DNA of 64,000 nucleotides, from the NCBI GenBank assembly GCA_025355965.1, contig JANXYR010000045.1:1-64000 (forward strand), read 5' to 3'. Positions 1 through 64,000 of the stretch are shown here, one piece after another (within the stretch, counting starts at the first letter, position 1; every line of letters begins with the position of its first letter). Below the pieces are notes generated by a model. That model searched no databases. It saw nothing but the letters and a program-made list of their open reading frames with translations, and was not told the origin of the DNA. The position numbers and the translations under genes were made by a program. Origin of the DNA: Geobacteraceae bacterium. GTDB taxonomy: Bacteria; Desulfobacterota; Desulfuromonadia; Geobacterales; Pseudopelobacteraceae.

Positions 1-147
1 GAAGTGACAATCTTTTTTCGAACCGACCAAGTTTTTAAAGAGCACCCCCAGAAACAAATCTGCTGCCTCAAAAGGGACTCGCTTTCTATCATAAACAATT
101 TAACTCTGTCAAAATAAAAATGATGGTAATTGAAAATAAATTGAAAG
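1..147. other. Window edge, no gene seen
   Basis: AT-rich sequence downstream of the hydrogenase alpha gene. No reading frame with a ribosome binding site and no strong hairpin terminator is visible. A hydrogenase maturation gene, if present, lies outside the window. Confidence 0.5.
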
Positions 148-1383
148 TCAGTGAACTGCACAGGAGATGCAGGGGTCATAGCATCGGATCAATATTTTTG
201 CAGACCTCTTTATTTGGTCGTAGTCGGCACCATCCATTGCCGCTATCAGAGCTTTCAGCGATGCAGCTATTGCTCCCTGATTGATCGCTGTTGGTGTAAT
301 AATATTAGCAGCAGAGCAGATTCCCCAGCCATCAAAGCGATAACTGTGCAAAAGCACCCCACGCGGTGCCTCTATCAGTGACGTGCCTTCACCCTGTACC
401 GGAATAGCAATGGCAGGCACTTCTTTTTTCAGACCGGTCTCCAGCAGTTGTTCGATCAGGATCTGTGCCCGCTCCACCGCCAGCTGAAGTTCAATTATTC
501 TAGCCTTCAGAGATGATCTGATTGAATTGCCTGTAAAGTGGTGTGCATAGGTTGTCGGCATCGCCAGCGTGAGACGGGCCAGCGGACCCACCATAATAGG
601 CGTTGTTTCATCAAAGTGACTGACTTTGGCGTGTGTATGAGGTTCGACATGCTCGTTCAACCAGGCAGCAGCGGAACCGGCGCTAATGATCGCCAATGTA
701 GATGTAGTCAAACGGTCGCCAAAGAGCGGCGGACCTCCACTGACAGCACAGACGGGAAGCATTGCCAACGGCGGCAGTATATCCTTCAAATTCAATATAT
801 AGGCAACGCAGTCATCCACAATGTCACGACCTCCCGCAAGCTGATTACGTACATACTGAAGTTGGGCAACGTCCGGCACTCTCCCCAATCCCCCTACCAG
901 CAGATTGAAGGGGTGTATGGCACGCCCCCCGACAGTTTCCTGAATCAGATTTCCCAACTTCTTGATCCGGAGACCAACCTGCAGCTTCTCCGGCTCACGC
1001 GTTGCGAGTTCCTGGATACCGTTCACCCCCAGATAGTCCGGCAATGCCAGACAGAATATATGCAGGGCATGGCTTTCGATCTGCCCTCCCTGCACCGCCA
1101 GTTCGCGTAGCAATCCGGTCTGCCTGGATATGGTGACTCCCACGGCCTGCTCAACCGCCTGCAGTGCCGCCACCTTGTGAACGGTAGAACAGATTGAACA
1201 GATCCGGCAGGCGACATCTGCTATCTCGTCAAAGCGCCTGCCAACCAACAGTGCCTCAAACAACCGGGGCGATTCATACAGATTCAAACGGGCATCCACC
1301 ACCCGCCCTCCATCCCGAATCAGCTCGACAGAACCATGCCCCTCCACCCTGGTCAGGATATCACTAATAATCACGCTGCTCAT
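148..1383 (-). CDS. hydA: NiFe hydrogenase, large (alpha) subunit, group 3b-like
   Basis: Catalytic subunit of a cytosolic bidirectional NAD(P)-linked hydrogenase (sulfhydrogenase family). 411 residues. The two nickel-binding motifs are visible: RICSICSTVH (C62, C65) near the N terminus and DPCISCAVH (C405, C408) at the very C terminus. It is the last gene of a four-gene operon and its ATG overlaps the stop of the delta gene (ATGA). Odd feature: the stop codon follows directly after the His of the C-terminal motif, so the short extension that the maturation endopeptidase removes from most NiFe large subunits is absent. Assignment to group 3b rests on the partner subunits; the substrate preference (NADP or NAD, protons or sulfur) cannot be read from the sequence. 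Confidence 0.92.
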   Translation of the reverse strand: MSSVIISDILTRVEGHGSVELIRDGGRVVDARLNLYESPRLFEALLVGRRFDEIADVACRICSICSTVHKVAALQAVEQAVGVTISRQTGLLRELAVQGGQIESHALHIFCLALPDYLGVNGIQELATREPEKLQVGLRIKKLGNLIQETVGGRAIHPFNLLVGGLGRVPDVAQLQYVRNQLAGGRDIVDDCVAYILNLKDILPPLAMLPVCAVSGGPPLFGDRLTTSTLAIISAGSAAAWLNEHVEPHTHAKVSHFDETTPIMVGPLARLTLAMPTTYAHHFTGNSIRSSLKARIIELQLAVERAQILIEQLLETGLKKEVPAIAIPVQGEGTSLIEAPRGVLLHSYRFDGWGICSAANIITPTAINQGAIAASLKALIAAMDGADYDQIKRSAKILIRCYDPCISCAVH

Positions 1384-2123
1384 ATTTTCCGCTCCGGACA
1401 GAAACGGTGCAATCGTTCAAGCACCGTCAGACGGCCAAAACCTTTTTGTGCGCATAGTTCAAGATATTCCTTCATATTAGACTCCGGCACCGGTCCCCGG
1501 CACCCCTCACATGGCACCAACATGCTTGGGCAGCGGGCGCCACAGCCACCCAAAACCAGAGGGCCAAGACAGAGAATATCTCGCTCAGTCAGCAAGCAAA
1601 GGTTTTCGCGCATCCTGCATTCTGTGCAAACCGGGTAATCAATAGAAACAGGAAGCGCTCCCCGAACCAGCCCAGCCAACAACCTCAGCAACTCATCCTT
1701 TTCCGGCGGACAGCCGCTGACGGCGGCATCAACCTGCACGAGGCTTTGCAGCGGCTGAGGATTGAACGTTTCACAGGCAAGCGGATTTAAACCGTACACC
1801 TGTTGGCGTAACAGTTCACGATCCTCGCCATTCCGGAGAGCCGCCACTCCGCCCCAGACCGCACAGGTTCCCAAAGCTATCAAATAGCGGCTTCGCCTCC
1901 GCAACTCCTGTAGCAACTCCACTTCATGGGGCATTGAAATGCACCCCTCAACCAGCGCAGCGTCATATTCACCTTCCAGCAGAGCCGGCGAAAGAGCCAT
2001 CGGAAAGTAATGAAACTCTATCTGTTCCAACAACCCCGGCAGCTCATCTTCGCAATTCAACAGGGATAGCTGGCAGCCGGAGCAGGCCGTTAATCCCGCT
2101 ATGGCAACCCGCAGCTTTCTCAT
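1380..2123 (-). CDS. hydD: NiFe hydrogenase, small (delta) subunit
   Basis: Electron-transfer small subunit that passes electrons from the NiFe site to the flavin/iron-sulfur subunits. 247 residues. The proximal cluster Cys residues are seen in TACSGC (C14, C17), GTCAVWGG and SGCPP. Further Cys groups, CTECRMRENLC and CGARC...CEGC, fit medial and distal clusters. No twin-arginine signal is present, as expected for a cytosolic group 3 enzyme. Start and stop overlap the neighbouring genes by four bases on both sides, so translation is probably coupled. Confidence 0.92.
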   Translation of the reverse strand: MRKLRVAIAGLTACSGCQLSLLNCEDELPGLLEQIEFHYFPMALSPALLEGEYDAALVEGCISMPHEVELLQELRRRSRYLIALGTCAVWGGVAALRNGEDRELLRQQVYGLNPLACETFNPQPLQSLVQVDAAVSGCPPEKDELLRLLAGLVRGALPVSIDYPVCTECRMRENLCLLTERDILCLGPLVLGGCGARCPSMLVPCEGCRGPVPESNMKEYLELCAQKGFGRLTVLERLHRFCPERKI

Positions 2124-2956
2124 GCGAGAGCCTCCTCTATCCCAGCCAACTCTGCATTACTGAACACCGGCCCATCTACACAGCATAAAAGGGTTCCCAC
2201 TGCACAGTGACCGCAGCGACCGACACCGCATTTCATACGCCGCTCAAGTGAAAGATGAATCCGGGCATCAGCCATCCCCATCAACCGCAAAGAGGATACC
2301 AGCTGTGGATAAACCACTGGAGGGCCACAGATAGCAGCACAGGTCCGTCCCGGATCGATATCAAGCCGATCCAGCAGAGTCGGTAGCAGGGCAATCTGGC
2401 AATCGGGCGGGCCAGCAAGACAGAAGTCGGGACGATCTACCCCCAGATGAAGTTCAATCTTCCCTTGTTTTTTAAATTCCAGCAACTCGTCCAGAAAGAG
2501 CAGCGCCCCGGTTTCACGGGCACCGTACACAAGGATCAGGCGACCAGAAAAGTCACGCTGCTGCAAAAGCGCCAGAAGCAGCGAACGGAGCGGAGCCATC
2601 CCCAAGCCACCGGCGATCAGCAGCAGATCCTGACCGGCAAAAGATGGCAGTGGGAATCCACGCCCAAAAGGGCCACGCAACCCTACTGAATCACCCGGCA
2701 GTGCGATTTTCAACGGAGTGGTGACATGCCCGACATGGCGAATGCAAAGTTCGATACTGCCATTCACCGAGGGATAACCGCAATATGACACGGGAATTTC
2801 GCCGACTCCAGGCAATGAAAACTCCAGAAATTGTCCCGGGAGGAACGAGGAGGCAACAGGATGATCCGGTTCAGTATGCAGTATGAGCAGTGAAGTATCG
2901 GCAGTCAGCGGGCTGATTGCCGTGATGGCCGCCTGGACTGGAAGAGCGCTAACCAT
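2120..2956 (-). CDS. hydG: Hydrogenase gamma subunit, FAD/NAD(P)-binding reductase
   Basis: Diaphorase subunit of the sulfhydrogenase-type complex, related to dihydroorotate dehydrogenase electron-transfer subunits (FNR superfamily). An N-terminal FAD-binding barrel is followed by a nucleotide-binding domain (LLIAGGLGMAPLRSLL). A C-terminal 2Fe-2S region contains CGVGRCGHC and a further Cys pair. I place the start at the ATG at 2956, which has GAGGAGGTG six bases upstream inside the end of the beta gene; an upstream in-frame start at 2971 is less likely. About 278 residues. Confidence 0.9.
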   Translation of the reverse strand: MVSALPVQAAITAISPLTADTSLLILHTEPDHPVASSFLPGQFLEFSLPGVGEIPVSYCGYPSVNGSIELCIRHVGHVTTPLKIALPGDSVGLRGPFGRGFPLPSFAGQDLLLIAGGLGMAPLRSLLLALLQQRDFSGRLILVYGARETGALLFLDELLEFKKQGKIELHLGVDRPDFCLAGPPDCQIALLPTLLDRLDIDPGRTCAAICGPPVVYPQLVSSLRLMGMADARIHLSLERRMKCGVGRCGHCAVGTLLCCVDGPVFSNAELAGIEEALA

Positions 2957-3950
2957 GGCGCACCTCCTCAAGCCGCTCCGTTAAAGGTCGCAGATCAATG
3001 CCGGTCGGGCAAACTACCCTGCAGCGCCCACAGCCGACACAGCTGGGAACCCCCTGAAGCGCTCCGAATCCACGATATTTGTGACGGTAGCGGTAACGGA
3101 AACGCTCTGCCCGGTCCTTCCGAAAACTCATGCCACTCGCCACCTGAGCATGACTTTTAAAAAGGCAGTTGTCCCATTGCCGCACCCGAACTGCAGAGCG
3201 GCCATCCAGCCCGCTGAACTCCAGCACGTCAAAACAATAACAGGTGGGGCAGCAGATAGAACAGGCCCCGCACCCCAAGCAACGGTCGGCAAGTTCCTGC
3301 CACTCCGGGAGCGTCAGATCAAGTTCGTGGCGCAGCTGTTCTGAAACTACATGGCCGAAGAAGCGTCGAGAATCTTCAGGCATCTCTCCTTCCCGTTCTT
3401 CCAGAATATCCTTTATTCCTTCCAGGAGTTCATCACCCCGTAGAGAAGCGCTGGTGACTGCAAAACCATCATCCAGAGAATTAAGAAACAGATCCGACAA
3501 GGCTTTTAACGGGGAGATCATTTGTTGGCATGAACAAAATTTATCCGGAATGCAGGAGACACCGATCAGAGTCAGGGCTGCTCTCCGGGCGGCATATATG
3601 GGGTCAGGCTCGTCGCCCAGAAAGATCCGATCAAGATAGTTTATTCCTGCAAGGTCGCATGGGTGGAGACCTAACAGAATCAGAGGGGGGGCTACTTCTA
3701 CTGGTAACTGATAGCCGGTGTCAGCCGAATAGTTCAGAATCGTTTCCTGGGGGTGCAGCAAATATTTTTTTGGAGGGAGCAGGGTGCGGAGAGCAGAAAG
3801 ATCGGAAGTCTCCCCCTGGGTTAGTGCAGCAAAGCGCAGTACGCCATCGTCACTAAGAACAGGAGCATGCAGTTCACCGTACCGGCGCAACCGCTCTAAC
3901 AGAGCTTCCAGATTATGGTCTGCAATAAACTGAATTACCATACCTGTCAC
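2949..3950 (-). CDS. hydB: Hydrogenase beta subunit, 4Fe-4S electron carrier
   Basis: First gene of the hydrogenase operon. 333 residues of the HydB / anaerobic sulfite reductase A-like family. Two ferredoxin-type motifs lie in the C-terminal half: CLGCGACSICCPTCYC and CVGCGRCRVVCPTG. Such subunits relay electrons between the flavoprotein and the hydrogenase clusters. The end of the gene carries the ribosome binding site of the gamma gene and overlaps it by eight bases. A second in-frame ATG lies three codons downstream of the assigned start, so the exact N terminus is uncertain. Confidence 0.9.
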   Translation of the reverse strand: MTGMVIQFIADHNLEALLERLRRYGELHAPVLSDDGVLRFAALTQGETSDLSALRTLLPPKKYLLHPQETILNYSADTGYQLPVEVAPPLILLGLHPCDLAGINYLDRIFLGDEPDPIYAARRAALTLIGVSCIPDKFCSCQQMISPLKALSDLFLNSLDDGFAVTSASLRGDELLEGIKDILEEREGEMPEDSRRFFGHVVSEQLRHELDLTLPEWQELADRCLGCGACSICCPTCYCFDVLEFSGLDGRSAVRVRQWDNCLFKSHAQVASGMSFRKDRAERFRYRYRHKYRGFGALQGVPSCVGCGRCRVVCPTGIDLRPLTERLEEVRHG

Positions 3951-3992
3951 CGTGCCCTTAAGCAGCTTTACAAGCTAACGCGCCAAGTATAG

Positions 3993-4023
3993 CAATCAGC
4001 GCTAAATTGTCAAATTTTGGCGC
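3993..4023. promoter_or_regulatory. Inverted repeat between glycosyltransferase and hydrogenase operon
   Basis: AGCGCTAAATT and AATTTTGGCGCT form an imperfect palindrome in the short gap upstream of the hydrogenase operon. It also lies downstream of the glycosyltransferase gene. It could be an operator or a weak terminator; neither is proven. Confidence 0.35.
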
Positions 4024-4028
4024 TGTAT

Positions 4029-5114
4029 CTAGGCTGATCGTTCCTGCCGCATTCGCTCTCTAAGATCTACAAGCCAGAAAAACGGCGCAAGCACTCCCAT
4101 AAACCAGATAAAGCAGATCATGCCGGTAAGCGCATCTAATACCCTGAAATTTGTACAGTGGGCGAATATCCGATCATGGAAGCTCAAGCAAGGATACCGC
4201 CCAACTCCAAACAGTGGTCGTAACCAGACATCGATAAAAAAGAACATCTGCCAGGAATTCTGCCGGATATAGCGCCCTAGACGGTAGAATGTGTGTATAG
4301 TGCCGCCAATCCCCCATTTGTCAAACATCATGCGCCAGATAAGGGTAAAAAATGGTGAAAGCAAAAGTGTTCCGGTATCCTGCTGCGCACGGTATAGTCC
4401 TGGCGCCCGAACAAAAAACTCATTTACTCCGACACTGTGCAACCCCATCATCATGCTCATCAGGATGTATCGACGGTGAAAACCTTCCGCCTCAAATCGT
4501 CGTGCCGATGTTTTTAGATAACCTGGAAGTGTAATCAATTTCCCCTGAGACCGTATCGTCTCGGCAATGCGTTGATCTTCCAAAAACGGCATGCTTTCAT
4601 CAAAACCACCAAGATCCTTGAAAAAACCCCTCGACAGCAACAGGCCCTGATCACCGTTTGTGGTGTTGGTACGGTTTAGAGCGCTCTTTTCCTCGATATA
4701 GCGGTAGGCCATTCCGTTCCGCCCGGTAGAACGCATGAACCTCAGGCGGAAATGACCTGCAATTCGGTCGTATTCACTCGATTCAAGCGTTATAGTACGC
4801 ACGGCATCGCTGAGAAGAGAGGGGTCATCAATTCGGGAATCTGCATGCATAAAGAGCAGATAGTCACCGGATGCCTGACCTGCGGCAGCATTCATCTGCG
4901 CCCCTCGACCTTGTCCGGAACTTACTAAAACGGCTTCGTACTCCTCTGCAACAGATCGGGTTGCATCCGATGAACCACCATCACCAACTATAATTTCAAG
5001 GGAGATATTCTTTTGATTCCTGAGATCATCCAAGAGAGAAGGGAGATGCTCTGCCTCGTTGAGAGTGGGGATAATGATCGAGAGTAGCGACTGGGGGCTT
5101 TGCTGTATATGCAT
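4029..5114 (-). CDS. Family 2 glycosyltransferase with C-terminal membrane segment
   Basis: 361 residues. The GT-A fold begins with SIIIPTLNEAEHLPSLL. It contains the nucleotide-sugar motif DGGSSDAT and a DXD-like HADSR, followed by GQGRGAQMN. A hydrophobic stretch near the C terminus (around 330-350) suggests membrane attachment. It resembles the TIGR04283 family of GT2 enzymes, whose acceptor is unknown. The gene is followed after 78 bp by the hydrogenase operon on the same strand, with no functional link evident. Confidence 0.85.
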   Translation of the reverse strand: MHIQQSPQSLLSIIIPTLNEAEHLPSLLDDLRNQKNISLEIIVGDGGSSDATRSVAEEYEAVLVSSGQGRGAQMNAAAGQASGDYLLFMHADSRIDDPSLLSDAVRTITLESSEYDRIAGHFRLRFMRSTGRNGMAYRYIEEKSALNRTNTTNGDQGLLLSRGFFKDLGGFDESMPFLEDQRIAETIRSQGKLITLPGYLKTSARRFEAEGFHRRYILMSMMMGLHSVGVNEFFVRAPGLYRAQQDTGTLLLSPFFTLIWRMMFDKWGIGGTIHTFYRLGRYIRQNSWQMFFFIDVWLRPLFGVGRYPCLSFHDRIFAHCTNFRVLDALTGMICFIWFMGVLAPFFWLVDLRERMRQERSA

Positions 5115-5146
5115 ACCAGATTAATAATTTTCTTTAAATTTAAGCA

Positions 5147-5560
5147 TTAATTCTTCTTCGCAGCGACTCTTGCAGAAAATTTATCATTGTTAACGGTAAA
5201 GCGTTCGTGGGTTCCTTTGCCAATAACCTCAACCTCATCACATGCCTCAATCTCCCAGAAGGTGCGTTTACCGTCAACCTCCAGGCATTTCACATGAGCG
5301 GTGACTTTCATGCCGGTCGGGGTGGCTGCCTGATGGGTTATGTTAATCATGGTCCCTAATGTTCGTTCACCTTCATCAAGATACGGACGCAAGGCTTCCA
5401 TACAGGCCCACTCCATGAAACCAACCATAAAAGCAGTTGCAAAGACCTCCGGCATCTCGCGAAAAAGATCTGATTCAGGGTAAACATAAGGAACGGTTTT
5501 TTCTTTTGAAACCAGAAAGCTGAAAGTGTGTTCCAGGCCCGGCTTTAGAGTCTCTTTCAT
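5147..5560 (-). CDS. FlK-like acyl-CoA thioesterase (hot-dog fold)
   Basis: 137 residues, the usual length of the fluoroacetyl-CoA thioesterase family. The residues known as catalytic or binding in FlK all fall at the same numbers here: T42, E50, G69, H76 and R120. The family hydrolyses small acyl-CoA thioesters. The gene lies 45 bp downstream of aconitase on the same strand and probably shares its transcript. In FlK, specificity for fluoroacetyl-CoA depends on a Phe lid; here position 36 is Met, so the natural substrate may be a different short acyl-CoA. Confidence 0.82.
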   Translation of the reverse strand: MKETLKPGLEHTFSFLVSKEKTVPYVYPESDLFREMPEVFATAFMVGFMEWACMEALRPYLDEGERTLGTMINITHQAATPTGMKVTAHVKCLEVDGKRTFWEIEACDEVEVIGKGTHERFTVNNDKFSARVAAKKN

Positions 5561-5605
5561 GCGGCATCCTCACTTTTAATCAAAAAAACATCCACACTGC
5601 CCATG

Positions 5606-8272
5606 TTAGCGGGCCAGATACCCGGCCAAAACATGCTGCAGTATTCCCCCAGCTTTGAAATAAGCAGCCTCGTTGGCTGTATCCATCCGGCTTTTCAGGA
5701 TAATTATTGACAGTGAACCGTCCGGCCGACTGATTTCTGCAGAGACATCCATGCCGGGCTTAAGCTCCGCCCCTGTAATCTTCAGCTCAATAGTCTCGCT
5801 CCCATCCAGACCGAGTGTTTTTCTGTTTTCCCCCTCCGGAAACTGAAGCGGCAAGATCCCCATGCCGATCAGGTTAGAGCGATGGATCCGCTCGAAGCTC
5901 TCGGCGATGACAATACGAACACCCAGCAGAAGAGGCCCCTTTGCTGCCCAGTCCCTGCTGGAGCCTGAACCGTATTCCTTCCCGGCAACGACAACCAGCG
6001 GCACCCCTTCAGAACGGTACAGCTCTGCAGCATCGAAAATAGTCATCTCATTACCAACCGGGTAATGAACGGTAAAGCCTCCATCACGTCCACCGACCAT
6101 CTCGTTTTTGATGCGGATATTGGCAAAAGTGCCGCGAACCATCACGTCATGGTTCCCGCGCCTTGAACCGTAGGAGTTGAAATCGGATACTGCGACCCCG
6201 ACCTTTTGCAGGTATAGACCTGCGGGACTGCTTGGCGATATATCACCTGCAGGTGAGATATGATCTGTCGTGATTGAGTCGCCAAAGATGGCAAGGATGC
6301 GCATCTTGCCCGGCAGACAGGCATCTCCGCCATCTTGAACTCCCTGGAGAAACGGCGGCTGTTTTACATAGCTGGAACCGCTATCCCATGGATATGTGGG
6401 TGAACTGCTGTTATCAAGCCCTCTCCACTCCGTGGTGCCATCGTACAGGTCACCATAGCCAAGACGGAACATCTCCGGGGTAATAGCACCGATCAGTTCA
6501 TCTATCTCAGTCTGTGACGGCCAGATATCATTCAGATATACAGGACGACCATCCGCCCGTTTGCCGAGCGGTTCGGAGGTGAGATCGATCCGGGTAGTTC
6601 CGGCAAGGGCAAAAGCAACAACCAACGGCGGTGAGGCGAGCCAGCTCAATTTCACCTGAGGGTGAATCCGCCCTTCAAAATTACGATTACCGGAAAGAAC
6701 TGCTGAAACGGCAAGATCACCCGAAAGAATGGCATTTCCAATATCCATCGGCAACGGTCCGGAATTACCAATACAGGTTGTACAGCCATAACCGACCAGA
6801 TCAAAGCCGAGTGCGACCAAAGATCCGTATAATCCGGAGCGGCGCAGATACTCCATTACCACCTTGGAGCCTGGGGCCAGAGATGTCTTGACCCACGGTT
6901 TGACCACGAGCCCGGCCTCAACCGCCTTCTTTGCCAGAAGAGCAGCCGTCAGCATAACATTTGGATTAGACGTATTGGTACAGGAGGTGATAGCTGCGAT
7001 GACAACGTCTCCATCCCGCAGATCTATTCCAAGATTCCGGACGTGTGCTTTTCTGCCACCCTCCGGATTTGAAATTGCCCTTGCCACCGTGGCAGAAAGT
7101 TCCGGAAGTGGAACCCGGTCCTGTGGCCTTTTTGGACCGGCCAGACAGGGGACCACATTCGACAAATCCACCGCTACAATCTTCGTAAAAGCTGGGTCCG
7201 GCGAATCAGCATAACGCCACAAACCCTGTGCTTTTGCATAAAGCTCCACCCGCTCGGTTACATCTTCACGACCGGTGAAACGAAGATATTTGATCGTTTC
7301 GGCATCAACCGGGAAATAACCGCAGGTCGCGCCATATTCGGGGGACATATTGGCAATCGTGGCGCGATCGGCAATGGTCAGATCGTCGAGGCCGGAACCG
7401 TAAAACTCAACAAATTTCCCAACTACACCCGTTTTCCGGAGCAGTTCCGTAACAGTAAGTACCAGGTCGGTTGCGGTCACTCCGGGTTGAAGTTTTCCAT
7501 CAAGCCTGACTCCAACCACATCCGGTATGGTCATCGATACCGGCTGCCCCAGCATGGCGGCTTCCGCTTCAATCCCGCCGACTCCCCAACCGAGGACACC
7601 CAGACCGTTTATCATGGTTGTGTGGCTGTCTGTCCCAAGCAGGGTGTCCGGATAAACAGCGGCTGTCCCATCATTATCAACTCCCTGCCAGACAACCCTG
7701 GCAAGGTACTCCAGATTGACCTGATGACAGATACCGGTCCCTGGCGGAACTACCCGAAAATTGTCAAATGCGTTCTGCCCCCAGCGCAAAAAAGCATATC
7801 GTTCCCGGTTTCTCTCCATTTCACGCTCTACATTGATCTGAAACGATTCCGAAGAACCGTAGCTGTCAACTTGAACCGAATGGTCAATGACCAGATCAAC
7901 CGGGATCAGGGGATTGATCGACTCCGGATTTCCTCCAGCAACAGCTACTGCATCCCTCATGGCTGCCAGATCGGCCACGGCAGGCACGCCGGTAAAATCC
8001 TGCATCAGCACCCTACCGGGCCTGAAGGCGATCTCCCGCGTTGAAGTGCGCTGTTCAAGCCAGTCGCCAAAGGCCCGGATATCGTCTGTTGTGACCGTAT
8101 CCCCGTCTTCGTTGCGCAGCAGGTTTTCCAGAAGGATCTTTAGGGTGCGTGGGAGCTTGGAAACCTCGCCAACTCCCGCCAGCTCGACGGCATCTATCTT
8201 GTAGATACGGAAAGTCTGACTGTTCACTGTCAGCATCGCTGCAGAATTGTATGAATCTAGTGATTTTTTCAT
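5606..8272 (-). CDS. acnA: Aconitate hydratase A
   Basis: Isomerises citrate to isocitrate in the TCA cycle using a 4Fe-4S cluster. About 888 residues, typical of the AcnA/IRP1 family. Cluster ligands are visible in ITSCTNTSNP and GYGCTTCIGNSGPL, and the C-terminal swivel domain carries EYGSGSSRDWAAKG. I prefer the ATG at 8272, with a GGTG-type binding site upstream, over a GTG nine bases earlier. It precedes the FlK-like thioesterase gene. Confidence 0.95.
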   Translation of the reverse strand: MKKSLDSYNSAAMLTVNSQTFRIYKIDAVELAGVGEVSKLPRTLKILLENLLRNEDGDTVTTDDIRAFGDWLEQRTSTREIAFRPGRVLMQDFTGVPAVADLAAMRDAVAVAGGNPESINPLIPVDLVIDHSVQVDSYGSSESFQINVEREMERNRERYAFLRWGQNAFDNFRVVPPGTGICHQVNLEYLARVVWQGVDNDGTAAVYPDTLLGTDSHTTMINGLGVLGWGVGGIEAEAAMLGQPVSMTIPDVVGVRLDGKLQPGVTATDLVLTVTELLRKTGVVGKFVEFYGSGLDDLTIADRATIANMSPEYGATCGYFPVDAETIKYLRFTGREDVTERVELYAKAQGLWRYADSPDPAFTKIVAVDLSNVVPCLAGPKRPQDRVPLPELSATVARAISNPEGGRKAHVRNLGIDLRDGDVVIAAITSCTNTSNPNVMLTAALLAKKAVEAGLVVKPWVKTSLAPGSKVVMEYLRRSGLYGSLVALGFDLVGYGCTTCIGNSGPLPMDIGNAILSGDLAVSAVLSGNRNFEGRIHPQVKLSWLASPPLVVAFALAGTTRIDLTSEPLGKRADGRPVYLNDIWPSQTEIDELIGAITPEMFRLGYGDLYDGTTEWRGLDNSSSPTYPWDSGSSYVKQPPFLQGVQDGGDACLPGKMRILAIFGDSITTDHISPAGDISPSSPAGLYLQKVGVAVSDFNSYGSRRGNHDVMVRGTFANIRIKNEMVGGRDGGFTVHYPVGNEMTIFDAAELYRSEGVPLVVVAGKEYGSGSSRDWAAKGPLLLGVRIVIAESFERIHRSNLIGMGILPLQFPEGENRKTLGLDGSETIELKITGAELKPGMDVSAEISRPDGSLSIIILKSRMDTANEAAYFKAGGILQHVLAGYLAR

Positions 8273-8335
8273 AATTGCCACACCTTTACCGAGAGCTATT
8301 TTGATCTAGGCCTTGGCGACAAGCATCACACCCAA

Positions 8336-10165
8336 TTACTCAACGGTAACACTTTTGGCCAGATTCCTCGGCTGATCAACATCAGTACCTTTTAGTACGG
8401 CAATATGGTATGCCAGAAGCTGTAGCGGCACCGAGAGCAACAACGGATCAAGATCTTCATCCAGATTCGGTATTTCAATAACAGTTTCCACCCTGTCTCG
8501 AATACCATCATCACCAAAGGAACAGACAGCAATCACACGGCCACCCCGGGCGATGACCTCCTCCATGTTAGAGAGTGTCTTTTCATAAGAGCTCCCTTTC
8601 GGAACCAACACGACTACCGGTACATCCTCATCAATCAGGGCGATCGGACCATGTTTCATTTCGCCAGCCGGATAACCTTCAGCGTGAATGTAGGATATTT
8701 CCTTGAGCTTGAGCGCGCCTTCGAGAGCGATCGGAAAATTTTTCCCACGACCGAGATACAAAAAATCACGAGCATTCATATATTTTTTTGCTACTTTTTC
8801 AGTAAATTCGTTCAGCTTCAGCGCCTCTTCCAACAAAACCGGCACCCTCTTGAGCGACGCTATCATTTGCTGACCATGGGCGACATCAATTGTGCATTTT
8901 GCGCGACCAAGACGGATAGTGAAAAGATATAGTGCCGTCAACTGTGTGACAAAAGCCTTGGTCGAAGCAACACCGATCTCCGGGCCAGCATGGGTGTAGA
9001 TAACACCGACAGATTCGCGGGCAATGGAAGAGTCAACCACGTTGCAAATCGCCATGTTCATGGCGCCGCGCGATTTTGCTTCGCGCAAGGCTGCAAGAGT
9101 ATCTGCTGTTTCACCTGACTGGGAAATGACGATTGCCAGGGTGCTTTCGTCCACAACCGGATTGCGATAGCGGAACTCGGATGCGATATCAACCTCAACC
9201 GGAATACGGCAGAGTCCTTCAATGTAGAACTTACCGACCAGAGCAGCGTGCCAGGAGGTGCCACAGGCGATAATTACAATCCGCTTGATTGCCGCCAGTT
9301 GTAGATCGCTGAAATGCAGATCTTCCAGATACACATCCCCATCGGTTTCCAGCAGTCGACCGGCGATCGTATCGCGTACTGCACGAGGCTGTTCGTGGAT
9401 CTCCTTCAGCATAAAGTGACGATAGCCGCCCTTTTCAGCCATCATGGGGGACCAGTCGATATGACGCGCTTTTTTATCCAGAGGAGTTCCGGAGATAGTT
9501 GAGAAATGGGCCGCACCATCCCTGAAAATCACAAATTCGCCATCCTCCATAAAAACCATCTCACGGGTATAGGCCAAAATAGCCGGAATATCGGATGCGA
9601 CGAAGAACTCCCCATCACCGAGTCCGACAACCATCGGCGAACCAAGCTTGGCCGCGATCAAGCAATCTGGATCCTTTTCGTTGAGAATACAAACTGCATA
9701 TGCCCCGCGTAATTGTGCCAATGACTGCCTGACCGCCATTTCAAAATCGGCTTCGGTAGAAAGGGTTTCTTCGATCAGATGCGCTATGACTTCTGTATCT
9801 GTTTCGCTCTTGAATATGTGGCCTGATTTTTTCAGCTGATCTTTCAGTTGCAGATAATTTTCTATGATGCCGTTATGTACAACAATAACCGGGCCAGCTT
9901 TGTGAGGATGGGCGTTGATTTCAGAAGGCCTGCCATGCGTTGCCCAACGGGTATGACCAATACCGACCGCCCCGACGAGCGGATGATCACGCAACATATT
10001 TTCAAGATTAATCAGCTTACCCTGGCTTCTGCGAATGGCGGACTCACCATCTGCCAGCGTGGCAATTCCGGCTGAGTCGTAGCCGCGATATTCAAGTTTC
10101 TTGAGTCCTTCCAAAATGATCGGGGTTGCCTGCTGACCTCCGATGTATCCAACAATTCCGCACAT
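8336..10165 (-). CDS. glmS: Glutamine-fructose-6-phosphate aminotransferase
   Basis: Makes glucosamine-6-phosphate for peptidoglycan and lipopolysaccharide precursors. 609 residues. It has an N-terminal class II glutaminase domain starting [10 protein letters not shown] (nucleophile Cys2), then two SIS sugar-isomerase domains ([39 protein letters not shown]) and the typical C-terminal [11 protein letters not shown]. It diverges from the penicillin-binding protein gene. glmU, the next nucleotide-sugar step, lies 38 kb away in this window. Confidence 0.97.
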
Positions 10166-10374
10166 ATATTCTCCTCAAAAACTTTAATAAAACTTATGAA
10201 ACATGAACGTAATACCATAAACAGCCCCCCTGTAGCACGATATTTTTGATGGTTAAGCCACCATCAACATGCTCCGCCGAGCGTTTCCTGATCTGAATAT
10301 GTTTGAATTCCTGAAATGATATGTTATTTTGCTGCGGTCGTAGGCCAATCAGTTTTTTCAGGAAGGTTTGTTCA

Positions 10375-12687
10375 ATGGAAAGAAAAATTCAATCCCCTAC
10401 CACAACTAATAGTTTTTTATCGACTTTGCTGTTGCTTGCTGTGACGCTGGCTGTAGTTTCTATTCTTGGCGTATCCGGCTACGTGTTTTATCTAATGGCC
10501 AAACTTCCAAGAGTGGATCGACTGGCTGACTATAAGCCTCCCATCGTTTCGCAGGTTTTTGGCGATGACGGCACTCTTGTCGGGGAGTTTTATCTGGAAC
10601 GCCGCATCGTAGTGCCGATTAACAAGATGCCACGCAAACTGATTCAGGCTTTTGTCTCGGCGGAAGATTCCAATTTCTATTCCCATAAGGGGATAGATTA
10701 TCTGGGGATTATGCGGGCGGCCTTCAAAAACATTATTTCCATGAGCAAAAAAGAAGGTGCATCCACCATCACTCAGCAGGTTACAAAATCCATGCTGTTG
10801 TCACCGGAGAAAAAGTTTTCCCGAAAAATCAAGGAGGCCATCCTTGCCAAGCGAATGGAGGAACGACTCTCCAAAGACGAAATCCTCTACCTGTATCTGA
10901 ACCAGATATACTTAGGGAGCGGAGCATACGGTGTACAAGCGGCGGCTGAGACCTATTTCGGCAAAAATGTCGAGCAGCTCAATCTGGCCGAAATGTCCAT
11001 GCTTGCTGGTCTTCCAAAAGCACCAAACACCTATTCACCCATCAAACATCTTGAAAAAGCCCGTGAACGTCAGAGTTATGTGCTCGATCGCATGACAACG
11101 GAGGGGTATATAACACCGGTCGAAGCCGACCACGCTAAAAATACTCCCATCGTCCTGCAGCCTATGAAAAAGGTCAACAACGATCAGTCAGCCTATTATC
11201 TTGAACATCTGCGGATCCAGCTGGAGCAAAAATACGGCGAAGACCAGCTCTATAAAGGTGGTCTGAAGATCTACACCACCATGAATGCCAACATGCAGCG
11301 TGCAGCCTACGAGAGCCTTCGCAAGGGACTTAAAGAGGTTGACAAACGCCAGGGATTTCGGGGACCTACAAAATATTTGAACGAAGCGGATGTCGATGCT
11401 TTTTGCAGTAAAGTTGAGGAGGGTATCGATTCCGTCGCACTTAAAACTGGTGAAACCTATCAGGGTGTCGTGGTCGGGTTCAACCCGGAAAAAGGCGAAG
11501 CTCTGATAAGAGTCGGAGAACGCAAAGGTTTACTGTCACGAAAAAATATGTCGTGGGCAGGCAGGGTCGGTATGACCAACCACTACGGAAAACCTGAAAA
11601 GGGAAACAGGGGGTTGACACTTGGTTCCGTAATTGAGGTATCGATCGTGACTCCGGAACTTAACAAGGAAGGGGCCCAGTTTGCGCTTGACCAGACACCC
11701 GAGGTGCAGGCAGCCCTCGTGTCCATTGACCCGCGTACCGGCGGTGTCAAGGCAATGGTCGGCGGCTACGACTTCAAGAAAAGCCAATTTAACCGCGCTA
11801 TTCAGGCCAGACGCAACGCCGGTTCGGCCTTCAAGCCAATAATTTATGCAGCGGCCCTTGATAAAGGGTTGACCCCGGCAACGGTCATCGAAGATGCGCC
11901 GGTCGAATACCCGGACGGTGCCGGCGGGGTTTGGAAACCTCAGAACTACGACCGTGAGTTTCGCGGTCCCGTGACCATGCGTGAGGCACTGACCTATTCC
12001 ATAAACATCGTCAGTGTCAAAATCATGGAGCAGATCGGAGCACAGTACACAGCGGAATATGCGAAGAGGCTGGGGTTCACATCGCCAATTCCGGCCAACC
12101 TGGCACTGGCGCTGGGAGCAGCCTCAATCTCCCCCTTTGAATTGACATCTGCATACGCTGTTTTTGCAAACGGCGGAGTGCTGACGCCTCAATACTTCAT
12201 CACCAAGGTGACCGATACTGATGGCACTATCCTTCAGGAAACGCCGCCGCCCGTACCGGTTCCGGTAATATCGCCCGAAACAGCTTATGTCATAACCAAT
12301 TTGATGCAGAGTGTTGTTGCAAGCGGTACCGGATATCGCGCATCCGTCATCGGACGACCGGTTGCAGGAAAAACCGGCACAACCAACGGGGCAAAGGATG
12401 CCTGGTTTGTCGGGTATATTCCGCAATTGGTAACAGGTGTCTGGGTTGGTTACGATCAGGAAAGATCTTTGGGAAGCGGCGGGACAGGCGGTCAGGCGGC
12501 CGCACCTATCTGGAGTGATTTCATGCAAAAGGCGATCATGAATCTACCGTCGGAAGATTTTACGGCACCGGAAAATGTTTCGTTTGTTCTGATAAATCCA
12601 CGCTCCGGCAAGCTTGCAAAAGAGGGTACTGCAGGGGCGGTTACGGAGTGTTTTATAAAAGGAACCGAGCCTTCTTCATACGACTAA
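10375..12687 (+). CDS. mrcA: Class A penicillin-binding protein 1A
   Basis: Bifunctional peptidoglycan glycosyltransferase and DD-transpeptidase anchored in the inner membrane. About 770 residues. There is one N-terminal membrane helix (around 20-45), then a GT51 domain with catalytic Glu97 in SAEDSNFYSHKG. The transpeptidase domain has SAFK (Ser484), YSIN and K666-TG. I choose the ATG at 10375, preceded by AGGAAGG, over an in-frame start 54 bases upstream. Its 3' end overlaps the convergent L,D-transpeptidase gene by four bases. Confidence 0.93.
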   Translation: MERKIQSPTTTNSFLSTLLLLAVTLAVVSILGVSGYVFYLMAKLPRVDRLADYKPPIVSQVFGDDGTLVGEFYLERRIVVPINKMPRKLIQAFVSAEDSNFYSHKGIDYLGIMRAAFKNIISMSKKEGASTITQQVTKSMLLSPEKKFSRKIKEAILAKRMEERLSKDEILYLYLNQIYLGSGAYGVQAAAETYFGKNVEQLNLAEMSMLAGLPKAPNTYSPIKHLEKARERQSYVLDRMTTEGYITPVEADHAKNTPIVLQPMKKVNNDQSAYYLEHLRIQLEQKYGEDQLYKGGLKIYTTMNANMQRAAYESLRKGLKEVDKRQGFRGPTKYLNEADVDAFCSKVEEGIDSVALKTGETYQGVVVGFNPEKGEALIRVGERKGLLSRKNMSWAGRVGMTNHYGKPEKGNRGLTLGSVIEVSIVTPELNKEGAQFALDQTPEVQAALVSIDPRTGGVKAMVGGYDFKKSQFNRAIQARRNAGSAFKPIIYAAALDKGLTPATVIEDAPVEYPDGAGGVWKPQNYDREFRGPVTMREALTYSINIVSVKIMEQIGAQYTAEYAKRLGFTSPIPANLALALGAASISPFELTSAYAVFANGGVLTPQYFITKVTDTDGTILQETPPPVPVPVISPETAYVITNLMQSVVASGTGYRASVIGRPVAGKTGTTNGAKDAWFVGYIPQLVTGVWVGYDQERSLGSGGTGGQAAAPIWSDFMQKAIMNLPSEDFTAPENVSFVLINPRSGKLAKEGTAGAVTECFIKGTEPSSYD

Positions 12688-13979
12688 TTCACTGCTGCGC
12701 CCAGGTACGGGCGAGGCGCTGCCTCGCCCAATTGGGCAACCGGACCTGTTGCCCCTGAAACCTTCAATGTAATATCCTCGGCAACTCCGCTTTTCTGATT
12801 TACTACCGATTTAAATTTTACCCAATCAACCAGCCCTGTAAGCTTCTGTTTTTCTACCATTTGACGAGCTTCAGCCACAAGATTGGTACTCTTGTTATAT
12901 GTATCATGATGCACTTCTAAAAAAATCCGCCCATCCTCGGTCACGGCCAGCTTAACCGGCTTATAGATTATTTCACCCTTGGTATTGACCTTTATCTGCG
13001 GGAAAAAATGTTCCATCTGGGTTGGCGAAAGCCTGATACAGCCGTGACTGGAGAAGCTGTAAATCGAAGAGGGCCTGGTTGTGCTGTGAAGCAAAATACC
13101 TGGGATCGAGGTTCTCATCGCATATTTGCCAAGCGGATTCTCCGGCCCGGGAGGTACGCTGTCAAAAGTCTCTTTGCCCTGTTCTTCCATTTCGGTCTGA
13201 ATTGATGGAGGTACTGTCCAGGTTGGGTCCTTCATTTTCGCCGTGATCTTGAACTTGCCTACCGGCGTCTGCCAGATATATTTTTCATTTTTAGTTGGCG
13301 AGCCAACCGCCACGGGAAGTGATGTGACGAGAACCCCTTGCTGAAAATAATAAAGAGTCCGGTCCGGAATATTGACGATAATGCCATTCTTGATCTGCTG
13401 CGGAATTATTTTGCGATTATTATAGGCAAGTTTTTGCCCGACCTTAAGATATGCCTTGGCATCCAGGCCGTTCATGCTGCGAAGATGCTGCTGGGTAACT
13501 CCCAACTTTGCGGCGACAAGGCGGACAGTGTCAGCTCTTACTACCGTGTAAACACCTCTTGTGCCAACAATCCGCTTGGAATTTGGTTCTTCAGACATTT
13601 CAACAACAGCTGGTTCGACCGGTGCCTTCGGCTCAGGAGACGTTGTTACGTCCATCACTTCAGGTAACGGCACAACTTCTGACGTTTTAAGCATCGACTC
13701 TATTATCTGCGACTTCTGAAGTGCCAGCAGGTAAAATTTATCCGCTGTTTCCAGATTATTATTAGAAAAATAGCGTTTGGCGACCTCAAAGACGAGATCG
13801 AGACTTTTCATGTCGTCCTGGAACTTTTGAGCGGCAACATTCCGGTGCAGGCATGACACCGCAATTTCAGCATCCTGCCTGACATCAGCAACCGCAGTGG
13901 CGACAGACAAATGAACAGCGACAAGAAGAAAAACAGACCAGATGATAAATGATGATGATTGTTTCATGGCAAATTTCAT
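12684..13979 (-). CDS. L,D-transpeptidase (YkuD) with LysM domain
   Basis: Exported cell-wall enzyme that forms 3-3 cross-links or attaches proteins to peptidoglycan. It has an N-terminal signal sequence (hydrophobic SFIIWSVFLLVAVHLSVATA), then a LysM peptidoglycan-binding domain (YTVVRADTVRLVAAKLGV). The YkuD domain has the catalytic SHGCIR motif preceded by a conserved His. The start is uncertain: an ATG at 14021 and another at 13967 are also in frame, and none has a clear ribosome binding site. It converges on the class A PBP gene with a four-base overlap. Confidence 0.88.
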   Translation of the reverse strand: MKFAMKQSSSFIIWSVFLLVAVHLSVATAVADVRQDAEIAVSCLHRNVAAQKFQDDMKSLDLVFEVAKRYFSNNNLETADKFYLLALQKSQIIESMLKTSEVVPLPEVMDVTTSPEPKAPVEPAVVEMSEEPNSKRIVGTRGVYTVVRADTVRLVAAKLGVTQQHLRSMNGLDAKAYLKVGQKLAYNNRKIIPQQIKNGIIVNIPDRTLYYFQQGVLVTSLPVAVGSPTKNEKYIWQTPVGKFKITAKMKDPTWTVPPSIQTEMEEQGKETFDSVPPGPENPLGKYAMRTSIPGILLHSTTRPSSIYSFSSHGCIRLSPTQMEHFFPQIKVNTKGEIIYKPVKLAVTEDGRIFLEVHHDTYNKSTNLVAEARQMVEKQKLTGLVDWVKFKSVVNQKSGVAEDITLKVSGATGPVAQLGEAAPRPYLGAAVN

Positions 13980-14040
13980 AGAGGCGTTTTGTACATTATC
14001 ACCGGTCGGTATTGCAAACATATTCTAACTTGCAAAGAAA

Positions 14041-14075
14041 TAACGCCCCCGATGGAATATCCACCGGGGGCGTTA
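14041..14075 (-). terminator. Rho-independent terminator of hcp
   Basis: TAACGCCCCC and GGGGGCGTTA form a perfect 10-bp stem with a 15-base loop. Read on the minus strand the stem is followed by TTTCTTT, just downstream of the hcp stop codon. Confidence 0.8.
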
Positions 14076-14100
14076 AATCATTGCTTATAAGGGTATAAGA

Positions 14101-15702
14101 CTATCCAAGCATGGCTTTCATATCGGCATCGACCGTCGTGATCGGTCCGATGTTGAAGTTTTCAACCAGGAAGGCCAGCACATTGGGGGTGATGAAGGCC
14201 GGCAGCGTTGGCCCAAGCTTGATATTTTTTATGCCAAGGTGGAACAGTGTCAACAGGATGACAACCGCCTTCTGCTCATACCAGGAAAGGACCATGGAGA
14301 GCGGCAAGTCGTTGACGCCGCATTCGAAAGCACCAGCTAGAGCAACAGCAATCTTGATGGCCGAATAAGCATCATTGCACTGGCCGATATCCAGCAGACG
14401 TGGAATGCCACCGATGTCGCCGAACTCCAGTTTGTTGAAACGGTATTTACCGCAGGCCAGGGTCATGATAACCGTATCCTTCGGTGCCTTTTCGGCAAAC
14501 TCGGTGTAATAGTTACGACCCGATTTGGCGCCATCACAGCCGCCTATCAGGAAGAAGTGCTTGATGTCACCGGACTTGACTGCGGCGATAACCTTGTCGG
14601 CCACACCCAGCACGGCGTTATGGCCAAAACCGGTCAAAATCTCCTGACCCGGATTTTCCGGCAGGGACTGGCACTCAAGGGCCTTATTAATTACCGGGCT
14701 GAAATCCCAGCCGTCTATATGCTTGACACCAGGCCACGCAACCAGACCCCAAGTGTAGAGTCGGTCAATATATGATTCTGCCGGCTTTTGGATGCAGTTG
14801 GTGTTGAAGATGATTGCACCGGGGAAATTGGCAAATTCCTTGGCCTGATCCTGCCATGCGCCGCCGTAGTTGCCAACCAGGTGACTGTATTTTTTCAGGC
14901 CTGGATAGCCGTGGGCCGGCAGCATCTCGCCATGGGTATAAACATTGATCCCCTTCCCCTCGGTCTGCTTGAGGATCTCTTCCATCATTTTCATGTCGTG
15001 GCCGGTAACCAGAATAGCTTTGCCGGCTTTGGTGCCCAGTTGTACCGGAGTTGGAACCGGGTGACCGTAGGTATCGGTGTGGGCGCTGTCGAGCAGCCCC
15101 ATAACAGTCAGGTTCTGTTTGCCGCACTCCATAGCGAGGCCGACAAAGTCCATCAGCCCGAGATTGGCGTCAGTCGTTGCGGCCAGCGCCTTGTGGAAGA
15201 AAGCCATAACGTCATTATCTGTTTTACCGAGGATCATGGCGTGATCCATATAAGCGGACATACCTTTCAGGCCATACATGAGAATTTCGATGACGGAACG
15301 AATGTCTTCATTAACATGCTGAGTATTGATGCCGTGAGCTTCACCCTGAGTAGTCATACCGACCAGATCAGCAGCAGGCTTCCAGTCGGCAACCGGACCG
15401 GAAAGAGTAACACCGGCAGCAGCCTTGGCTTTCTCTTTCAACTCGTAGCAGCGAGTGATCAGGGCGCCGATTCGTGCAGCTTCAAAGTCAACGTTGGTAA
15501 CAGTGCTGAAAAGCCCCTCGATCGTAAAGCGGTCAATCTCCGTGTTACGCCCCATCTTGTCAGCGTATAGCGCGAGACTCTTGAGGCCGTAGAGCAAGTG
15601 ATCCTGCAGTGCAGCTACTTCCGGTTTTTTACCACATACGCCGGAGATGTTGCACCCGGTTCCATTTGCTGCCTGCTCGCATTGATTACAAAACATACTC
15701 AT
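14101..15702 (-). CDS. hcp: Hydroxylamine reductase / hybrid cluster protein
   Basis: 533-residue cytosolic Fe-S protein involved in nitric oxide and nitrosative stress (NO or hydroxylamine reduction). The N-terminal Cys set MFCNQCEQ...GCNISGVC gives the close-spaced ligands of the 4Fe-4S cluster in the class found in anaerobes. Hybrid-cluster ligands are visible in NTNCIQKP and downstream Cys and Glu residues (FLIGGCDGAKSGR). It is a single gene with its own terminator, divergent from a DUF362 ferredoxin-like gene. Confidence 0.96.
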   Translation of the reverse strand: MSMFCNQCEQAANGTGCNISGVCGKKPEVAALQDHLLYGLKSLALYADKMGRNTEIDRFTIEGLFSTVTNVDFEAARIGALITRCYELKEKAKAAAGVTLSGPVADWKPAADLVGMTTQGEAHGINTQHVNEDIRSVIEILMYGLKGMSAYMDHAMILGKTDNDVMAFFHKALAATTDANLGLMDFVGLAMECGKQNLTVMGLLDSAHTDTYGHPVPTPVQLGTKAGKAILVTGHDMKMMEEILKQTEGKGINVYTHGEMLPAHGYPGLKKYSHLVGNYGGAWQDQAKEFANFPGAIIFNTNCIQKPAESYIDRLYTWGLVAWPGVKHIDGWDFSPVINKALECQSLPENPGQEILTGFGHNAVLGVADKVIAAVKSGDIKHFFLIGGCDGAKSGRNYYTEFAEKAPKDTVIMTLACGKYRFNKLEFGDIGGIPRLLDIGQCNDAYSAIKIAVALAGAFECGVNDLPLSMVLSWYEQKAVVILLTLFHLGIKNIKLGPTLPAFITPNVLAFLVENFNIGPITTVDADMKAMLG

Positions 15703-15727
15703 TGTTGTTTCCTCCCTTTCGTTGGTT

Positions 15728-15816
15728 GGTATACTAAACTCGCGTGGTGAGTTTTTTCAATTTTTATGATAGGAACAGTATACCGACTTTTTGACTAAAT
15801 ACTTGACCGTTGTCAA
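15728..15816. promoter_or_regulatory. Divergent hcp/DUF362 control region with three palindromes
   Basis: Three inverted repeats sit in the 141-bp gap. GGTATACT (15728-15735) pairs with AGTATACC (15777-15784). AAACTC (15736-15741) pairs with GAGTTT (15749-15754). TTGAC-N4-GTCAA lies at 15803-15816. The last has the form of a CRP/FNR-family operator such as those used by NO-responsive regulators (HcpR type); the regulator itself is an inference. Confidence 0.45.
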
Positions 15817-15843
15817 AAAAAACATCTTTAAAGGAGAAATCCG

Positions 15844-16947
15844 ATGTCCAAGGTCTTTTTCAGCGATATGCGTGCGGGGCACAAAGAGAATCTGTTCGAT
15901 AAAATAGCCAAACTACTGGCACTGGCAGGACTCCGGCAGGTCGTTACCGAAGGTGATCTTACCGCCGTCAAGATTCATTTTGGTGAAAAGGGGAACCACA
16001 CCTACATCCGCCCGGTCTTTGCCCGAAGAGTCGTAGAAGAAATCAAGAAACTGGGTGCGATGCCATTTCTGACCGATTCTTCGACGCTCTATCCAGGCCA
16101 GCGCAAAGAGGCGGTCTCCGCCCTGACCTGCGCGATTGAGAACGGCTTCGGCTATGCCTGCGTCGGTGCTCCGTTGGTCATCAGCGACGGTCTGCGCGGT
16201 GTAACTGAAACTGAGGTAGCTATTAACGGGGAACTGCTGAAAAAAACTTACATCGGCACCGAGATTGTTGAGGCAGATTCGATTGTAGCCATGACTCATT
16301 TCAAATGCCATGAGTTAACCGGCTTCGGCGGCGCAATCAAAAACCTGGGAATGGGGTGCGCCAGCCGCAAAGGAAAACTGGTGCAGCACTCAACCGTAGC
16401 ACCGATAGTAGCAACCAAGGTCTGTACCGGCTGCGGCATCTGCCTCCGTTCATGCGCCCACGAAGCAATTGTCATCGCCGGCGGCAAAGCCGACATCGAT
16501 CCGCAGAAATGTGTCGGTTGTTCACGCTGCATCACTGTCTGCCCGGTCAAAGCGATTAACATCCAGTGGAACGAAGCGGCCGATCTGGTCATGCGCAAGA
16601 TGTCCGAATACGCCAAGGGTGCACTAACCGGCAAGGACGACAAAGCGATTTACATCAACTTCATCACCCAGGTGTCACCAGCCTGCGACTGCTACGGCCA
16701 TTCAGACGCCCCAATCGTCAACGACATCGGCATCTGCGCTTCGACCGATCCGGTAGCGATAGATCAAGCCTGTGCCGATCTGGTCAACGGAGCTCGTGGC
16801 AATGAAGGCACTGCCCTACAGAGCGGTTTTGAACCTGGCGGCGACAAGTTCCGTGGCTGCTGGCCGGATATACCGTGGGAAGTGCAGCTTGAGCACGGCG
16901 AAAAGGTCGGGTTGGGAAGCAGAGTCTATGAGCTGGTAAGGGTGTGA
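15844..16947 (+). CDS. DUF362 iron-sulfur protein with two 4Fe-4S motifs
   Basis: 367 residues. A DUF362 domain occupies the N-terminal part (PVFARRVVEEIKKLGAMPFLTDSSTLYPG region and MTHFKCHELTGFGGAIKNLGMGC). A ferredoxin insert with CTGCGICLRSC and CVGCSRCITVC is followed by the end of DUF362 (CDCYGH...PVAIDQACADLVN). The family is widespread in anaerobes with no established function. The ribosome binding site AAGGAG precedes the ATG. A TTGAC-N4-GTCAA palindrome lies 28 bp upstream, so co-regulation with the divergent hcp is plausible. Confidence 0.85.
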   Translation: MSKVFFSDMRAGHKENLFDKIAKLLALAGLRQVVTEGDLTAVKIHFGEKGNHTYIRPVFARRVVEEIKKLGAMPFLTDSSTLYPGQRKEAVSALTCAIENGFGYACVGAPLVISDGLRGVTETEVAINGELLKKTYIGTEIVEADSIVAMTHFKCHELTGFGGAIKNLGMGCASRKGKLVQHSTVAPIVATKVCTGCGICLRSCAHEAIVIAGGKADIDPQKCVGCSRCITVCPVKAINIQWNEAADLVMRKMSEYAKGALTGKDDKAIYINFITQVSPACDCYGHSDAPIVNDIGICASTDPVAIDQACADLVNGARGNEGTALQSGFEPGGDKFRGCWPDIPWEVQLEHGEKVGLGSRVYELVRV

Positions 16948-16987
16948 CGCTTTTTTCCGCAAGCAGTTACTGAAAAGCATACAATAC

Positions 16988-17020
16988 GGCCAGCCGGGAA
17001 GAAAACCTGGTTGGCCTTCT
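16988..17020 (+). terminator. Rho-independent terminator after DUF362 gene
   Basis: GGCCAGCCGGG (16988-16998) pairs with CCTGGTTGGCC (17006-17016), allowing G-T pairs, and is followed by TTCTTATT. Confidence 0.65.
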
Positions 17021-17056
17021 TATTGTGCCTTGACAGACAACTTCAAATAGCCCACA

Positions 17057-17072
17057 TGGCACCTCATTTGCG
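17057..17072 (+). promoter_or_regulatory. Sigma-54 (-24/-12) promoter of the FecR-domain gene
   Basis: TGGCACCTCATTTGCG matches TGGCAC-N5-TTGC with the exact GG-N10-GC spacing. It lies 127 bp upstream of the ATG at 17199. No TGGG-N8-CCCA activator site is seen upstream. Confidence 0.75.
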
Positions 17073-17198
17073 GTACAGAGATCTGATACACAATCATCAA
17101 ACATTTGATATGATGGACAATTGAACAGCGGCATGTTCTTTGCTCTATCAATTACCAAGCATTATTTCAGATCACCATCACCCGGTAGGGAGGCAAAA

Positions 17199-18932
17199 AT
17201 GAAGCAAATTATCTGGATATACCTGTTAGTGCTGTTGATAGTTCCAACATTGTCACAGGCCGGCATCATTGGGCCGGCAAACATCAGTTTTACTGATGGT
17301 GATGTCATGTTCCGAACACCTGATGACGATGAGTGGCTGCCGGCTTCCATCAACACTCCTCTTGATGAAGGCGATGCGGTCTGGTGCCCGGATGGCAGTA
17401 AGGTAGAGATCCAACTTGCTGATGGCACTATTTTACGAATGGACGGCGGTTCAGAGCTCAACCTGCTTGCCAATGAAGATAGCTTCACGCATCTGCATCT
17501 GGAGAGCGGGAGGATATACCTGAGAACGTCCCAGACAAGTGCCAATGATTCTCTGCAGATAGACGCCGCTGATACCACAGTAGTTCCGGCTGCACGTACC
17601 AGGCTTCGCATAGACATGCTGCCGAACAACCAGGAGGATGTCTCCATATTCAAAGGGAATGCTTATGTTGAGGGCAATGGCAGCCGCACAAAGGTTCGCG
17701 CCGGTGAACATATTGCACTTGAGGAGGGGCGCAATGAACTCCTGCCGCTTAGTCCGGCAGACAACTGGGAATTCTGGAATATGGACCGGGACCGTGCGCA
17801 GTCACGTTCAGCCAAAATTGATTCCAATCTGCCAGACGAGCTACGCAGCCACTCCGCCGAACTCGACACAAACGGCAGGTGGGTACATGTCCCGGAATAC
17901 GGTATGGTCTGGCGACCGACCATTATTCTTTCTGACGACTGGGCGCCGTATCGCAGCGGACGATGGATTTGGAAAGGTGATGACTATGTCTGGGTATCTT
18001 ACGAGAGCTGGGGTTGGGTACCGTACCACTACGGTCGCTGGGCAGTAGTTGGAGGTTTCGGGTGGTGCTGGGTTCCCCCAACCCGTGGGGATGTATACTG
18101 GGGGCCCGGTTATGTGGGGTGGTATTCTACCGGCAGCCACGTTGGATGGACACCTTTAGCACCTGGTGAGATTTTCTACGGGCGCAGAAACTATGGACGA
18201 CATAGTGCTATAATTACCAACGTGAACATTAACCCTACAAACATTACATACAGAAACCGCAGCAACGCTGGTGGTTTGACAGTCATGCAGCGCAATGACT
18301 TCCTGAGGGGAAGGACAGTCATTCAGCAACCATCCAGAAATGCGTCTATATCGGTATCCGTATCCGTTGGAAGCCCACGCATACAACCGCTGCGCGAAAC
18401 GCGCATGCCGATAATCAGGGAAACACCACCCAGGGTTGCCCCGCCCCGCATTGAGCATCAAGATAATCGTGAGTTGCGCGACAGGTTCCCACGGATAAAC
18501 CGGGAATCAGTCTTACAGCGCCGCAGTCAGCAGCCTGCAGCTGTTCCAACCTCCGGCGAGATACAACCTGCCAGAGAGAAAAAGACAGTTTATCCTGCTG
18601 TCACACCTGATGAAATTAAAACCGGACCCGACACAAAGCGTCATGAAGTCCCATTGAAACAAGACGAACATGGCCGACAAACAACAACTCCTCAACCTGC
18701 GCTAAAACCAGATACAAGTATTTCTGGAGCCTTGCCACAACAAGAGCGGTCAAAGAGAATAACTTCGCCGGTTATGACGCCACGTGAAGCCGCTCCCAAG
18801 AGAGAAGAGCGGGCAACGAGAGAGGTTAAAGAAAAAAAGATATGGAAGGTAAAAACAGTGGAAAATGCTGACGACAAGGACAACAAGGAGAGAGAGCGTA
18901 GGCCGGGAGGCGAAGGAAGAAAATCAAGGTGA
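17199..18932 (+). CDS. Exported FecR-domain protein with Trp-rich (DUF6600-like) region
   Basis: About 577 residues. The signal peptide is MKQIIWIYLLVLLIVPTLSQA. Residues about 25-180 form a FecR-like domain (DGDVMFR..., LADGTILRMDGGSELNL, RIYLRTSQ). Residues about 215-330 hold Trp/Gly/Tyr-rich repeats (GMVWRP, DDWAPYRSGRWIW, WGWVPYHYGRW, GWCWVPP, VGWTPLAPGE). The last 200 residues are basic and proline-rich, likely disordered. The ATG at 17199 with GGGAGG upstream is preferred over an in-frame start at 17121. This architecture is common in Desulfobacterota but its role is unknown; it is not linked to a FecI sigma factor here. Confidence 0.8.
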   Translation: MKQIIWIYLLVLLIVPTLSQAGIIGPANISFTDGDVMFRTPDDDEWLPASINTPLDEGDAVWCPDGSKVEIQLADGTILRMDGGSELNLLANEDSFTHLHLESGRIYLRTSQTSANDSLQIDAADTTVVPAARTRLRIDMLPNNQEDVSIFKGNAYVEGNGSRTKVRAGEHIALEEGRNELLPLSPADNWEFWNMDRDRAQSRSAKIDSNLPDELRSHSAELDTNGRWVHVPEYGMVWRPTIILSDDWAPYRSGRWIWKGDDYVWVSYESWGWVPYHYGRWAVVGGFGWCWVPPTRGDVYWGPGYVGWYSTGSHVGWTPLAPGEIFYGRRNYGRHSAIITNVNINPTNITYRNRSNAGGLTVMQRNDFLRGRTVIQQPSRNASISVSVSVGSPRIQPLRETRMPIIRETPPRVAPPRIEHQDNRELRDRFPRINRESVLQRRSQQPAAVPTSGEIQPAREKKTVYPAVTPDEIKTGPDTKRHEVPLKQDEHGRQTTTPQPALKPDTSISGALPQQERSKRITSPVMTPREAAPKREERATREVKEKKIWKVKTVENADDKDNKERERRPGGEGRKSR

Positions 18933-18936
18933 TTGA

Positions 18937-18967
18937 AGGCCCTCTGCACTGTGTAGAGGGCCTTTTT
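18937..18967 (+). terminator. Rho-independent terminator of the FecR-domain gene
   Basis: AGGCCCTCT (18937-18945) pairs perfectly with AGAGGGCCT (18955-18963), followed by TTTTATC. Confidence 0.85.
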
Positions 18968-19036
18968 ATCTCTGATCCAGTTTAGCTCCTCCCCTTATCT
19001 TAAGAAGTGGCAAATTCACAGCATACTACGCAACGT

Positions 19037-19163
19037 AATACCAATTTCAAATCAAATATGCAGTCAAGGCGGCGAGGCCTGAGGCGACGGAGGCATACAG
19101 ACCGTATGTTGAGGAGCCGAAGACGAGCCAACGAAGAGGGTGCTTTGATCTGGAATTGGAATA
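19037..19163. repeat. MITE-like element with 20-bp terminal inverted repeats
   Basis: A 127-bp non-coding segment. Its ends, AATACCAATTTCAAATCAAA (19037-19056) and TTTGATCTGGAATTGGAATA (19144-19163), are inverted repeats matching at 16 of 20 positions. The interior is GC-rich and contains a small palindrome, GCATAC-N5-GTATGT. No gene is supported inside. Similar intergenic repeats are familiar from Geobacter genomes, but I cannot confirm the family. It sits between the FecR gene terminator and a convergent gene. Confidence 0.6.
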
Positions 19164-19184
19164 AGTCCATTAACAAGCGGGTGG

Positions 19185-19709
19185 CTACTCAGTGGGCGCT
19201 GTTTTCAGCGCCTTGTTTTTTTCCAGCAGATAAGCGTGCAGTTCCTCAACAGTCTTGGCGGCGGCAAGTGTTTTCAGAAACTCCTGCCTGTCAATTACAT
19301 TCAACTTTTTATACAGGGCCGCTTCAATACTGCCACCAATATGGATGGTCCTGCTGAATGCTTCCGGCGGAACTTCCCCCCTCTCCCCCACAATGTAAAA
19401 ATACTTGAGATATGGATAAAGGCGTATCGCCTCGGGCAGAACTGTCTGCAGCATCGTCAACGGGACATTTTTGCCGATCCAGACGGCGCAGTTGGTCTGT
19501 TCATCGACAATCCTGATATTTGCCGGCGGAAAAACAGCTTTGATCCCCTTTGTTTCGAGGAGTGCGGCCAACTCCTTGCTTTTGCCGACGTCGGCAATCT
19601 CAACCGTAAATGTGGCTGATGGTTCTACGGCGTACACCATCGGACTATTGAAAATTGTTAGGAGAAACGTAAAGGCAAGGGTGAAGCAGGTTGCTGAAAA
19701 GCTGGTCAT
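19185..19709 (-). CDS. Exported hypothetical protein
   Basis: 174 residues with an N-terminal signal sequence (MTSFSATCFTLAFTFLLTIF...VYA). The body has alternating strand/helix character (TFTVEIADVGKSKELAALLE, CAVWIGKNVPLTMLQTVLPE, IHIGGSIEAALYKKL). I recognise no family. The start is the ATG at 19709, preceded by AGGAGG; a longer frame to 19775 would cross a terminator hairpin. It lies downstream of the ten-heme cytochrome gene on the same strand but behind a strong terminator, so it may be expressed only by read-through or from its own promoter. Confidence 0.65.
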   Translation of the reverse strand: MTSFSATCFTLAFTFLLTIFNSPMVYAVEPSATFTVEIADVGKSKELAALLETKGIKAVFPPANIRIVDEQTNCAVWIGKNVPLTMLQTVLPEAIRLYPYLKYFYIVGERGEVPPEAFSRTIHIGGSIEAALYKKLNVIDRQEFLKTLAAAKTVEELHAYLLEKNKALKTAPTE

Positions 19710-19733
19710 GGGTAACCTCCTAAATCTAAAAAA

Positions 19734-19756
19734 GGGGCCGGCTAAAAGCCGGCCCC
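19734..19756 (-). terminator. Rho-independent terminator of the ten-heme cytochrome gene
   Basis: GGGGCCGGCT and AGCCGGCCCC form a perfect 10-bp stem with an AAA loop. On the minus strand it is followed by TTTTTTAG, shortly after the cytochrome stop codon. Confidence 0.9.
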
Positions 19757-19781
19757 AAGTGGTGCGATACTGCAATAAAAT

Positions 19782-21902
19782 TTACTTGGTCATCTTCAGG
19801 CCGCGCTCAGGGCGGGAGAAGTTGTGGCACAGTGAGCAGTCATACCCTTGGCTGTCAACGTGCTTGCTGTGTACTGAGGTGTAGCTCGGTACTGATTTGT
19901 TACCGTGGCACTGTACGCAGACAGTAGACGTTGCACCCTTGAGGGCGTAGCCGTAGTTAGTGATCAGTTTCAGCTTGGTTGCTGTTGCATTCGGGTGACA
20001 GGCGGCGCAGGCCAGAACGTTGCCGGTTGCAGGCGGAATCTGGTGGTTGAGTACCTGTAACTCGTCGGTTGTTACTGTCTGCCAGGCATCGCCGGTGCGG
20101 CCCATGTTGGCAAGACCGGTGGTTATTGCTGTTACATAGTTGCCGTCAGCGAAGAAGCTGGCGGTGGAGAGGCCGATCAGTTTGCCGGTGGTTGTGTCAA
20201 GTGGCTGCTGAGCGGTTTTGTACTTGAATGGGTAGAGCTTGGTGCCGGCCGGGTCAGTAATGGCGCCGTTCGGACGGGAGATCTTGTAGAAGCCGGTCGT
20301 AGGATCGATTACTGCGGCGTCAGTGAGGTTGTTGCCCCAGCTGGTGCCGTTCCAGAATGCATACTTAGGTGTGAGGTCATTGGCCTTTGTAGGCAGCGGC
20401 TCGTTGCGGAGCAGAGTTGCGTTCCACTCGAAGGATTCCCATGTACGGTTTGTTTCAGTTGCTTCTGTTGCGGTTGTGTCATTGGCATTCTTTGCGTATG
20501 TCGGCAGGTGGCAGGTCTGGCAGGCCACGCGTGCGGTGTGCTTGTTAACTGCAGTAGTTGTGTGACCACTGGTTACGCTGTTTTTGGTTGGGTGACAGGT
20601 GGTGCTGGAGCAGGTTACTGCTGTTGTTGAGTCAAGTGGGCGCAGGTCGGAACCGCGACCGGATACTTTGTGGTTGGTAAATTTGTGGCATGCCTGACAC
20701 TGTAGATTGCCACGGCTGGTTGCCATGTGGACGTCATAGAGGCTGTCTGCGGTTGTGCCGGATGCAAGTGCGATGTCGCCGCGTTTTACTGCGTCGCCGC
20801 CGCCAGCTTTGGCGTGGCAGCCGAGGCAGTTGTTGCGAACAGGTTTGATGACGGTGCGAACAACGTTGTTCATGTCAACGCCGACGTTAGGCTCAAAGAG
20901 GCCTGTTGTTGCATTACGGGTACGGGCATAAGGAGTTGCGATAGTGCCGTTTTTGTGGCACATGAGGCAGTCGATGCTGGCAAGCTGTGCGTCATCAGGA
21001 GTTGCAGTTGCAACAGGTTTTGCGCCGGTACCAGCGTGGCAGGCGCCGCAGGCTTTCCAGCCGCCAAGGATGTTGATGCAGTATGCGTTAAGTGCGCTGG
21101 CGCCGTCGAGGGAATCCATCTTGCCCTGTTTTGCGGCAGGACCGGTGGTCATTTTTGCGCCGGATGCCATCCACTGATAGTGAACGCCCTGGTACATGTC
21201 GGTTGACTGGGTGCGGTGGCAGGCAAGGCATGTGTTGTAGCCGGTCCAGACGAGGCTGGTGTTGGCTGCGTCGTGGGTTTTGGCAACGTTGATGGTGTAA
21301 AGTGCTGTTTTAACTATTTCGCTGTTGCCGGCGGTGTCGCGGGCAAAGTACTTCAGGGTTGTGGTGGCGGCGACAGGAATCGCTGCGCTGTAGACGGTTG
21401 AGGATGTGGTCGGGGTTGTGCCGTCTTTGGTGTAGTAGATGGTTGCTGTTTCATTGGCGGTCAGAGTTACGTTCTGTGCTGCGCTGTAGGTACCGGCGGC
21501 AGGTGCTGCGGTGGTGACCGGCGCGGTTGTGTCGGCAGCGGCTACGGCGAATGTTACTGAACCGGAGCCGGTGTCGGAACCGGATACGGAGCAGGTGTCG
21601 GTGTAGGTGCCGTAGGTGGCGCTGCTTGAAAGGGTGTAGCTGTAGGTGTAGGTGCCGGTGCTGCTTCTGGTCATGCTGGCCGCATTAACCTTGGTTGAAC
21701 CGGATGGATCTTTAATGGTGATTTTCGGGGTGCTGGATGGGTTTGAGAGTGAACCGCTCTTTTTGAAAAGGGCGGTGGTCTTTACGGTGGCGCTACGGGC
21801 GTAGGTGGCCTTGTCGGTCGTGACTGTGACGGTGTAGGTAGATGCATACGCAAATACCGGTAACAAGAGTGTTGCTAACAGCATCAAACAAATCTTCCTC
21901 AT
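19782..21902 (-). CDS. Exported multiheme cytochrome c with Ig-like and CHB_HEX_C-type domains
   Basis: 706 residues. The signal peptide is MRKICLMLLATLLLPVFAYA. An Ig-like beta domain covers about 21-125. A chitobiase/hexosaminidase C-terminal-like module (TTAPAAGTYSAAQNVTLTAN...YYTKDGTTPTTSS) covers about 127-205. The heme region follows with nine CXXCH motifs starting at C225, C285, C312, C359, C402, C461, C632, C662 and C689. One CX4CH, CSSTTCH, lies at 431-437. The adhesive N-terminal domains suggest cell-surface location, and a role in extracellular or periplasmic electron transfer is inferred. A sigma-54 promoter and three palindromic activator-type sites lie upstream; a terminator follows. 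Confidence 0.88.
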   Translation of the reverse strand: MRKICLMLLATLLLPVFAYASTYTVTVTTDKATYARSATVKTTALFKKSGSLSNPSSTPKITIKDPSGSTKVNAASMTRSSTGTYTYSYTLSSSATYGTYTDTCSVSGSDTGSGSVTFAVAAADTTAPVTTAAPAAGTYSAAQNVTLTANETATIYYTKDGTTPTTSSTVYSAAIPVAATTTLKYFARDTAGNSEIVKTALYTINVAKTHDAANTSLVWTGYNTCLACHRTQSTDMYQGVHYQWMASGAKMTTGPAAKQGKMDSLDGASALNAYCINILGGWKACGACHAGTGAKPVATATPDDAQLASIDCLMCHKNGTIATPYARTRNATTGLFEPNVGVDMNNVVRTVIKPVRNNCLGCHAKAGGGDAVKRGDIALASGTTADSLYDVHMATSRGNLQCQACHKFTNHKVSGRGSDLRPLDSTTAVTCSSTTCHPTKNSVTSGHTTTAVNKHTARVACQTCHLPTYAKNANDTTATEATETNRTWESFEWNATLLRNEPLPTKANDLTPKYAFWNGTSWGNNLTDAAVIDPTTGFYKISRPNGAITDPAGTKLYPFKYKTAQQPLDTTTGKLIGLSTASFFADGNYVTAITTGLANMGRTGDAWQTVTTDELQVLNHQIPPATGNVLACAACHPNATATKLKLITNYGYALKGATSTVCVQCHGNKSVPSYTSVHSKHVDSQGYDCSLCHNFSRPERGLKMTK

Positions 21903-22050
21903 GTGGTAAATCCTCCTGAATGATTGGTTAGTGGTACTTTTTTACGTCATTTACTTTGGAACAGCACTTTACCGACTGAACTGTGCACTTACTGTGGGCT
22001 GGGTATTCCTCCTTAGTATCTGGGTATAAATAATCGGTTGATCTTTCTTT

Positions 22051-22068
22051 TAGCAGTTACTGTTCCAA
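22051..22068 (-). promoter_or_regulatory. Sigma-54 promoter of the ten-heme cytochrome gene
   Basis: On the minus strand TTGGAACAGTAACTGCTA gives -24 GG (22066-22065) and -12 GC (22054-22053) at exact spacing. It predicts a start near 22041 and a leader of about 140 bases before the ATG at 21902. Confidence 0.6.
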
Positions 22069-22196
22069 TTTTTATATCAACGTGATAAATAATCATAACG
22101 CTTGCCGATTTATGTACTTAGCAAACATAGTTTTATCAACATATATTGTTTAGCAATGTAGTAATGGACCATTAATTAAAAGAATGGGGCATAAGG

Positions 22197-22266
22197 TGGG
22201 TGATATAGCCCATAATTATGGGTATCACCTAGGGGTATATAACCCAAGTATGAGGTATATACCCTA
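22197..22266. promoter_or_regulatory. Three 16-bp palindromic activator-type sites
   Basis: TGGGTGATATAGCCCA (22197-22212), AGGGGTATATAACCCA (22231-22246) and the weaker TGAGGTATATACCCTA (22251-22266). They lie about 145-200 bp upstream of the -24/-12 promoter at 22060, between the divergent cytochrome and lipoprotein genes. They share the TGGG-N8-CCCA form with sites at 25.8-26.1 and 30.5 kb. Confidence 0.6.
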
Positions 22267-22328
22267 GCGGGACGGGGAGCATCGTCGGGTCTTACAATTG
22301 ATTAAAATTCTATTCAGGTGGTGAAATT

Positions 22329-22586
22329 ATGCGAAGTGTAATTGCAGGTATGTTGATCGGTTTATTGGTGGTATCTGCTGGCTGTTCCAAGGATGGTGGG
22401 CAGGTTCTGATAGACACGGCAGATCTGGAGCTGAAGCAGAATAACCTTGAGCATGCGGTCCAGCTTTATTGGCAGGTGCTCGAAAAATACCCCAACAGCA
22501 AGTATTCCAAAATTGCCAACAAGCAGTTGGTAGAGATCGGTAAAAAACCGGAGGCTATAAATATACCGGTACTATACGGTAGGTAA
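22329..22586 (+). CDS. Small TPR-like lipoprotein
   Basis: 85 residues. The lipoprotein signal LLVVSAGC places the lipidated Cys at residue 19. One helical TPR-like hairpin follows (LELKQNNLEHAVQLYWQVLEKYPNSKYSKIANKQL). It begins with GTGGTGAAATT before the ATG. It is divergent from the ten-heme cytochrome gene and could use the same palindromic sites, although no -24/-12 promoter faces it. The function is unknown; an assembly or anchoring partner for envelope proteins is only a guess. Confidence 0.7.
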   Translation: MRSVIAGMLIGLLVVSAGCSKDGGQVLIDTADLELKQNNLEHAVQLYWQVLEKYPNSKYSKIANKQLVEIGKKPEAINIPVLYGR

Positions 22587-22599
22587 ATCCAAGAATAAA

Positions 22600-22621
22600 T
22601 AGGGGGGATTTCTCCCCCCTA
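22600..22621. terminator. Bidirectional terminator hairpin
   Basis: TAGGGGGGA pairs perfectly with TCCCCCCTA around a four-base loop. It lies between the 3' ends of the lipoprotein gene (plus) and toroid protein gene A (minus). Confidence 0.7.
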
Positions 22622-22677
22622 TGGAAATAAAACCCCATATCTAAATCACGAGTACGACAGGCCAACGGTTGTAGTCT

Positions 22678-23658
22678 TTATTTTCTGACCAGAGGATAGG
22701 TTTTGGGCTCCTTCAGCGTCCCGATACCGGCCAGAATGCGAATTCCGGCAGTGGTAGAGTCCGGGGTGGATGCGTCGCCCGGGATGGAACCAAAACCTCC
22801 CGTTTCAGCAAAGTAAAGTTGTTTCAAAATTCCAATCCCCTTTTTCTTGTCAACCTTCTTCGGCTCGCCAAGAAGTTTAAAGGTGTCGACAGCATAGCCC
22901 ATCTCTTCCAACATCTGAAGAACGTCGACTTGTTCCTTGTTCCCCGCCGCATAGCCGGTTCCGCTCAAGAATTTCAGCGCGTCCTGACGGGTCTTTTCGT
23001 CAAGTTTACCAAGCGCTTTTAGTATGTATACCGCCATATAGGTAAACTTGGCCTTGGGGACTGCCGTCCCTTTTACATAATCAAATCCTCCCGACTTGTT
23101 TTCAAAAGATTTTATGAAAGCGGCAGTCTTGACTGCATCAACCGCTTTCAGCTCTTTCATAAGGCTGAGGGAGTGGATGGCATAGTATGTGTTAACCAGC
23201 GTAGACTGCTTATTCTTGGCATCGAACCCGAAGCCGCCGTCGGCGTTCCGGAGGGACATGACATACGCCTTAGCCTGTTTAAGATCGGCCGCAGGGGGGA
23301 GATTGATCAGAGAAAGCGTATCAAGCGCCATTTCAGTGAAAATAATTGATGACTCCTTCTCAATCTTTTCGTTGGTAAATCCTCCGTCCAGACGCTGCAA
23401 ACGGCCGATAAAGGAGGCAATGTCCTTCTGTTTCTTCCCGTCAATTTTTGCTCCAAGGGCGCCGAGGGAGTAGAGATAGTCACGGGAGAATACCAAAGAA
23501 ACCGGAAAGTCCGGGCGACCCTCTATCGAGCGGGTGAACTTTTGTGTTTTTGGAAAATCAAAATCTCCAGCCACGGCGCCGGTAACGCCCGCGGTCCAGA
23601 GGAAGACCAAAGTGAGAAGCATTATCGTGGGCAGGTACCGTGTACGGTTTTTCAACAT
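22678..23658 (-). CDS. Exported alpha-alpha toroid protein (prenyltransferase/squalene-oxidase repeats), copy A
   Basis: About 326 residues, starting at the ATG at 23658 with AGGAG upstream. A signal peptide (LPTIMLLTLVFLWTAGVTGAVAG) is followed by the paralogue-conserved GDFDFPKTQKF. At least four toroid repeats are marked by LDGGF, ADGGFGF, GGFDYVKG and GGFGSIPG. The fold is that of prenyltransferase beta subunits. However, the Asp/Cys zinc ligands expected after the third GGF repeat are replaced (PKAKFTYMA), and the protein is exported where no prenyl donor is expected, so a binding role is more likely than catalysis. It follows cytochrome A and has a paralogue after cytochrome B. Confidence 0.8.
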   Translation of the reverse strand: MLKNRTRYLPTIMLLTLVFLWTAGVTGAVAGDFDFPKTQKFTRSIEGRPDFPVSLVFSRDYLYSLGALGAKIDGKKQKDIASFIGRLQRLDGGFTNEKIEKESSIIFTEMALDTLSLINLPPAADLKQAKAYVMSLRNADGGFGFDAKNKQSTLVNTYYAIHSLSLMKELKAVDAVKTAAFIKSFENKSGGFDYVKGTAVPKAKFTYMAVYILKALGKLDEKTRQDALKFLSGTGYAAGNKEQVDVLQMLEEMGYAVDTFKLLGEPKKVDKKKGIGILKQLYFAETGGFGSIPGDASTPDSTTAGIRILAGIGTLKEPKTYPLVRK

Positions 23659-23838
23659 AGTTTTTCTCCTGAGCATTTATTTGAAAAGGGAAAAAGTATA
23701 TCCACTTTTGTTTTTCGAGGCAATATAAAGAGTCGTAGTGTGGGAGAGTTCTCGTCTTGTGAATTATCGTCTCGTCGCCAAAAATACGGTGACTGATCAC
23801 TAAAAACAGGTTTTGCAGTTGATCTAGAAGGGAAAAAG

Positions 23839-23860
23839 AAGGGGGGATTTCTCCCCCCTT
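23839..23860 (-). terminator. Terminator hairpin between cytochrome A and toroid A genes
   Basis: AAGGGGGGA pairs with TCCCCCCTT. On the minus strand it is followed by CTTTTTCCC. It lies directly after the cytochrome A stop, so the downstream toroid gene would be read by partial read-through or from its own promoter. Confidence 0.7.
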
Positions 23861-23881
23861 TCACATTACAATGTTAAACTT

Positions 23882-25360
23882 TTACAGATGGTAAGGCTTC
23901 TGCCATACGGTTGACTTGTTTGGATGACAGAATTTGCAGACACCAAGTGGGTAGCTGCTGTTGACGCCAGCCGGGTAAGTAGCGCCAGCAACACTTGAGT
24001 TGGCAGCCGCTACACCGACATTATCAGCTGCAAGTGATGACGGACGCTCTGCATGAGGTGAACCGTGGCAAGCCTGGCAATCTATGCTCCCTTTGTGGCC
24101 ACGACCGTTGATGAACGCGCCTGCAAAGGCCGGGCTGGCCGGGTACACTGTTATCTTGTTTGAGTGACAGGCGAACGCGGACGTGATCCCAGCTGAAGGG
24201 CCGAGGCAGGATGGCAAAGTTGACATCTTCCAAGGTTGAGCTAACTGGTTGGTGGAAGTTCTCTGGGTCAGGTTGCCATGACAATCCATGCAGAACATTG
24301 TGGATGCTTTAGTTACATGAACCCCGCGATAGCATTGAATACCGTTGCCAGGGTGGCATTTGTAACAGTTGGTGGCGATGTTCGGATCATAGGTGGACTT
24401 GACCAGCGCGCTCTGGTTGTGGAAGCGGTGAAGCACGTCGGAGAAGGACATGGTAGATTTCTTGAGTGTGAAGGTTGCACCGGCAAGAAGCTTGGTACCT
24501 GCAGGCCACCCTGGGGCAGCGGCTTCGCCCATGGCTGGATCCCAGTGGCACCAGGAGCAGCGAACCGGGCCGCCAACGCCGTCGCCGTCAGGATCTATCA
24601 TGGCGATGTTGATGCCGCTACTGTTCTTTCCATGCATAACGCCAAGGGCTGCAAATGAGCCGGCCGGAGTGGCGGGGTAGCCCATTGCGGAGGCGAGTTG
24701 CAGGTGGCAGGAGCAGCATCCTCCAAAGGCGACCGGGACAACAGTGCTGGTGGAAGCAACGGTTGCGCCTGTAGAGTCTTTAACCGTCACGTTGGCGGTC
24801 AGGTATGGATCGCGGGTTGGGCCGCCCAGAGGGTCGGTCATGACGTCTTTGGCGGTATTACCGGTATGAAGCGGATAGGCGGGGATGCCGACCGCTTCAA
24901 ACGCGAGCAGATTGGAGTTATACCCCATGGTGCCGTAGAGGCCGTAACCAGCTAGGCCCATTACCTTGCCAGTCCCATCAACCGGCGCGAAACCAGGGAA
25001 AAGCTTCGGGGCATTGGCAATCCAGCTCGCAAAATAGGTGTCAGCCTTGAGGTTCGCATCGGTGTTTTCTACCATGGCATAGTTGATCGTGATCTTGTCG
25101 GTTGCAGCGGAAGTAGCGCTCATCACGACAGGGTCATTTCCACCGTATTTCAGTACCTGCGCCCTGACCGTGTTGAACGGCGGCAGCAGCAGGAAGCCTT
25201 CGAAAGTCGGGCAGGCGCAGTGCATGCCAAGGTCATTCCAGGCCAGGACCTTATACGTGGCACCCGGAGCAGGCTTGCTGCCGGCAATTGCCAAAGACAT
25301 TGCCCCGCTGACCAGAGTGGCGGCAACGGTTAACAAAACTTTTTTCATAATCTTTTTCAT
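23882..25360 (-). CDS. Exported multiheme cytochrome c, paralogue A
   Basis: 492 residues with an N-terminal signal peptide (about 1-26). The N-terminal half has few hemes and carries the motif NDLGMHCACPTF (C48, C50). Heme motifs: CCSCH (C215), CSWCH (C268), CYKCH (C332), CMDCH (C357), CQACH (C428) and CKFCH (C475). An unusual C385-X12-CH is also present (CLGPSAGITSAFACH). This gives six canonical hemes and a possible seventh. The ATG has AAGGAG upstream. The transcript probably starts at a sigma-54 promoter near 25668, leaving a leader of about 290 bases. It is a close paralogue of the gene at 28312-29760. Confidence 0.88.
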   Translation of the reverse strand: MKKIMKKVLLTVAATLVSGAMSLAIAGSKPAPGATYKVLAWNDLGMHCACPTFEGFLLLPPFNTVRAQVLKYGGNDPVVMSATSAATDKITINYAMVENTDANLKADTYFASWIANAPKLFPGFAPVDGTGKVMGLAGYGLYGTMGYNSNLLAFEAVGIPAYPLHTGNTAKDVMTDPLGGPTRDPYLTANVTVKDSTGATVASTSTVVPVAFGGCCSCHLQLASAMGYPATPAGSFAALGVMHGKNSSGINIAMIDPDGDGVGGPVRCSWCHWDPAMGEAAAPGWPAGTKLLAGATFTLKKSTMSFSDVLHRFHNQSALVKSTYDPNIATNCYKCHPGNGIQCYRGVHVTKASTMFCMDCHGNLTQRTSTNQLAQPWKMSTLPSCLGPSAGITSAFACHSNKITVYPASPAFAGAFINGRGHKGSIDCQACHGSPHAERPSSLAADNVGVAAANSSVAGATYPAGVNSSYPLGVCKFCHPNKSTVWQKPYHL

Positions 25361-25659
25361 TGGTTACTCTCCTTTTGTTGGACTTGCTAAGAAAGTTGAC
25401 ATCAGGTTTCTTGTTCTATTTACTCGGTGGTGCATAGATATGTTGCATGGTCAGGCTGACTACAATTAAGCGTACTGCTGGTCTCTGCAATAAATTTATT
25501 CCGCTTGCACCTCCTTGTTTAGATTTTGTGGCTCTGCTCGAATTTTCTCTTTTCAGTCTAACCTATGTAAGGACTTAGCGCGGTGTAACTGGCCAATCAC
25601 AGACTTTAAATTAAATGAACAACAGAAGATATCGCTTGCAAACTCACGGATAATTACCT
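25361..25659 (-). other. Long leader of the cytochrome A transcript
   Basis: About 290 bases between the predicted sigma-54 start and the cytochrome ATG. I looked for the conserved bases of GEMM (cyclic dinucleotide) riboswitches and did not find them. A GGAGGTG sequence near 25509-25515 (minus strand) is followed only by a very short frame. No gene is supported. Confidence 0.4.
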
Positions 25660-25676
25660 AGCATTTTACATGCCAA
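25660..25676 (-). promoter_or_regulatory. Sigma-54 promoter of the cytochrome A cassette
   Basis: Minus strand TTGGCATGTAAAATGCT has -24 GG and -12 GC at exact GG-N10-GC spacing. It is nearly identical to the promoter of cassette B at 30393-30409. Confidence 0.78.
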
Positions 25677-25765
25677 TTCTTAATGAGTTTCCAAATGAAG
25701 TATTTATGTCAGTAAAAGGACGACTATTCACTTATATGGAGATATATATTATATAGTAGCCTTGG

Positions 25766-26093
25766 TAGGGCATATCGCCCAACACCCATTATTTCATTGG
25801 TCTCGCTGTGCCAAATCACGCACATGCCTGGACATGTGAAATTGACCCGATATCTGCCTTTCTCGCAATAATGAATGTAAGAAAGTGAACGCTTTATAAA
25901 ACCGGGCAAAAGCTGAGCTTTACAAGCATGTTTATGATGTTGCTGAGTGGTGAATTTTAGTAAATACTAACCGAATCTTGGCTATCTTGGAGACTAGCGA
26001 CTCGCGCCACTGGGGCATATAACCCATGAATAAAGAGCTTTATTGGGGTATATAACTCATATAGCTAGGGTGGTTAAAGGGGTGTATGGCCCA
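25766..26093. promoter_or_regulatory. Four palindromic activator-type sites upstream of cassette A
   Basis: TAGGGCATATCGCCCA (25766-25781), TGGGGCATATAACCCA (26011-26026), TGGGGTATATAACTCA (26044-26059) and AGGGGTGTATGGCCCA (26078-26093). The last three are spaced 33 and 34 bp centre to centre, about three helical turns. The first lies 106 bp upstream of the -24/-12 promoter. No gene is supported in the surrounding 25677-26369 segment. Confidence 0.6.
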
Positions 26094-26369
26094 TAACAAG
26101 AGGAGGTTTTTGGGCGCATAGAAAAACTGCGGCCATTGGCATTGAGTCCAACAACAATCACAGAAAAGCCCTTCACCAGCGTAGCAAGTCTCGGATAAAT
26201 AGAGCAAATCATCGTTTGAGACCATAAACAACGCAAAACCAGCGACAGGCCGGCGGCTGTGAGCCTATTCAGAAACTAATGCCTATCAATGACATTCGGC
26301 TTTTTCACAGGGTCGATCAATGCTTTCGCCGATACGGAAGTAAAATCCGGCACAATACAGATTGCCTGT

Positions 26370-26972
26370 TTACTTCCCGAATTCCCTGGGAATAATGCCG
26401 ACCACCACACCGTTTTCGAATCTGAGAGTATAGCCGGGGAGATCTGGGCCGTAACGATAGGTCCACTCAACCACCGACACGGTAGTTTTGATCTTTACAT
26501 CGCCTACCACGGTCTCGGTCACCTTGTCAGCCTTATTCTCCTTCCCCAATGGCTCGCCGCACTTCATGAACGCAGCCAGCGGGGTGTCCCCAACAGCCAG
26601 AAATTCTCCATTACGGCAATTGTCGACACTGAAGTCCTGCACCGGCCCATAGCCGGGGCTGCCGATATCCATCAACTTGCCGTTTTCAAAGCGGAACGAC
26701 TGCATAAGCTCGGTAGGACCGGCTGTGTAAATCCACTCTTCAATTTTTGTGACCGTGGTGCTGGTAACCTTACCTTCAGTCTCTTTCACCGTCACTACGC
26801 GCTTTTCCTTTAGCATCGCCTCGCCGCACATTTTTGTAACTATCTCAGGAGTGTCGCCTATAGTCACCCCATCACCTTTGCAAGGGAATCCGAACGCAGG
26901 GGCAACTGCCAACAGAGCGCCAATGGTCGCCGTCACCATGTATCTACCGATTACCTTTACAGATCCTCGCAT
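26370..26972 (-). CDS. Exported protein with two DUF2845 repeats
   Basis: 200 residues. A signal sequence is followed by two tandem modules of the same kind. The first runs from FPCKGDGVTIGDTPEIVTKMCGE to LMQSFRFENGKL. The second runs from NCRNGEFLAVGDTPLAAFMKCGEP to YTLRFENGVV. Each has paired Cys residues and the GDT...CGEP signature of DUF2845. The function is unknown. It is the last gene of the cassette B gene string, about 200 bp after toroid protein B, and has no counterpart in cassette A. Confidence 0.8.
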   Translation of the reverse strand: MRGSVKVIGRYMVTATIGALLAVAPAFGFPCKGDGVTIGDTPEIVTKMCGEAMLKEKRVVTVKETEGKVTSTTVTKIEEWIYTAGPTELMQSFRFENGKLMDIGSPGYGPVQDFSVDNCRNGEFLAVGDTPLAAFMKCGEPLGKENKADKVTETVVGDVKIKTTVSVVEWTYRYGPDLPGYTLRFENGVVVGIIPREFGK

Positions 26973-27177
26973 GCCAATCCCCTCACTTTACCCAGACAAT
27001 TTTCAGGAATATTTTGTTTTAGCCTTACATCGGCATAGGACAAACCAAGTATTTGTCACCAGGCTGACCTGTGATGTGTAAAAAACAAGGGAAGGATTTC
27101 TCACCCCCTAAGGAAATACATAGCTGATAACCCCAAATTTAACACTACAGCAGTGCGACAGGCCGAGAACGCAATTT

Positions 27178-28158
27178 CTATTTTTTAACCAGCGAATATA
27201 CGCCCGGAGCCTTCAGTTTTCCGGCCCCGACGAGAAGACGGAGACCGAGGAAGGTCGAATCGGGGGTCGAACCGTACCCGGGAATGGGGCCAAAACCGCC
27301 ATTCTGCTTGATGTAAACCTGTTTGAGTATCCCATTAGCCTTTTTGGTGTCGATTGCACCTTTTGCTCCCAGCAGCTTCAGGGCGTCGATAGTGTAACCC
27401 ATCTCTTCAAGCATCTGAAGGGAATCTACTTTCTCTTTTGTCGACTTGCCGTAGGCTGAGGAATTGAGGTATTTCAGGGCGTTTGCTTTGGTTGCTTCGT
27501 CCAGCTTGCCTAGTTCTTTCAGGCTATATAGTGCCATATAGGTGAACTTTGCAGAGGCGACGCCTGTTCCCTTGACATAACCGAAGCCACCTTCTTTATG
27601 TTCAAACCCTTTGATGTAGGCTGCCGTTTTGGCTGCATCGACCATGTTGAGGCTGCTCAGAATACTAAGGGAGCGTACAGCGTTGTAGGTATTATTCAGG
27701 GAAGATTCTTTGGCATTCGCGCTGAAACCGAAACCGCCATCCGCATTTTTTAGAGATGTGATGAACGTCCTGGCGCGACCAAGGTCTATTGAAGGCGGAA
27801 GTTTAATCAGAACCAGCGTCTCCAGAGCATGGACCGCGTAGAGGATGGATGTTTCCTTGTCGTGTTTGTCGGAGGAGAAGCCGCCGTCGAGATGCTGGTT
27901 GGTTTTAATAAAGGCTTCGACAGCTTCCGCTTCCTTTGTGTTGACCTTGTCTCCGATGGAAATAAGGGAATAGACATAGTCGTGTGCCAGCACCATTGTG
28001 ACCGGAAAATCAGGACGGGTGTCCATTTCCCTCATAAAGACCTTGGTTTTTGCAAAGTCAAAATCTCCGGCACTCACATTGCTGACATTCGAAAGAATAA
28101 TGAATAAAAAAGCTGCCAGGGTAACAACCAAATGAAGGTAAATGCGGCATTGGCTCAT
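27178..28158 (-). CDS. Exported alpha-alpha toroid protein, copy B
   Basis: 326 residues, colinear with copy A at 22678-23658. The signal sequence ends near NVSAG, followed by the shared GDFDFAKTKVF and RPDFPV. Repeats are marked by LDGGF, ADGGFGF, GGFGYVKG and GGFGPIPG. As in copy A, the zinc-ligand positions of true prenyltransferases are replaced (ASAKFTYMA). It follows cytochrome B after a hairpin terminator. The strict pairing with the cytochrome in both copies suggests the two products act together in the envelope. Confidence 0.8.
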   Translation of the reverse strand: MSQCRIYLHLVVTLAAFLFIILSNVSNVSAGDFDFAKTKVFMREMDTRPDFPVTMVLAHDYVYSLISIGDKVNTKEAEAVEAFIKTNQHLDGGFSSDKHDKETSILYAVHALETLVLIKLPPSIDLGRARTFITSLKNADGGFGFSANAKESSLNNTYNAVRSLSILSSLNMVDAAKTAAYIKGFEHKEGGFGYVKGTGVASAKFTYMALYSLKELGKLDEATKANALKYLNSSAYGKSTKEKVDSLQMLEEMGYTIDALKLLGAKGAIDTKKANGILKQVYIKQNGGFGPIPGYGSTPDSTFLGLRLLVGAGKLKAPGVYSLVKK

Positions 28159-28265
28159 AATGTATTCTCCAGTATATATTTACCTGCAATTTGTTGGTTA
28201 TTCTAGCAGAACGGTCTCATAAAACAAACAAACTTCATCGGATTGAAACCAATTTTAAGAAAAAA

Positions 28266-28291
28266 ATGGGGAGGAATTGTTTCCTCCCCAT
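28266..28291 (-). terminator. Terminator between cytochrome B and toroid B genes
   Basis: ATGGGGAGGAA pairs perfectly with TTCCTCCCCAT around a four-base loop. On the minus strand it is followed by TTTTTTCTT. It occupies the same place as the hairpin in cassette A. Confidence 0.85.
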
Positions 28292-28311
28292 ATCCGCAGA
28301 ATAAGTTTGAA

Positions 28312-29760
28312 TTAGTCGCCAAACATTACGCGGTTGGACCAAACGTTGGACTCGTTGGTATGACAAACCTGGCAACTTCCGAGGGCATAGGTTTTGTCTT
28401 TGCCTGAAGGAAAGGTGGTGCCGAGTGACGTGTGGATATTGGAGTTCTGGACGTTATCCAGAGCCTGTGCTGAAGGATTCTCAGCATGGGCTGAGCCATG
28501 GCAGCTCTCGCAGAGAACGACTTTGGAGCCCATACCGCCCCTGCCGTTGATATATTTGCCACCAAATGTGGAAGTCCAGGTGGTCTGCGGAATGTTCAGA
28601 GACGCATGACAGGTGAATGCTGAGGTAATACCGGCTGACGGCCCGTTACAGGACGGCAGGGAGGCTGCCTGCCAAGGTGTGACCATTTGTTTGCCGGCGA
28701 TCCTCTGGGTCAGGTTACCGTGGCAGTCAACGCACCAGATGGCTGTTTTGGCTTTATGAGCGCCGCGGTAGCAATCGACCTTGTTGCCGGGGTGGCACTG
28801 ATAGCAGTTGGTGGAGATGTTGGCGTCATAGCTGGATTTAACCAGAGCGCTGTTGTTGTGGAACGTGTGCAGTACATCGGAGAAGGAACGTGTAGACTTC
28901 TTGAGCGTGAAGGTGGCGCCGGGAAGAAGCTTGGTTCCTGTAGGCCAACCTGGGGCAACGGTTTCGCCCATGGCAGGGTCAGCGTGGCACCACGAGCAGC
29001 GAACCGGTCCGCCAACGCCGTCGCCGTCAGGATCGATCATGGCGATGTTGATTTTACTGCTGTTCTTGGCATGCATGGTGCCGAGAAGTGCAAACGAACC
29101 GGCAGGAGTTGCAGGCAAACCGTTTGCAGCTGCCAGTTTCAGGTGGCATCCGCAGCAACCACCGAAGGCAACCGGGACCACGGTGCTAGTAGTACCGATT
29201 ACCGCGCCGGTGCTGTTCTTTACGGTAATATTTGCAGTCAGGAACGGATCACGATTTGGTCCACCCAACGGATCAACCATGACGTCTTTTGTCGCATTGC
29301 CGGTGGTAACGGGATAGACAGGGATCCCTTCAGCCTTCCAGGACATCGACTGGCTGTCATAGGTCATGGTGTCAGCCAGTTTTTTGCCTTTGAGACCGAC
29401 CACGTTGCCGGTAGCGTTCACCGGAGCAAACCCGGGGAAGAGCTTAGGTGCATTTTTTATCCAACTGGCAAAGTAGGGGTCAGCCTTAAGGATCGCATCG
29501 GTGTTTTCCGCAATTGAATAACTCACGGTGATGCCGCTGGAGACAACGCTAACGCTGTCGCTACCCTTCTTGAGAACTTGTACCCGGATTGTGTTGTATG
29601 GCGGGAGAAGCAGGAAGCCGTCAAAGGTTGGACAGGCGCAGTGCATGCCGAGATCGTTGGTAGCCATGACCGCATACGGTGGCGTTGCGGCGGCGGCAAG
29701 ACCAGCGAAGATGGTAGTTGCGGCGATTGCAGCCAATGTACGTAAAATTGTTTTCTTCAT
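28312..29760 (-). CDS. Exported multiheme cytochrome c, paralogue B
   Basis: 482 residues with a signal peptide (MKKTILRTLAAIAATTIFAG...). It is colinear with paralogue A, including NDLGMHCACPTF. Hemes: CCGCH (C202), CSWCH (C255), CYQCH (C319), CVDCH (C343), CESCH (C417) and CQVCH (C463). The same odd motif is kept as C371-X12-CH (CNGPSAGITSAFTCH). The TNCYxCHPGN...CYRG block is also conserved. A strong AAGGAGG precedes the ATG. It follows two small genes behind the cassette B sigma-54 promoter. The electron partner is unknown. Confidence 0.88.
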   Translation of the reverse strand: MKKTILRTLAAIAATTIFAGLAAAATPPYAVMATNDLGMHCACPTFDGFLLLPPYNTIRVQVLKKGSDSVSVVSSGITVSYSIAENTDAILKADPYFASWIKNAPKLFPGFAPVNATGNVVGLKGKKLADTMTYDSQSMSWKAEGIPVYPVTTGNATKDVMVDPLGGPNRDPFLTANITVKNSTGAVIGTTSTVVPVAFGGCCGCHLKLAAANGLPATPAGSFALLGTMHAKNSSKINIAMIDPDGDGVGGPVRCSWCHADPAMGETVAPGWPTGTKLLPGATFTLKKSTRSFSDVLHTFHNNSALVKSSYDANISTNCYQCHPGNKVDCYRGAHKAKTAIWCVDCHGNLTQRIAGKQMVTPWQAASLPSCNGPSAGITSAFTCHASLNIPQTTWTSTFGGKYINGRGGMGSKVVLCESCHGSAHAENPSAQALDNVQNSNIHTSLGTTFPSGKDKTYALGSCQVCHTNESNVWSNRVMFGD

Positions 29761-29802
29761 TGTGAATCCTCCTTAAAGTTTGGTTGAACTGTTGGCGACC
29801 GT

Positions 29803-29913
29803 TTAGCAAAGACTGCCGGGGCAGGGTTTCCTTCCCCAAAAGCCTCCATGGGAATAGGCGCATTTCACATGGTCAAAGCTTGATTCCTCCTTTATGTATA
29901 GGCGGTTACGCAT
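29803..29913 (-). CDS. Candidate 36-residue peptide upstream of cytochrome B
   Basis: A short frame beginning with ATG at 29913, preceded by GGAGG four bases upstream. It ends 42 bases before the cytochrome B ATG. The peptide begins MRNRLYIKEESSFDHVK and its C-terminal half is rich in Gly and Cys (CAYSHGGFWGRKPCPGSLC, three Cys). There is no signal sequence. It could be a real small protein, a translated leader controlling cytochrome B, or chance. No equivalent is seen in cassette A. Confidence 0.4.
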   Translation of the reverse strand: MRNRLYIKEESSFDHVKCAYSHGGFWGRKPCPGSLC

Positions 29914-30018
29914 TAGTCCTCCGGATACAACTAGAGACGCAACTATAGTGATCGTCTTGTATTTAAGAGCGCATTTGAGCAAATTGATTGTTCTTTACTT
30001 CTGTGTCAGGAGTGTTGT

Positions 30019-30327
30019 TTAAGAAAAGGAGACAGGTGGAGCGCGGGAAATCAGATTGGGAGATAGAATAATGCTTACGAGGGTGGCTACTTCGGGAATG
30101 TACGCTTGGACTATAACCTGAGATTGCTTCCTGAACCAGAATAATGGTTCAGGAACAACTGAAATGAAGATCATATCCGGATTGACGAGGTCAAGGTCTG
30201 CGTCGTTGGCTGAAATGCTGGGGGAGGCGGTGAGGTCTTCAAATGAGTTGAAAGCTTCTGCTGTTGTTGTAAAAAGGAACAGGACAAGAATGAACATCGA
30301 CAAGAATTTTATCATGTCAATCTTCAT
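30019..30327 (-). CDS. Small exported hypothetical protein
   Basis: 102 residues, starting at the ATG at 30327 with AGGAGG upstream. The signal peptide is MKIDMIKFLSMFILVLFLFTTTAEA. The mature part is acidic, then hydrophobic near the C terminus (VQAYIPEVATLVSIILSPNLISRAPP). It has no Cys, so it is not a cytochrome. It is the first gene after the cassette B sigma-54 promoter and lies upstream of cytochrome B. I recognise no family. Confidence 0.6.
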   Translation of the reverse strand: MKIDMIKFLSMFILVLFLFTTTAEAFNSFEDLTASPSISANDADLDLVNPDMIFISVVPEPLFWFRKQSQVIVQAYIPEVATLVSIILSPNLISRAPPVSFS

Positions 30328-30392
30328 GTTTGCCCCTCCTATCATGTAAGGTGATTGTTAAGTATACTGGTTTCATACACAGTATTAGCCTA

Positions 30393-30409
30393 GGCATTTT
30401 ACGTGCCAA
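30393..30409 (-). promoter_or_regulatory. Sigma-54 promoter of the cytochrome B cassette
   Basis: Minus strand TTGGCACGTAAAATGCC matches TGGCACG-N4-TTGC closely and has exact spacing. It lies about 66 bp upstream of the small exported protein gene. Confidence 0.82.
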
Positions 30410-30495
30410 CTCCTAATTAAAAGCCTGAGAAAGCGTAACCACTGTGATTATATGCATATTCGTTATACATCTATACGGGATGCGCATACTGGCGC

Positions 30496-30583
30496 TGGGG
30501 CATTCCACCCAACAACCATTTTTCACCAGGTCCCGCTGCGTCATATCGAGCACCTACTCCATTTATCTGGGGCAAATAGCCCA
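30496..30583. promoter_or_regulatory. Two palindromic activator-type sites upstream of cassette B
   Basis: TGGGGCATTCCACCCA (30496-30511) and TGGGGCAAATAGCCCA (30568-30583). The first lies 103 bp upstream of the -24/-12 promoter, matching the 106 bp in cassette A. The remaining 30346-30668 sequence holds no supported gene. Confidence 0.6.
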
Positions 30584-30668
30584 TGGTAACAGGAGATTTC
30601 CTGACGCATAAAAAACTGCGTGCCGGTTAGCGCTGACACTGCTACTATTAAAATAAAAAGGATACCAA

Positions 30669-31007
30669 ATGAACAACTTGCCAAAATGCCCAACATGCAG
30701 CTCAGAATACACCTATGAAGACGGCAACATGTTCGTCTGCCCGGAATGCGCCGACGAATGGCCAATAGCTGCTGCGGAGAATGCAACCGCCGACGCTGTA
30801 GTGCGGGATGCTTTCGGCAATGAACTTAAGGTGGGCGATTCGATAACAGTTATCAAGGATTTGAAGATCAAGGGCTCGTCATCAGTTGTCAAGGTCGGAT
30901 CCAAGATCAAGATCATCCGTCTTGTCTCAGGAGATCATGATATCGACTGCAAGATCGACGGCATCGGTGCAATGCAGCTGAAATCTGAGTTCGTTAAAAA
31001 AGCGTAA
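30669..31007 (+). CDS. yjdM: PhnA/YjdM family zinc-ribbon protein
   Basis: 112 residues. An N-terminal zinc ribbon ([25 protein letters not shown]) is followed by the PhnA domain ([43 protein letters not shown]). Despite the name, the family has no proven role in phosphonate breakdown. It is transcribed toward dtd. The intact arrangement was probably yjdM-dtd before the Bro-N gene entered. Confidence 0.93.
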
Positions 31008-31020
31008 AAGGAAGTAAAGC

Positions 31021-31068
31021 GTGAAAGCTGTTATTCAGAGTGTTACATCAGCCTCGGGGATAAGTTGA
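31021..31068 (+). pseudogene. Truncated 5' copy of dtd
   Basis: A GTG start with AAGGAAG upstream, 14 bp after yjdM, encodes VKAVIQSVTSAS and then three further residues and a stop. The first 37 bases (31021-31057) match the start of the intact dtd gene (31941-31977) with three mismatches, exactly 920 bp apart. It is either the original dtd start left behind by an insertion or a target-like duplication. Confidence 0.75.
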
Positions 31069-31110
31069 CAAACAATTCTGCTGAAAGCACAAAACAGCTG
31101 GAGTAGAGCC

Positions 31111-31944
31111 ATGACCAAGAACAAACTGGTAGTTTTTGAGAGTAAATCTATCCGTAGAATTTGGCATAACGAAGAATGGTTTTTCTCTGTGGTGGATGTC
31201 TGTGGAGCATTGACTGACAGTCTGGATGCCGGAGCTTACTGGAGAAAGTTAAAGCAACGTCTCAATAAGGAAGGAAGTGAGGTCGTGACAAATTGTCACG
31301 GACTGAAACTTGAGGCTTCTGATGGGAAAAAATACATCTCCGACTGTGCGAACACCAAAGATATGTTCCGTATAGTTCAATCCATACCCTCACCCAAAGC
31401 CGAGCCTTTCAAGCAATGGCTTGCCCATGTCGGATATGAAAGAATTCAGGAGATCGAAAACCCCGAGCTTGCTCAGGATAGAATGAAGCAGCTCTACGAA
31501 CTGAAGGGGTATCCAAAAGATTGGATTGATAAGCGTTTGCGTGGCATTGCCATTCGTCAGAACCTGACCGATGAGTGGAAAGAACGAGGGATTTCATCTG
31601 AACATGATTTTGGCATACTTACTGCCGAGATCGCCAAGGCTGCCTTCGGCGTTACACCTTCAAAGCATAAGGAGCTGAAAGGTTTAACCCGAAAAAACGA
31701 TAACCTGCGCGACCATATGACCGATCTGGAATTAATATTTACCATGCTTGGCGAAAGAGTTACGACCGAAATATCGCAAGCAGAAAAGCCGGATACGTTC
31801 GTGAAGAACAAAAATGTAGCCAAACGTGGCGGAGGAGTCGCAGGAACCGCACGCAAGGAGACTGAAAAGGAACTAGGCCGGAGCATCGTGAGCAAAGAAA
31901 ATTTTCTACCGAAAGCAATTGCACCAAATGAGGAAAAAAAATGA
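31111..31944 (+). CDS. Bro-N domain protein (phage antirepressor-like)
   Basis: 277 residues. The Bro-N domain covers about 1-100 ([71 protein letters not shown]). A conserved middle ([31 protein letters not shown]) and a basic C-terminal tail follow. Bro-N proteins are DNA-binding, common in phages and as solitary genes in bacteria. Its stop overlaps the ATG of dtd (ATGA). It lies inside a 920-bp segment bounded by two copies of the dtd 5' end, which suggests horizontal entry. Confidence 0.85.
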
Positions 31945-32378
31945 AAGCAGTTATTCAGCGTGTTACATCAGCCTCGGTAACTGTCGAAGGAGAAGTCGGC
32001 GGTCAGATCGGGCAAGGGATATTGATCCTGCTTGGTGTGGAAAAAGGGGATGCCGAACCACAGGCCGACTGGCTGGTGGAGAAGATTTGTGGCCTACGGA
32101 TTTTCTCCGATGATGCCGGCAAGATGAACCTTTCGGCACAGGATATCGGCGGTAGCCTGCTTGTGGTTTCCCAGTTTACGCTGGCAGGCAACTGCACCAA
32201 AGGGAAACGCCCCTCATTTGACACGGCAGCACCGGCAGACGAAGGAAAACGTTTGTACGAATATTTTGTGTCTGCTGTCAAACAGACAGGTGTGCCGGTT
32301 GAAACCGGCATCTTTCAGGCCGACATGCAAGTGTCGCTGGTCAATGACGGGCCGGTGACGTTTATTCTGGAGAAGTAG
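31941..32378 (+). CDS. dtd: D-aminoacyl-tRNA deacylase
   Basis: 145 residues. Removes D-amino acids mischarged on tRNA. The active-site motifs [17 protein letters not shown] and NDGPVTF are present. The first bases duplicate those at 31021. The ribosome binding site for this copy lies inside the end of the Bro-N gene (GAGGAAAAAAA before ATG) and is poorer than that of the upstream fragment. Confidence 0.96.
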
Positions 32379-32430
32379 TGCAATCTGTAATCTTAATAGT
32401 GCCAATCTTCCACCATACGCTTTAACGTTC

Positions 32431-32464
32431 CCCTCTCCATGAGCGAGAGGGCTAGGGTGAGGGG
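32431..32464 (+). repeat. REP-like palindrome, left of DUF559 gene
   Basis: CCCTCTC (32431-32437) and GAGAGGG (32445-32451) form a stem, followed by the tail CTAGGGTGAGGGG that points toward the DUF559 gene. Confidence 0.6.
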
Positions 32465-32470
32465 CTAGTG

Positions 32471-32836
32471 ATGCCAGTACCACCAGAATTGCTCATTTTC
32501 GCCAGACAACTTCGCCAACAACAGACAGACGCAGAACAACTGCTTTGGTATATATTGAGAGATCGGCGTTTCTGCAATTTCAAGTTCCGTCGCCAGTATC
32601 CGATTCATGGATATATTCTGGATTTCTACTGCCATGATGCCGGTCTTGCGGTTGAGCTTGATGGCGGAGGGCATAACGATGAAGAGCAACGTCAGTATGA
32701 CATAGAACGCACGAAAATTCTTGAAGCTTCGGGCATACGTGTAATAAGATTCTGGAACAGTGATATGTTCAACTCTGTGGAAGACGTGCTGGAAGAATTA
32801 TATATACATTTGATGATGGTGACTGCAAAGGACTAA
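32471..32836 (+). CDS. DUF559 endonuclease-like protein
   Basis: 121 residues of the DUF559 / very-short-patch-repair-like nuclease fold. Visible family motifs: FARQLRQQQTDAEQLLWYILRDR, FKFRRQYPIHGYILDFYC, LAVELDGGGHN and GIRVIRFWNSDMFNSVEDVLEEL. The Asp, Glu-Leu-Asp-Gly and Arg-x-Trp residues are those expected for a PD-(D/E)XK-type site. It is flanked by oppositely oriented REP-like palindromes whose tails face the gene. Cellular role unknown. Confidence 0.85.
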   Translation: MPVPPELLIFARQLRQQQTDAEQLLWYILRDRRFCNFKFRRQYPIHGYILDFYCHDAGLAVELDGGGHNDEEQRQYDIERTKILEASGIRVIRFWNSDMFNSVEDVLEELYIHLMMVTAKD

Positions 32837-32843
32837 AGACTTT

Positions 32844-32888
32844 CCCCCTCATCCGGCCTTCAGCCACCTTCTCCCTCAGGGAGAAGGG
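32844..32888 (-). repeat. REP-like palindrome, right of DUF559 gene
   Basis: CCTTCTCCC (32867-32875) and GGGAGAAGG (32879-32887) form a perfect 9-bp stem with loop TCA. The associated tail CCCCCTCATCCGGCC lies on the gene side, so the element is inverted relative to the left copy. Confidence 0.65.
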
Positions 32889-32924
32889 TTGTGCCGGCAG
32901 AACCTTTAATGATACGGAGATACC

Positions 32925-33758
32925 ATGACCAAAGAACTTACCCTCGGCTTTTCCCCCTGCCCCAATGACACCTTTATGTTCTACCCGCTCGTGCATGGCC
33001 TGGTCGACACGGGCGGGCTTTCATACCGGGAACGGCTGGAAGATGTCGAAACTCTCAACCAGTTGGCGCTCAAAGGGGAACTGGATATCAGCAAGGTTTC
33101 CTATCACGCTCTGGGGCACATCCGCGACCAGTACGCACTGCTCCGCTCAGGCAGTGCCCTTGGACGCGGTTGCGGGCCACTGCTGGTTGCAAGTGAAGCG
33201 ATCAATCCGGCGAATCTGCGCGGAAAAACCATCGCCGTACCGGGTCGCTACACTACTGCCCTGCTGCTACTGAGGTTATTTGATCCGGAACTGGATAATT
33301 TTATCGTCATGCCCTTTAATGAAATCATGGATGCCGTGTTAAGCGGCAACGTCGATGCCGGACTCATCATTCACGAATCACGCTTCACTTATCAAGGCTT
33401 TGGACTCCACAAGCTGGTTGATCTTGGAGAATGGTGGGAAGGAGAAACCGGCCTGCCGATTCCACTCGGCGGTATTGTGGCGCGACGTTCACTTGGCGCA
33501 GAAAAAATAGCTGCGGTTGAACGCGCCCTGCGGTGCGGGGTTGAATATGCCCAATCTCACCATGGGGAAGCAGCCCGTTATATAGGTGAACATGCCCAGG
33601 AGATGAGCCCGGAGGTCTGCGCCGCCCACATCGGTCTGTACGTCAACGATTTTTCAACCGACCTGGGGGAAGAGGGGATTAGCGCGATCACCTGCCTGCT
33701 GCGGCGAGCCGAAGCGGCTGGGCTTATTCCGGCATCCGGGACGCCGCTCTTTACCTGA
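32925..33758 (+). CDS. mqnD: 1,4-dihydroxy-6-naphthoate synthase
   Basis: 277 residues. Cleaves cyclic dehypoxanthinyl futalosine to 1,4-dihydroxy-6-naphthoate in the futalosine route to menaquinone, the membrane quinone expected for anaerobic respiration. The family motif FSPCPNDTFMFYPLVHG starts the protein, followed by LDISKVSYHALGHI and a periplasmic-binding-protein-like fold. It starts 36 bases after the right REP-like element. No other mqn gene is in the window. Confidence 0.93.
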   Translation: MTKELTLGFSPCPNDTFMFYPLVHGLVDTGGLSYRERLEDVETLNQLALKGELDISKVSYHALGHIRDQYALLRSGSALGRGCGPLLVASEAINPANLRGKTIAVPGRYTTALLLLRLFDPELDNFIVMPFNEIMDAVLSGNVDAGLIIHESRFTYQGFGLHKLVDLGEWWEGETGLPIPLGGIVARRSLGAEKIAAVERALRCGVEYAQSHHGEAARYIGEHAQEMSPEVCAAHIGLYVNDFSTDLGEEGISAITCLLRRAEAAGLIPASGTPLFT

Positions 33759-33778
33759 AGAAACTGGTGTGTTAACAA

Positions 33779-33804
33779 CCGGCCGAGCCCTTGTCGTCGG
33801 CCGG
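33779..33804 (+). terminator. Hairpin after mqnD
   Basis: CCGGCCGA pairs perfectly with TCGGCCGG around a 10-base loop. The T-run after it is weak, so it may be a poor terminator. Confidence 0.4.
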
Positions 33805-33870
33805 AAGTTCTCCCATACTGCAGCATGGCACTTCTCAGCTTTAGCGGCATATTACACTAATAGATTTTTT

Positions 33871-34485
33871 TCATTTCTCTGAAAGGGCAAGATGAATACC
33901 AAGGCCGGCAAATGCTGCGGCAAAGCTCCGTCGCAACCATGCCTGAACAAGCGCTGATTCGATTACCGTCTTACGGAACGTATGGGCAAGAAATCCATAG
34001 ATCACAAACACCACAAATGTCATCACCATAAAGACGCTGCTCAGAAGAAGGAGCTGTGAAAGCGGGCTTGTGACATTTGGCTCCACGAACTGTGGCAGGA
34101 ATGCAAGGAAGAAAATAGTCAATTTCGGATTTAGTATATTGAGAAGAAGTGCTTTAACGATAAGTGCAATGCCAGAGCTTCTTGATGGAGTTTCTTCCAT
34201 GGAAAATGCCGATCTGTCTTGCCATGTGGCGTAAGCGACATACAAAAGATACGCTGCCCCCGCATATTTAAGGGCTTGGAAGGCAACCGCGCTGGTATGC
34301 AAGATTGCGGCAAGACCGAGGATTGTCGCAAGAAGATGGGGAACTATCCCGGCGGTGCAGCCTATTGCAGCGTAGATACTTGCTTTTCGCCCTTGAGCTA
34401 TTCCGGTTGAAACAGTGAAAATAACTCCAGTACCCGGAATAAGAACGACTATGAGAGAAGTGATCAGAAATTCAAAACTAATCAT
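33871..34485 (-). CDS. LysE/RhtB family amino-acid exporter
   Basis: 204 residues with about six hydrophobic segments. It has the family start FLITSLIVVLIPGTGVIFTVSTGIAQGRKAS and the internal LLNILNPKLTIFFLAFLPQFV. It likely exports an amino acid or analogue across the inner membrane; the substrate cannot be told. It lies 22 bases after the next upstream minus-strand gene. Confidence 0.88.
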   Translation of the reverse strand: MISFEFLITSLIVVLIPGTGVIFTVSTGIAQGRKASIYAAIGCTAGIVPHLLATILGLAAILHTSAVAFQALKYAGAAYLLYVAYATWQDRSAFSMEETPSRSSGIALIVKALLLNILNPKLTIFFLAFLPQFVEPNVTSPLSQLLLLSSVFMVMTFVVFVIYGFLAHTFRKTVIESALVQAWLRRSFAAAFAGLGIHLALSEK

Positions 34486-34507
34486 TTTGCTGCCTCCTGT
34501 TTATATT

Positions 34508-35053
34508 TCAAGATTCTCCCGAAGAAATCTTCGCATACTGATCTGGATACAGTTCCTTGAAGCAGGAGGGGCAGATGCCGTGGGAGAATTGAGTGCCGGA
34601 ATTGTTAGTTATGTACGTTTCAATCTGTTGCCAATACCCGTCATCATCTCGTATTTTTTTGCAATTAGCACAAATTGGCAGCAACTCATTCAGAGTTTTG
34701 ACTTGGCTCAAGGCTTCTTGGAGACTCACCGCCAAAACGCGTTGTTCTTCTTCCGCTTTTTTGATTATGATAAAAACAGGCTTTATTGAAAGCACTCCGA
34801 CAAGCATCATTGCGGAACCCAAAACACCAATTATTTCAAACGAATAATCCGTCCCGCGATGCGTTGTCTGGTCAGGCAATAATGTCATAAAAGTAATTAA
34901 ACGGCGGGCAGCCATGGTGGCTATGCCTAAAGAGAGTAGTAACCACGCTCTGGTATGACCCGTAAGGGTGATTAGACGGAAAGAGCAATATACGGCTATG
35001 CACTGCAAAGTGAGCGAGACGAAAACAATGGTAGCAAAAATCACGAGGGGCAC
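34508..35053 (-). CDS. Membrane protein with Cys-containing cytosolic tail
   Basis: 181 residues. Three hydrophobic segments occupy the first 105 residues, followed by a coiled-coil (KAEEEQRVLAVSLQEALSQVKTLNELL). The tail is ICANCKKIRDDDGYWQQIETYI...HGICPSC. This CANCKKIR...CPSC tail is common in Desulfobacterota at the ends of PAS proteins and response regulators, where it may bind metal or heme. No kinase or output domain is present. Function unknown. Confidence 0.6.
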   Translation of the reverse strand: MPLVIFATIVFVSLTLQCIAVYCSFRLITLTGHTRAWLLLSLGIATMAARRLITFMTLLPDQTTHRGTDYSFEIIGVLGSAMMLVGVLSIKPVFIIIKKAEEEQRVLAVSLQEALSQVKTLNELLPICANCKKIRDDDGYWQQIETYITNNSGTQFSHGICPSCFKELYPDQYAKISSGES

Positions 35054-35195
35054 TCCTTTGTGCTCAGTTTCAAGAGATATTCAAGGAGGATAGTCAAAAC
35101 TGTATTCACTATTTATTTTTTTGCCGTTTCTATTTTTCCCACAATCCGGTGCTGCAGTTGTATATTTGTGTATTCCTCTTTTCGATACATTTTGT

Positions 35196-35864
35196 TCATG
35201 CTTGGTTTAATCTTTTTTTCACGCCTTCAAAATATTGTACATCTTCATTCATAAGTTGATATGTGATGAGATCATAAACGATAAATCCGATGAGATCTTT
35301 TTGGAACAACGGGCCTTTTTTAAATAAGTCATAATATTTATTTAACTTAGACAACATAGAAGTACGTATTCCTTTGTGAGACTCGGAAACGGGATGTTTA
35401 ATGGCATCCAACACAACCTCTTCAGAACTGAAATGCTCGTTAGTAAGTCTTATTATCTCCTCTAAAAGAGATAGGATTTCAGATTTAGGCCTGTTGTTCA
35501 CTACTTTGTTCATCAACTCATTCCCAAGAACAAATAATTTATGATGCTGATTATCTAAAACAGCATGCCCAGATTCAAAAGATTTGAGCCATCGTATACT
35601 CATTGTATTGTCACCTGTTTCCGTAATAACAATTTTATCCTCAACAATATGCTGACTACTTCTTTGGCTATCTCTACGAAATTGGTAACGAGCGATCCAC
35701 ACGAGAAAACCTGCCGTAATTAAGATAATACCGCTGAATACAGCCATGCCGTTTTTTGCCAAGAAAATTGCATGTGCTCCGACACATATGTAAAAGTAAG
35801 GACGTATATTGTAAATCGCGTCTGGTATTCGCCCTTGAGTTGCTATCCAAGCTTTTCTTCTCAT
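35196..35864 (-). CDS. Membrane-anchored hemerythrin-like protein
   Basis: 223 residues from the ATG at 35864 (GAGGAG upstream). Two hydrophobic segments (about 20-70) precede a bacteriohemerythrin domain starting IRWLKSFESGHAVLDNQHHKLFVLGNEL. The diiron ligands H...H-x3-E-type and NEHFSSEEVVLDAIKHP...SHKG are visible. The last family His, usually in an N-H-I motif, is not evident in YDLITYQLMNED, so iron or oxygen binding may be altered. A longer reading frame to 35966 fuses in a remnant of another gene and is not the likely start. Confidence 0.78.
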   Translation of the reverse strand: MRRKAWIATQGRIPDAIYNIRPYFYICVGAHAIFLAKNGMAVFSGIILITAGFLVWIARYQFRRDSQRSSQHIVEDKIVITETGDNTMSIRWLKSFESGHAVLDNQHHKLFVLGNELMNKVVNNRPKSEILSLLEEIIRLTNEHFSSEEVVLDAIKHPVSESHKGIRTSMLSKLNKYYDLFKKGPLFQKDLIGFIVYDLITYQLMNEDVQYFEGVKKRLNQA

Positions 35865-36076
35865 ATTTCTCCTCTTTTGCTCCAACTCGGCAGCGCCTCG
35901 GATAGAACCAAACTCCACCCGCCAGAGCTTTTGCTCCGGGTTCCATCGTCCCCTCGCCGCATTCAACCTGTCCCGAAGTATTTTATCTGGAACGGACCAT
36001 TACGGCAACAATATCCTGATCCCGGTAGGGCAACTGCGGCTTACAAGGTCTTTCATCCACAATGATTTTGACAGTC
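35865..36076 (-). pseudogene. Degraded small gene upstream of hemerythrin
   Basis: Two minus-strand frames carry pieces of one small-protein family that I recall from other anaerobes. The first reads VKIIVDERPCKPQLPYRDQD; after a frame change comes LRDRLNAARGRWNPEQKLWR. Stop codons separate them and no full frame remains. It reads into the hemerythrin start. The family name is not known to me. Confidence 0.45.
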
Positions 36077-36466
36077 TATTTTTACCTGCCGTTACTCTCA
36101 ACTGAAACTGTTCAAAACCGTTCGCACCAGAACATTCACATAATCTTCCTATAGTATCTACCCGCAACAATCAAGCACGATATCGGGAAGTTAGCTCAGC
36201 AAAGGCGAAACAGGTCTTGGCAGATCGCCTAACTAACCGGTTTTCAAAAGATTAATATATTTATAATTATTTCAGGATATCTGTTTAAGAAATAATGATA
36301 ATTTGCAAATTGTGGGTAAAGTTGTCGGAGCGGAAGGATTCTGATTATCTGGTGGTATATTTACTGAAACCTCCGCCAAGACAATCCAAAAAAATCTGGT
36401 ATTATTTTGACATAAAGCACATCGCCACAGATGCTCTGCCTGCTAAACTGGCGATCGGAGGAAGCG
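36077..36466. other. Intergenic region before amrS
   Basis: 390 bp without a supported gene. A frame from 36295 continues into amrS in another phase and has no ribosome binding site. A TTGACA near 36407 could be a -35 element but lacks a good -10. Confidence 0.4.
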
Positions 36467-37477
36467 ATGAAAGAAGCGATGTTTTACGAACAGGAAGAAA
36501 ACAAGAGGGTACGCTGTCGGCTCTGCCGTTTCGGCTGCCTGATCGGCGACGGCGCCCGCGGTATCTGCGCCGTCCGCGAAAATCGTGGCGGGACCCTCTA
36601 CAGCCTGGTGTATGGTAAACTCTGCGCGGAGCATGTGGACCCGATCGAGAAAAAACCGCTTTTTCACGTCATGCCGGGAAGCAGTTCCTATTCCATTGCC
36701 ACGGAAGGATGCAACTTCCACTGCCGCCATTGTCAGAACTACACCATCTCCCAACACCGGCCCGACGCTCCTGTCACTGGTACGCCACGTACGCCTCTAG
36801 AAATTGTGCAGCGGGCAAAGGACGCCAAATGTAGTTCGATCTCCTACACCTACACCGAGCCGACAATCTTCTTCGAGTTTGCCTATGACACGGCCCGCTT
36901 AGCCCGCGAGGCCGGCCTTCGCAACCTTTTTGTCACAAACGGTTACATAAGCAAAGAGGCGCTGGCGATGATCGCCCCCTTCCTGGATGCGGCAAATATC
37001 GACCTGAAAGGTTTTTCGGATGGATTCTACCGCGATATCGTCCACGCCAAGCTGTCCGAAGTGCCCGACTCGATCATCGAGTATCGTGAACAGGGGATCT
37101 GGATCGAGATTGCCACACTGATCATTCCTGGCCTGAACGACTCAGATGCCGAGCTGCAGGGGATCGCTTCGTTCATTGCCACCAACCTAGGGGCTGACAC
37201 CCCCTGGCACGTGAGCGGGTTCTACCCCACCTACAAAATGACCGATCGCCCCCCAACCCCGACCGCCACCCTGCTCCGGGCGCGCGACATCGGCCTGGCT
37301 GCAGGGCTGCACTATGTGTATGAGGGAAACGTGCCCGGAAAAGGTGGCGAAAACACCCACTGCCCATCATGTTCATCCCTGCTGATAAACCGCTACGGTT
37401 TTGCCATCGAAACCAACCGCATCCAGAATGGGGCCTGCCCCGACTGCGGCGTCACAATTGCCGGCATCGGCATGTAA
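36467..37477 (+). CDS. amrS: AmmeMemoRadiSam-system radical SAM enzyme
   Basis: 336 residues, with GGAGG before the ATG at 36467. A Cys-rich N terminus (CRLCRFGCLIGDGARGIC) precedes the radical SAM motif CNFHCRHC. YTEPTIFFEF and IDLKGFSDGFYR are typical of the pyruvate formate-lyase activase-like branch. A C-terminal zinc-ribbon pair follows (CPSC...CPDC). The usual partners AmrA and AmrB (AMMECR1 and Memo homologues) are not in the window. The target of the radical chemistry is unknown. Confidence 0.9.
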   Translation: MKEAMFYEQEENKRVRCRLCRFGCLIGDGARGICAVRENRGGTLYSLVYGKLCAEHVDPIEKKPLFHVMPGSSSYSIATEGCNFHCRHCQNYTISQHRPDAPVTGTPRTPLEIVQRAKDAKCSSISYTYTEPTIFFEFAYDTARLAREAGLRNLFVTNGYISKEALAMIAPFLDAANIDLKGFSDGFYRDIVHAKLSEVPDSIIEYREQGIWIEIATLIIPGLNDSDAELQGIASFIATNLGADTPWHVSGFYPTYKMTDRPPTPTATLLRARDIGLAAGLHYVYEGNVPGKGGENTHCPSCSSLLINRYGFAIETNRIQNGACPDCGVTIAGIGM

Positions 37478-37495
37478 TAATCGTACAACAGGCTG

Positions 37496-37987
37496 TTAGC
37501 GGGACCAGGATATCCTGACAGGACCCACGGCATGGCTCGATGTAAATTGCAGATCGCCGCCATGGGATTTAAAAACCTCCCGCCCGATCTTCTGAGCCAG
37601 CTTTGCGTCTGTGGTGGTGATAGTGACGCCTTCCTTTTCCCGGTTGATGTCCATGATCCTGCCGAGCGGATTCTTCATTACGGCTGCCTCTGCCGTATTC
37701 TTAATCAGGTTGTCGATCTCCTCACCGTGAGCGGCAAAGAAACTCCCTTTCAAAGTAACGATGCCGGCCGGATTCCGGTCCGCAATCCGGTGGCAGGCGG
37801 GGCAGACAACCTGCTGTTCTCCCCGTGGTGATGCGTTGCATGCTGCGTAATGCCAGCGTTTGTTGCTGAATACCGCGCCGCATTGACAATAGGCGGCTCC
37901 ACCGACCCCCTCCTTATTCCGGTAAACATCTGGGCTGCGTGGAGTGCGCTCCCCTTTTCCTTCGGTTTCTTTGATTTTCGTTACCAT
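37496..37987 (-). CDS. BCAM0308-like zinc-finger protein
   Basis: 163 residues. The N-terminal part has zinc-ribbon Cys pairs (YCQCG and VVCPACHRIADRNPAGIVTL), followed by a domain with EEIDNLIKNTAEAAVMKNPLGRI and TDAKLAQKIGREVFKSHGGDL. I recognise it as the BCAM0308 family, of unknown function. CPACH resembles a heme motif, but there is no signal sequence and the context is a zinc finger. It converges on amrS. Confidence 0.7.
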   Translation of the reverse strand: MVTKIKETEGKGERTPRSPDVYRNKEGVGGAAYCQCGAVFSNKRWHYAACNASPRGEQQVVCPACHRIADRNPAGIVTLKGSFFAAHGEEIDNLIKNTAEAAVMKNPLGRIMDINREKEGVTITTTDAKLAQKIGREVFKSHGGDLQFTSSHAVGPVRISWSR

Positions 37988-38011
37988 AGTAATTGTACCT
38001 CCCCTGTAGTT

Positions 38012-39013
38012 TTATGGCACCAGGACCCCCGCCCCCCTAATTCTACCCTCTCGCAGGGCCACTAACGCCTGGTTGGCATGCTCCAACGGAAAAACTTCTA
38101 TCTCCGTAATCACCGGTATCTGCGGGGCCAACTCCAGAAACTCTTCGCCGTCCAGGCGGGTAAGATTGGCCACCGAAATGATGTTCCGCTCCCCCCAGAG
38201 CAATTCGTAGGGAAAACTGGGGATCTGAGTCATGTAAATGCCGCCGCAGACCACCACACCACCCTTGCGTATCGCCCTCAGCGCCATTGGAACCAGCTCG
38301 CCGGCCGGAGCAAAGATGATGGCCGCATCCAGTTCAACCGGGGGGCGTTCAACCGCCGCTCCCGCCCAGCAGGCCCCCATTTCCCGCGCAAAACGCTGGC
38401 CGGCCTCATCTCTCTCACGGGTAAAGGCATAGACTTCGCGCCCCTCCCACCTTGCCACCTGGGTCACAATGTGAGCTGCCGAACCAAAACCATACACCCC
38501 CACCCGCTCCCCATCCCCGGCCATACGAAGGGAACGGTAGCCGATCAGACCGGCACAGAGCAGCGGTGCCGCCTGGGTAGCGGAATAGCCATCCGGGATG
38601 GTGAAGCAGAAACCGGCGGTGGCGGTGCAGTATTCGGCGAAACCGCCGTTGCGCTGGTAGCCGGTGAATACGGGGCGGTCGCAGAGGTTTTCACGGCCCG
38701 ACAGACAGTAGATGCATTCCCCGCACGTCCCTCCCAACCACGGCACCCCCACCAGGTCACCCGGATGAAAGCCGCTGACGCCGCTTCCCACGCTTTCCAC
38801 CTCTCCTACGATCTGATGCCCAGGTATCAGCGGCAGGCGCGGGTCGCTTAATTCCCCGTCGACAACGTGCAGGTCGGTACGGCAGATACCGCACGCCTGA
38901 ACCTTAATCAACAGTTCCCCGGCAGTAGCAACCGGAATCGGAAGTTTTCTCGCCACTAGCGGCTGGCCAAGCGCTTCCAACACCATCGCGTGCATATAAG
39001 ACTCATGAAGCAT
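38012..39013 (-). CDS. Zinc-dependent alcohol dehydrogenase
   Basis: About 333 residues of the medium-chain dehydrogenase superfamily. Catalytic zinc site CGICRTDLH...GHQIVGEV. Structural zinc site C-G-E-C-I-Y-C-L-S-G-R-E-N-L-C. Rossmann segment GVYGFGSAAHIVTQVA. It oxidises or reduces a primary alcohol/aldehyde with NAD(P); the substrate is unknown. The start at 39013 is chosen because GGTGG lies just upstream. It ends 24 bases before the BCAM0308-like gene on the same strand. Confidence 0.9.
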   Translation of the reverse strand: MLHESYMHAMVLEALGQPLVARKLPIPVATAGELLIKVQACGICRTDLHVVDGELSDPRLPLIPGHQIVGEVESVGSGVSGFHPGDLVGVPWLGGTCGECIYCLSGRENLCDRPVFTGYQRNGGFAEYCTATAGFCFTIPDGYSATQAAPLLCAGLIGYRSLRMAGDGERVGVYGFGSAAHIVTQVARWEGREVYAFTRERDEAGQRFAREMGACWAGAAVERPPVELDAAIIFAPAGELVPMALRAIRKGGVVVCGGIYMTQIPSFPYELLWGERNIISVANLTRLDGEEFLELAPQIPVITEIEVFPLEHANQALVALREGRIRGAGVLVP

Positions 39014-39233
39014 ACCCACCACCGTTCTCTTTTGTTCCGGTATTGCCGGATTTTGTACAATTCAGATTCAGTTCCATATAAAGAGTAATACCGAAGAATC
39101 TAATGTCAAGAATTGTACAAAATTATTGTTGCGCCGCGCAGAGTTTTACGTGAAAATATGGCTTTTTGAATGGAGACCGGTCCGGCTGAACCCAATCGGC
39201 ATCTGGTCACAATGGGGAAAAGGAGAACAGGTT

Positions 39234-39764
39234 ATGTCGGAACAGAAGGAAAAATGGCAGGGATGGCTGGCGCTTTCAACCGCAATTATGGCTGTTTTGG
39301 CCGCCTTGACGACTCTTTACATGGGAAAATTTTCCTCGCGCGCCATCATGGCCCAAGGGCAGGAGAGTGACCAGTGGGCGTACTACCAGGCAAAGAGCAT
39401 CAAAGGGCATACCTTCGAGACAAACAAGAAAACTTTGGAACTGCTGTACCTCACCCAAAAAGGTTTGTCGCCGGAGGCTGCTGCTGAATACCAGAAAACT
39501 CTCAGTAAATATAGCGAGGAAGTCAAACGGTATGAAGGTGAAAAGAAGGAGATAAAGGATAAAGCCGAATCGATCGCCAAGGTCAAGCTCAAGGCACAGG
39601 ATATGGGGGGGAATTTTGCGTATGCGCTGATCTTCCTGCAGATTGCCCTGATGCTCTCATCCATCGCCAGCCTGACCAAACGACATTACCTCTGGTACAT
39701 CGCTCTGGTCTGTAACGCCGGGTGGCTGTTCTTCTTCCTGGATGCCTGGCTGCTGTTTTACTGA
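39234..39764 (+). CDS. DUF4337 family membrane protein
   Basis: 176 residues from the ATG at 39234 (AAGGAG upstream). It has an N-terminal membrane segment (LALSTAIMAVLAALTTLYMGK). The DQWAYYQAKSIKGHTFE motif typical of DUF4337 and a charged coiled-coil (KYSEEVKRYEGEKKEIKDKAESIAKVK) follow. Two C-terminal membrane segments complete it. The function of the family is not established. Confidence 0.82.
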   Translation: MSEQKEKWQGWLALSTAIMAVLAALTTLYMGKFSSRAIMAQGQESDQWAYYQAKSIKGHTFETNKKTLELLYLTQKGLSPEAAAEYQKTLSKYSEEVKRYEGEKKEIKDKAESIAKVKLKAQDMGGNFAYALIFLQIALMLSSIASLTKRHYLWYIALVCNAGWLFFFLDAWLLFY

Positions 39765-39789
39765 CGAAATGCTTTAAAGAATCCCTGCG

Positions 39790-41187
39790 TCAGATCATGA
39801 TTTTTTCCAACAGCTCAAGTAGCGGCTCCGGATAGATACCAAGTATGACAATGACGATTACCGGAACGAGCAGTGCAACAATTTCGGCGCTATTAGGCTT
39901 GCGTGTCGTTTCTAACGGTACGGCTTGCGGCTTCATATACAATGAAACTACGACCCGCAGGTAGAAAAAGACAGCCACCAGCGCGGAGAGAATGCCGACC
40001 AGTGCCAAGGTAAACTCCCCACCTCTTAGCGCTGCGGAAAAAACAGCAAACTTAGCCATAAAACCGGCTGCGGGGGGAATCCCTGCCAATGAAAACATTG
40101 CGACAGCCAATGACGCACCCGCCAGTGGGTTGCTGTAACCCATGCCACGATAGTCCTCTACAGTTTCACGTTCGTTCTCATCCGAAAGAACGGAAATAGT
40201 TCCAAAAGCGCCCAATCCGGCAGCGACATAAATTACCATATAAAAAACCGACGCCCTGGATCCGCCAGCCGGAGCGGCAACCAGCGCCAACGCAATATAT
40301 CCCATTTGACCAACCGACGACCAGGCTAGCATCCGCTTTAGATTTTTTTGCACGAGAGCGGCCAGATTACCAGCCAGCATGGAGAGCAGTGCCAGCAACC
40401 AGAGTATGTTGTGCAAGCCATTCCAACCAGCTAATAGTGGCAGCAGAAGCAGTAGTGCAACCAGTGATGCTCCCTTGGAGGCTGTAGAAAGCAGGGCCGT
40501 CACCGGTGCCGGGGCACCCTGATACACATCAGCAGTCCAGAGGTGGGCCGGAACCAAGGAAAGCTTGAATGCAATCCCCAGCAGAATAAGGCATCCACCC
40601 GCCAGAAAAATTGGTTCTTGAGCCCCACTTGCAGAAGCCAACTCAGCCAGTTTGATTGTTCCTCCGGCTGCATAGACCAGCGCCATTCCCATCGCCAGAA
40701 TCGCCGCCGACAAAGTCCCGTTTAGTAGATACTTCAGCCCGGCTTCGCCACCATTGGCAGAGTCGCGCTTGATAGCTACCAAGATATAAAATGCGAACGT
40801 GAATGCTTCCAGGCCCAGAAAGATCATCAGCAGGTCCGTTGCGGCGCACGCCACACCCATTCCGGCAAGGGCGAAGAGAATCGTGGCCGGATATTCTTCA
40901 CCTGTAATCCCCCTGCGGCGATTGTAAGCGGATGCCAACAGCAGTGCAATCAGGCCGGCAGAGTTGAGGAATAACTCAAAGAAGCGCGAGAATGATGTGA
41001 TGGCAAGGCCGGGCATAACTGCATCAACCGGTATCAGCAGGCACCAGATCATGGCTGCAAGGATTAGTACCCCGGCCAACCAGTATAGATATCCCCCCGG
41101 CTTGATCGCGCCGGCCAGCAGAACCAGAACGCTGCCGCCAACCAGAACCATCAGGGGCATCAGAGCTAACATATCTGATGAAGTCAT
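39790..41187 (-). CDS. nuoN: NADH-quinone oxidoreductase subunit N
   Basis: 465 residues, polytopic antiporter-like proton-channel subunit (proton-translocating transporter domain, e.g. LKYLLNGTLSAAILAMGMALVY, AHLWTADVYQGAPAPVTALLSTASKG). The ATG at 41187 overlaps the nuoM stop (ATGA). It is the end of a two-gene unit; no other complex I gene is in the window. Confidence 0.92.
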   Translation of the reverse strand: MTSSDMLALMPLMVLVGGSVLVLLAGAIKPGGYLYWLAGVLILAAMIWCLLIPVDAVMPGLAITSFSRFFELFLNSAGLIALLLASAYNRRRGITGEEYPATILFALAGMGVACAATDLLMIFLGLEAFTFAFYILVAIKRDSANGGEAGLKYLLNGTLSAAILAMGMALVYAAGGTIKLAELASASGAQEPIFLAGGCLILLGIAFKLSLVPAHLWTADVYQGAPAPVTALLSTASKGASLVALLLLLPLLAGWNGLHNILWLLALLSMLAGNLAALVQKNLKRMLAWSSVGQMGYIALALVAAPAGGSRASVFYMVIYVAAGLGAFGTISVLSDENERETVEDYRGMGYSNPLAGASLAVAMFSLAGIPPAAGFMAKFAVFSAALRGGEFTLALVGILSALVAVFFYLRVVVSLYMKPQAVPLETTRKPNSAEIVALLVPVIVIVILGIYPEPLLELLEKIMI

Positions 41188-42677
41188 GGTGCCCCCCCGA
41201 TCAACAACTGCACCGGCAGGTGAATCATATCGAGCAGCGGAGCCGGATGAACACCGACCCATATGTCAAGCAGCAGAAGTACCGCCAGAATGGCAATTTC
41301 ACGCAAATCCAGATCGAGCAGCACAAGCGTCTGACGTTCCTTTTGAAACAACACCTCTTGCACCAGGCGCACCATATAGATTAGCGGCAGGATAATGCCG
41401 ATGAAAGAAAGAACCACAACCAGAGGCGATTGCTTGATGGTCCCTGCCAGAATAAGAAATTCACCTACAAAGCTATTCAGCCCCGGCAGACCCATCGAAG
41501 TCAGAGAAAAGATCAGAAAGAAAAATGACCAGAGCGGAATTTTCCCCCACAACCCGCCAAAAGCCGCTATGTCTCGTGTATGAGCCCGTTCGTCAAGCAT
41601 CCCGATCAGGCAGAACAGCGCACCCGTGGTCACCCCGTGGTTAGCCATCTGCAGGATTGACCCGGAGAGCGCTACCGGATCCCAGGCGGCGATACCTATG
41701 GCGACATACCCCATATGCCCGATGCTGGAGTAGGCGATCAGGCGTTTCATATCCTCTTGGGCAAAAGCGACCAGCGAAGCGTAGAAGATGCCGATCAGTG
41801 CGAGCGTGTAAAAAAGCGGAGTAAAAGCTTGAGCCGCCAGTGGAAAAAGCGGGTAGCCGAAGCGGATCAGACCGTAGCTGCCGGTCTTGAGCAGCAGTCC
41901 TGCCAGGACCACGCTGCCTGCGGTCGGGGCATCTGTATGGGCATCTGGCAGCCAGGTATGAAGAGGGAAGAGCGGGAATTTAATGGCAAACGCCAGGAAG
42001 AAGGCGGCGAACAGCCAGAGTTGCGTATTGAAGGGGAGTTGTGTATGCAACAGGTCATGCAAAGCGAAGGTGACAACCCCGCTCTGAGCGGCGTGCAGCA
42101 GATGTAGCGCGATGATCGCCAGCAGCATCAACAGTGAGCCGAACATGGTAAAAAGGAAGAACTTGATCGTCGAGTAGATTTTGCGGCCATGACCCCAGAC
42201 CCCGATCAGAAAGAACATCGGAATTAGCATGATCTCCCAGAACAGATAGAACAGCGCCAGGTCGAGGGATAAAAAGACCCCCATGATTCCAGCTTCCATG
42301 ATCAGCATCAAAGTCAGGAACAGGACCACCCGTTCTTTGATGGAGTTCCATGACACCGCCAGCGCCCCGCAAAAGGTGAACGAAGTCAGCATAACCATCA
42401 GAAGCGAGATGCCATCCAATCCCAGTGTATAACGGATGCCGAATGAAGGTATCCAGGAGGCGTCCTCCAGCAGCAGGTAACCGGGCAGTCTCGCAGGAGC
42501 CCCAGCTAAACTCTGCCACGAGAAATATAGCCAACCGGCCAGCACCAACTCGACTGCTGCGATCCCAAATGCAACGGGTTTGGCGATGGAAGCGCGACTC
42601 CAGAGCGGCAGTAGCAGCAGGCAAGCGGCCAGAGGGATGAATATCACAATTGTCAGGAGCGGATAGTTATTGAGCAT
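41184..42677 (-). CDS. nuoM: NADH-quinone oxidoreductase subunit M
   Basis: 497 residues, polytopic. It has the conserved membrane Glu/Lys regions of NuoM (LFYLFWEIMLIPMFFLIGVWG, FAIKFPLFPLHTWLPDAHTDAPTAGSVVLAGLLLKTGSYGL split across helices). It is the first gene of a nuoM-nuoN pair. Upstream lies intergenic sequence and then a divergent cytochrome gene, not nuoL, so this pair stands apart from a full nuo operon. Confidence 0.93.
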   Translation of the reverse strand: MLNNYPLLTIVIFIPLAACLLLLPLWSRASIAKPVAFGIAAVELVLAGWLYFSWQSLAGAPARLPGYLLLEDASWIPSFGIRYTLGLDGISLLMVMLTSFTFCGALAVSWNSIKERVVLFLTLMLIMEAGIMGVFLSLDLALFYLFWEIMLIPMFFLIGVWGHGRKIYSTIKFFLFTMFGSLLMLLAIIALHLLHAAQSGVVTFALHDLLHTQLPFNTQLWLFAAFFLAFAIKFPLFPLHTWLPDAHTDAPTAGSVVLAGLLLKTGSYGLIRFGYPLFPLAAQAFTPLFYTLALIGIFYASLVAFAQEDMKRLIAYSSIGHMGYVAIGIAAWDPVALSGSILQMANHGVTTGALFCLIGMLDERAHTRDIAAFGGLWGKIPLWSFFFLIFSLTSMGLPGLNSFVGEFLILAGTIKQSPLVVVLSFIGIILPLIYMVRLVQEVLFQKERQTLVLLDLDLREIAILAVLLLLDIWVGVHPAPLLDMIHLPVQLLIGGAP

Positions 42678-42798
42678 ATGTACCTTCTAAAGTCTGTATT
42701 CAGGAGACTATCAGGATAGCTGGCACAAATCCATATTTTAGAGCAACAAATCGCCAAGTACGTTGCTTCCAGCTTATGATTTCAATACAACTTATTTA

Positions 42799-42865
42799 CC
42801 ACATGAAAATACATATTTTAAATTTATATGTGATAGAAAATACATATTTTCAATTCATTTGTGGT
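42799..42865. promoter_or_regulatory. Paired near-palindromic sites upstream of the MshEN-cytochrome gene
   Basis: GAAAATACATATTTT occurs twice (42805-42819 and 42836-42850), 31 bp apart. Each copy is close to palindromic. Outer arms ACCACATGAA (42799-42808) and TTCATTTGTGGT (42854-42865) are also inverted. The layout suggests a two-site operator in the nuoM/cytochrome divergent region (42678-42922), which holds no other gene. Confidence 0.45.
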
Positions 42866-42922
42866 AGAATCTGTACAACGGTCGAATAGAATTTTCCCTA
42901 CATGCGTTAAGGAGCTATCGTC

Positions 42923-44116
42923 ATGGGACAATTAATTAAGCGCAATATTGGTAAAATTTTGTTGGATGGCGGTTTCTTACTCCACCATGATCTGGATTGT
43001 GCTCTGGAGGAACAGAAACATTCCAAAGAGCTCTTGGGTCAGGTGTTGATCAGGAAGGGAGTTATCAAGGAAGAGGATTTCAGGGTTCCTCTGCTTATAC
43101 AGGGGCACTTGGGGTCCATTGAAAGTGCTGTAAAACTTGCCGCTGGTGAACGACAATTACTCGGCACCTTACTTGTCAACTCAGGGCATATCACCAGTGA
43201 GCAACTTGATTATGCTGTCGCAGAACAGAAGTGCAGTGGGGAGAAGCTTGGCGAAACCCTGAAGCGCCTGGGCATGCTCACCGGACAGCAACTGAGCGCC
43301 TTGCTCGAGTTTCAGGGCAATCAGGACAGCGACAACGTTTCCCCTCTCAGGCTTGGCGAGTTACTGGTTGCGACTGGACAGATTACTCGCGATCAGTTGG
43401 AGGATGCACTCCACCAGCAGACCAAATCCAGTAAAAATCTTGGTGAGATACTTGTAGAATCGGGGTATTTGCACCAGAGCGGCATCGAATACGGTGTCCG
43501 CTTACAGAAGATGCTGCTAAAGTCAACGCTGGCCGCCATTATTTGCCTCGGAGTGAACACAACAAGCCCTGACGCTTATGCTGAAACCGGTGAATTGTGT
43601 TTATTCTCAAAACAATTGCAAAGTTCTCCCATGAGAGAACAATACATAACCAGGATAGCAACCGAAAGCGCTACTTTACTGGCATACAATACAACGACTG
43701 ACAGCCAGTATCAGTCAGATGCCTCGGACGATTTTTCTTTTTCAAGCTTTGCCTTTGGGGAAAAAAGTTCTTCTTTTAGTCAGGGCGGTACTATAGACCA
43801 ATTCAGCAGAGATTGCTTGGCATGCCACGACGGCGGTCATGCAAGTGATGTAAAAATAGATTACAGGAGCAGTCCAAACAACAAAAGTATGCGCTATGGT
43901 GGAGCAAAGGATCATCCCATCGGAATGGATTATAATCTCTACTCAGGCATGGATCCCCAAAATTATAAACCGGTAGCCGCTTTTAATTCAAAGATGATTT
44001 TTATGAACGGCAAGGTTGGATGCTTGACATGCCATAATCCACTGAAACCGGAAAAAACACATCTGGTAATGAGTGATCAGGGCAGCGCCCTTTGCCTGAC
44101 CTGCCACAACAAGTAA
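42923..44116 (+). CDS. MshEN-like domains fused to an exported three-heme cytochrome
   Basis: 397 residues. Residues 9-195 hold six copies of the LG-x2-LLV-x2-G-x-I-x4-L-x3-L-x2-Q motif in three pairs (9-60, 80-131, 143-195). The best copy is RLGELLVATGQITRDQLEDA. This matches the N-terminal domain of type II secretion/MshE ATPases, a known cyclic-di-GMP-binding domain; no ATPase follows. Residues 197-220 look like an internal signal or membrane helix (LLKSTLAAIICLGV...DAYA). Residues 221-397 carry CLACH (298), CLTCH (367) and CLTCH (391) plus DHPIGMDY, typical of doubled-CXXCH cytochromes. Predicted topology: sensor in the cytosol, hemes outside. GGAG precedes the ATG. Function is inferred. 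Confidence 0.75.
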   Translation: MGQLIKRNIGKILLDGGFLLHHDLDCALEEQKHSKELLGQVLIRKGVIKEEDFRVPLLIQGHLGSIESAVKLAAGERQLLGTLLVNSGHITSEQLDYAVAEQKCSGEKLGETLKRLGMLTGQQLSALLEFQGNQDSDNVSPLRLGELLVATGQITRDQLEDALHQQTKSSKNLGEILVESGYLHQSGIEYGVRLQKMLLKSTLAAIICLGVNTTSPDAYAETGELCLFSKQLQSSPMREQYITRIATESATLLAYNTTTDSQYQSDASDDFSFSSFAFGEKSSSFSQGGTIDQFSRDCLACHDGGHASDVKIDYRSSPNNKSMRYGGAKDHPIGMDYNLYSGMDPQNYKPVAAFNSKMIFMNGKVGCLTCHNPLKPEKTHLVMSDQGSALCLTCHNK

Positions 44117-44128
44117 ATAACAAATTGA

Positions 44129-47100
44129 TCATACCAGAGCATCCAACGGCAACAGACGTTTCAAAACTGCTTTCGACATCTCAATAATGCCCTCGAATGA
44201 TGTATCCTTTAATGTACAAACAAGCTTGAAATCGGGTGTGAACTGGTATTTTTTTGGTTCCCCCCGCATCATGCCGATAATCGTGTCAGGCTGAGCCGGT
44301 GTACGCGGGTGAAACGAAATAATCACCGCTTTGCCGTCGAAGTCGATCTGGCGCACGATCAGTTTCTTCAACATTACCCGCAGCTTCATGATCTCAAACA
44401 GGTAGGAGGTCGCAAGCGGATACTTCCCGAAGCGATCAAGCACCTCGTTCTGTACGTCCAGCACATCCTCTTCGTTCTCGGCCTGGGTTAGTTTCTTGTA
44501 AATCACGAGCCGCTGTCCCGCATCTTTTACATACGCCTCGGGGATGAAGGCCGGGACCTTGAGATTTATCTCCGGTTCTACCCGCTCAATATTCTCTTCG
44601 CCACGCATCCGGGCGATGGTTTCCTCCAGCATCTGGTTGTAAAGTTCGAAGCCAATTTCGGTGACGGTTCCGGATTGCCGGTTGCCAAGCATATCCCCTG
44701 CGCCTCGGATTTCCATGTCGTGCGTCGCGATGCGGAAACCTGCCCCCAGTTCAGAGATCTCCTGCAATACCCGAAGCCGTTCCCGGGCATCGGAGCTGAT
44801 AGCAGCTTCGCCAGGGATCAGCAGATAGGCGTAGCCGCGTTGCGTTGAACGCCCCACCCTTCCCCGTAGCTGGTAAAGTTGCGAAAGGCCAAACTTGTCG
44901 GCATGGTCTACTATCAGGGTATTGGCGTTAGGAATGTCCAGACCCGATTCGATTATGGTAGTGCATAGGAGCAGGTTGGTTTCACCATGCATGAAACCGA
45001 GCATGACCTTTTCCAGCTCATGTTCTCCCATCTGGCCATGCCCGACGGCAATCTTGGCTTCCGGCACCAACTGAGCCAGCAGCTCTGCCCGCTTGCCAAT
45101 AGTCTGAACACGGTTATGAACGAAGAAGACCTGACCACCGCGCCGCAACTCGCGAAGCACCGCTTCACGGATCAACTCTTCAGAGAAGCGGGACACGATG
45201 GTTTTGACCGCCAGACGGTCCACCGGCGGGGTATCTATGATCGAAAGGTCTCGAATCCCCATCATCGACATGTAGAGCGTGCGTGGGATCGGTGTGGCGG
45301 TAAGGGTCATGACATCCACAACGGCACGGAAAGACTTGAGCCGTTCCTTGTCCTTGACCCCGAAGCGCTGTTCCTCATCGATAATCAGGAGCCCGAGATC
45401 CTTGAAGGCAACGTCTTTCTGCAATAGGCGGTGGGTACCGATAATAATATCAACATTCCCCTTCTTGAGACGTTCCAGAGTCTCTTTCTGCTCTTTGGCT
45501 GTGCGGAAACGGGAAAGCACCTCGACCGTGACCGGATAATCCTTCAGCCGCTCACGGAAAGTTTCGTAATGCTGCTGGGCAAGAATGGTTGTCGGCACAA
45601 GGATACCAACCTGCTTACCATCAAGAGCTGATTTGAAAGCCCCCCGCAGCGCGACCTCGGTTTTGCCATAGCCAACATCACCGCAGACCAGACGATCCAT
45701 CGGCTTCGAATGCTGCATGTCGGCCAGCACATCCTGAATCGCTGAGAGCTGGTCGGGAGTTTCCTCCCAGGCAAATGACGCTTCGAACTCCCGGTACATC
45801 TCATCTGGTGGGGAAAATGAGAACCCCTCGGAGAGTTGCCGCCGAGCATAAATCTCGAGCAGTTCTCCGGCAAGCTCCTCGATATTCTTGCGCGCCTTCC
45901 CCTTCGACTTTTCCCAGGATACCCCACCCAGCTTATCGAGCGAGGGATTGCTACCTTCCGGCCCTACATAGCGCTGTACCAGTCCAAGGCGATCAACCGG
46001 CAGAAACAGTTTGTCCGAACCGGCATACTCAAGCAGTAGGAAATCGCCGCCAACACTCCCGACGCTGATATGCTGCAATCCACGGTACAGACCAATACCG
46101 TGATCAATGTGCACCATGTAATCGCCCGGTTTAAGTTCGGCCAGAGAAGCCAGGAGTTGTTTCTTACGAACTTCGGAAACGCCGCGCCGCCTGACCCGCT
46201 TGCCAAACAGCTCTTCTTCGGCGATCAGCACCAGCTGAGAAAAGGGGAGCCGGAAACCGCGAGAAATATCTCCGGTCAGGATCTGAATCCCCCCTCCCAA
46301 CCTCCCCCCGCTGGGAAGAAGTGCCTCCTGAAAGCCCGCTTCGCTGATAAAGCAGAGAAGGTTGTACGGCGTAAGAAGATCCTTGAGGCGCTCGGCCTGC
46401 GGCAGCTGATGGCACACAATAGCGACCCGCTGCCCGCCGTCAAGCCATTCGCGCAGCTTTCCTGCCAGCGGCGCCAGAGCGTGGCTGCTCTCCTTTGAAA
46501 CGCTTACCCGCAGGTCACTGTTTTCTTCGCAAGGGATCGCTATTGTCGTTGTCCGCCCTGATGCTTCCAGTGCCAATCCAGGCAGTTCAATGACGCTACG
46601 CACTGTGATGATTGCTTCCAGCTCGGAGTTGGCTAGAAACAGTTCGCCCTGCGGAGAGTGGGCGAAACCAGCAGTCGCAGCCTTGACCACCCCAACCTCA
46701 ATTTCCTCGCAGAAACTGAGGCAGGCGTAACTGATAGCCTCGGAGTCGAGCAGAATCAGAGGAGAGCCGGAGGTATAGTCAAAAATCGTTTCAAGAGCAG
46801 GGTGAAGAAGCGGCTGCAGGAAATCAATGCCCTGGAAATAAACCGCATTGTGCAGATCTTCCAGAATCGTGCGGCGACGATTAGCCGGGATGTCAAGTTC
46901 GTCACAGAGCTGCTTCAGACGCGGTGAAATATCCGCCAGTACCTCATCCGACAGCAACAGCTCTCGCGAGGGGAGCAGCACCAGCTCTTCAATCGGCTGC
47001 AGTGATCGTTGTGTCAATGGATCAAAAGCGCGCATGGTCTCGGCCGTATCACCAAAAAATTCTATTCTGACCGGTGTAGGCAAGTTGGGAGGGAAAATAT

Positions 47101-47629
47101 CAAGGATTCCTCCCCGCACGGCAAAGGTACCGCGATCCTCCACCAACGGCACATTGGCGTAACCCATCCTGACCAATCTTGCCAACAGATCATCCCGATC
47201 AAACTCTTCGCCTGCAAGCAGATAGCAGGAGGAATCATTCAGGGTTTTCCTGGGGAGCACCCGTTGTATCGCCGCTGCCACCGGCATAACAGTTATCCGG
47301 GACAGGCCGTTTTGCAGCCGAAAGAGTGTATCCAAACGAGCGCCGGTCACATCCGGATGCGGAGAGGAGGCTGAAAATGGCACGATGTCCCAAGCCGGAA
47401 ACAGTGCCGCATGCAGATCTCCAGCAGAGAAAAAGGCCAGTTCACGACAAAACTCCTCCGCCGCTTCCTGATTTGCCGTAATTACCAGCGGGGTGTCAAG
47501 CCCTGCGCGGACTAATTCCGCAACAAACAGAGCTGGAGAAGAACCCTTCAAACCCGGGATGGTTATGCGCAGTTCACCACGACGGAGTGCAGCAATACTG
47601 TCTATAGCTTGGGGGATCAAGGAGGTCAT
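44129..47629 (-). CDS. mfd: Transcription-repair coupling factor
   Basis: 1166 residues, full length. UvrB-homology N terminus, then the RNA polymerase interaction region (DYMVHIDHGIGLYRGL). The translocase has Walker A GDVGYGKTEVA and DEEQRFGVKDKE, and RGRVGRS in the RecG-like motor. The C-terminal TRCF domain is intact. It removes stalled RNA polymerase at lesions and recruits UvrA, whose gene is also in this window. It converges on the MshEN-cytochrome gene with 12 bp between stops. Confidence 0.97.
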   Translation of the reverse strand: MTSLIPQAIDSIAALRRGELRITIPGLKGSSPALFVAELVRAGLDTPLVITANQEAAEEFCRELAFFSAGDLHAALFPAWDIVPFSASSPHPDVTGARLDTLFRLQNGLSRITVMPVAAAIQRVLPRKTLNDSSCYLLAGEEFDRDDLLARLVRMGYANVPLVEDRGTFAVRGGILDIFPPNLPTPVRIEFFGDTAETMRAFDPLTQRSLQPIEELVLLPSRELLLSDEVLADISPRLKQLCDELDIPANRRRTILEDLHNAVYFQGIDFLQPLLHPALETIFDYTSGSPLILLDSEAISYACLSFCEEIEVGVVKAATAGFAHSPQGELFLANSELEAIITVRSVIELPGLALEASGRTTTIAIPCEENSDLRVSVSKESSHALAPLAGKLREWLDGGQRVAIVCHQLPQAERLKDLLTPYNLLCFISEAGFQEALLPSGGRLGGGIQILTGDISRGFRLPFSQLVLIAEEELFGKRVRRRGVSEVRKKQLLASLAELKPGDYMVHIDHGIGLYRGLQHISVGSVGGDFLLLEYAGSDKLFLPVDRLGLVQRYVGPEGSNPSLDKLGGVSWEKSKGKARKNIEELAGELLEIYARRQLSEGFSFSPPDEMYREFEASFAWEETPDQLSAIQDVLADMQHSKPMDRLVCGDVGYGKTEVALRGAFKSALDGKQVGILVPTTILAQQHYETFRERLKDYPVTVEVLSRFRTAKEQKETLERLKKGNVDIIIGTHRLLQKDVAFKDLGLLIIDEEQRFGVKDKERLKSFRAVVDVMTLTATPIPRTLYMSMMGIRDLSIIDTPPVDRLAVKTIVSRFSEELIREAVLRELRRGGQVFFVHNRVQTIGKRAELLAQLVPEAKIAVGHGQMGEHELEKVMLGFMHGETNLLLCTTIIESGLDIPNANTLIVDHADKFGLSQLYQLRGRVGRSTQRGYAYLLIPGEAAISSDARERLRVLQEISELGAGFRIATHDMEIRGAGDMLGNRQSGTVTEIGFELYNQMLEETIARMRGEENIERVEPEINLKVPAFIPEAYVKDAGQRLVIYKKLTQAENEEDVLDVQNEVLDRFGKYPLATSYLFEIMKLRVMLKKLIVRQIDFDGKAVIISFHPRTPAQPDTIIGMMRGEPKKYQFTPDFKLVCTLKDTSFEGIIEMSKAVLKRLLPLDALV

Positions 47630-47651
47630 GGGGTGCTCGTTTGATTTCTGG

Positions 47652-48218
47652 TCAATGCTTGCGGAGTCCGGCTTTTAATTTGGGCTTGCCATCTTCGATA
47701 ACAACCCTGAAGGCGAGATGATCGGTGCCAAGCCTCGCCGCCAGGGCTGGCTTCTGTTTTTCAATTGTTGCTGCAATCAGCTCACGGGTAATCTTGTCAA
47801 CCGACAGGTTACAAGCTTTTCTGGCTTCCCGGAACTCATGGACGAGGCGATCAAGATCTGAATCAGCTGATTCAACATGAGATTCTGTCAGTTTCTTCTC
47901 AGGTTTATTCTTCTGGCGTAAATGCAGGTCGCTGATAAAACGGTCCCGTGAATAACGCCCCTCCTCCATAAGCTTAAGAATCCGGTTCCAATGTTCACGA
48001 TACGTGTTGAGGCGGGCCACCAGCATGTTGAAGCGGTGCTTGTACATGGTATTATGGATCGGCACGCCGCTGTAGCAGCGAACCAGTTTTTCAACTTCCC
48101 CCAGCAACTGGAGCGGTTCCCGTTTTTCCAGACCGATAAAATACTGTTCGTACCTGGTGATCAGCACGTTCAATTTATTGTCAAGAAGTATGACATCTTC
48201 TGCAATAGCCATCGGCAC
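47652..48218 (-). CDS. MXAN_5187 C-terminal-domain-like protein
   Basis: 188 residues, helical, cytosolic. It contains LITRYEQYFIGLEKREPLQLLGEVEKLVR, NTMYKHRFNMLVARLNTYREHWNRILKLMEEGRY and an ending FRVVIEDGKPKLKAGLRKH. These resemble the MXAN_5187 C-terminal family of Desulfobacterota/Myxococcota. No function is established. It precedes mfd by 22 bp on the same strand and is probably co-transcribed. Confidence 0.65.
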   Translation of the reverse strand: MPMAIAEDVILLDNKLNVLITRYEQYFIGLEKREPLQLLGEVEKLVRCYSGVPIHNTMYKHRFNMLVARLNTYREHWNRILKLMEEGRYSRDRFISDLHLRQKNKPEKKLTESHVESADSDLDRLVHEFREARKACNLSVDKITRELIAATIEKQKPALAARLGTDHLAFRVVIEDGKPKLKAGLRKH

Positions 48219-48435
48219 CCATTTTAAAATACTTTTAACGCACTTTAATTACGTTTATCTGAGTTTGTGAGATTACATAAATAAAGGCTAGATACTATAG
48301 CCGAACCAACCTATAAGTAAAGGTTAAAATATGTATTAAAGGTTCATAACTACGCTAATATCTTGACGCTTTGACCATTAATCGCATAGACTGTTCGGAT
48401 ATAATTTACCAATTTTTTTTGTGGAGGTGATCGGC
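48219..48435. other. Divergent intergenic region, mfd cluster/glmU
   Basis: 217 bp between divergent genes; AT-rich, must contain both promoters. I see no clear conserved motif beyond the glmU ribosome binding site. Confidence 0.3.
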
Positions 48436-49809
48436 ATGGAATCACTTGCCTCTGTAGTACTAGCTGCCGGAAAGGGCACCCGGATGAAATCGGCCTTGAT
48501 CAAGGTTCTTCATCCCGTTGCCGGGTTGCCGATGATTGCCTGGCCAGTAACAGCCGCCCGTGAAGCAGGCTCTGACACCATAGTGCTGGTAATCGGTCAT
48601 CAGGCCAATGCTGTGCAAGGTGTTTTCCGTGGGGCAACAGATATTCGCTGCGCCATGCAGGAAGATCAGCTCGGAACCGGGCATGCGGTTGCCTGCGCCC
48701 TGGAAGCGCTACCCGGTTTTCAGGGCACTGTTTTGATACTGTGCGGGGACACACCGCTGCTGCGAGCAGAAACGTTGAAAAACATGCTGACGCACCATCG
48801 TGACAACCAGGCAGCCGTGACTGTGCTGACCGCGATGATGGATGATCCTTATGGCTATGGCCGTATTGTTCGTGACCCCTCCGGCTTGGTGTCACGCATC
48901 GTAGAGCAGAAGGATGCCGATCCGGAAGAGCAGGAGATTCGTGAGATCAACAGCGGTATTTACTGCATGGACTCCAATTTTCTTTTCGCCAACATCAGGG
49001 AGATTGGCAATGACAACGCCCAGGGTGAATATTATCTGACCGATCTGTTGGCGATTGCCGTCAGAAAGGGGTTGACCTGCTTGGCCATTCAGGCCGCAGA
49101 AGCCGAAGAGATCATGGGGGTAAATGATCGAAGTCAGCTTGCAAGAGCTGGCAGCATTCTCCGTCGCCGTATCAACCGCGAACATATGTTGAACGGCGTT
49201 ACCATAATTGACCCTGAAGGCACCTATATCGACCAGGGTGTAACTATCGGCGCCGATACGACCATCCACCCCGGCTGCCATATTGGGGAAGGAACAATCA
49301 TCGGGTGTGGCTGCGAAATCGATGCCAATGTCAGCATCTCTGGCTGCCGCATTGGCAATGATTGCCATATAAAAGCCGCTTCAGTACTGGAAAATTCCGA
49401 ACTTGGTGAGGATGTGACAGTCGGACCGATGGCACATCTGCGTCCCGGCACGATCCTTGGCAACAAAGTCAAGATCGGCAACTTCGTAGAGACCAAGAAG
49501 ATTGTCATGGGGGAAGGTTCCAAGGCCTCGCATCTGACCTATTTAGGTGATGCCGAAATCGGTAGCAATGTAAATATCGGTTGTGGAACTATTACCTGCA
49601 ACTACGATGGCATCAACAAGCATCGCACCGTTATCGGTGATGACGTTTTTATCGGCAGCGACGTGCAGTTAGTAGCACCCGTCAGCGTCGGCCGCAACTC
49701 TCTGGTGGCGGCTGGTACGACCGTTACAACCGATGTACCGCCAGATTCACTGGCTATTTCCCGTATTCCGCAGGTAAATAAGGAAGGCTGGCGTTTGAAA
49801 AAGAAGTAG
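48436..49809 (+). CDS. glmU: Bifunctional UDP-GlcNAc pyrophosphorylase / GlcN-1-P acetyltransferase
   Basis: 457 residues. The N-terminal uridyltransferase has LAAGKGTRMKS and DQLGTGHAVACAL. The C-terminal left-handed beta-helix of hexapeptide repeats has GNFVETKK, HLTYLGDAEIG and NYDGINKHRT of the acetyltransferase site. The ATG at 48436 has GGAGGTG upstream, so it is preferred to an in-frame start at 48421. Final steps of UDP-N-acetylglucosamine synthesis. Confidence 0.97.
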   Translation: MESLASVVLAAGKGTRMKSALIKVLHPVAGLPMIAWPVTAAREAGSDTIVLVIGHQANAVQGVFRGATDIRCAMQEDQLGTGHAVACALEALPGFQGTVLILCGDTPLLRAETLKNMLTHHRDNQAAVTVLTAMMDDPYGYGRIVRDPSGLVSRIVEQKDADPEEQEIREINSGIYCMDSNFLFANIREIGNDNAQGEYYLTDLLAIAVRKGLTCLAIQAAEAEEIMGVNDRSQLARAGSILRRRINREHMLNGVTIIDPEGTYIDQGVTIGADTTIHPGCHIGEGTIIGCGCEIDANVSISGCRIGNDCHIKAASVLENSELGEDVTVGPMAHLRPGTILGNKVKIGNFVETKKIVMGEGSKASHLTYLGDAEIGSNVNIGCGTITCNYDGINKHRTVIGDDVFIGSDVQLVAPVSVGRNSLVAAGTTVTTDVPPDSLAISRIPQVNKEGWRLKKK

Positions 49810-49815
49810 AAAAAA

Positions 49816-49836
49816 CCCCTATTAGCTCAATAGGGG
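49816..49836. terminator. Hairpin between glmU and the GGDEF-EAL gene
   Basis: CCCCTATT pairs with AATAGGGG around a five-base loop. The T-run follows it only on the minus strand, although both flanking genes are on plus, so its function as a terminator for glmU is doubtful. Confidence 0.4.
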
Positions 49837-49868
49837 GACCTAACCACTTAATTCATAAGAGAATACCC

Positions 49869-51677
49869 GTGACCAAAAAACAACAGGGCATAGCGATTCC
49901 TCCCCCGTTTCCGGTTATTGAAGAAGATGATAATTCTTCCAAACTATTGGAGTCAATCAGGGAACGTCTGCAGCGTACCGAGCAGGCGTTGCAACAGAGC
50001 CAGTTGCGACTTGCGCGTACCCAGAAGATCGCCGGTATAGGCAGTTGGGAGTGGAATGTTCAGACCGGCGAAATTTACTGGTCTGATGAACTATTCCGAA
50101 TTTTTGGACTAAACCCGAGTGACCACAAACAGATAAAAATGGAGTGGCTTTTGGGTCTGGTTAACCCTGAGGATATACCGGCACTCAAGAAGGTTATGCT
50201 TGCTGCTGCCAAGAGAGGCCAGCCTTTCAACATCGTCTACCGAATCATCTCGTGTCCGGAGGGAGAAATTACCGTCAATTGTCATGGCGAAGTGGAGTGT
50301 GACGAATATGGACGAACCAGCTTCGTATCCGGCACGACATTGGACATCACGGCCCGCACCCGGGCCGAGAGCGAAGTACAACAGTTGATCAACTATGACA
50401 CCCTGACCGGTCTTCCCAACCGCAGCTTGCTGCATGACCGGCTTAAGTTGGCCATCGCTCATGCGTCCAGAGACCACCAGCTTGTCGGTGTGCTTTTCCT
50501 GGATTTGGATCGTTTCAAAAAAATTAATGACTCCATGGGACATCCTGCTGGAGACCTGCTACTCAAGACCATTGCCATTCGCCTCGCGGCGTGTATCCGG
50601 GAAAGCGACACACTGGCCAGACTGGGGGGCGACGAATTCGTAGCCGTCCTGATCGGTGCAAACACCGCCGAAGCTATATCTACCGTTGCCAATAAAATTC
50701 TGATGCTAATCTCGGAGCCGATCTACATCAATAGCCAAGAAATTTACACGTCCGGAAGCATCGGCATCGCCGTCTACCCCATGGATGGTGACGACAGTTA
50801 TACCCTGCTCAAACATGCCGATCTGGCCATGTATCAGGCCAAAGAGCTGGATCGCAACAATTTTCAATTTTTCTCCAGTGAGATGAACGTCAAGGTATTG
50901 GAGCGAATGATACTGGAAAACTCCATGCGAAAAGCACTGGAGCGGGAAGAGTTTTTCCTGGTTTACCAACCTCAGGTGGATGCACGTTCCGGCCTGATAT
51001 CCGGCATGGAGGCACTGCTGCGTTGGCAACACCCGGACCTCGGGTTACTGGCACCGGATAAATTCATCCACCTGGCCGAAGAGACCGGATTTATCGTCCC
51101 GATCGGCGAATGGGTTTTACACACTGCCTGCCAACAGAACAGATCCTGGCAGCAGCAGGGTCTGCCACCGGTCCGAGTGGCGGTGAACCTGTCTGCGAAA
51201 CAATTCGGGCAATATCACCTTGATGAAATGGTTTCAGCCACCTTGATGGAAACCGGGCTTGAACCGAAATGGCTCGAACTGGAGATTACCGAAAGCGCCA
51301 TCATGAAGAATGCAGAACAGACTGCCATCATCTTGCGCAAGCTCAAAGAAATGGGTATCAGCCTAGCCATCGATGACTTCGGAACCGGCTATTCATCCCT
51401 CGCATATCTAAAACTTTTTCCCATCAGCCGCCTTAAAATAGATCGTTCCTTTGTGCAGGACATCACCACCAATCCAGACGATGCAGCTATTGCCAAAACT
51501 ATCATCTCTATAGCTCAGACTCTCAAGCTCAGTGTCATCGCCGAAGGTGTCGAAACACGAGCTCAAATGGAACTGCTCTCATTCAACAACTGCATAGAAA
51601 TGCAGGGCTACCTGTTCAGCCGCCCAGTACCGGCGGAACAGTTCGTTGAACTCCTCCGAGACGGTTTGAAATACTGA
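49869..51677 (+). CDS. PAS-GGDEF-EAL cyclic-di-GMP signalling protein
   Basis: 602 residues, cytosolic, with a GTG start. A PAS domain ([24 protein letters not shown]) lies at about 55-170. The GGDEF domain has an intact GGDEF signature ([11 protein letters not shown]). The EAL domain has GMEALLRW, the Asp-Asp metal motif in [13 protein letters not shown] and the late Glu-Gly-Val-Glu motif. Both activities may be functional; the net effect is unknown. It ends two bases before uvrA. Possible relevance to the MshEN-cytochrome 6 kb away is only by shared ligand. Confidence 0.93.
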
Positions 51678-51679
51678 CC

Positions 51680-54547
51680 ATGGCCCATACCAGCATCATC
51701 GTCAAAGGTGCCTGCGAGCACAACCTCAAATGCATCGACGTCGAAATCCCCCGCGACCAACTTGTTGTTATCACCGGCCTTTCCGGCTCCGGCAAGTCCA
51801 CTCTGGCGTTTGATACGATCTATGCCGAGGGGCAGCGCCGCTACGTAGAATCGCTCTCATCCTATGCCCGCCAGTTTCTGGAGCAGATGGAAAAGCCGGA
51901 CGTCGAGTCGATTGAAGGGCTCTCACCGGCCATCTCCATCGAACAGAAGACCACCAGCAAAAACCCCCGTTCCACCGTCGGAACCGTCACCGAAATTTAT
52001 GACTATCTGCGCCTGTTGTTTGCCCGGATCGGGCATCCGCACTGCATCTCCTGCGATAAGGAAATAACCTCCCAGACAGTGTCCCAGATGGTGGATCAGA
52101 TCATGGTCCTGCCCGCCGGAACGAAGCTGACCCTGCTCGCCCCGATGATCCGTGGCCGCAAGGGAGAGTACAAAAAAGAGCTTAACCAGCTGCGCAAAGA
52201 AGGCTTCACCCGCGTTGTTCTCGACGGAACCGTCCGGGAACTGGCCGATGATATCGAAATGGACAAGAAAAAAAAGCATGACATAGATATCGTGGTGGAC
52301 CGGATTGTCGTTAAGGAAGGCATACAGCGCCGCCTCGCCGATTCGCTGGAGACAGCGCTTCACCATGCCGAGGGGGTTGTCAAGGTTGAGGCCGTCGCAA
52401 TGGCTGTGACCTCAGAGGAACCGCCCGACGGGAAGAATAAAAAGATGCCCAAACCGGTGCAGATGCTTTTCTCGGAAAAACTGGCCTGCGTTGATTGCGG
52501 CATTTCCTATCAAGAAATCACCCCGCGCCTGTTCTCCTTCAACAACCCGCATGGCGCCTGCCCGGAGTGTACCGGACTCGGCACCCGCATGTACTTTGAC
52601 TCCGATCTGGTGATCCCCAACCCGGAGCTTTCCCTGCGCGAAGGGGCTATCGCCCCTTGGGAAAAACGCATGTCCGGATGGTTTCATCTGATTTTGGACG
52701 CACTTGCCAAAGCTTACACGTTCGACATTCGCACCCCTTTTAAAGAACTGCCAGAAAAAGTTTGTGACGTGATCCTAAACGGTTCCGGTGGGAAGAAAAT
52801 CGAGTTCTGGTGGGAGGAAGACGGCGAGCGCCGCCATACCTACCAAAAAGAGTTCGAGGGGGTTCTGAACAACCTGCAGCGCCGCTGGCGCGAAACCGAA
52901 TCGGATACGTCCCGTGAGGAGCTGGAAAAGTACATGAATATCATGCCCTGTCCAACCTGTCAGGGTGCACGCCTTCGTCCCGAGGCCCTGCACGTACTGG
53001 TAGGAGGGCTCACCATCCGCGACGTAACTGCGTTCTCGATTCGTGACTGCCTCCGTTTCTTCGAAGAGTTGACGCTCTCTGACAAGGAGCAGGAGATCGC
53101 CCGCCGGATACTCAAGGAAGTTCGTGAGAGGCTCTCGTTTCTGGTCAATGTCGGCCTTGACTACCTTTCTCTTGACAGAACTTCCGGCACCCTCTCCGGA
53201 GGCGAGGGGCAGCGCATCCGCCTGGCAACACAGATCGGCTCCAGCCTGGTCGGTGTTCTCTACATCCTGGATGAACCCTCAATCGGCCTGCACCAGCGGG
53301 ACAACGCCCGCCTGCTCGGCACTCTCAAGCGACTGCGCGACATCGGCAACACCGTGCTGGTTGTTGAACATGATGAAGAAACCATTATGGAGGCCGACCA
53401 CCTGATCGACATGGGACCGGGTGCCGGCGTGCATGGCGGCGAAGTCGTCGCCCAGGGTACACCTGCTGAGGTTATGGCATCTCCTGCGTCACTGACCGGG
53501 CGTTACCTTTCGGGTGAGCTTTCTATAGCGGTACCGAAAAAACGGCGCACGTACGACAAGTCGTTGCGCATTATCGGCGCTTCGGAGAATAACCTCAAAG
53601 ATGTCACCGTAGAGATCCCGCTCGGCGTCATGACCTGTGTGACAGGCGTTTCCGGCTCCGGCAAATCGACACTGGTAATCGATACCCTGCACAAAGTATT
53701 GGGACAGCGTTTGTACCGCAGCCGCGAGAAAGCCGGAGCAGTACGGGATGTGCAGGGATTGGAAAACCTCGATAAGGTTATCAACATCGACCAGTCCCCG
53801 ATCGGCCGCACCCCGCGCTCTAATCCGGCCACCTACACCGCCGTCTTCAGCGATATTCGCGACCTGTTTTCCAATCTTCCCGAGTCCAAGCGACGCGGCT
53901 ACAAGCCGGGGCGCTACTCGTTCAATGTCAAGGGGGGACGCTGTGAAGCATGCTCCGGCGACGGCATCATCAAAATCGAGATGCACTTCCTGCCGGATGT
54001 TTATGTGGAGTGCGAAGTCTGCAAAGGGGCACGCTACAATAGGGAAACGCTGGAGGTTCATTTCAAGGGGAAGTCCATTGCCGATGTGCTGGACATGACC
54101 GTGTCACAGGCGCTGGAATTTATGGGGGCAATCCCGCGTATAAAAAACAAGCTGGCGACTCTGGATGAGGTCGGTCTCGGCTATATCAAACTGGGACAGG
54201 CGGCAACAACACTTTCGGGCGGTGAAGCCCAGCGGGTCAAGCTGGCCAAGGAACTGTCCAAACGCGCTACCGGACGGACGATTTACATCCTCGACGAGCC
54301 TACCACAGGCCTGCATTTCCATGATATAGCCAAACTGCTGGAGGTTATCCAGCGCCTGGTCGATGCCGGCAATACTATTGTGATAATCGAGCACAATCTG
54401 GATGTAATAAAGACCGCTGATTGGGTCATCGACCTGGGGCCTGAGGGGGGCGACCGGGGAGGCGAGATCATCGCAGTCGGAACACCGGAGCAGGTGGCCA
54501 GAGTTACCCGCTCCTACACAGGCCAGTATCTGCGGAAGATGCTTTAA
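51680..54547 (+). CDS. uvrA: Excinuclease ABC subunit A
   Basis: 955 residues, full length DNA-damage recognition ATPase of nucleotide excision repair. Two ABC domains have Walker [12 protein letters not shown] and [11 protein letters not shown], and signature LSGGE repeats. Zinc fingers are CVDCG...CPEC and CEAC...CEVC. The start lies immediately after the GGDEF-EAL stop, so it may be coupled to it. Confidence 0.98.
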
Positions 54548-54810
54548 TGGTCAAAACATTTAGTCCGAATCGATGACACTTATCATGATATAAAACAGCT
54601 GTCTGTTTATATAGGCAAAAATATAATGCTGTATAATTATATCAACAGCACCAACTCTAACTATTTTAAATTATAACCATAAAAGCACTGCTGTTTCTAA
54701 AAAAATATTCTAAAAACAACCTAAATTTAAATCCTCTTGCAAATCTGGTTTTTCTATCTATATCTTTCACTTAAATCAAAAAGTTGTTTGGCACTAAAGG
54801 AGTCACTTAA
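54548..54810. promoter_or_regulatory. AT-rich leader before the decarboxylase operon
   Basis: 263 bp with no gene. TTGCAAATCTGG near 54735 followed by TATCTATAT could be a sigma-70 promoter. No clear terminator of uvrA is seen. Confidence 0.3.
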
Positions 54811-56364
54811 ATGGCCATAAAACAGGAACTGCTTGATGAACTCCGCCACCGACGCACAGTAGCTCTTGCCGGTGGTGGCAAGGAAAAGATGAAGAAACGA
54901 CATGCCGAAGGTCGTTTAGGCGCCCGTGAACGGGTAGAGCAGCTATTTGACCAGGAATCTTTCAGTGAGTACGGCATGCATGTCAACCACGCCTGCCACA
55001 TGCCGGGATTTGCCGGGAAGTTCATGCCGGGTGATGGTGTTGTTACCGGCACAGGCAATGTCGATGGCCGTCCTGTAGCGATCTACAGCCAGGACTTCAC
55101 CGTGGGTGGCGGCGCTCTCGGCCACATGCAGGCCAAAAAGATCTGCGATATCATGACCATTGCCAGCGAAACCGGCATCCCCGTGGTGGCCATTAACGAC
55201 TCGGGAGGAGCCCGCATTCAGGAGGGGATCCACAGCCTTTCAGGATATGGCCAGGTTTTTTATCATAATGTGGCCGCCTCGGGGGTAGTACCTCAGATCG
55301 CCATCATTGCCGGACCCTGCGCCGGCGGCGCCGCCTACAGCCCGGCACTGATGGATTTCATCATCCAGACCCGCACCCATTCCAGCATGTTCATCTGTGG
55401 CCCTGAGGTGATCAAGGCTGCCACAGGGCAGACCGCGCCGATTGAACAGTTTGGCACAGCCGAAGCCCACGCTGCTGTCAGCGGCAATATCCATTTCATT
55501 GCCGAAGATGACCGGCATGCCATCAGCCTTACCCGGCAACTGCTCGGTTTTCTGCCGCTCAACAATATGCAGGATCCTCCGCACTATATTCCCGATGCAA
55601 TCATCTTGGAGCGGGATGAGGGGATAAACGAGCTGGTGCCCGAAGATCCGAAGGTTAGCTTTGATGTCTACCTGGTGATTGAACGGCTGCTGGATCCGGG
55701 ACAGTGGCTTGAAGTGCAGCGGGATTTTGCACGAAATATCGTAGTCGGTTTTGGCCGGATCAACGGCATGGTGGTGGGCATGGTGGCCAACCAGCCGGCA
55801 CACAAAGCCGGTTGCCTTGATATTGACAGCTCCGACAAGGCCGCCCGTTTCATCCGTTTCTGCAACGCCTTCAACGTACCGCTGGTCAACCTGGTTGATG
55901 TGCCAGGTTTCATGCCCGGCCTGGCTCAGGAGCGGGGTGGAATCATTCGCCATGGCGCCAAGATGCTGTTTGCCTATGCCGCTGCAACTGTTCCCAAGAT
56001 TACTGTTATCATGCGCAAGGCCTATGGGGGCGCTTATCTGGCCATGTGCTCCAAGGACATGGGTGCGGACTTTATCTTTGCCTGGCCTTGCGCCGAGATT
56101 GCCGTAATGGGAGCCGAAAGTGCCGCCCGGATCATCTACAAAAAGGAGATTGAAGAGGCGGAGGATCATACAACCAGAGAGGCCGAACTGGTGCAGTCGT
56201 ACCGCGACCAGTTTGCAACTCCGTATCAGGCGGCTTCCCGCGATATGATTACCGATGTGATAGAACCGGCTGAGACACGGGCACGGGTCGCGCAGGCCCT
56301 GCGCATATCCCTGACGAAACGGGTTTCGCGGCCAGCCAAGAAACATGGCTTGATACCGTTATAG
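54811..56364 (+). CDS. mmdA: Acyl-CoA (methylmalonyl-CoA) decarboxylase alpha, carboxyltransferase
   Basis: 517 residues of the biotin-dependent acyl-CoA carboxyltransferase family (two crotonase-like halves; GGGALGHMQAKKICDIM, DSGGARIQEG, CAGGAAYSPALMDF, RKAYGGAYLAMCSKDMGAD). With the following OadG-like, biotinyl and OadB-like genes it forms a sodium-pumping decarboxylase. The most likely substrate is (S)-methylmalonyl-CoA, giving propionyl-CoA; glutaconyl- or malonyl-CoA cannot be excluded. AAAGGAG precedes the ATG. Confidence 0.9.
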   Translation: MAIKQELLDELRHRRTVALAGGGKEKMKKRHAEGRLGARERVEQLFDQESFSEYGMHVNHACHMPGFAGKFMPGDGVVTGTGNVDGRPVAIYSQDFTVGGGALGHMQAKKICDIMTIASETGIPVVAINDSGGARIQEGIHSLSGYGQVFYHNVAASGVVPQIAIIAGPCAGGAAYSPALMDFIIQTRTHSSMFICGPEVIKAATGQTAPIEQFGTAEAHAAVSGNIHFIAEDDRHAISLTRQLLGFLPLNNMQDPPHYIPDAIILERDEGINELVPEDPKVSFDVYLVIERLLDPGQWLEVQRDFARNIVVGFGRINGMVVGMVANQPAHKAGCLDIDSSDKAARFIRFCNAFNVPLVNLVDVPGFMPGLAQERGGIIRHGAKMLFAYAAATVPKITVIMRKAYGGAYLAMCSKDMGADFIFAWPCAEIAVMGAESAARIIYKKEIEEAEDHTTREAELVQSYRDQFATPYQAASRDMITDVIEPAETRARVAQALRISLTKRVSRPAKKHGLIPL

Positions 56365-56410
56365 AGCATTCCCTGCAGTAACAATATCAATCAACAGTCA
56401 GGATGGCATC

Positions 56411-56824
56411 ATGCCTATTCAGGATAATTTAAACGGAGCGCTTCTCATTAGCGCAATCGATTTCATTTTGAGCTTTATCATCATCGGTGGGATCGGGGTG
56501 ATCCTGGCGCTGTTTCCCCTGCTCAATAGATTCGGCAAACAGGACGACGAAGGCTCTCTGAACATGCCACTTGAACGGCCAGCGTTCAAGGAATCCGGTT
56601 CAGCTGTTGCCTCGCAGATACCCCCCCCGTCAACGCAATCTGCTGTAACAGACGGCATCCATCCCGGCCTTAGTGACCAGCAGCTGGTGGTGCTGCTTAC
56701 CGCCGCAGCGTGCGAGGCGCTGGGGGAACCGGTTCGTATCGACAGATTCCGTCCTTTGGCCGCCAAAAACGGGAACTGGGCAGCTCAGGGGCGTCACGAA
56801 CTGCAGTCACATCGCCTCAAATAG
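56411..56824 (+). CDS. Decarboxylase membrane-anchor subunit, OadG/MmdD-like
   Basis: 137 residues. One N-terminal membrane helix (ISAIDFILSFIIIGGIGVILALFPLL) is followed by a flexible Pro/Ser linker and a short C-terminal domain. The size and order match the small subunit that assembles sodium-pumping decarboxylases. It lies 46 bp after mmdA. Confidence 0.78.
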   Translation: MPIQDNLNGALLISAIDFILSFIIIGGIGVILALFPLLNRFGKQDDEGSLNMPLERPAFKESGSAVASQIPPPSTQSAVTDGIHPGLSDQQLVVLLTAAACEALGEPVRIDRFRPLAAKNGNWAAQGRHELQSHRLK

Positions 56825-56903
56825 CAGGCTGCTGCGCCTTCTTGCGGCGTACGTTTATAGATGAATGCGTTACCCAATAACTTTTTTGAAAGGAATCATC
56901 ACC

Positions 56904-57311
56904 ATGAAGATGTTGAGAATAACCCTGGAAGGTAAAACATACGATGTCGGTGTTGAGGTGTTGGACGATTCATCCCCGGCGTTGCCGCAAACAAGCTATT
57001 CTCCGACTGTTCCGTCTCCCGCAGCCTCTGCGCCATCTTCTTCAGCAGCTGTTCTAGTTACTCCACCCGTTACTGCCGCTGAAGGCTGTCAGGTCGTCGT
57101 AAGTCCCATGGCAGGGCATGTTTTTAAATGTCTGGTAAAACCCGGGGACGTGGTTGCATGTAATCAGGTGCTGATCGTGCTGGATGCCATGAAGATGGAG
57201 ACCCCAGTTGTTGCACCGCTAGCCGGTACCGTGCGAACCGTTCTGGTCAACGTGGGAGATGCCGTAGATGACGGGCACACCCTGCTTCAGATTGAGGGAC
57301 TACCGCAATAA
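56904..57311 (+). CDS. mmdC: Biotinyl carrier subunit of the decarboxylase
   Basis: 135 residues. A beta-strand start (MKMLRITLEGKTYDVGVEVL), then an Ala/Pro/Ser-rich linker (about 25-65), then a biotinyl domain with the biotinylation motif DAMKMETPV. It carries CO2 from the carboxyltransferase to the membrane pump. The ATG at 56904, with AAAGGA upstream, is preferred over an in-frame start at 56865. Confidence 0.92.
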   Translation: MKMLRITLEGKTYDVGVEVLDDSSPALPQTSYSPTVPSPAASAPSSSAAVLVTPPVTAAEGCQVVVSPMAGHVFKCLVKPGDVVACNQVLIVLDAMKMETPVVAPLAGTVRTVLVNVGDAVDDGHTLLQIEGLPQ

Positions 57312-57324
57312 ACGGAGTGAAAAC

Positions 57325-58455
57325 ATGTTTGCACAATTAATCGATTTATTGAATTTATTGAAAGAGCAGACCGGCCTGGCCCAATTGAGCTGGGGTAACG
57401 TGTTCATGATGCTAGTGGGGCTCACCATGATCTATCTGGCCCTGGTCAAGAAATACGAGCCCTTTCTGCTTGTCGGAATCGGTTTTGCCTGCATCGTGGC
57501 CAATGTGCCAGGCTCGGGCCTGACCCAACCCGGAGGATTGTTTCATTACGCCTACCAAGGAGTGGCCCTGCTCATTGTCCCGCCACTGATTTTTCTCGGT
57601 GTTGGGGCCATGACTGATTTCGGGCCGATGATCGCCAGCCCCTGGCTGGTGATTTTGGGGGCTGCCGCACACCTGGGGATTTTTGTGGCCCTGATCGGGG
57701 CCAAGCTGCTTGGTTTCTCCCTGGCTGAAGCGGGTGCCATCGGCATCATCGGCGGCGCAGACGGCCCCATGGCTATCTTCGTCACCATGAAACTGGCTCC
57801 GCATCTTTTGCCGCAGATTTCAGTAGCCGCTTATTCATACATGGCTTTGATGCCCTTGATTCAGCCGCCCATCATGAAACTGCTGACCACCAAAAAAGAG
57901 CGGGATATTATCATGGAAAAACCCCGTCAGGTCACCCGCCTGGAAAAGATCGCTTTTCCCATCATCATCGCCGTTGTCGTCAATCTGTTTTTTCCCCCCA
58001 TCGCTCCGCTCATCACCATGCTGATGCTGGGTAATCTGCTGAAGGAGTGCCTGATAGTGGACCGCTTGGCCAAGACGGCCGCCAATGAAATTATGAACAT
58101 CATAACGATAGTGCTGACTGTTGCCATCGGTTCCACCATGAATGCCGAACAGTTTCTGACCCTTAAAACCCTTGAGATAATTGCTTTAGGGTTGGTGGCT
58201 TTTATGTTTGGCACCGGTTCCGGAGTAGTGGCGGCAAAAATCATGAACGTAATCAGCCGTGGAAAGATCAATCCGCTGATCGGATCAGCCGGAATCGCTT
58301 CGGTGCCTATCGCTGCACGGGTTTCACATATGGTGGGTAACCGGGAAAATCCACAGGTCTACCTGATCATGCATGCCATGGGACCGAACCTGGCCGGGGT
58401 TTTTGGTACGGCTATCTCCGGCGGTATTCTGTTGGCACTGCTGGGCGTGAAGTAG
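57325..58455 (+). CDS. mmdB: Sodium-pumping decarboxylase beta subunit
   Basis: 376 residues, polytopic, of the OadB/MmdB/GcdB family. It decarboxylates carboxybiotin and exports sodium ions. Conserved segments include VPPLIFLGVGAMTDFGPMI, GIIGGADGPMAIFV and GSAGIASVPIAARVSH. The ATG at 57325 has CGGAG upstream and follows the biotinyl gene by 13 bp. Confidence 0.95.
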   Translation: MFAQLIDLLNLLKEQTGLAQLSWGNVFMMLVGLTMIYLALVKKYEPFLLVGIGFACIVANVPGSGLTQPGGLFHYAYQGVALLIVPPLIFLGVGAMTDFGPMIASPWLVILGAAAHLGIFVALIGAKLLGFSLAEAGAIGIIGGADGPMAIFVTMKLAPHLLPQISVAAYSYMALMPLIQPPIMKLLTTKKERDIIMEKPRQVTRLEKIAFPIIIAVVVNLFFPPIAPLITMLMLGNLLKECLIVDRLAKTAANEIMNIITIVLTVAIGSTMNAEQFLTLKTLEIIALGLVAFMFGTGSGVVAAKIMNVISRGKINPLIGSAGIASVPIAARVSHMVGNRENPQVYLIMHAMGPNLAGVFGTAISGGILLALLGVK

Positions 58456-58514
58456 GGGTACAGCAAGGAAAACTGATCAGAGCCTCTAACTAACATTTTA
58501 AATGGTGGGTGCAG

Positions 58515-59750
58515 ATGGAATCAGCGGCAATTCACTCGGCAAAACATATACTGTTTATTATAGGGGTCATACTGTTTGCCGGTTCCGTGAGCGGTATATT
58601 GGCCCGAAAGTTTAAGGTGCCGGACGTGGTTGTCTTCCTACTGGTCGGCATGGGTCTTGGCCCCGAACTATCGGGCGTTTTTGATGTCAAGGCAGATTCC
58701 ACCATCAATCAGTTAATCCTCATTTTTGGCTCCTCTTATATCCTTTTTGACGGCGGCGCAAGTCTGCGACTCAAGGTATTGAAAGAGGTCTGGATCACTA
58801 TCCTGGTCATATCAACTATCGGTGTACTAATAACAACAGCCATTACAAGCCTTGCTGCTCTGCAGCTTCTGGGCATTCCGCTGATTACTGCGCTGCTTCT
58901 GGGGAGTACCGTAGCCTCCACTGATCCGGCAACACTCGTTCCGGTGTTCAAGCAGGTAAGAATCAAGGATCGGGTGGCCCAAACCGTCATGAGCGAATCA
59001 GCCTTTAACGATGCGATGGGCGCCATCGTTACCTTTACAATTATGGGCGTTGCCCTTGGTACCGGAGGGGAATTTTCACTGGCTTCGGCTACTGCAACTC
59101 TTTTAAGTAATGCTCTGATCGGCGTACTGATAGGTGCAGTGCTAGGCTATCTGGCAGCAGCGCTGATTGCTCACGAAAAATACAATTTCCTGCAGGAATA
59201 TGCACCGTTAGTGACCCTGATGGCAGTACTCGGCGCCTACATGAGTGCCGAAAACTTCCAAGCCAGCGGTTTTATGGCAGTCTTTGTATTTGGAATCATA
59301 CTGGGCAACAAAGATGTTTTTGGCTTTGCGATGGAAAACAGGGAAGAAGAAAAACTGGAGGACTTTATCCTCACCACATCTCTCATCATGCGGATGTTTA
59401 TTTTTATTCTGCTTGGCAGTCAGGTCAATTTTGTACTAATGGGAAAATATCTTTTTGGTGGGGTAGGATTGGTGCTGGTACTCATGTTTATAGCCAGGCC
59501 TGTTACGGTTTTCTGCTGTGCGCTTCCTGACCGTCGTGCAAAGTGGAGCCTGAATGAAATGCTGTTCATGAGTTGGACCCGTGAAACCGGAGTAATCCCA
59601 GGGGCGCTTGCCGGCATCCTGCTTGGCATGAAAGTACCGGGTGCAGAGATCATTGCTTCGGCTACATTCATCACAATCCTTATAACCATAATAGTCCAGG
59701 CCACTACTACCCGCTGGCTGGCCGGAAAACTGGGTCTACTACTTGATTGA
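58515..59750 (+). CDS. CPA-family cation/proton antiporter
   Basis: About 411 residues with some 12 membrane segments. Family motifs: PDVVVFLLVGMGLGPELSGVF, FGSSYILFDGGASLR, TVASTDPATLVPVF and SESAFNDAMGAI (the ND ion-binding pair). A GTG six bases upstream (58509) is an alternative start. It lies about 60 bp after the sodium-pump gene, so it may use or balance the sodium gradient made by the decarboxylase. Confidence 0.88.
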   Translation: MESAAIHSAKHILFIIGVILFAGSVSGILARKFKVPDVVVFLLVGMGLGPELSGVFDVKADSTINQLILIFGSSYILFDGGASLRLKVLKEVWITILVISTIGVLITTAITSLAALQLLGIPLITALLLGSTVASTDPATLVPVFKQVRIKDRVAQTVMSESAFNDAMGAIVTFTIMGVALGTGGEFSLASATATLLSNALIGVLIGAVLGYLAAALIAHEKYNFLQEYAPLVTLMAVLGAYMSAENFQASGFMAVFVFGIILGNKDVFGFAMENREEEKLEDFILTTSLIMRMFIFILLGSQVNFVLMGKYLFGGVGLVLVLMFIARPVTVFCCALPDRRAKWSLNEMLFMSWTRETGVIPGALAGILLGMKVPGAEIIASATFITILITIIVQATTTRWLAGKLGLLLD

Positions 59751-59782
59751 TCAGTCTGATTCGGAGAAAATCTGTCCCAGGT

Positions 59783-60634
59783 CTATTTCACCAACCCACG
59801 CAACAGCCCAAGATTAACTATATCCATCTCGTCGTGGTCACCCTTCGGAGTCTCCAGGATTTTTGGCACCGTGGCAAACCGGGGGTCATTCAGAATGAAG
59901 CGGAAGGGGTTTAGCCCCAGCGTCCCCTGGCCAATATGTTCGTGCCGGTCGACACGTGAACCGAGACCTTTTTTGGAGTCGTTAAGGTGGAAGCATTGCA
60001 GTCGCCCCACGCCTATCAAGCGGTCGAACTGCTCCATAGTGTCGCGGTAACCATCTTCCGTGGCAGTATCATAACCGGCTGCAAAAGTATGGCAGGTGTC
60101 AAAGCAAACACCAAACTTTTCCGGGAAACGTGAGCCGTTGATGATCGCTGCCAACTCTTCAAATGTCCTTCCCAGATTGCTCCCCTGACCGGCTGTAGTC
60201 TCAATCAGAACCTTTCCCTCGAACTGCGGCACTTCGCTGAAAAGCTGGTCAAACGCTTCCACAACCCTTGCCAATCCGGCCTGGGGTGAGTCCGCCAGAT
60301 GTGAACCGGGGTGCATGACAACCTTATTGATACCGAGGCGAACACAGGTTTCCAGTTCATCGCGAAAGGCCGCCAGACTTTTATCACGAGTTTCACCCGG
60401 GAGAGAGGCCAGATTTATCAGATAGATGTCATGTGATACAACTTCACGCAGACCGGATGCGGCAAACTTGCTGCGGAAAAGTGCGGCATCGTTCTCACTG
60501 ACAGGCTTCCCTTTCCACTGGTTAGAGTTGCGGGTAAAAATCTGCAGGACATTGCAACCGGCAGCGACGGCCCGGTCGATGGCCAGATGTAGCCCTCCCG
60601 AGATGGACATATGTGCGCCAAGATAGTCTTTCAC
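59783..60634 (-). CDS. nfo: Endonuclease IV
   Basis: 283 residues. AP-endonuclease of base excision repair with a TIM barrel binding three zinc ions. Conserved metal motifs are visible: GAHMSISGGL, HPGSH, LIETTAGQGSNLG, GVCFDTCHTFAAGYD, CFHLNDSKKGLGSRVDRHEHIGQG (in two parts) and a late ETP. It is followed closely upstream by moeA on the same strand. Confidence 0.96.
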   Translation of the reverse strand: MKDYLGAHMSISGGLHLAIDRAVAAGCNVLQIFTRNSNQWKGKPVSENDAALFRSKFAASGLREVVSHDIYLINLASLPGETRDKSLAAFRDELETCVRLGINKVVMHPGSHLADSPQAGLARVVEAFDQLFSEVPQFEGKVLIETTAGQGSNLGRTFEELAAIINGSRFPEKFGVCFDTCHTFAAGYDTATEDGYRDTMEQFDRLIGVGRLQCFHLNDSKKGLGSRVDRHEHIGQGTLGLNPFRFILNDPRFATVPKILETPKGDHDEMDIVNLGLLRGLVK

Positions 60635-60654
60635 GTGAACCTCGCTATACTATT

Positions 60655-61875
60655 TCAAATTAAATCGATATAACTGCCAAAAAAGTGGACATCCACCTCT
60701 TCCCCGGCCGCCATGAAGCCGCGCCCGGGGGGAATTACAGCGATAGCCGCCGAATTAACCATCGTCTTTAACAACCCGGTCTGCTGCTTGCCGGATGTTG
60801 ATGCGTAAAATCGATCTCCTTCTCGTTCCAGGCGAATGCGGAGCAGAGTGGTACGGTCGCTTTCCTTGTTTTTGATATCCTCGTTCAGAATGGCGCGAAA
60901 TGTCGGCCTAAGCACCTGACATTGTCCCATCATACGCAGCAGTGCCGGACGAACAAACTCCTCAAAAGTTATCAAGCTGGCAACCGGATTTCCTGGAAGC
61001 GAAAACACCGGCTTCCCATCTTTAACGCCGAAGGCTGTCGGCTTGCCAGGCTTGACGCCAACCTTCCAGAAGACCTGCTTTACCCCTAATTCATCCAGAA
61101 CAACCCTCACCAGGTCGCGATCTCCGGCTGAAACGCCGGCCGAGGTTACCAACATATCTGCCTTAAGCCCTTCCTGCAGCTTTTCGCGGTGGCTTTCAAG
61201 GTTGTCCCGTGCGATGCCGATTATGCGAGGGATCCCTCCCGCTTCACGCACCGCCGCCGCCAGCGACAGCGTATTACTGTTGATGAGTTCACCTGCACCT
61301 GGGGTGCGGCCTACTTCAATCAGCTCATCACCGGTCGAAAGGATCGCGACCAAAGGACGGATAAAGACCGGGACTCTGGCCCGCCCGAGGGAGGCCAGCA
61401 TACTTACCTCCGGTGGCCGAATGATCGTTCCGCCAGCAATGACGGTCTGACCGGAGCGCACATCTTCACCGCGATAACGAATATGTTGGCACAGAGCAAC
61501 TGGGGCCTGAATAGCGACCTGTTCTCCGGAGGTTTCTTCAGTTTCTTCTATTGGTACAACCGCATCGGCACCGCTCGGGATCGGTGCACCGGTCATGATT
61601 TTAACCGCACAACCCGGCTTTACTTCAACCCCGTCAGCCCGGGCACCGGCAGGGATGTAGCCGGTCACTTTCAGTTTACAGGATATTTCACTGCAGTCTG
61701 CAATACGGACCGCATAGCCATCCATGGCTGAATTGTCCCAAAGCGGCATATCCCACGGAGCAACAACATCTTCAACCAGGACTCGACCGATAGCTTCGAC
61801 AATATCGACCTGTTCAGTCCCGACCGGAGTGATATTTTCCAGAATAATCTGTCGAGCCTGTTCGTATGAAAGCAT
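60655..61875 (-). CDS. moeA: Molybdopterin molybdenumtransferase
   Basis: 406 residues. Inserts molybdenum into adenylylated molybdopterin. Conserved motifs: NSAMDGYAV, IMTGAPIPSGADAVVPIEET, TSAGVSAGDRDLV and FSLPGNPVAS. The start is the ATG at 61875 with GGGAG upstream; a longer frame to 61998 adds a spurious hydrophobic leader. It implies molybdo- or tungstoenzymes elsewhere. Confidence 0.95.
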   Translation of the reverse strand: MLSYEQARQIILENITPVGTEQVDIVEAIGRVLVEDVVAPWDMPLWDNSAMDGYAVRIADCSEISCKLKVTGYIPAGARADGVEVKPGCAVKIMTGAPIPSGADAVVPIEETEETSGEQVAIQAPVALCQHIRYRGEDVRSGQTVIAGGTIIRPPEVSMLASLGRARVPVFIRPLVAILSTGDELIEVGRTPGAGELINSNTLSLAAAVREAGGIPRIIGIARDNLESHREKLQEGLKADMLVTSAGVSAGDRDLVRVVLDELGVKQVFWKVGVKPGKPTAFGVKDGKPVFSLPGNPVASLITFEEFVRPALLRMMGQCQVLRPTFRAILNEDIKNKESDRTTLLRIRLEREGDRFYASTSGKQQTGLLKTMVNSAAIAVIPPGRGFMAAGEEVDVHFFGSYIDLI

Positions 61876-61966
61876 GGAGCGACTCCCTTCTTTGATAATC
61901 GTCATACAATAGCTGTAAGCGCACAATAACACAATACAGATTGCCAATGTCACGACGATAGGTATA

Positions 61967-62791
61967 ATGCGATCACTCAAGTCAGCGGAGAGGAGCAATC
62001 AATTGTACGGAATCAGCCGTGAAACGCAGAGTGACAACGCTTTCCCGCTCTTTGACAGTCACTTTCACATCATCGACCGCCGCTTTCCGCTTACCCCCAA
62101 CAACGGCTACCTGCCGGAAGATCTGATCTGCTCAGATTATCGGGCCCGGATGGCGCAGTACGACCTGCGTGGCGGAGCCGTTGTTTCCGGATCGTTTCAG
62201 ATATTTGACCAGAGTTATCTGCTGGATGCCCTGTATACCCTTGGGCCGCTCTTTGTCGGAGTAACACAACTGCCATCAACCGTTTCAAATCAGGAAATTC
62301 TGGATTTGGATAGTGCCGGAGTGAGAGCTGTGCGCTTTAACCTCAGGCGGGGCGGGTCAGAAGATGTGCGTCATATGGATGCTATGGCGCAGCGTGTGTA
62401 TGAGCTTGCCGGCTGGCATGTGGAGCTGTACGTGGATTCACGGGAGTTGGATGGGCTGTTTGATTCGCTGACATCCCTTCCGGCTGTCAGCATCGACCAT
62501 TTGGGTCTGGAGCAGGAAGGTTTCGGAACATTGCTGAAGCTGGCCGAGAGTGGTGTGAGGGTCAAGGCCACCGGTTTTGGCAGGGTTAATTTTGACGTGC
62601 CGACTGCGTTGCGTGAATTATACGCGGCGAATCCTCATGCCCTCATGTTTGGCACTGACCTCCCCTCCACCCGCGCGCCCAGGCCATACAGTCACGACGA
62701 TTTTCTACTGGTGCTTAAAACGCTGGGGGATGAAGCGGCACGCGCAGTGTTTTATGATAATGCTGCGGAGTTTTATCGGTTCTACCGGTAA
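61967..62791 (+). CDS. Amidohydrolase-2 family TIM-barrel hydrolase
   Basis: 274 residues. It begins FPLFDSHFHIIDRRFPLTPN with the HxH metal motif and continues with VRFNLRRGG, SIDHLG and LMFGTDLPSTR, as in the amidohydrolase 2 (2-pyrone-4,6-dicarboxylate lactonase-like) family. The substrate is unknown. The ATG at 61967 is given, but a TTG at 62003 has GGAGAGGAG eight bases upstream and may be the real start. It is divergent from moeA. Confidence 0.82.
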   Translation: MRSLKSAERSNQLYGISRETQSDNAFPLFDSHFHIIDRRFPLTPNNGYLPEDLICSDYRARMAQYDLRGGAVVSGSFQIFDQSYLLDALYTLGPLFVGVTQLPSTVSNQEILDLDSAGVRAVRFNLRRGGSEDVRHMDAMAQRVYELAGWHVELYVDSRELDGLFDSLTSLPAVSIDHLGLEQEGFGTLLKLAESGVRVKATGFGRVNFDVPTALRELYAANPHALMFGTDLPSTRAPRPYSHDDFLLVLKTLGDEAARAVFYDNAAEFYRFYR

Positions 62792-62913
62792 TTTTATAGA
62801 AGCTGCCTATTGAAGTTCAAACTGATATCCGTTAAAACACAAACTTAATACGCTACATATTAACAGATGCTACTTGTAATTATGAAATTTTAACATAAAA
62901 AGGAGAATTCAAC

Positions 62914-64000
62914 ATGAACCCGAACTGGAAAATCGACACCATTGCCGTACAGGGAGGCTACGAGCCAAAATCCGGCGAACCGCGCATCCTTCCCATCATC
63001 CAGAGCACCACTTTCAAGTATGACAGTGCAGAACATGTCACCAAACTATTCGATCTGGAAGCGGCCGGTTTCTTTTACACCCGACTGGCCAACCCAACCA
63101 CCGATGGCTTCGAAACCAAGATTGCTCAGATGGAGGGGGGCGTCGGTGCCATGGCGACATCATCCGGCCAAGCCGCCACAACCCTGGCGATCCTGAATAT
63201 CTGCCAGTCCGGCCAGCATGTTGTGGCAGCCAGCACTCTTTACGGCGGAACTTACAACCTGTTCGCCGTCACTCTGCCAAAGATGGGCATTGAAGTGACC
63301 TTTATCGATCCCGAAGCATCCGCCGAGGAGATCAAGAAGGCCTTTCGCCCCACCACGCGCTGCCTCTTTGCCGAAACTATCGGCAACCCCGGCCTTAATG
63401 TCCTCGATTTCGAGAAGTTTGCTGCCATCGCCAATGAAATGCAGACACCACTGATCATCGACAACACATTCGCCACCCCATTCCTCTGCCGCCCGTTCGA
63501 TCATGGCGCCCACATCATCATGCACTCCGCCACCAAGTACATCGACGGCCATGCTACCAGCGTCGGCGGTGTTATTGTAGACGGTGGTACCTTCGACTGG
63601 GGCTGCGGTCGTTTCCCGGATATGGTCGAGCCGGACATCAGCTATCACGGCCTGGAGTACGTCAAAACTTTCGGCCCTATGGCCTATATCATCAAGGCAC
63701 GCGTCCAGCTGATGCGCGATTTAGGTACTACCCCCGCCCCGCTCAACTCGTTCCTGTTTAATCTGGGGTTGGAAACCCTGCACCTGCGCATGCAGCGCCA
63801 CAGCGAAAATGCTCTGGCCGTGGCAAAGTTCCTTGAGTCTCATCCGCTGGTCAGTTGGGCCTGTTACCCCGGCCTTGAAAGCCACCCGACCCACGACCGG
63901 GCGTTGAAATACCTCCCCAAGGGTTGCAGCGGCGTGCTGACATTCGGCATCAAGGGCGGCGCCGAAGCGGGACGCAAATTTATGGAAGCAACCAGACTGG
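62914..64000 (+). CDS. O-acetylhomoserine sulfhydrylase (partial, runs off window)
   Basis: The 362 residues seen belong to the Cys/Met-metabolism PLP enzyme family. They include QSTTFKYDSAEHV, TRLANPTTDGFE, SSGQAATTLAI, IDNTFATPFLCRPF and the PLP lysine in HSATKYIDGHAT. It likely makes homocysteine from O-acetylhomoserine and sulfide. AAGGAG precedes the ATG. No SAM riboswitch was recognised in the 122-bp upstream gap. Confidence 0.92.
   Translation, partial: MNPNWKIDTIAVQGGYEPKSGEPRILPIIQSTTFKYDSAEHVTKLFDLEAAGFFYTRLANPTTDGFETKIAQMEGGVGAMATSSGQAATTLAILNICQSGQHVVAASTLYGGTYNLFAVTLPKMGIEVTFIDPEASAEEIKKAFRPTTRCLFAETIGNPGLNVLDFEKFAAIANEMQTPLIIDNTFATPFLCRPFDHGAHIIMHSATKYIDGHATSVGGVIVDGGTFDWGCGRFPDMVEPDISYHGLEYVKTFGPMAYIIKARVQLMRDLGTTPAPLNSFLFNLGLETLHLRMQRHSENALAVAKFLESHPLVSWACYPGLESHPTHDRALKYLPKGCSGVLTFGIKGGAEAGRKFMEATRL

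Follow-up and report, generated by a model that had tools for sequence, protein, structure and literature searches.

A candidate sigma-54 regulon for multiheme cytochromes and its likely NtrC-type activator in a Geobacteraceae bacterium

Bacteria that respire metals or electrodes carry genes for many multiheme cytochromes, and the way in which they select among these is, to our knowledge, a largely open question. The window, i.e. the whole stretch of 64,000 nucleotides analysed here, carries three minus-strand cytochrome units, each preceded by a candidate -24/-12 promoter and palindromic sites. Do the three units answer to one activator? The first-pass annotation had proposed a dedicated one, and this interpretation is supported here with a named candidate, whose contact with the sites we infer. 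Very probably, the three units are members of a single sigma-54 regulon that supplies multiheme cytochromes with their helper proteins and is run by an enhancer-binding protein (EBP) encoded on contig C14.

Cytochrome units and their upstream regions

The features of the three units are collected in Table 1. The unit 1 cytochrome resembles 1sp3 over residues 224-640 and scores 236 bits against TIGR04315, under the cut-off of 375. In unit 3, the promoter stands before the 108-aa ORF and the cytochrome comes next. Identities of 62-64% between the cytochromes and of 53% between their partner proteins mark units 2 and 3 as an old duplication. Since these units are paralogous, they are not independent cases; their proximal upstream regions are partly alignable. 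Comparison of the unit proteins gave no sequence match between unit 1 and units 2/3. Nothing useful was found among solved structures for the hexaheme cytochrome, and no SECIS element was detected in an Rfam scan.

Table 1. Genes, candidate promoters and putative enhancer sites of the three cytochrome units (window coordinates)
Feature	Position	Strand	Remarks
Unit 1 octaheme-type cytochrome	19782..21902	-	9 CXXCH; signal-peptide-like start (by eye)
Unit 1 candidate sigma-54 (-24/-12) promoter	22052..22067	-	TGGAACAGTAACTGCT; consensus score 9/12
Unit 1 putative palindromic enhancer site	22197..22212	.	0 mismatches
Unit 1 putative palindromic enhancer site	22231..22246	.	1 mismatch
Unit 1 putative palindromic enhancer site	22251..22266	.	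2 mismatches
Unit 2 alpha-alpha toroid (Prenyltrans) protein	22678..23676	-	signal-peptide-like start (by eye)
Unit 2 cytochrome	23882..25360	-	6 CXXCH; signal-peptide-like start (by eye)
Unit 2 candidate sigma-54 promoter	25660..25675	-	TGGCATGTAAAATGCT; consensus score 10/12
Unit 2 putative palindromic enhancer site	25766..25781	.	1 mismatch
Unit 2 putative palindromic enhancer site	26011..26026	.	0 mismatches
Unit 2 putative palindromic enhancer site	26044..26059	.	1 mismatch
Unit 2 putative palindromic enhancer site	26078..26093	.	2 mismatches
DUF2845 protein	26370..26972	-	possibly last gene of unit 3 (position and strand only)
Unit 3 alpha-alpha toroid protein	27178..28158	-	paralog of 22678-23676
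Unit 3 cytochrome	28312..29760	-	6 CXXCH; paralog of 23882-25360
Unit 3 first ORF, 108 aa	30019..30345	-	no Pfam match
Unit 3 candidate sigma-54 promoter	30393..30408	-	TGGCACGTAAAATGCC; consensus score 10/12
Unit 3 putative palindromic enhancer site	30496..30511	.	arms exact, centre ATTC
Unit 3 putative palindromic enhancer site	30568..30583	.	arms exact, centre AAAT

As the first-pass annotation had stated, a GG-N10-GC promoter lies ahead of each unit, with the -24 GG and the -12 GC at N10 spacing in all three cases; a point against them is that none has TTGC at -12, unit 1 reading CTGC and the other two units ATGC. The two to four palindromes claimed per unit are also there, as three, four and two degenerate TGGGNNATATNNCCCA sites upstream of units 1, 2 and 3, respectively, starting 88-403 bp from the promoters. 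The description of all nine as TGGG-N8-CCCA holds for their number but not for their arms, which are exact in four (22197, 26011, 30496, 30568), carry one mismatch in another four and two in the last (22251). Strict TGGG-N8-CCCA was therefore rejected as the site definition, because it overlooks five of the nine. Similarly, the centre ATATA/CATAT was ascribed to all nine sites, which is too strong, ATAT being present in six. The window has 11 matches to TGGGNNATATNNCCCA at up to 2 mismatches, and nine of them, more than chance would give, fall in the upstream regions of the three units.

Paired sites and promoters across the genome

The palindrome does not occur at random frequency in the genome: 19 places have at most one mismatch to TGGGNNATATNNCCCA, versus five for a reversed-pattern control. 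Twelve of the 19 stand upstream of eight sigma-54-like promoters, in agreement with the genome-wide pairing that had been anticipated. These promoters, with consensus scores of 9-11 out of 12, serve the three window units and five further targets on contigs C14, C28 and C19: two cytochrome operons on C14, a cytochrome on C28, a subtilase and an RR-PAS-GGDEF regulator. The expectation of envelope electron-transfer targets is thus borne out for the six promoters that precede cytochrome genes, but not for those of the subtilase and the RR-PAS-GGDEF protein. Where sites neighbour each other, the distance is 20-41 bp in 25 of 29 pairs, and in 16 of these 25 it is 30-35 bp. The genome also encodes rpoN (PF04552, 214.7 bits; C78:14053-14529). 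Two other search designs were of little use. Pattern GGGNNATATNNCCC with one mismatch matched 124 places, and a GGG-Nx-CCC spacer test gave elevated counts at N6, N7 and N8 alike, because GGGG...CCCC runs count at several spacings; its CCC-N-GGG control scored about two thirds as high.

A candidate activator and its co-conservation with the sites

An activator encoded inside the window was rejected, since Sigma54_activat has no match on contig C61. The likely candidate is the NtrC-type response regulator C14:11128-12639 (C14 EBP), which sits within a cluster carrying site/promoter pairs and adjoins multiheme genes and a sensor kinase bearing CXXCH. It has domains typical of the NtrC family: a Sigma54_activat AAA+ domain (231 bits; Walker A GESGTGK) with the loop GAYTDA, a variant of the GAFTGA type; a REC domain (88.2 bits), whose phospho-acceptor D54 is shared by each of 10 orthologs; and a Fis-type HTH (HTH_8, 56.5 bits). 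Its recognition helix, SRDTLRYRMKK, is likewise unchanged in all 10 orthologs and is unique among the EBPs of the genome, a comparison that left out three own matches (L038-L040) with HTH regions that could not be aligned. Nine loci of relatives, represented by a wrong ORF (L083, L085, L092, L095, L096, L101, L103, L104, L107), were also left out, making 12 rows in all; the G039 and G057 proteins behind L083 and L085 were compared in the 10-ortholog set from other loci. The next EBP group in relatives has the helix GxDAFRYRMKK (alignable cases only). The 46-48% identical EBP group was rejected as the same regulator because the recognition helix differs where alignable, and it is also disfavoured by the exact sites of ortholog-less genomes, 29 of 34 examined being inside ORFs. 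Orthologs of the candidate, 55-58% identical, are present in named Geomonas strains, where the predicted targets are SurA-like isomerases, a Sel1 gene and any hexaheme and octaheme cytochromes that the strain has.

The co-conserved NtrC-family gene expected by the annotation is found in the C14 EBP, whose orthologs mark the genomes with site/promoter pairs. In genomes with an ortholog, 17 of 36 examined exact sites are intergenic with a sigma-54 score of at least 9 (36 of 40 places, three in the window and one in G026 being omitted), versus one of 34 examined, out of 76, in genomes without (Fisher p 1.3e-5). At the order level, the mean number of exact sites is 3.68 in 25 genomes with the ortholog (own genome left out) and 1.43 in 115 without (p 1e-6). 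Both p-values are optimistic, because genomes that share ancestry do not count as separate observations. The 15 ortholog-bearing genomes with sites fully listed have 61 exact sites, of which 15 are no more than 10 kb away from the EBP ortholog, versus 0.29 expected; a smaller count over ten such genomes gave 12 of 40. The arrangement is also conserved at individual targets. The G015 octaheme ortholog has the promoter TGGAACGATTTCTGCT at the same place as that of unit 1, with three sites in the unit 1 order, one with 3 mismatches; site and promoter order is also kept at the G057 octaheme ortholog. Hexaheme orthologs of G053 and G057 have -24/-12 elements with upstream palindromes, of which only one is within 2 mismatches, the others being inexact and recognized by eye. 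Several cases count against the association: at the G053 octaheme ortholog the sites are downstream of the best promoter candidate, G085 and G088 have the ortholog and no exact site, G076 has five exact sites and no ortholog, the sole exact site of G019 falls in coding sequence, and G015, G050, G074, G075 and G077 have no exact site within 10 kb of the ortholog.

It is improbable that the palindromes are bound by another EBP, or by a non-EBP factor (e.g. of the CRP type), with the same phylogenetic range. Such a binder would agree with the co-conservation if its gene had an equal distribution, and would be consistent with the 27 Sigma54_activat matches in the genome, the absence of exact sites from some ortholog-bearing genomes and the predicted nature of the contact between the C14 EBP and the palindrome. 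Furthermore, TGGG-N8-CCCA, with a GC-rich centre, has been suggested as a potential site for Clp, a CRP-type regulator of Xanthomonas, in PMC10714925, the only paper with these arms among the available portions of the open-licence literature searched. Against this stand the clustering of exact sites near the EBP ortholog, the joint occurrence of motif and recognition helix, and the other Sigma54_activat matches, none of which has a place with at most one mismatch to TGGGNNATATNNCCCA within 10 kb. Moreover, the sites precede sigma-54-like promoters, which need an EBP, and this counts against a non-EBP binder. A chance coincidence of common GGG/CCC palindromes with GG-N10-GC matches is very unlikely. 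A sigma-54-like match (score at least 9) does lie in range of six of 34 background sites and of two of seven own places judged background (one in coding sequence on C60, one at a contig edge on C63), but besides the 19 to 5 excess of the forward pattern, 27 helix-bearing loci in named genomes have 27 intergenic site/promoter pairs where the reversed pattern has one, and none of the eight own promoters scores below 9. That the architecture is a mere gene-duplication relic without a regulon is scarcely credible: the paralogy and partly alignable upstream regions of units 2 and 3 would fit, but unit 1 is unrelated in sequence, the pairing recurs at the five other own promoters and in other genera, and the genome-wide list contradicts it.

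Proposed regulon and known systems

The sites and promoters, their pairing across the genome, the co-conservation and proximity of the regulator gene and the invariant helix are observed. The switches and one regulator gene travel together through evolution, and that gene is therefore likely to be the master switch. Beyond these observations, we infer how the regulator would act, from DNA contact and looping to activation, and which kinase and signal would feed it. Sigma-54 RNA polymerase would occupy the -24/-12 elements of the units, and the C14 EBP would bind the tandem TGGGNNATATNNCCCA copies as dimers, loop from about 90-400 bp upstream to the polymerase and, by ATP hydrolysis, drive open-complex formation. 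The nearby histidine kinase (L073:7482-9008), with CXXCH in its sensor half, may phosphorylate the C14 EBP, which would couple cytochrome supply to the envelope redox state.

BccR is a sigma-54-type activator of the cytochrome operon cbcBA in Geobacter sulfurreducens, and the C14 EBP would be similar to it as an EBP for a cytochrome operon. NtrC-family activators (4l4u, 1ny5; NtrC-type 5m7n) share the REC, AAA+ sigma-54 interaction and Fis-type HTH domains, as well as palindromic sites upstream of -24/-12 promoters. The C14 EBP differs from these in its predicted site TGGGNNATATNNCCCA, its multiheme cytochrome targets and GAYTDA replacing GAFTGA. In the accessible part of PMC4641369, GAYTDA is also listed for Desulfovibrio DVU2275, and the sigma-54 EBP DVU3142 of Desulfovibrio vulgaris, encoded divergently from its predicted ohc targets, is predicted to control the octaheme Ohc complex; by this description, it resembles the C14 EBP in its predicted control of a multiheme cytochrome operon. 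For G. sulfurreducens, the RpoN consensus is TTGGCACGGTTTTTGCT and the affected genes include cytochromes, with no dedicated cytochrome activator or enhancer site given in the available part of that study (PMC2725144). Searched for 'sigma', the accessible texts of PMC5539420, PMC10553843 and PMC12977616 have no sigma-54 regulator passages. The type of switch is already known; the cytochrome regulon itself was not found in the accessible parts of the open-licence literature searched, including PMC4641369, PMC2725144, PMC2700814 and PMC5877670.

Site/promoter pairs beside helix-bearing EBPs are found, by locus labels, in Nitrospirae, Latescibacterota, Methylomirabilota, Gemmatimonadota, Competibacteraceae and Deltaproteobacteria. 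A more speculative reading, possible rather than probable, is that these EBPs form a single ancient family of activators, recognizable by the helix SRDTLRYRM and, in most cases, a GA[FY]TDA loop, which in Geobacterales and beyond has retained both its palindromic enhancer and its task of turning on multiheme electron conduits, selenocysteine-type ones included. In the window's lineage, the heme-motif kinase would then sense the envelope redox state. The outcome for one genome is a specific gene as candidate activator, a site of 16 bp and a target list of eight promoters. Candidate and site make a cytochrome-specific switch directly testable, and the heme-motif kinase beside the activator offers a concrete idea of how redox state may be sensed.

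Palindromes and sigma-54-like promoters in the genome

The first-pass annotation placed three minus-strand cytochrome units (units 1-3) behind -24/-12 promoters with GG-N10-GC spacing, and this spacing is present at all three; TTGC at -12 is found in none of them. It also described nine TGGG-N8-CCCA palindromes with a common ATATA/CATAT centre. Nine palindromes do lie upstream of the three promoters, but only four have the exact arms and six the ATAT centre. They represent nine of the 11 sites with at most two mismatches to TGGGNNATATNNCCCA in the 64-kb window.

Promoter elements, palindromic sites and the candidate regulator (positions without a contig name refer to the window; scores are against TGGCACGNNNNTTGCW)
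Feature	Position	Strand	Details
-24/-12 element, unit 1	22052-22067	-	GG-N10-GC; score 9/12
-24/-12 element, unit 2	25660-25675	-	GG-N10-GC; score 10/12
-24/-12 element, unit 3	30393-30408	-	GG-N10-GC; score 10/12
Palindromes, unit 1	22197, 22231, 22251		130-184 bp upstream of promoter
Palindromes, unit 2	25766, 26011, 26044, 26078		91-403 bp upstream of promoter
Palindromes, unit 3	30496, 30568		88-160 bp upstream of promoter
Site upstream of sigma-54-like promoter	C14:2707		subtilase gene
Site upstream of sigma-54-like promoter	C14:15034		4-heme cytochrome gene
Sites upstream of sigma-54-like promoter	C14:23372, 23396		multiheme gene
Site upstream of sigma-54-like promoter	C28:2709		multiheme gene
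Site upstream of sigma-54-like promoter	C19:128303		response regulator-PAS-GGDEF gene
Ninth promoter, weaker site (2 mismatches)	C14:27990		multiheme gene
NtrC-type response regulator	C14:11128-12639		REC, Sigma54_activat, HTH_8

In the whole genome (3.35 Mb, 86 contigs), 19 places match TGGGNNATATNNCCCA with at most one mismatch, versus five for the reversed pattern; the palindrome is thus not at random frequency, the outcome named in the annotation as speaking against its proposal. Inspection of all 19 contexts revealed the expected pairing at 12, each of which lies between genes and faces a sigma-54-like promoter with a score of 9/12 or more. Six of these are in the window (22197, 22231, 25766, 26011, 26044 and 30568) and six elsewhere. 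The seven leftover places, about the number expected from the reversed control, are inside ORFs (C17, C57, C60, C74 and C77, with a score-9 promoter match within coding sequence on C60), intergenic without a promoter (C71) or, on C63, at the edge of the contig, where the promoter match is weak (score 9).

Candidate activator and its co-occurrence with the sites

The co-conserved NtrC-family gene anticipated by the annotation was found on contig C14, directly before Sel1, 13-heme, 4-heme, NHL, 5-heme and further cytochrome genes. Among 58 genomes, it has nine orthologs with 52-87% identity (50-88% in the alignment), separated by a small step from the next group of sigma-54 enhancer-binding proteins (EBPs) at 46-48%. 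The recognition helix SRDTLRYRMKK is invariant in all ten aligned regulators, our own included, and is absent from the other alignable EBPs of this genome; the next group has GIDAFRYRMKK or GVDAFRYRMKK where alignable (12 unusable rows were dropped). In the candidate activator (L073:11128-12639), GAYTDA replaces GAFTGA, and most listed relatives carry GA[FY]TDA, with a few GAFTGA or other forms.

Exact matches to TGGGNNAWWTNNCCCA were collected in the 58 genomes and considered intergenic outside any ORF of at least 150 aa, with promoters scoring at least 9 sought within 40-450 bp. In the ten ortholog-bearing genomes, 18 of 36 places examined (40 in total) are intergenic, 17 of them with a promoter, versus five of 34 examined in listing order (76 in total), one with a promoter, in the 48 genomes without ortholog. 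The resulting difference, 17/36 versus 1/34 pairs, inspected singly only in part, has a Fisher p of 1.3e-5 (4.4e-5 with 15/34 when our genome is removed), but since the genomes are related and not independent, this and the following p-values are guides only. At the order level (141 genomes, ortholog called at E <= 1e-135 in 26), exact sites average 3.68 in 25 genomes with ortholog, own excluded, versus 1.43 in 115 without (p 1e-6; reversed control totals of 6 and 39, respectively). Within genus Geomonas alone, the means are 4.25 (12 genomes) versus 1.9 (seven genomes; p 0.011). However, no exact site occurs in G085 or G088 although both carry the ortholog, and G076 has five sites and no ortholog. 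In the 15 ortholog-bearing genomes with complete site listings, own left out, 15 of 61 exact sites are within 10 kb of the ortholog, versus 0.29 expected; they stem from nine genomes, the other six having none so close.

An HTH-region scan of named genomes, partly the same as in the other samples, extends the association beyond the order. The exact helix SRDTLRYRM is found in 27 of the best 80 loci; 15 of these 27 contain intergenic site/promoter pairs, 27 in all, versus one for the reversed pattern. The other 53 contain eight versus zero, in four loci; in three of the four, the EBP shares 50-54% identity with the C14 regulator. Among these 80, the genes behind the pairs include 4-, 6- and 12-heme genes where the locus label is Geobacter, Deltaproteobacteria, Proteobacteria, Nitrospirae or unplaced bacteria, and genes without CXXCH in Latescibacterota, Methylomirabilota and Gemmatimonadota. 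The regulator is also present in named Geomonas strains, including diazotrophica, paludis, edaphica, azotofigens and oryzae.

Alternatively, the palindromes might be bound by a non-EBP protein. This counts as a rival because identical arms, around a different centre, are proposed for Clp of Xanthomonas, a CRP-type regulator (PMC10714925).

About 2 kb upstream of the candidate activator gene is a histidine kinase (HAMP, HisKA, HATPase) with a CXXCH motif in its sensor half; the similarity of this half to the Mcp40H-20 sensor is weak (E 1.2e-4; 22.7 bits, curated cut-off 27). In G015, G019 and G026, one-CXXCH ORFs resembling the kinase by eye are found close to the ortholog; the kinase near the G053 ortholog has PAS domains. 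Our guess is that kinase and regulator are partners, and the heme-binding motif is the basis for an equally conjectural regulon signal.

Predicted target genes and conserved architecture

The unit 1 cytochrome (706 aa) contains nine CXXCH motifs, and its residues 224-640 match octaheme structure 1sp3 (E 2e-41); its score against octaheme family TIGR04315, 236 bits, is below the cut-off of 375. Units 2 and 3, an old duplication, each encode a six-CXXCH cytochrome (62-64% identical between units) and, behind it, an alpha-alpha toroid protein (53%). Unit 3 has an extra first ORF (108 aa) and possibly a DUF2845 gene as a further member. Judged by eye from their N-termini, the unit proteins are putatively exported. 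Two identical GGGGGGATTTCTCCCC stretches in unit 2, one past the 3' end of the toroid gene (22602-22617) and one past that of the cytochrome gene (23841-23856), look like terminator stems.

The arrangement is retained in some relatives. At the G015 octaheme ortholog, three sites (-373, -338, -307) and a promoter (-162) follow the order of unit 1 (-363, -343, -309 and -164). The G057 ortholog shows this order with two sites and a promoter, and in G053 the best promoter candidate is upstream of the sites. Neighbouring sites in regulon loci (29 pairs 14-90 bp apart, at most two mismatches, promoter not demanded) are spaced by 20-41 bp in 25 cases, 16 of them by 30-35 bp, the pattern expected of stacked dimers. 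Among the 58 genomes, own included, the hexaheme cytochrome has close relatives (57-67%) only in G053 and G057, other matches being at most 46%. These two, like G055, belong to Geomonas, in a different family from our genome, and transfer of the duplicated hexaheme-plus-toroid operon (22678-30345) between families is possible. Their hexaheme orthologs (two in G053, one in G057) have -24/-12 elements and a single site with at most two mismatches (L045:1225), other palindromes being inexact by eye. In Geomonas, SurA-like peptidyl-prolyl isomerases, possibly folding helpers for exported cytochromes, also stand behind a site/promoter pair (L114:7294-8262, L157:1206-2000), as do similar-looking ORFs in L115 and L160.

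Large multiheme regulon genes contain one in-frame TGA (L074:3662-7063 and 8203-12351 on C14, L075:3103-6981 on C28, also L109, L116 and L117), at a conserved position, W-TGA-xPSxRQ, in 7/7 slices inspected. About 10 nt downstream is a hairpin whose stem, by eye, varies on both sides; an Rfam search of L074, L075 and L116 gave no SECIS match. From sequence, these genes look like selenocysteine cytochromes. Two tRNA-Sec matches exceed the Rfam cut-off (C28:12987-13080, 78.3 bits; C50:42851-42944, 71.9 bits), one about 6 kb from the TGA-bearing C28 cytochrome gene. ExtKL is already proposed as a selenocysteine cytochrome of G. sulfurreducens (PMC5877670).

A search of the open-licence literature found no description of this activator-site regulon. 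The combination of sigma-54 promoters and an NtrC-type activator is a switch of a known type, and BccR is an activator of G. sulfurreducens; the new part appears to be the candidate activator-site pair and its target set.
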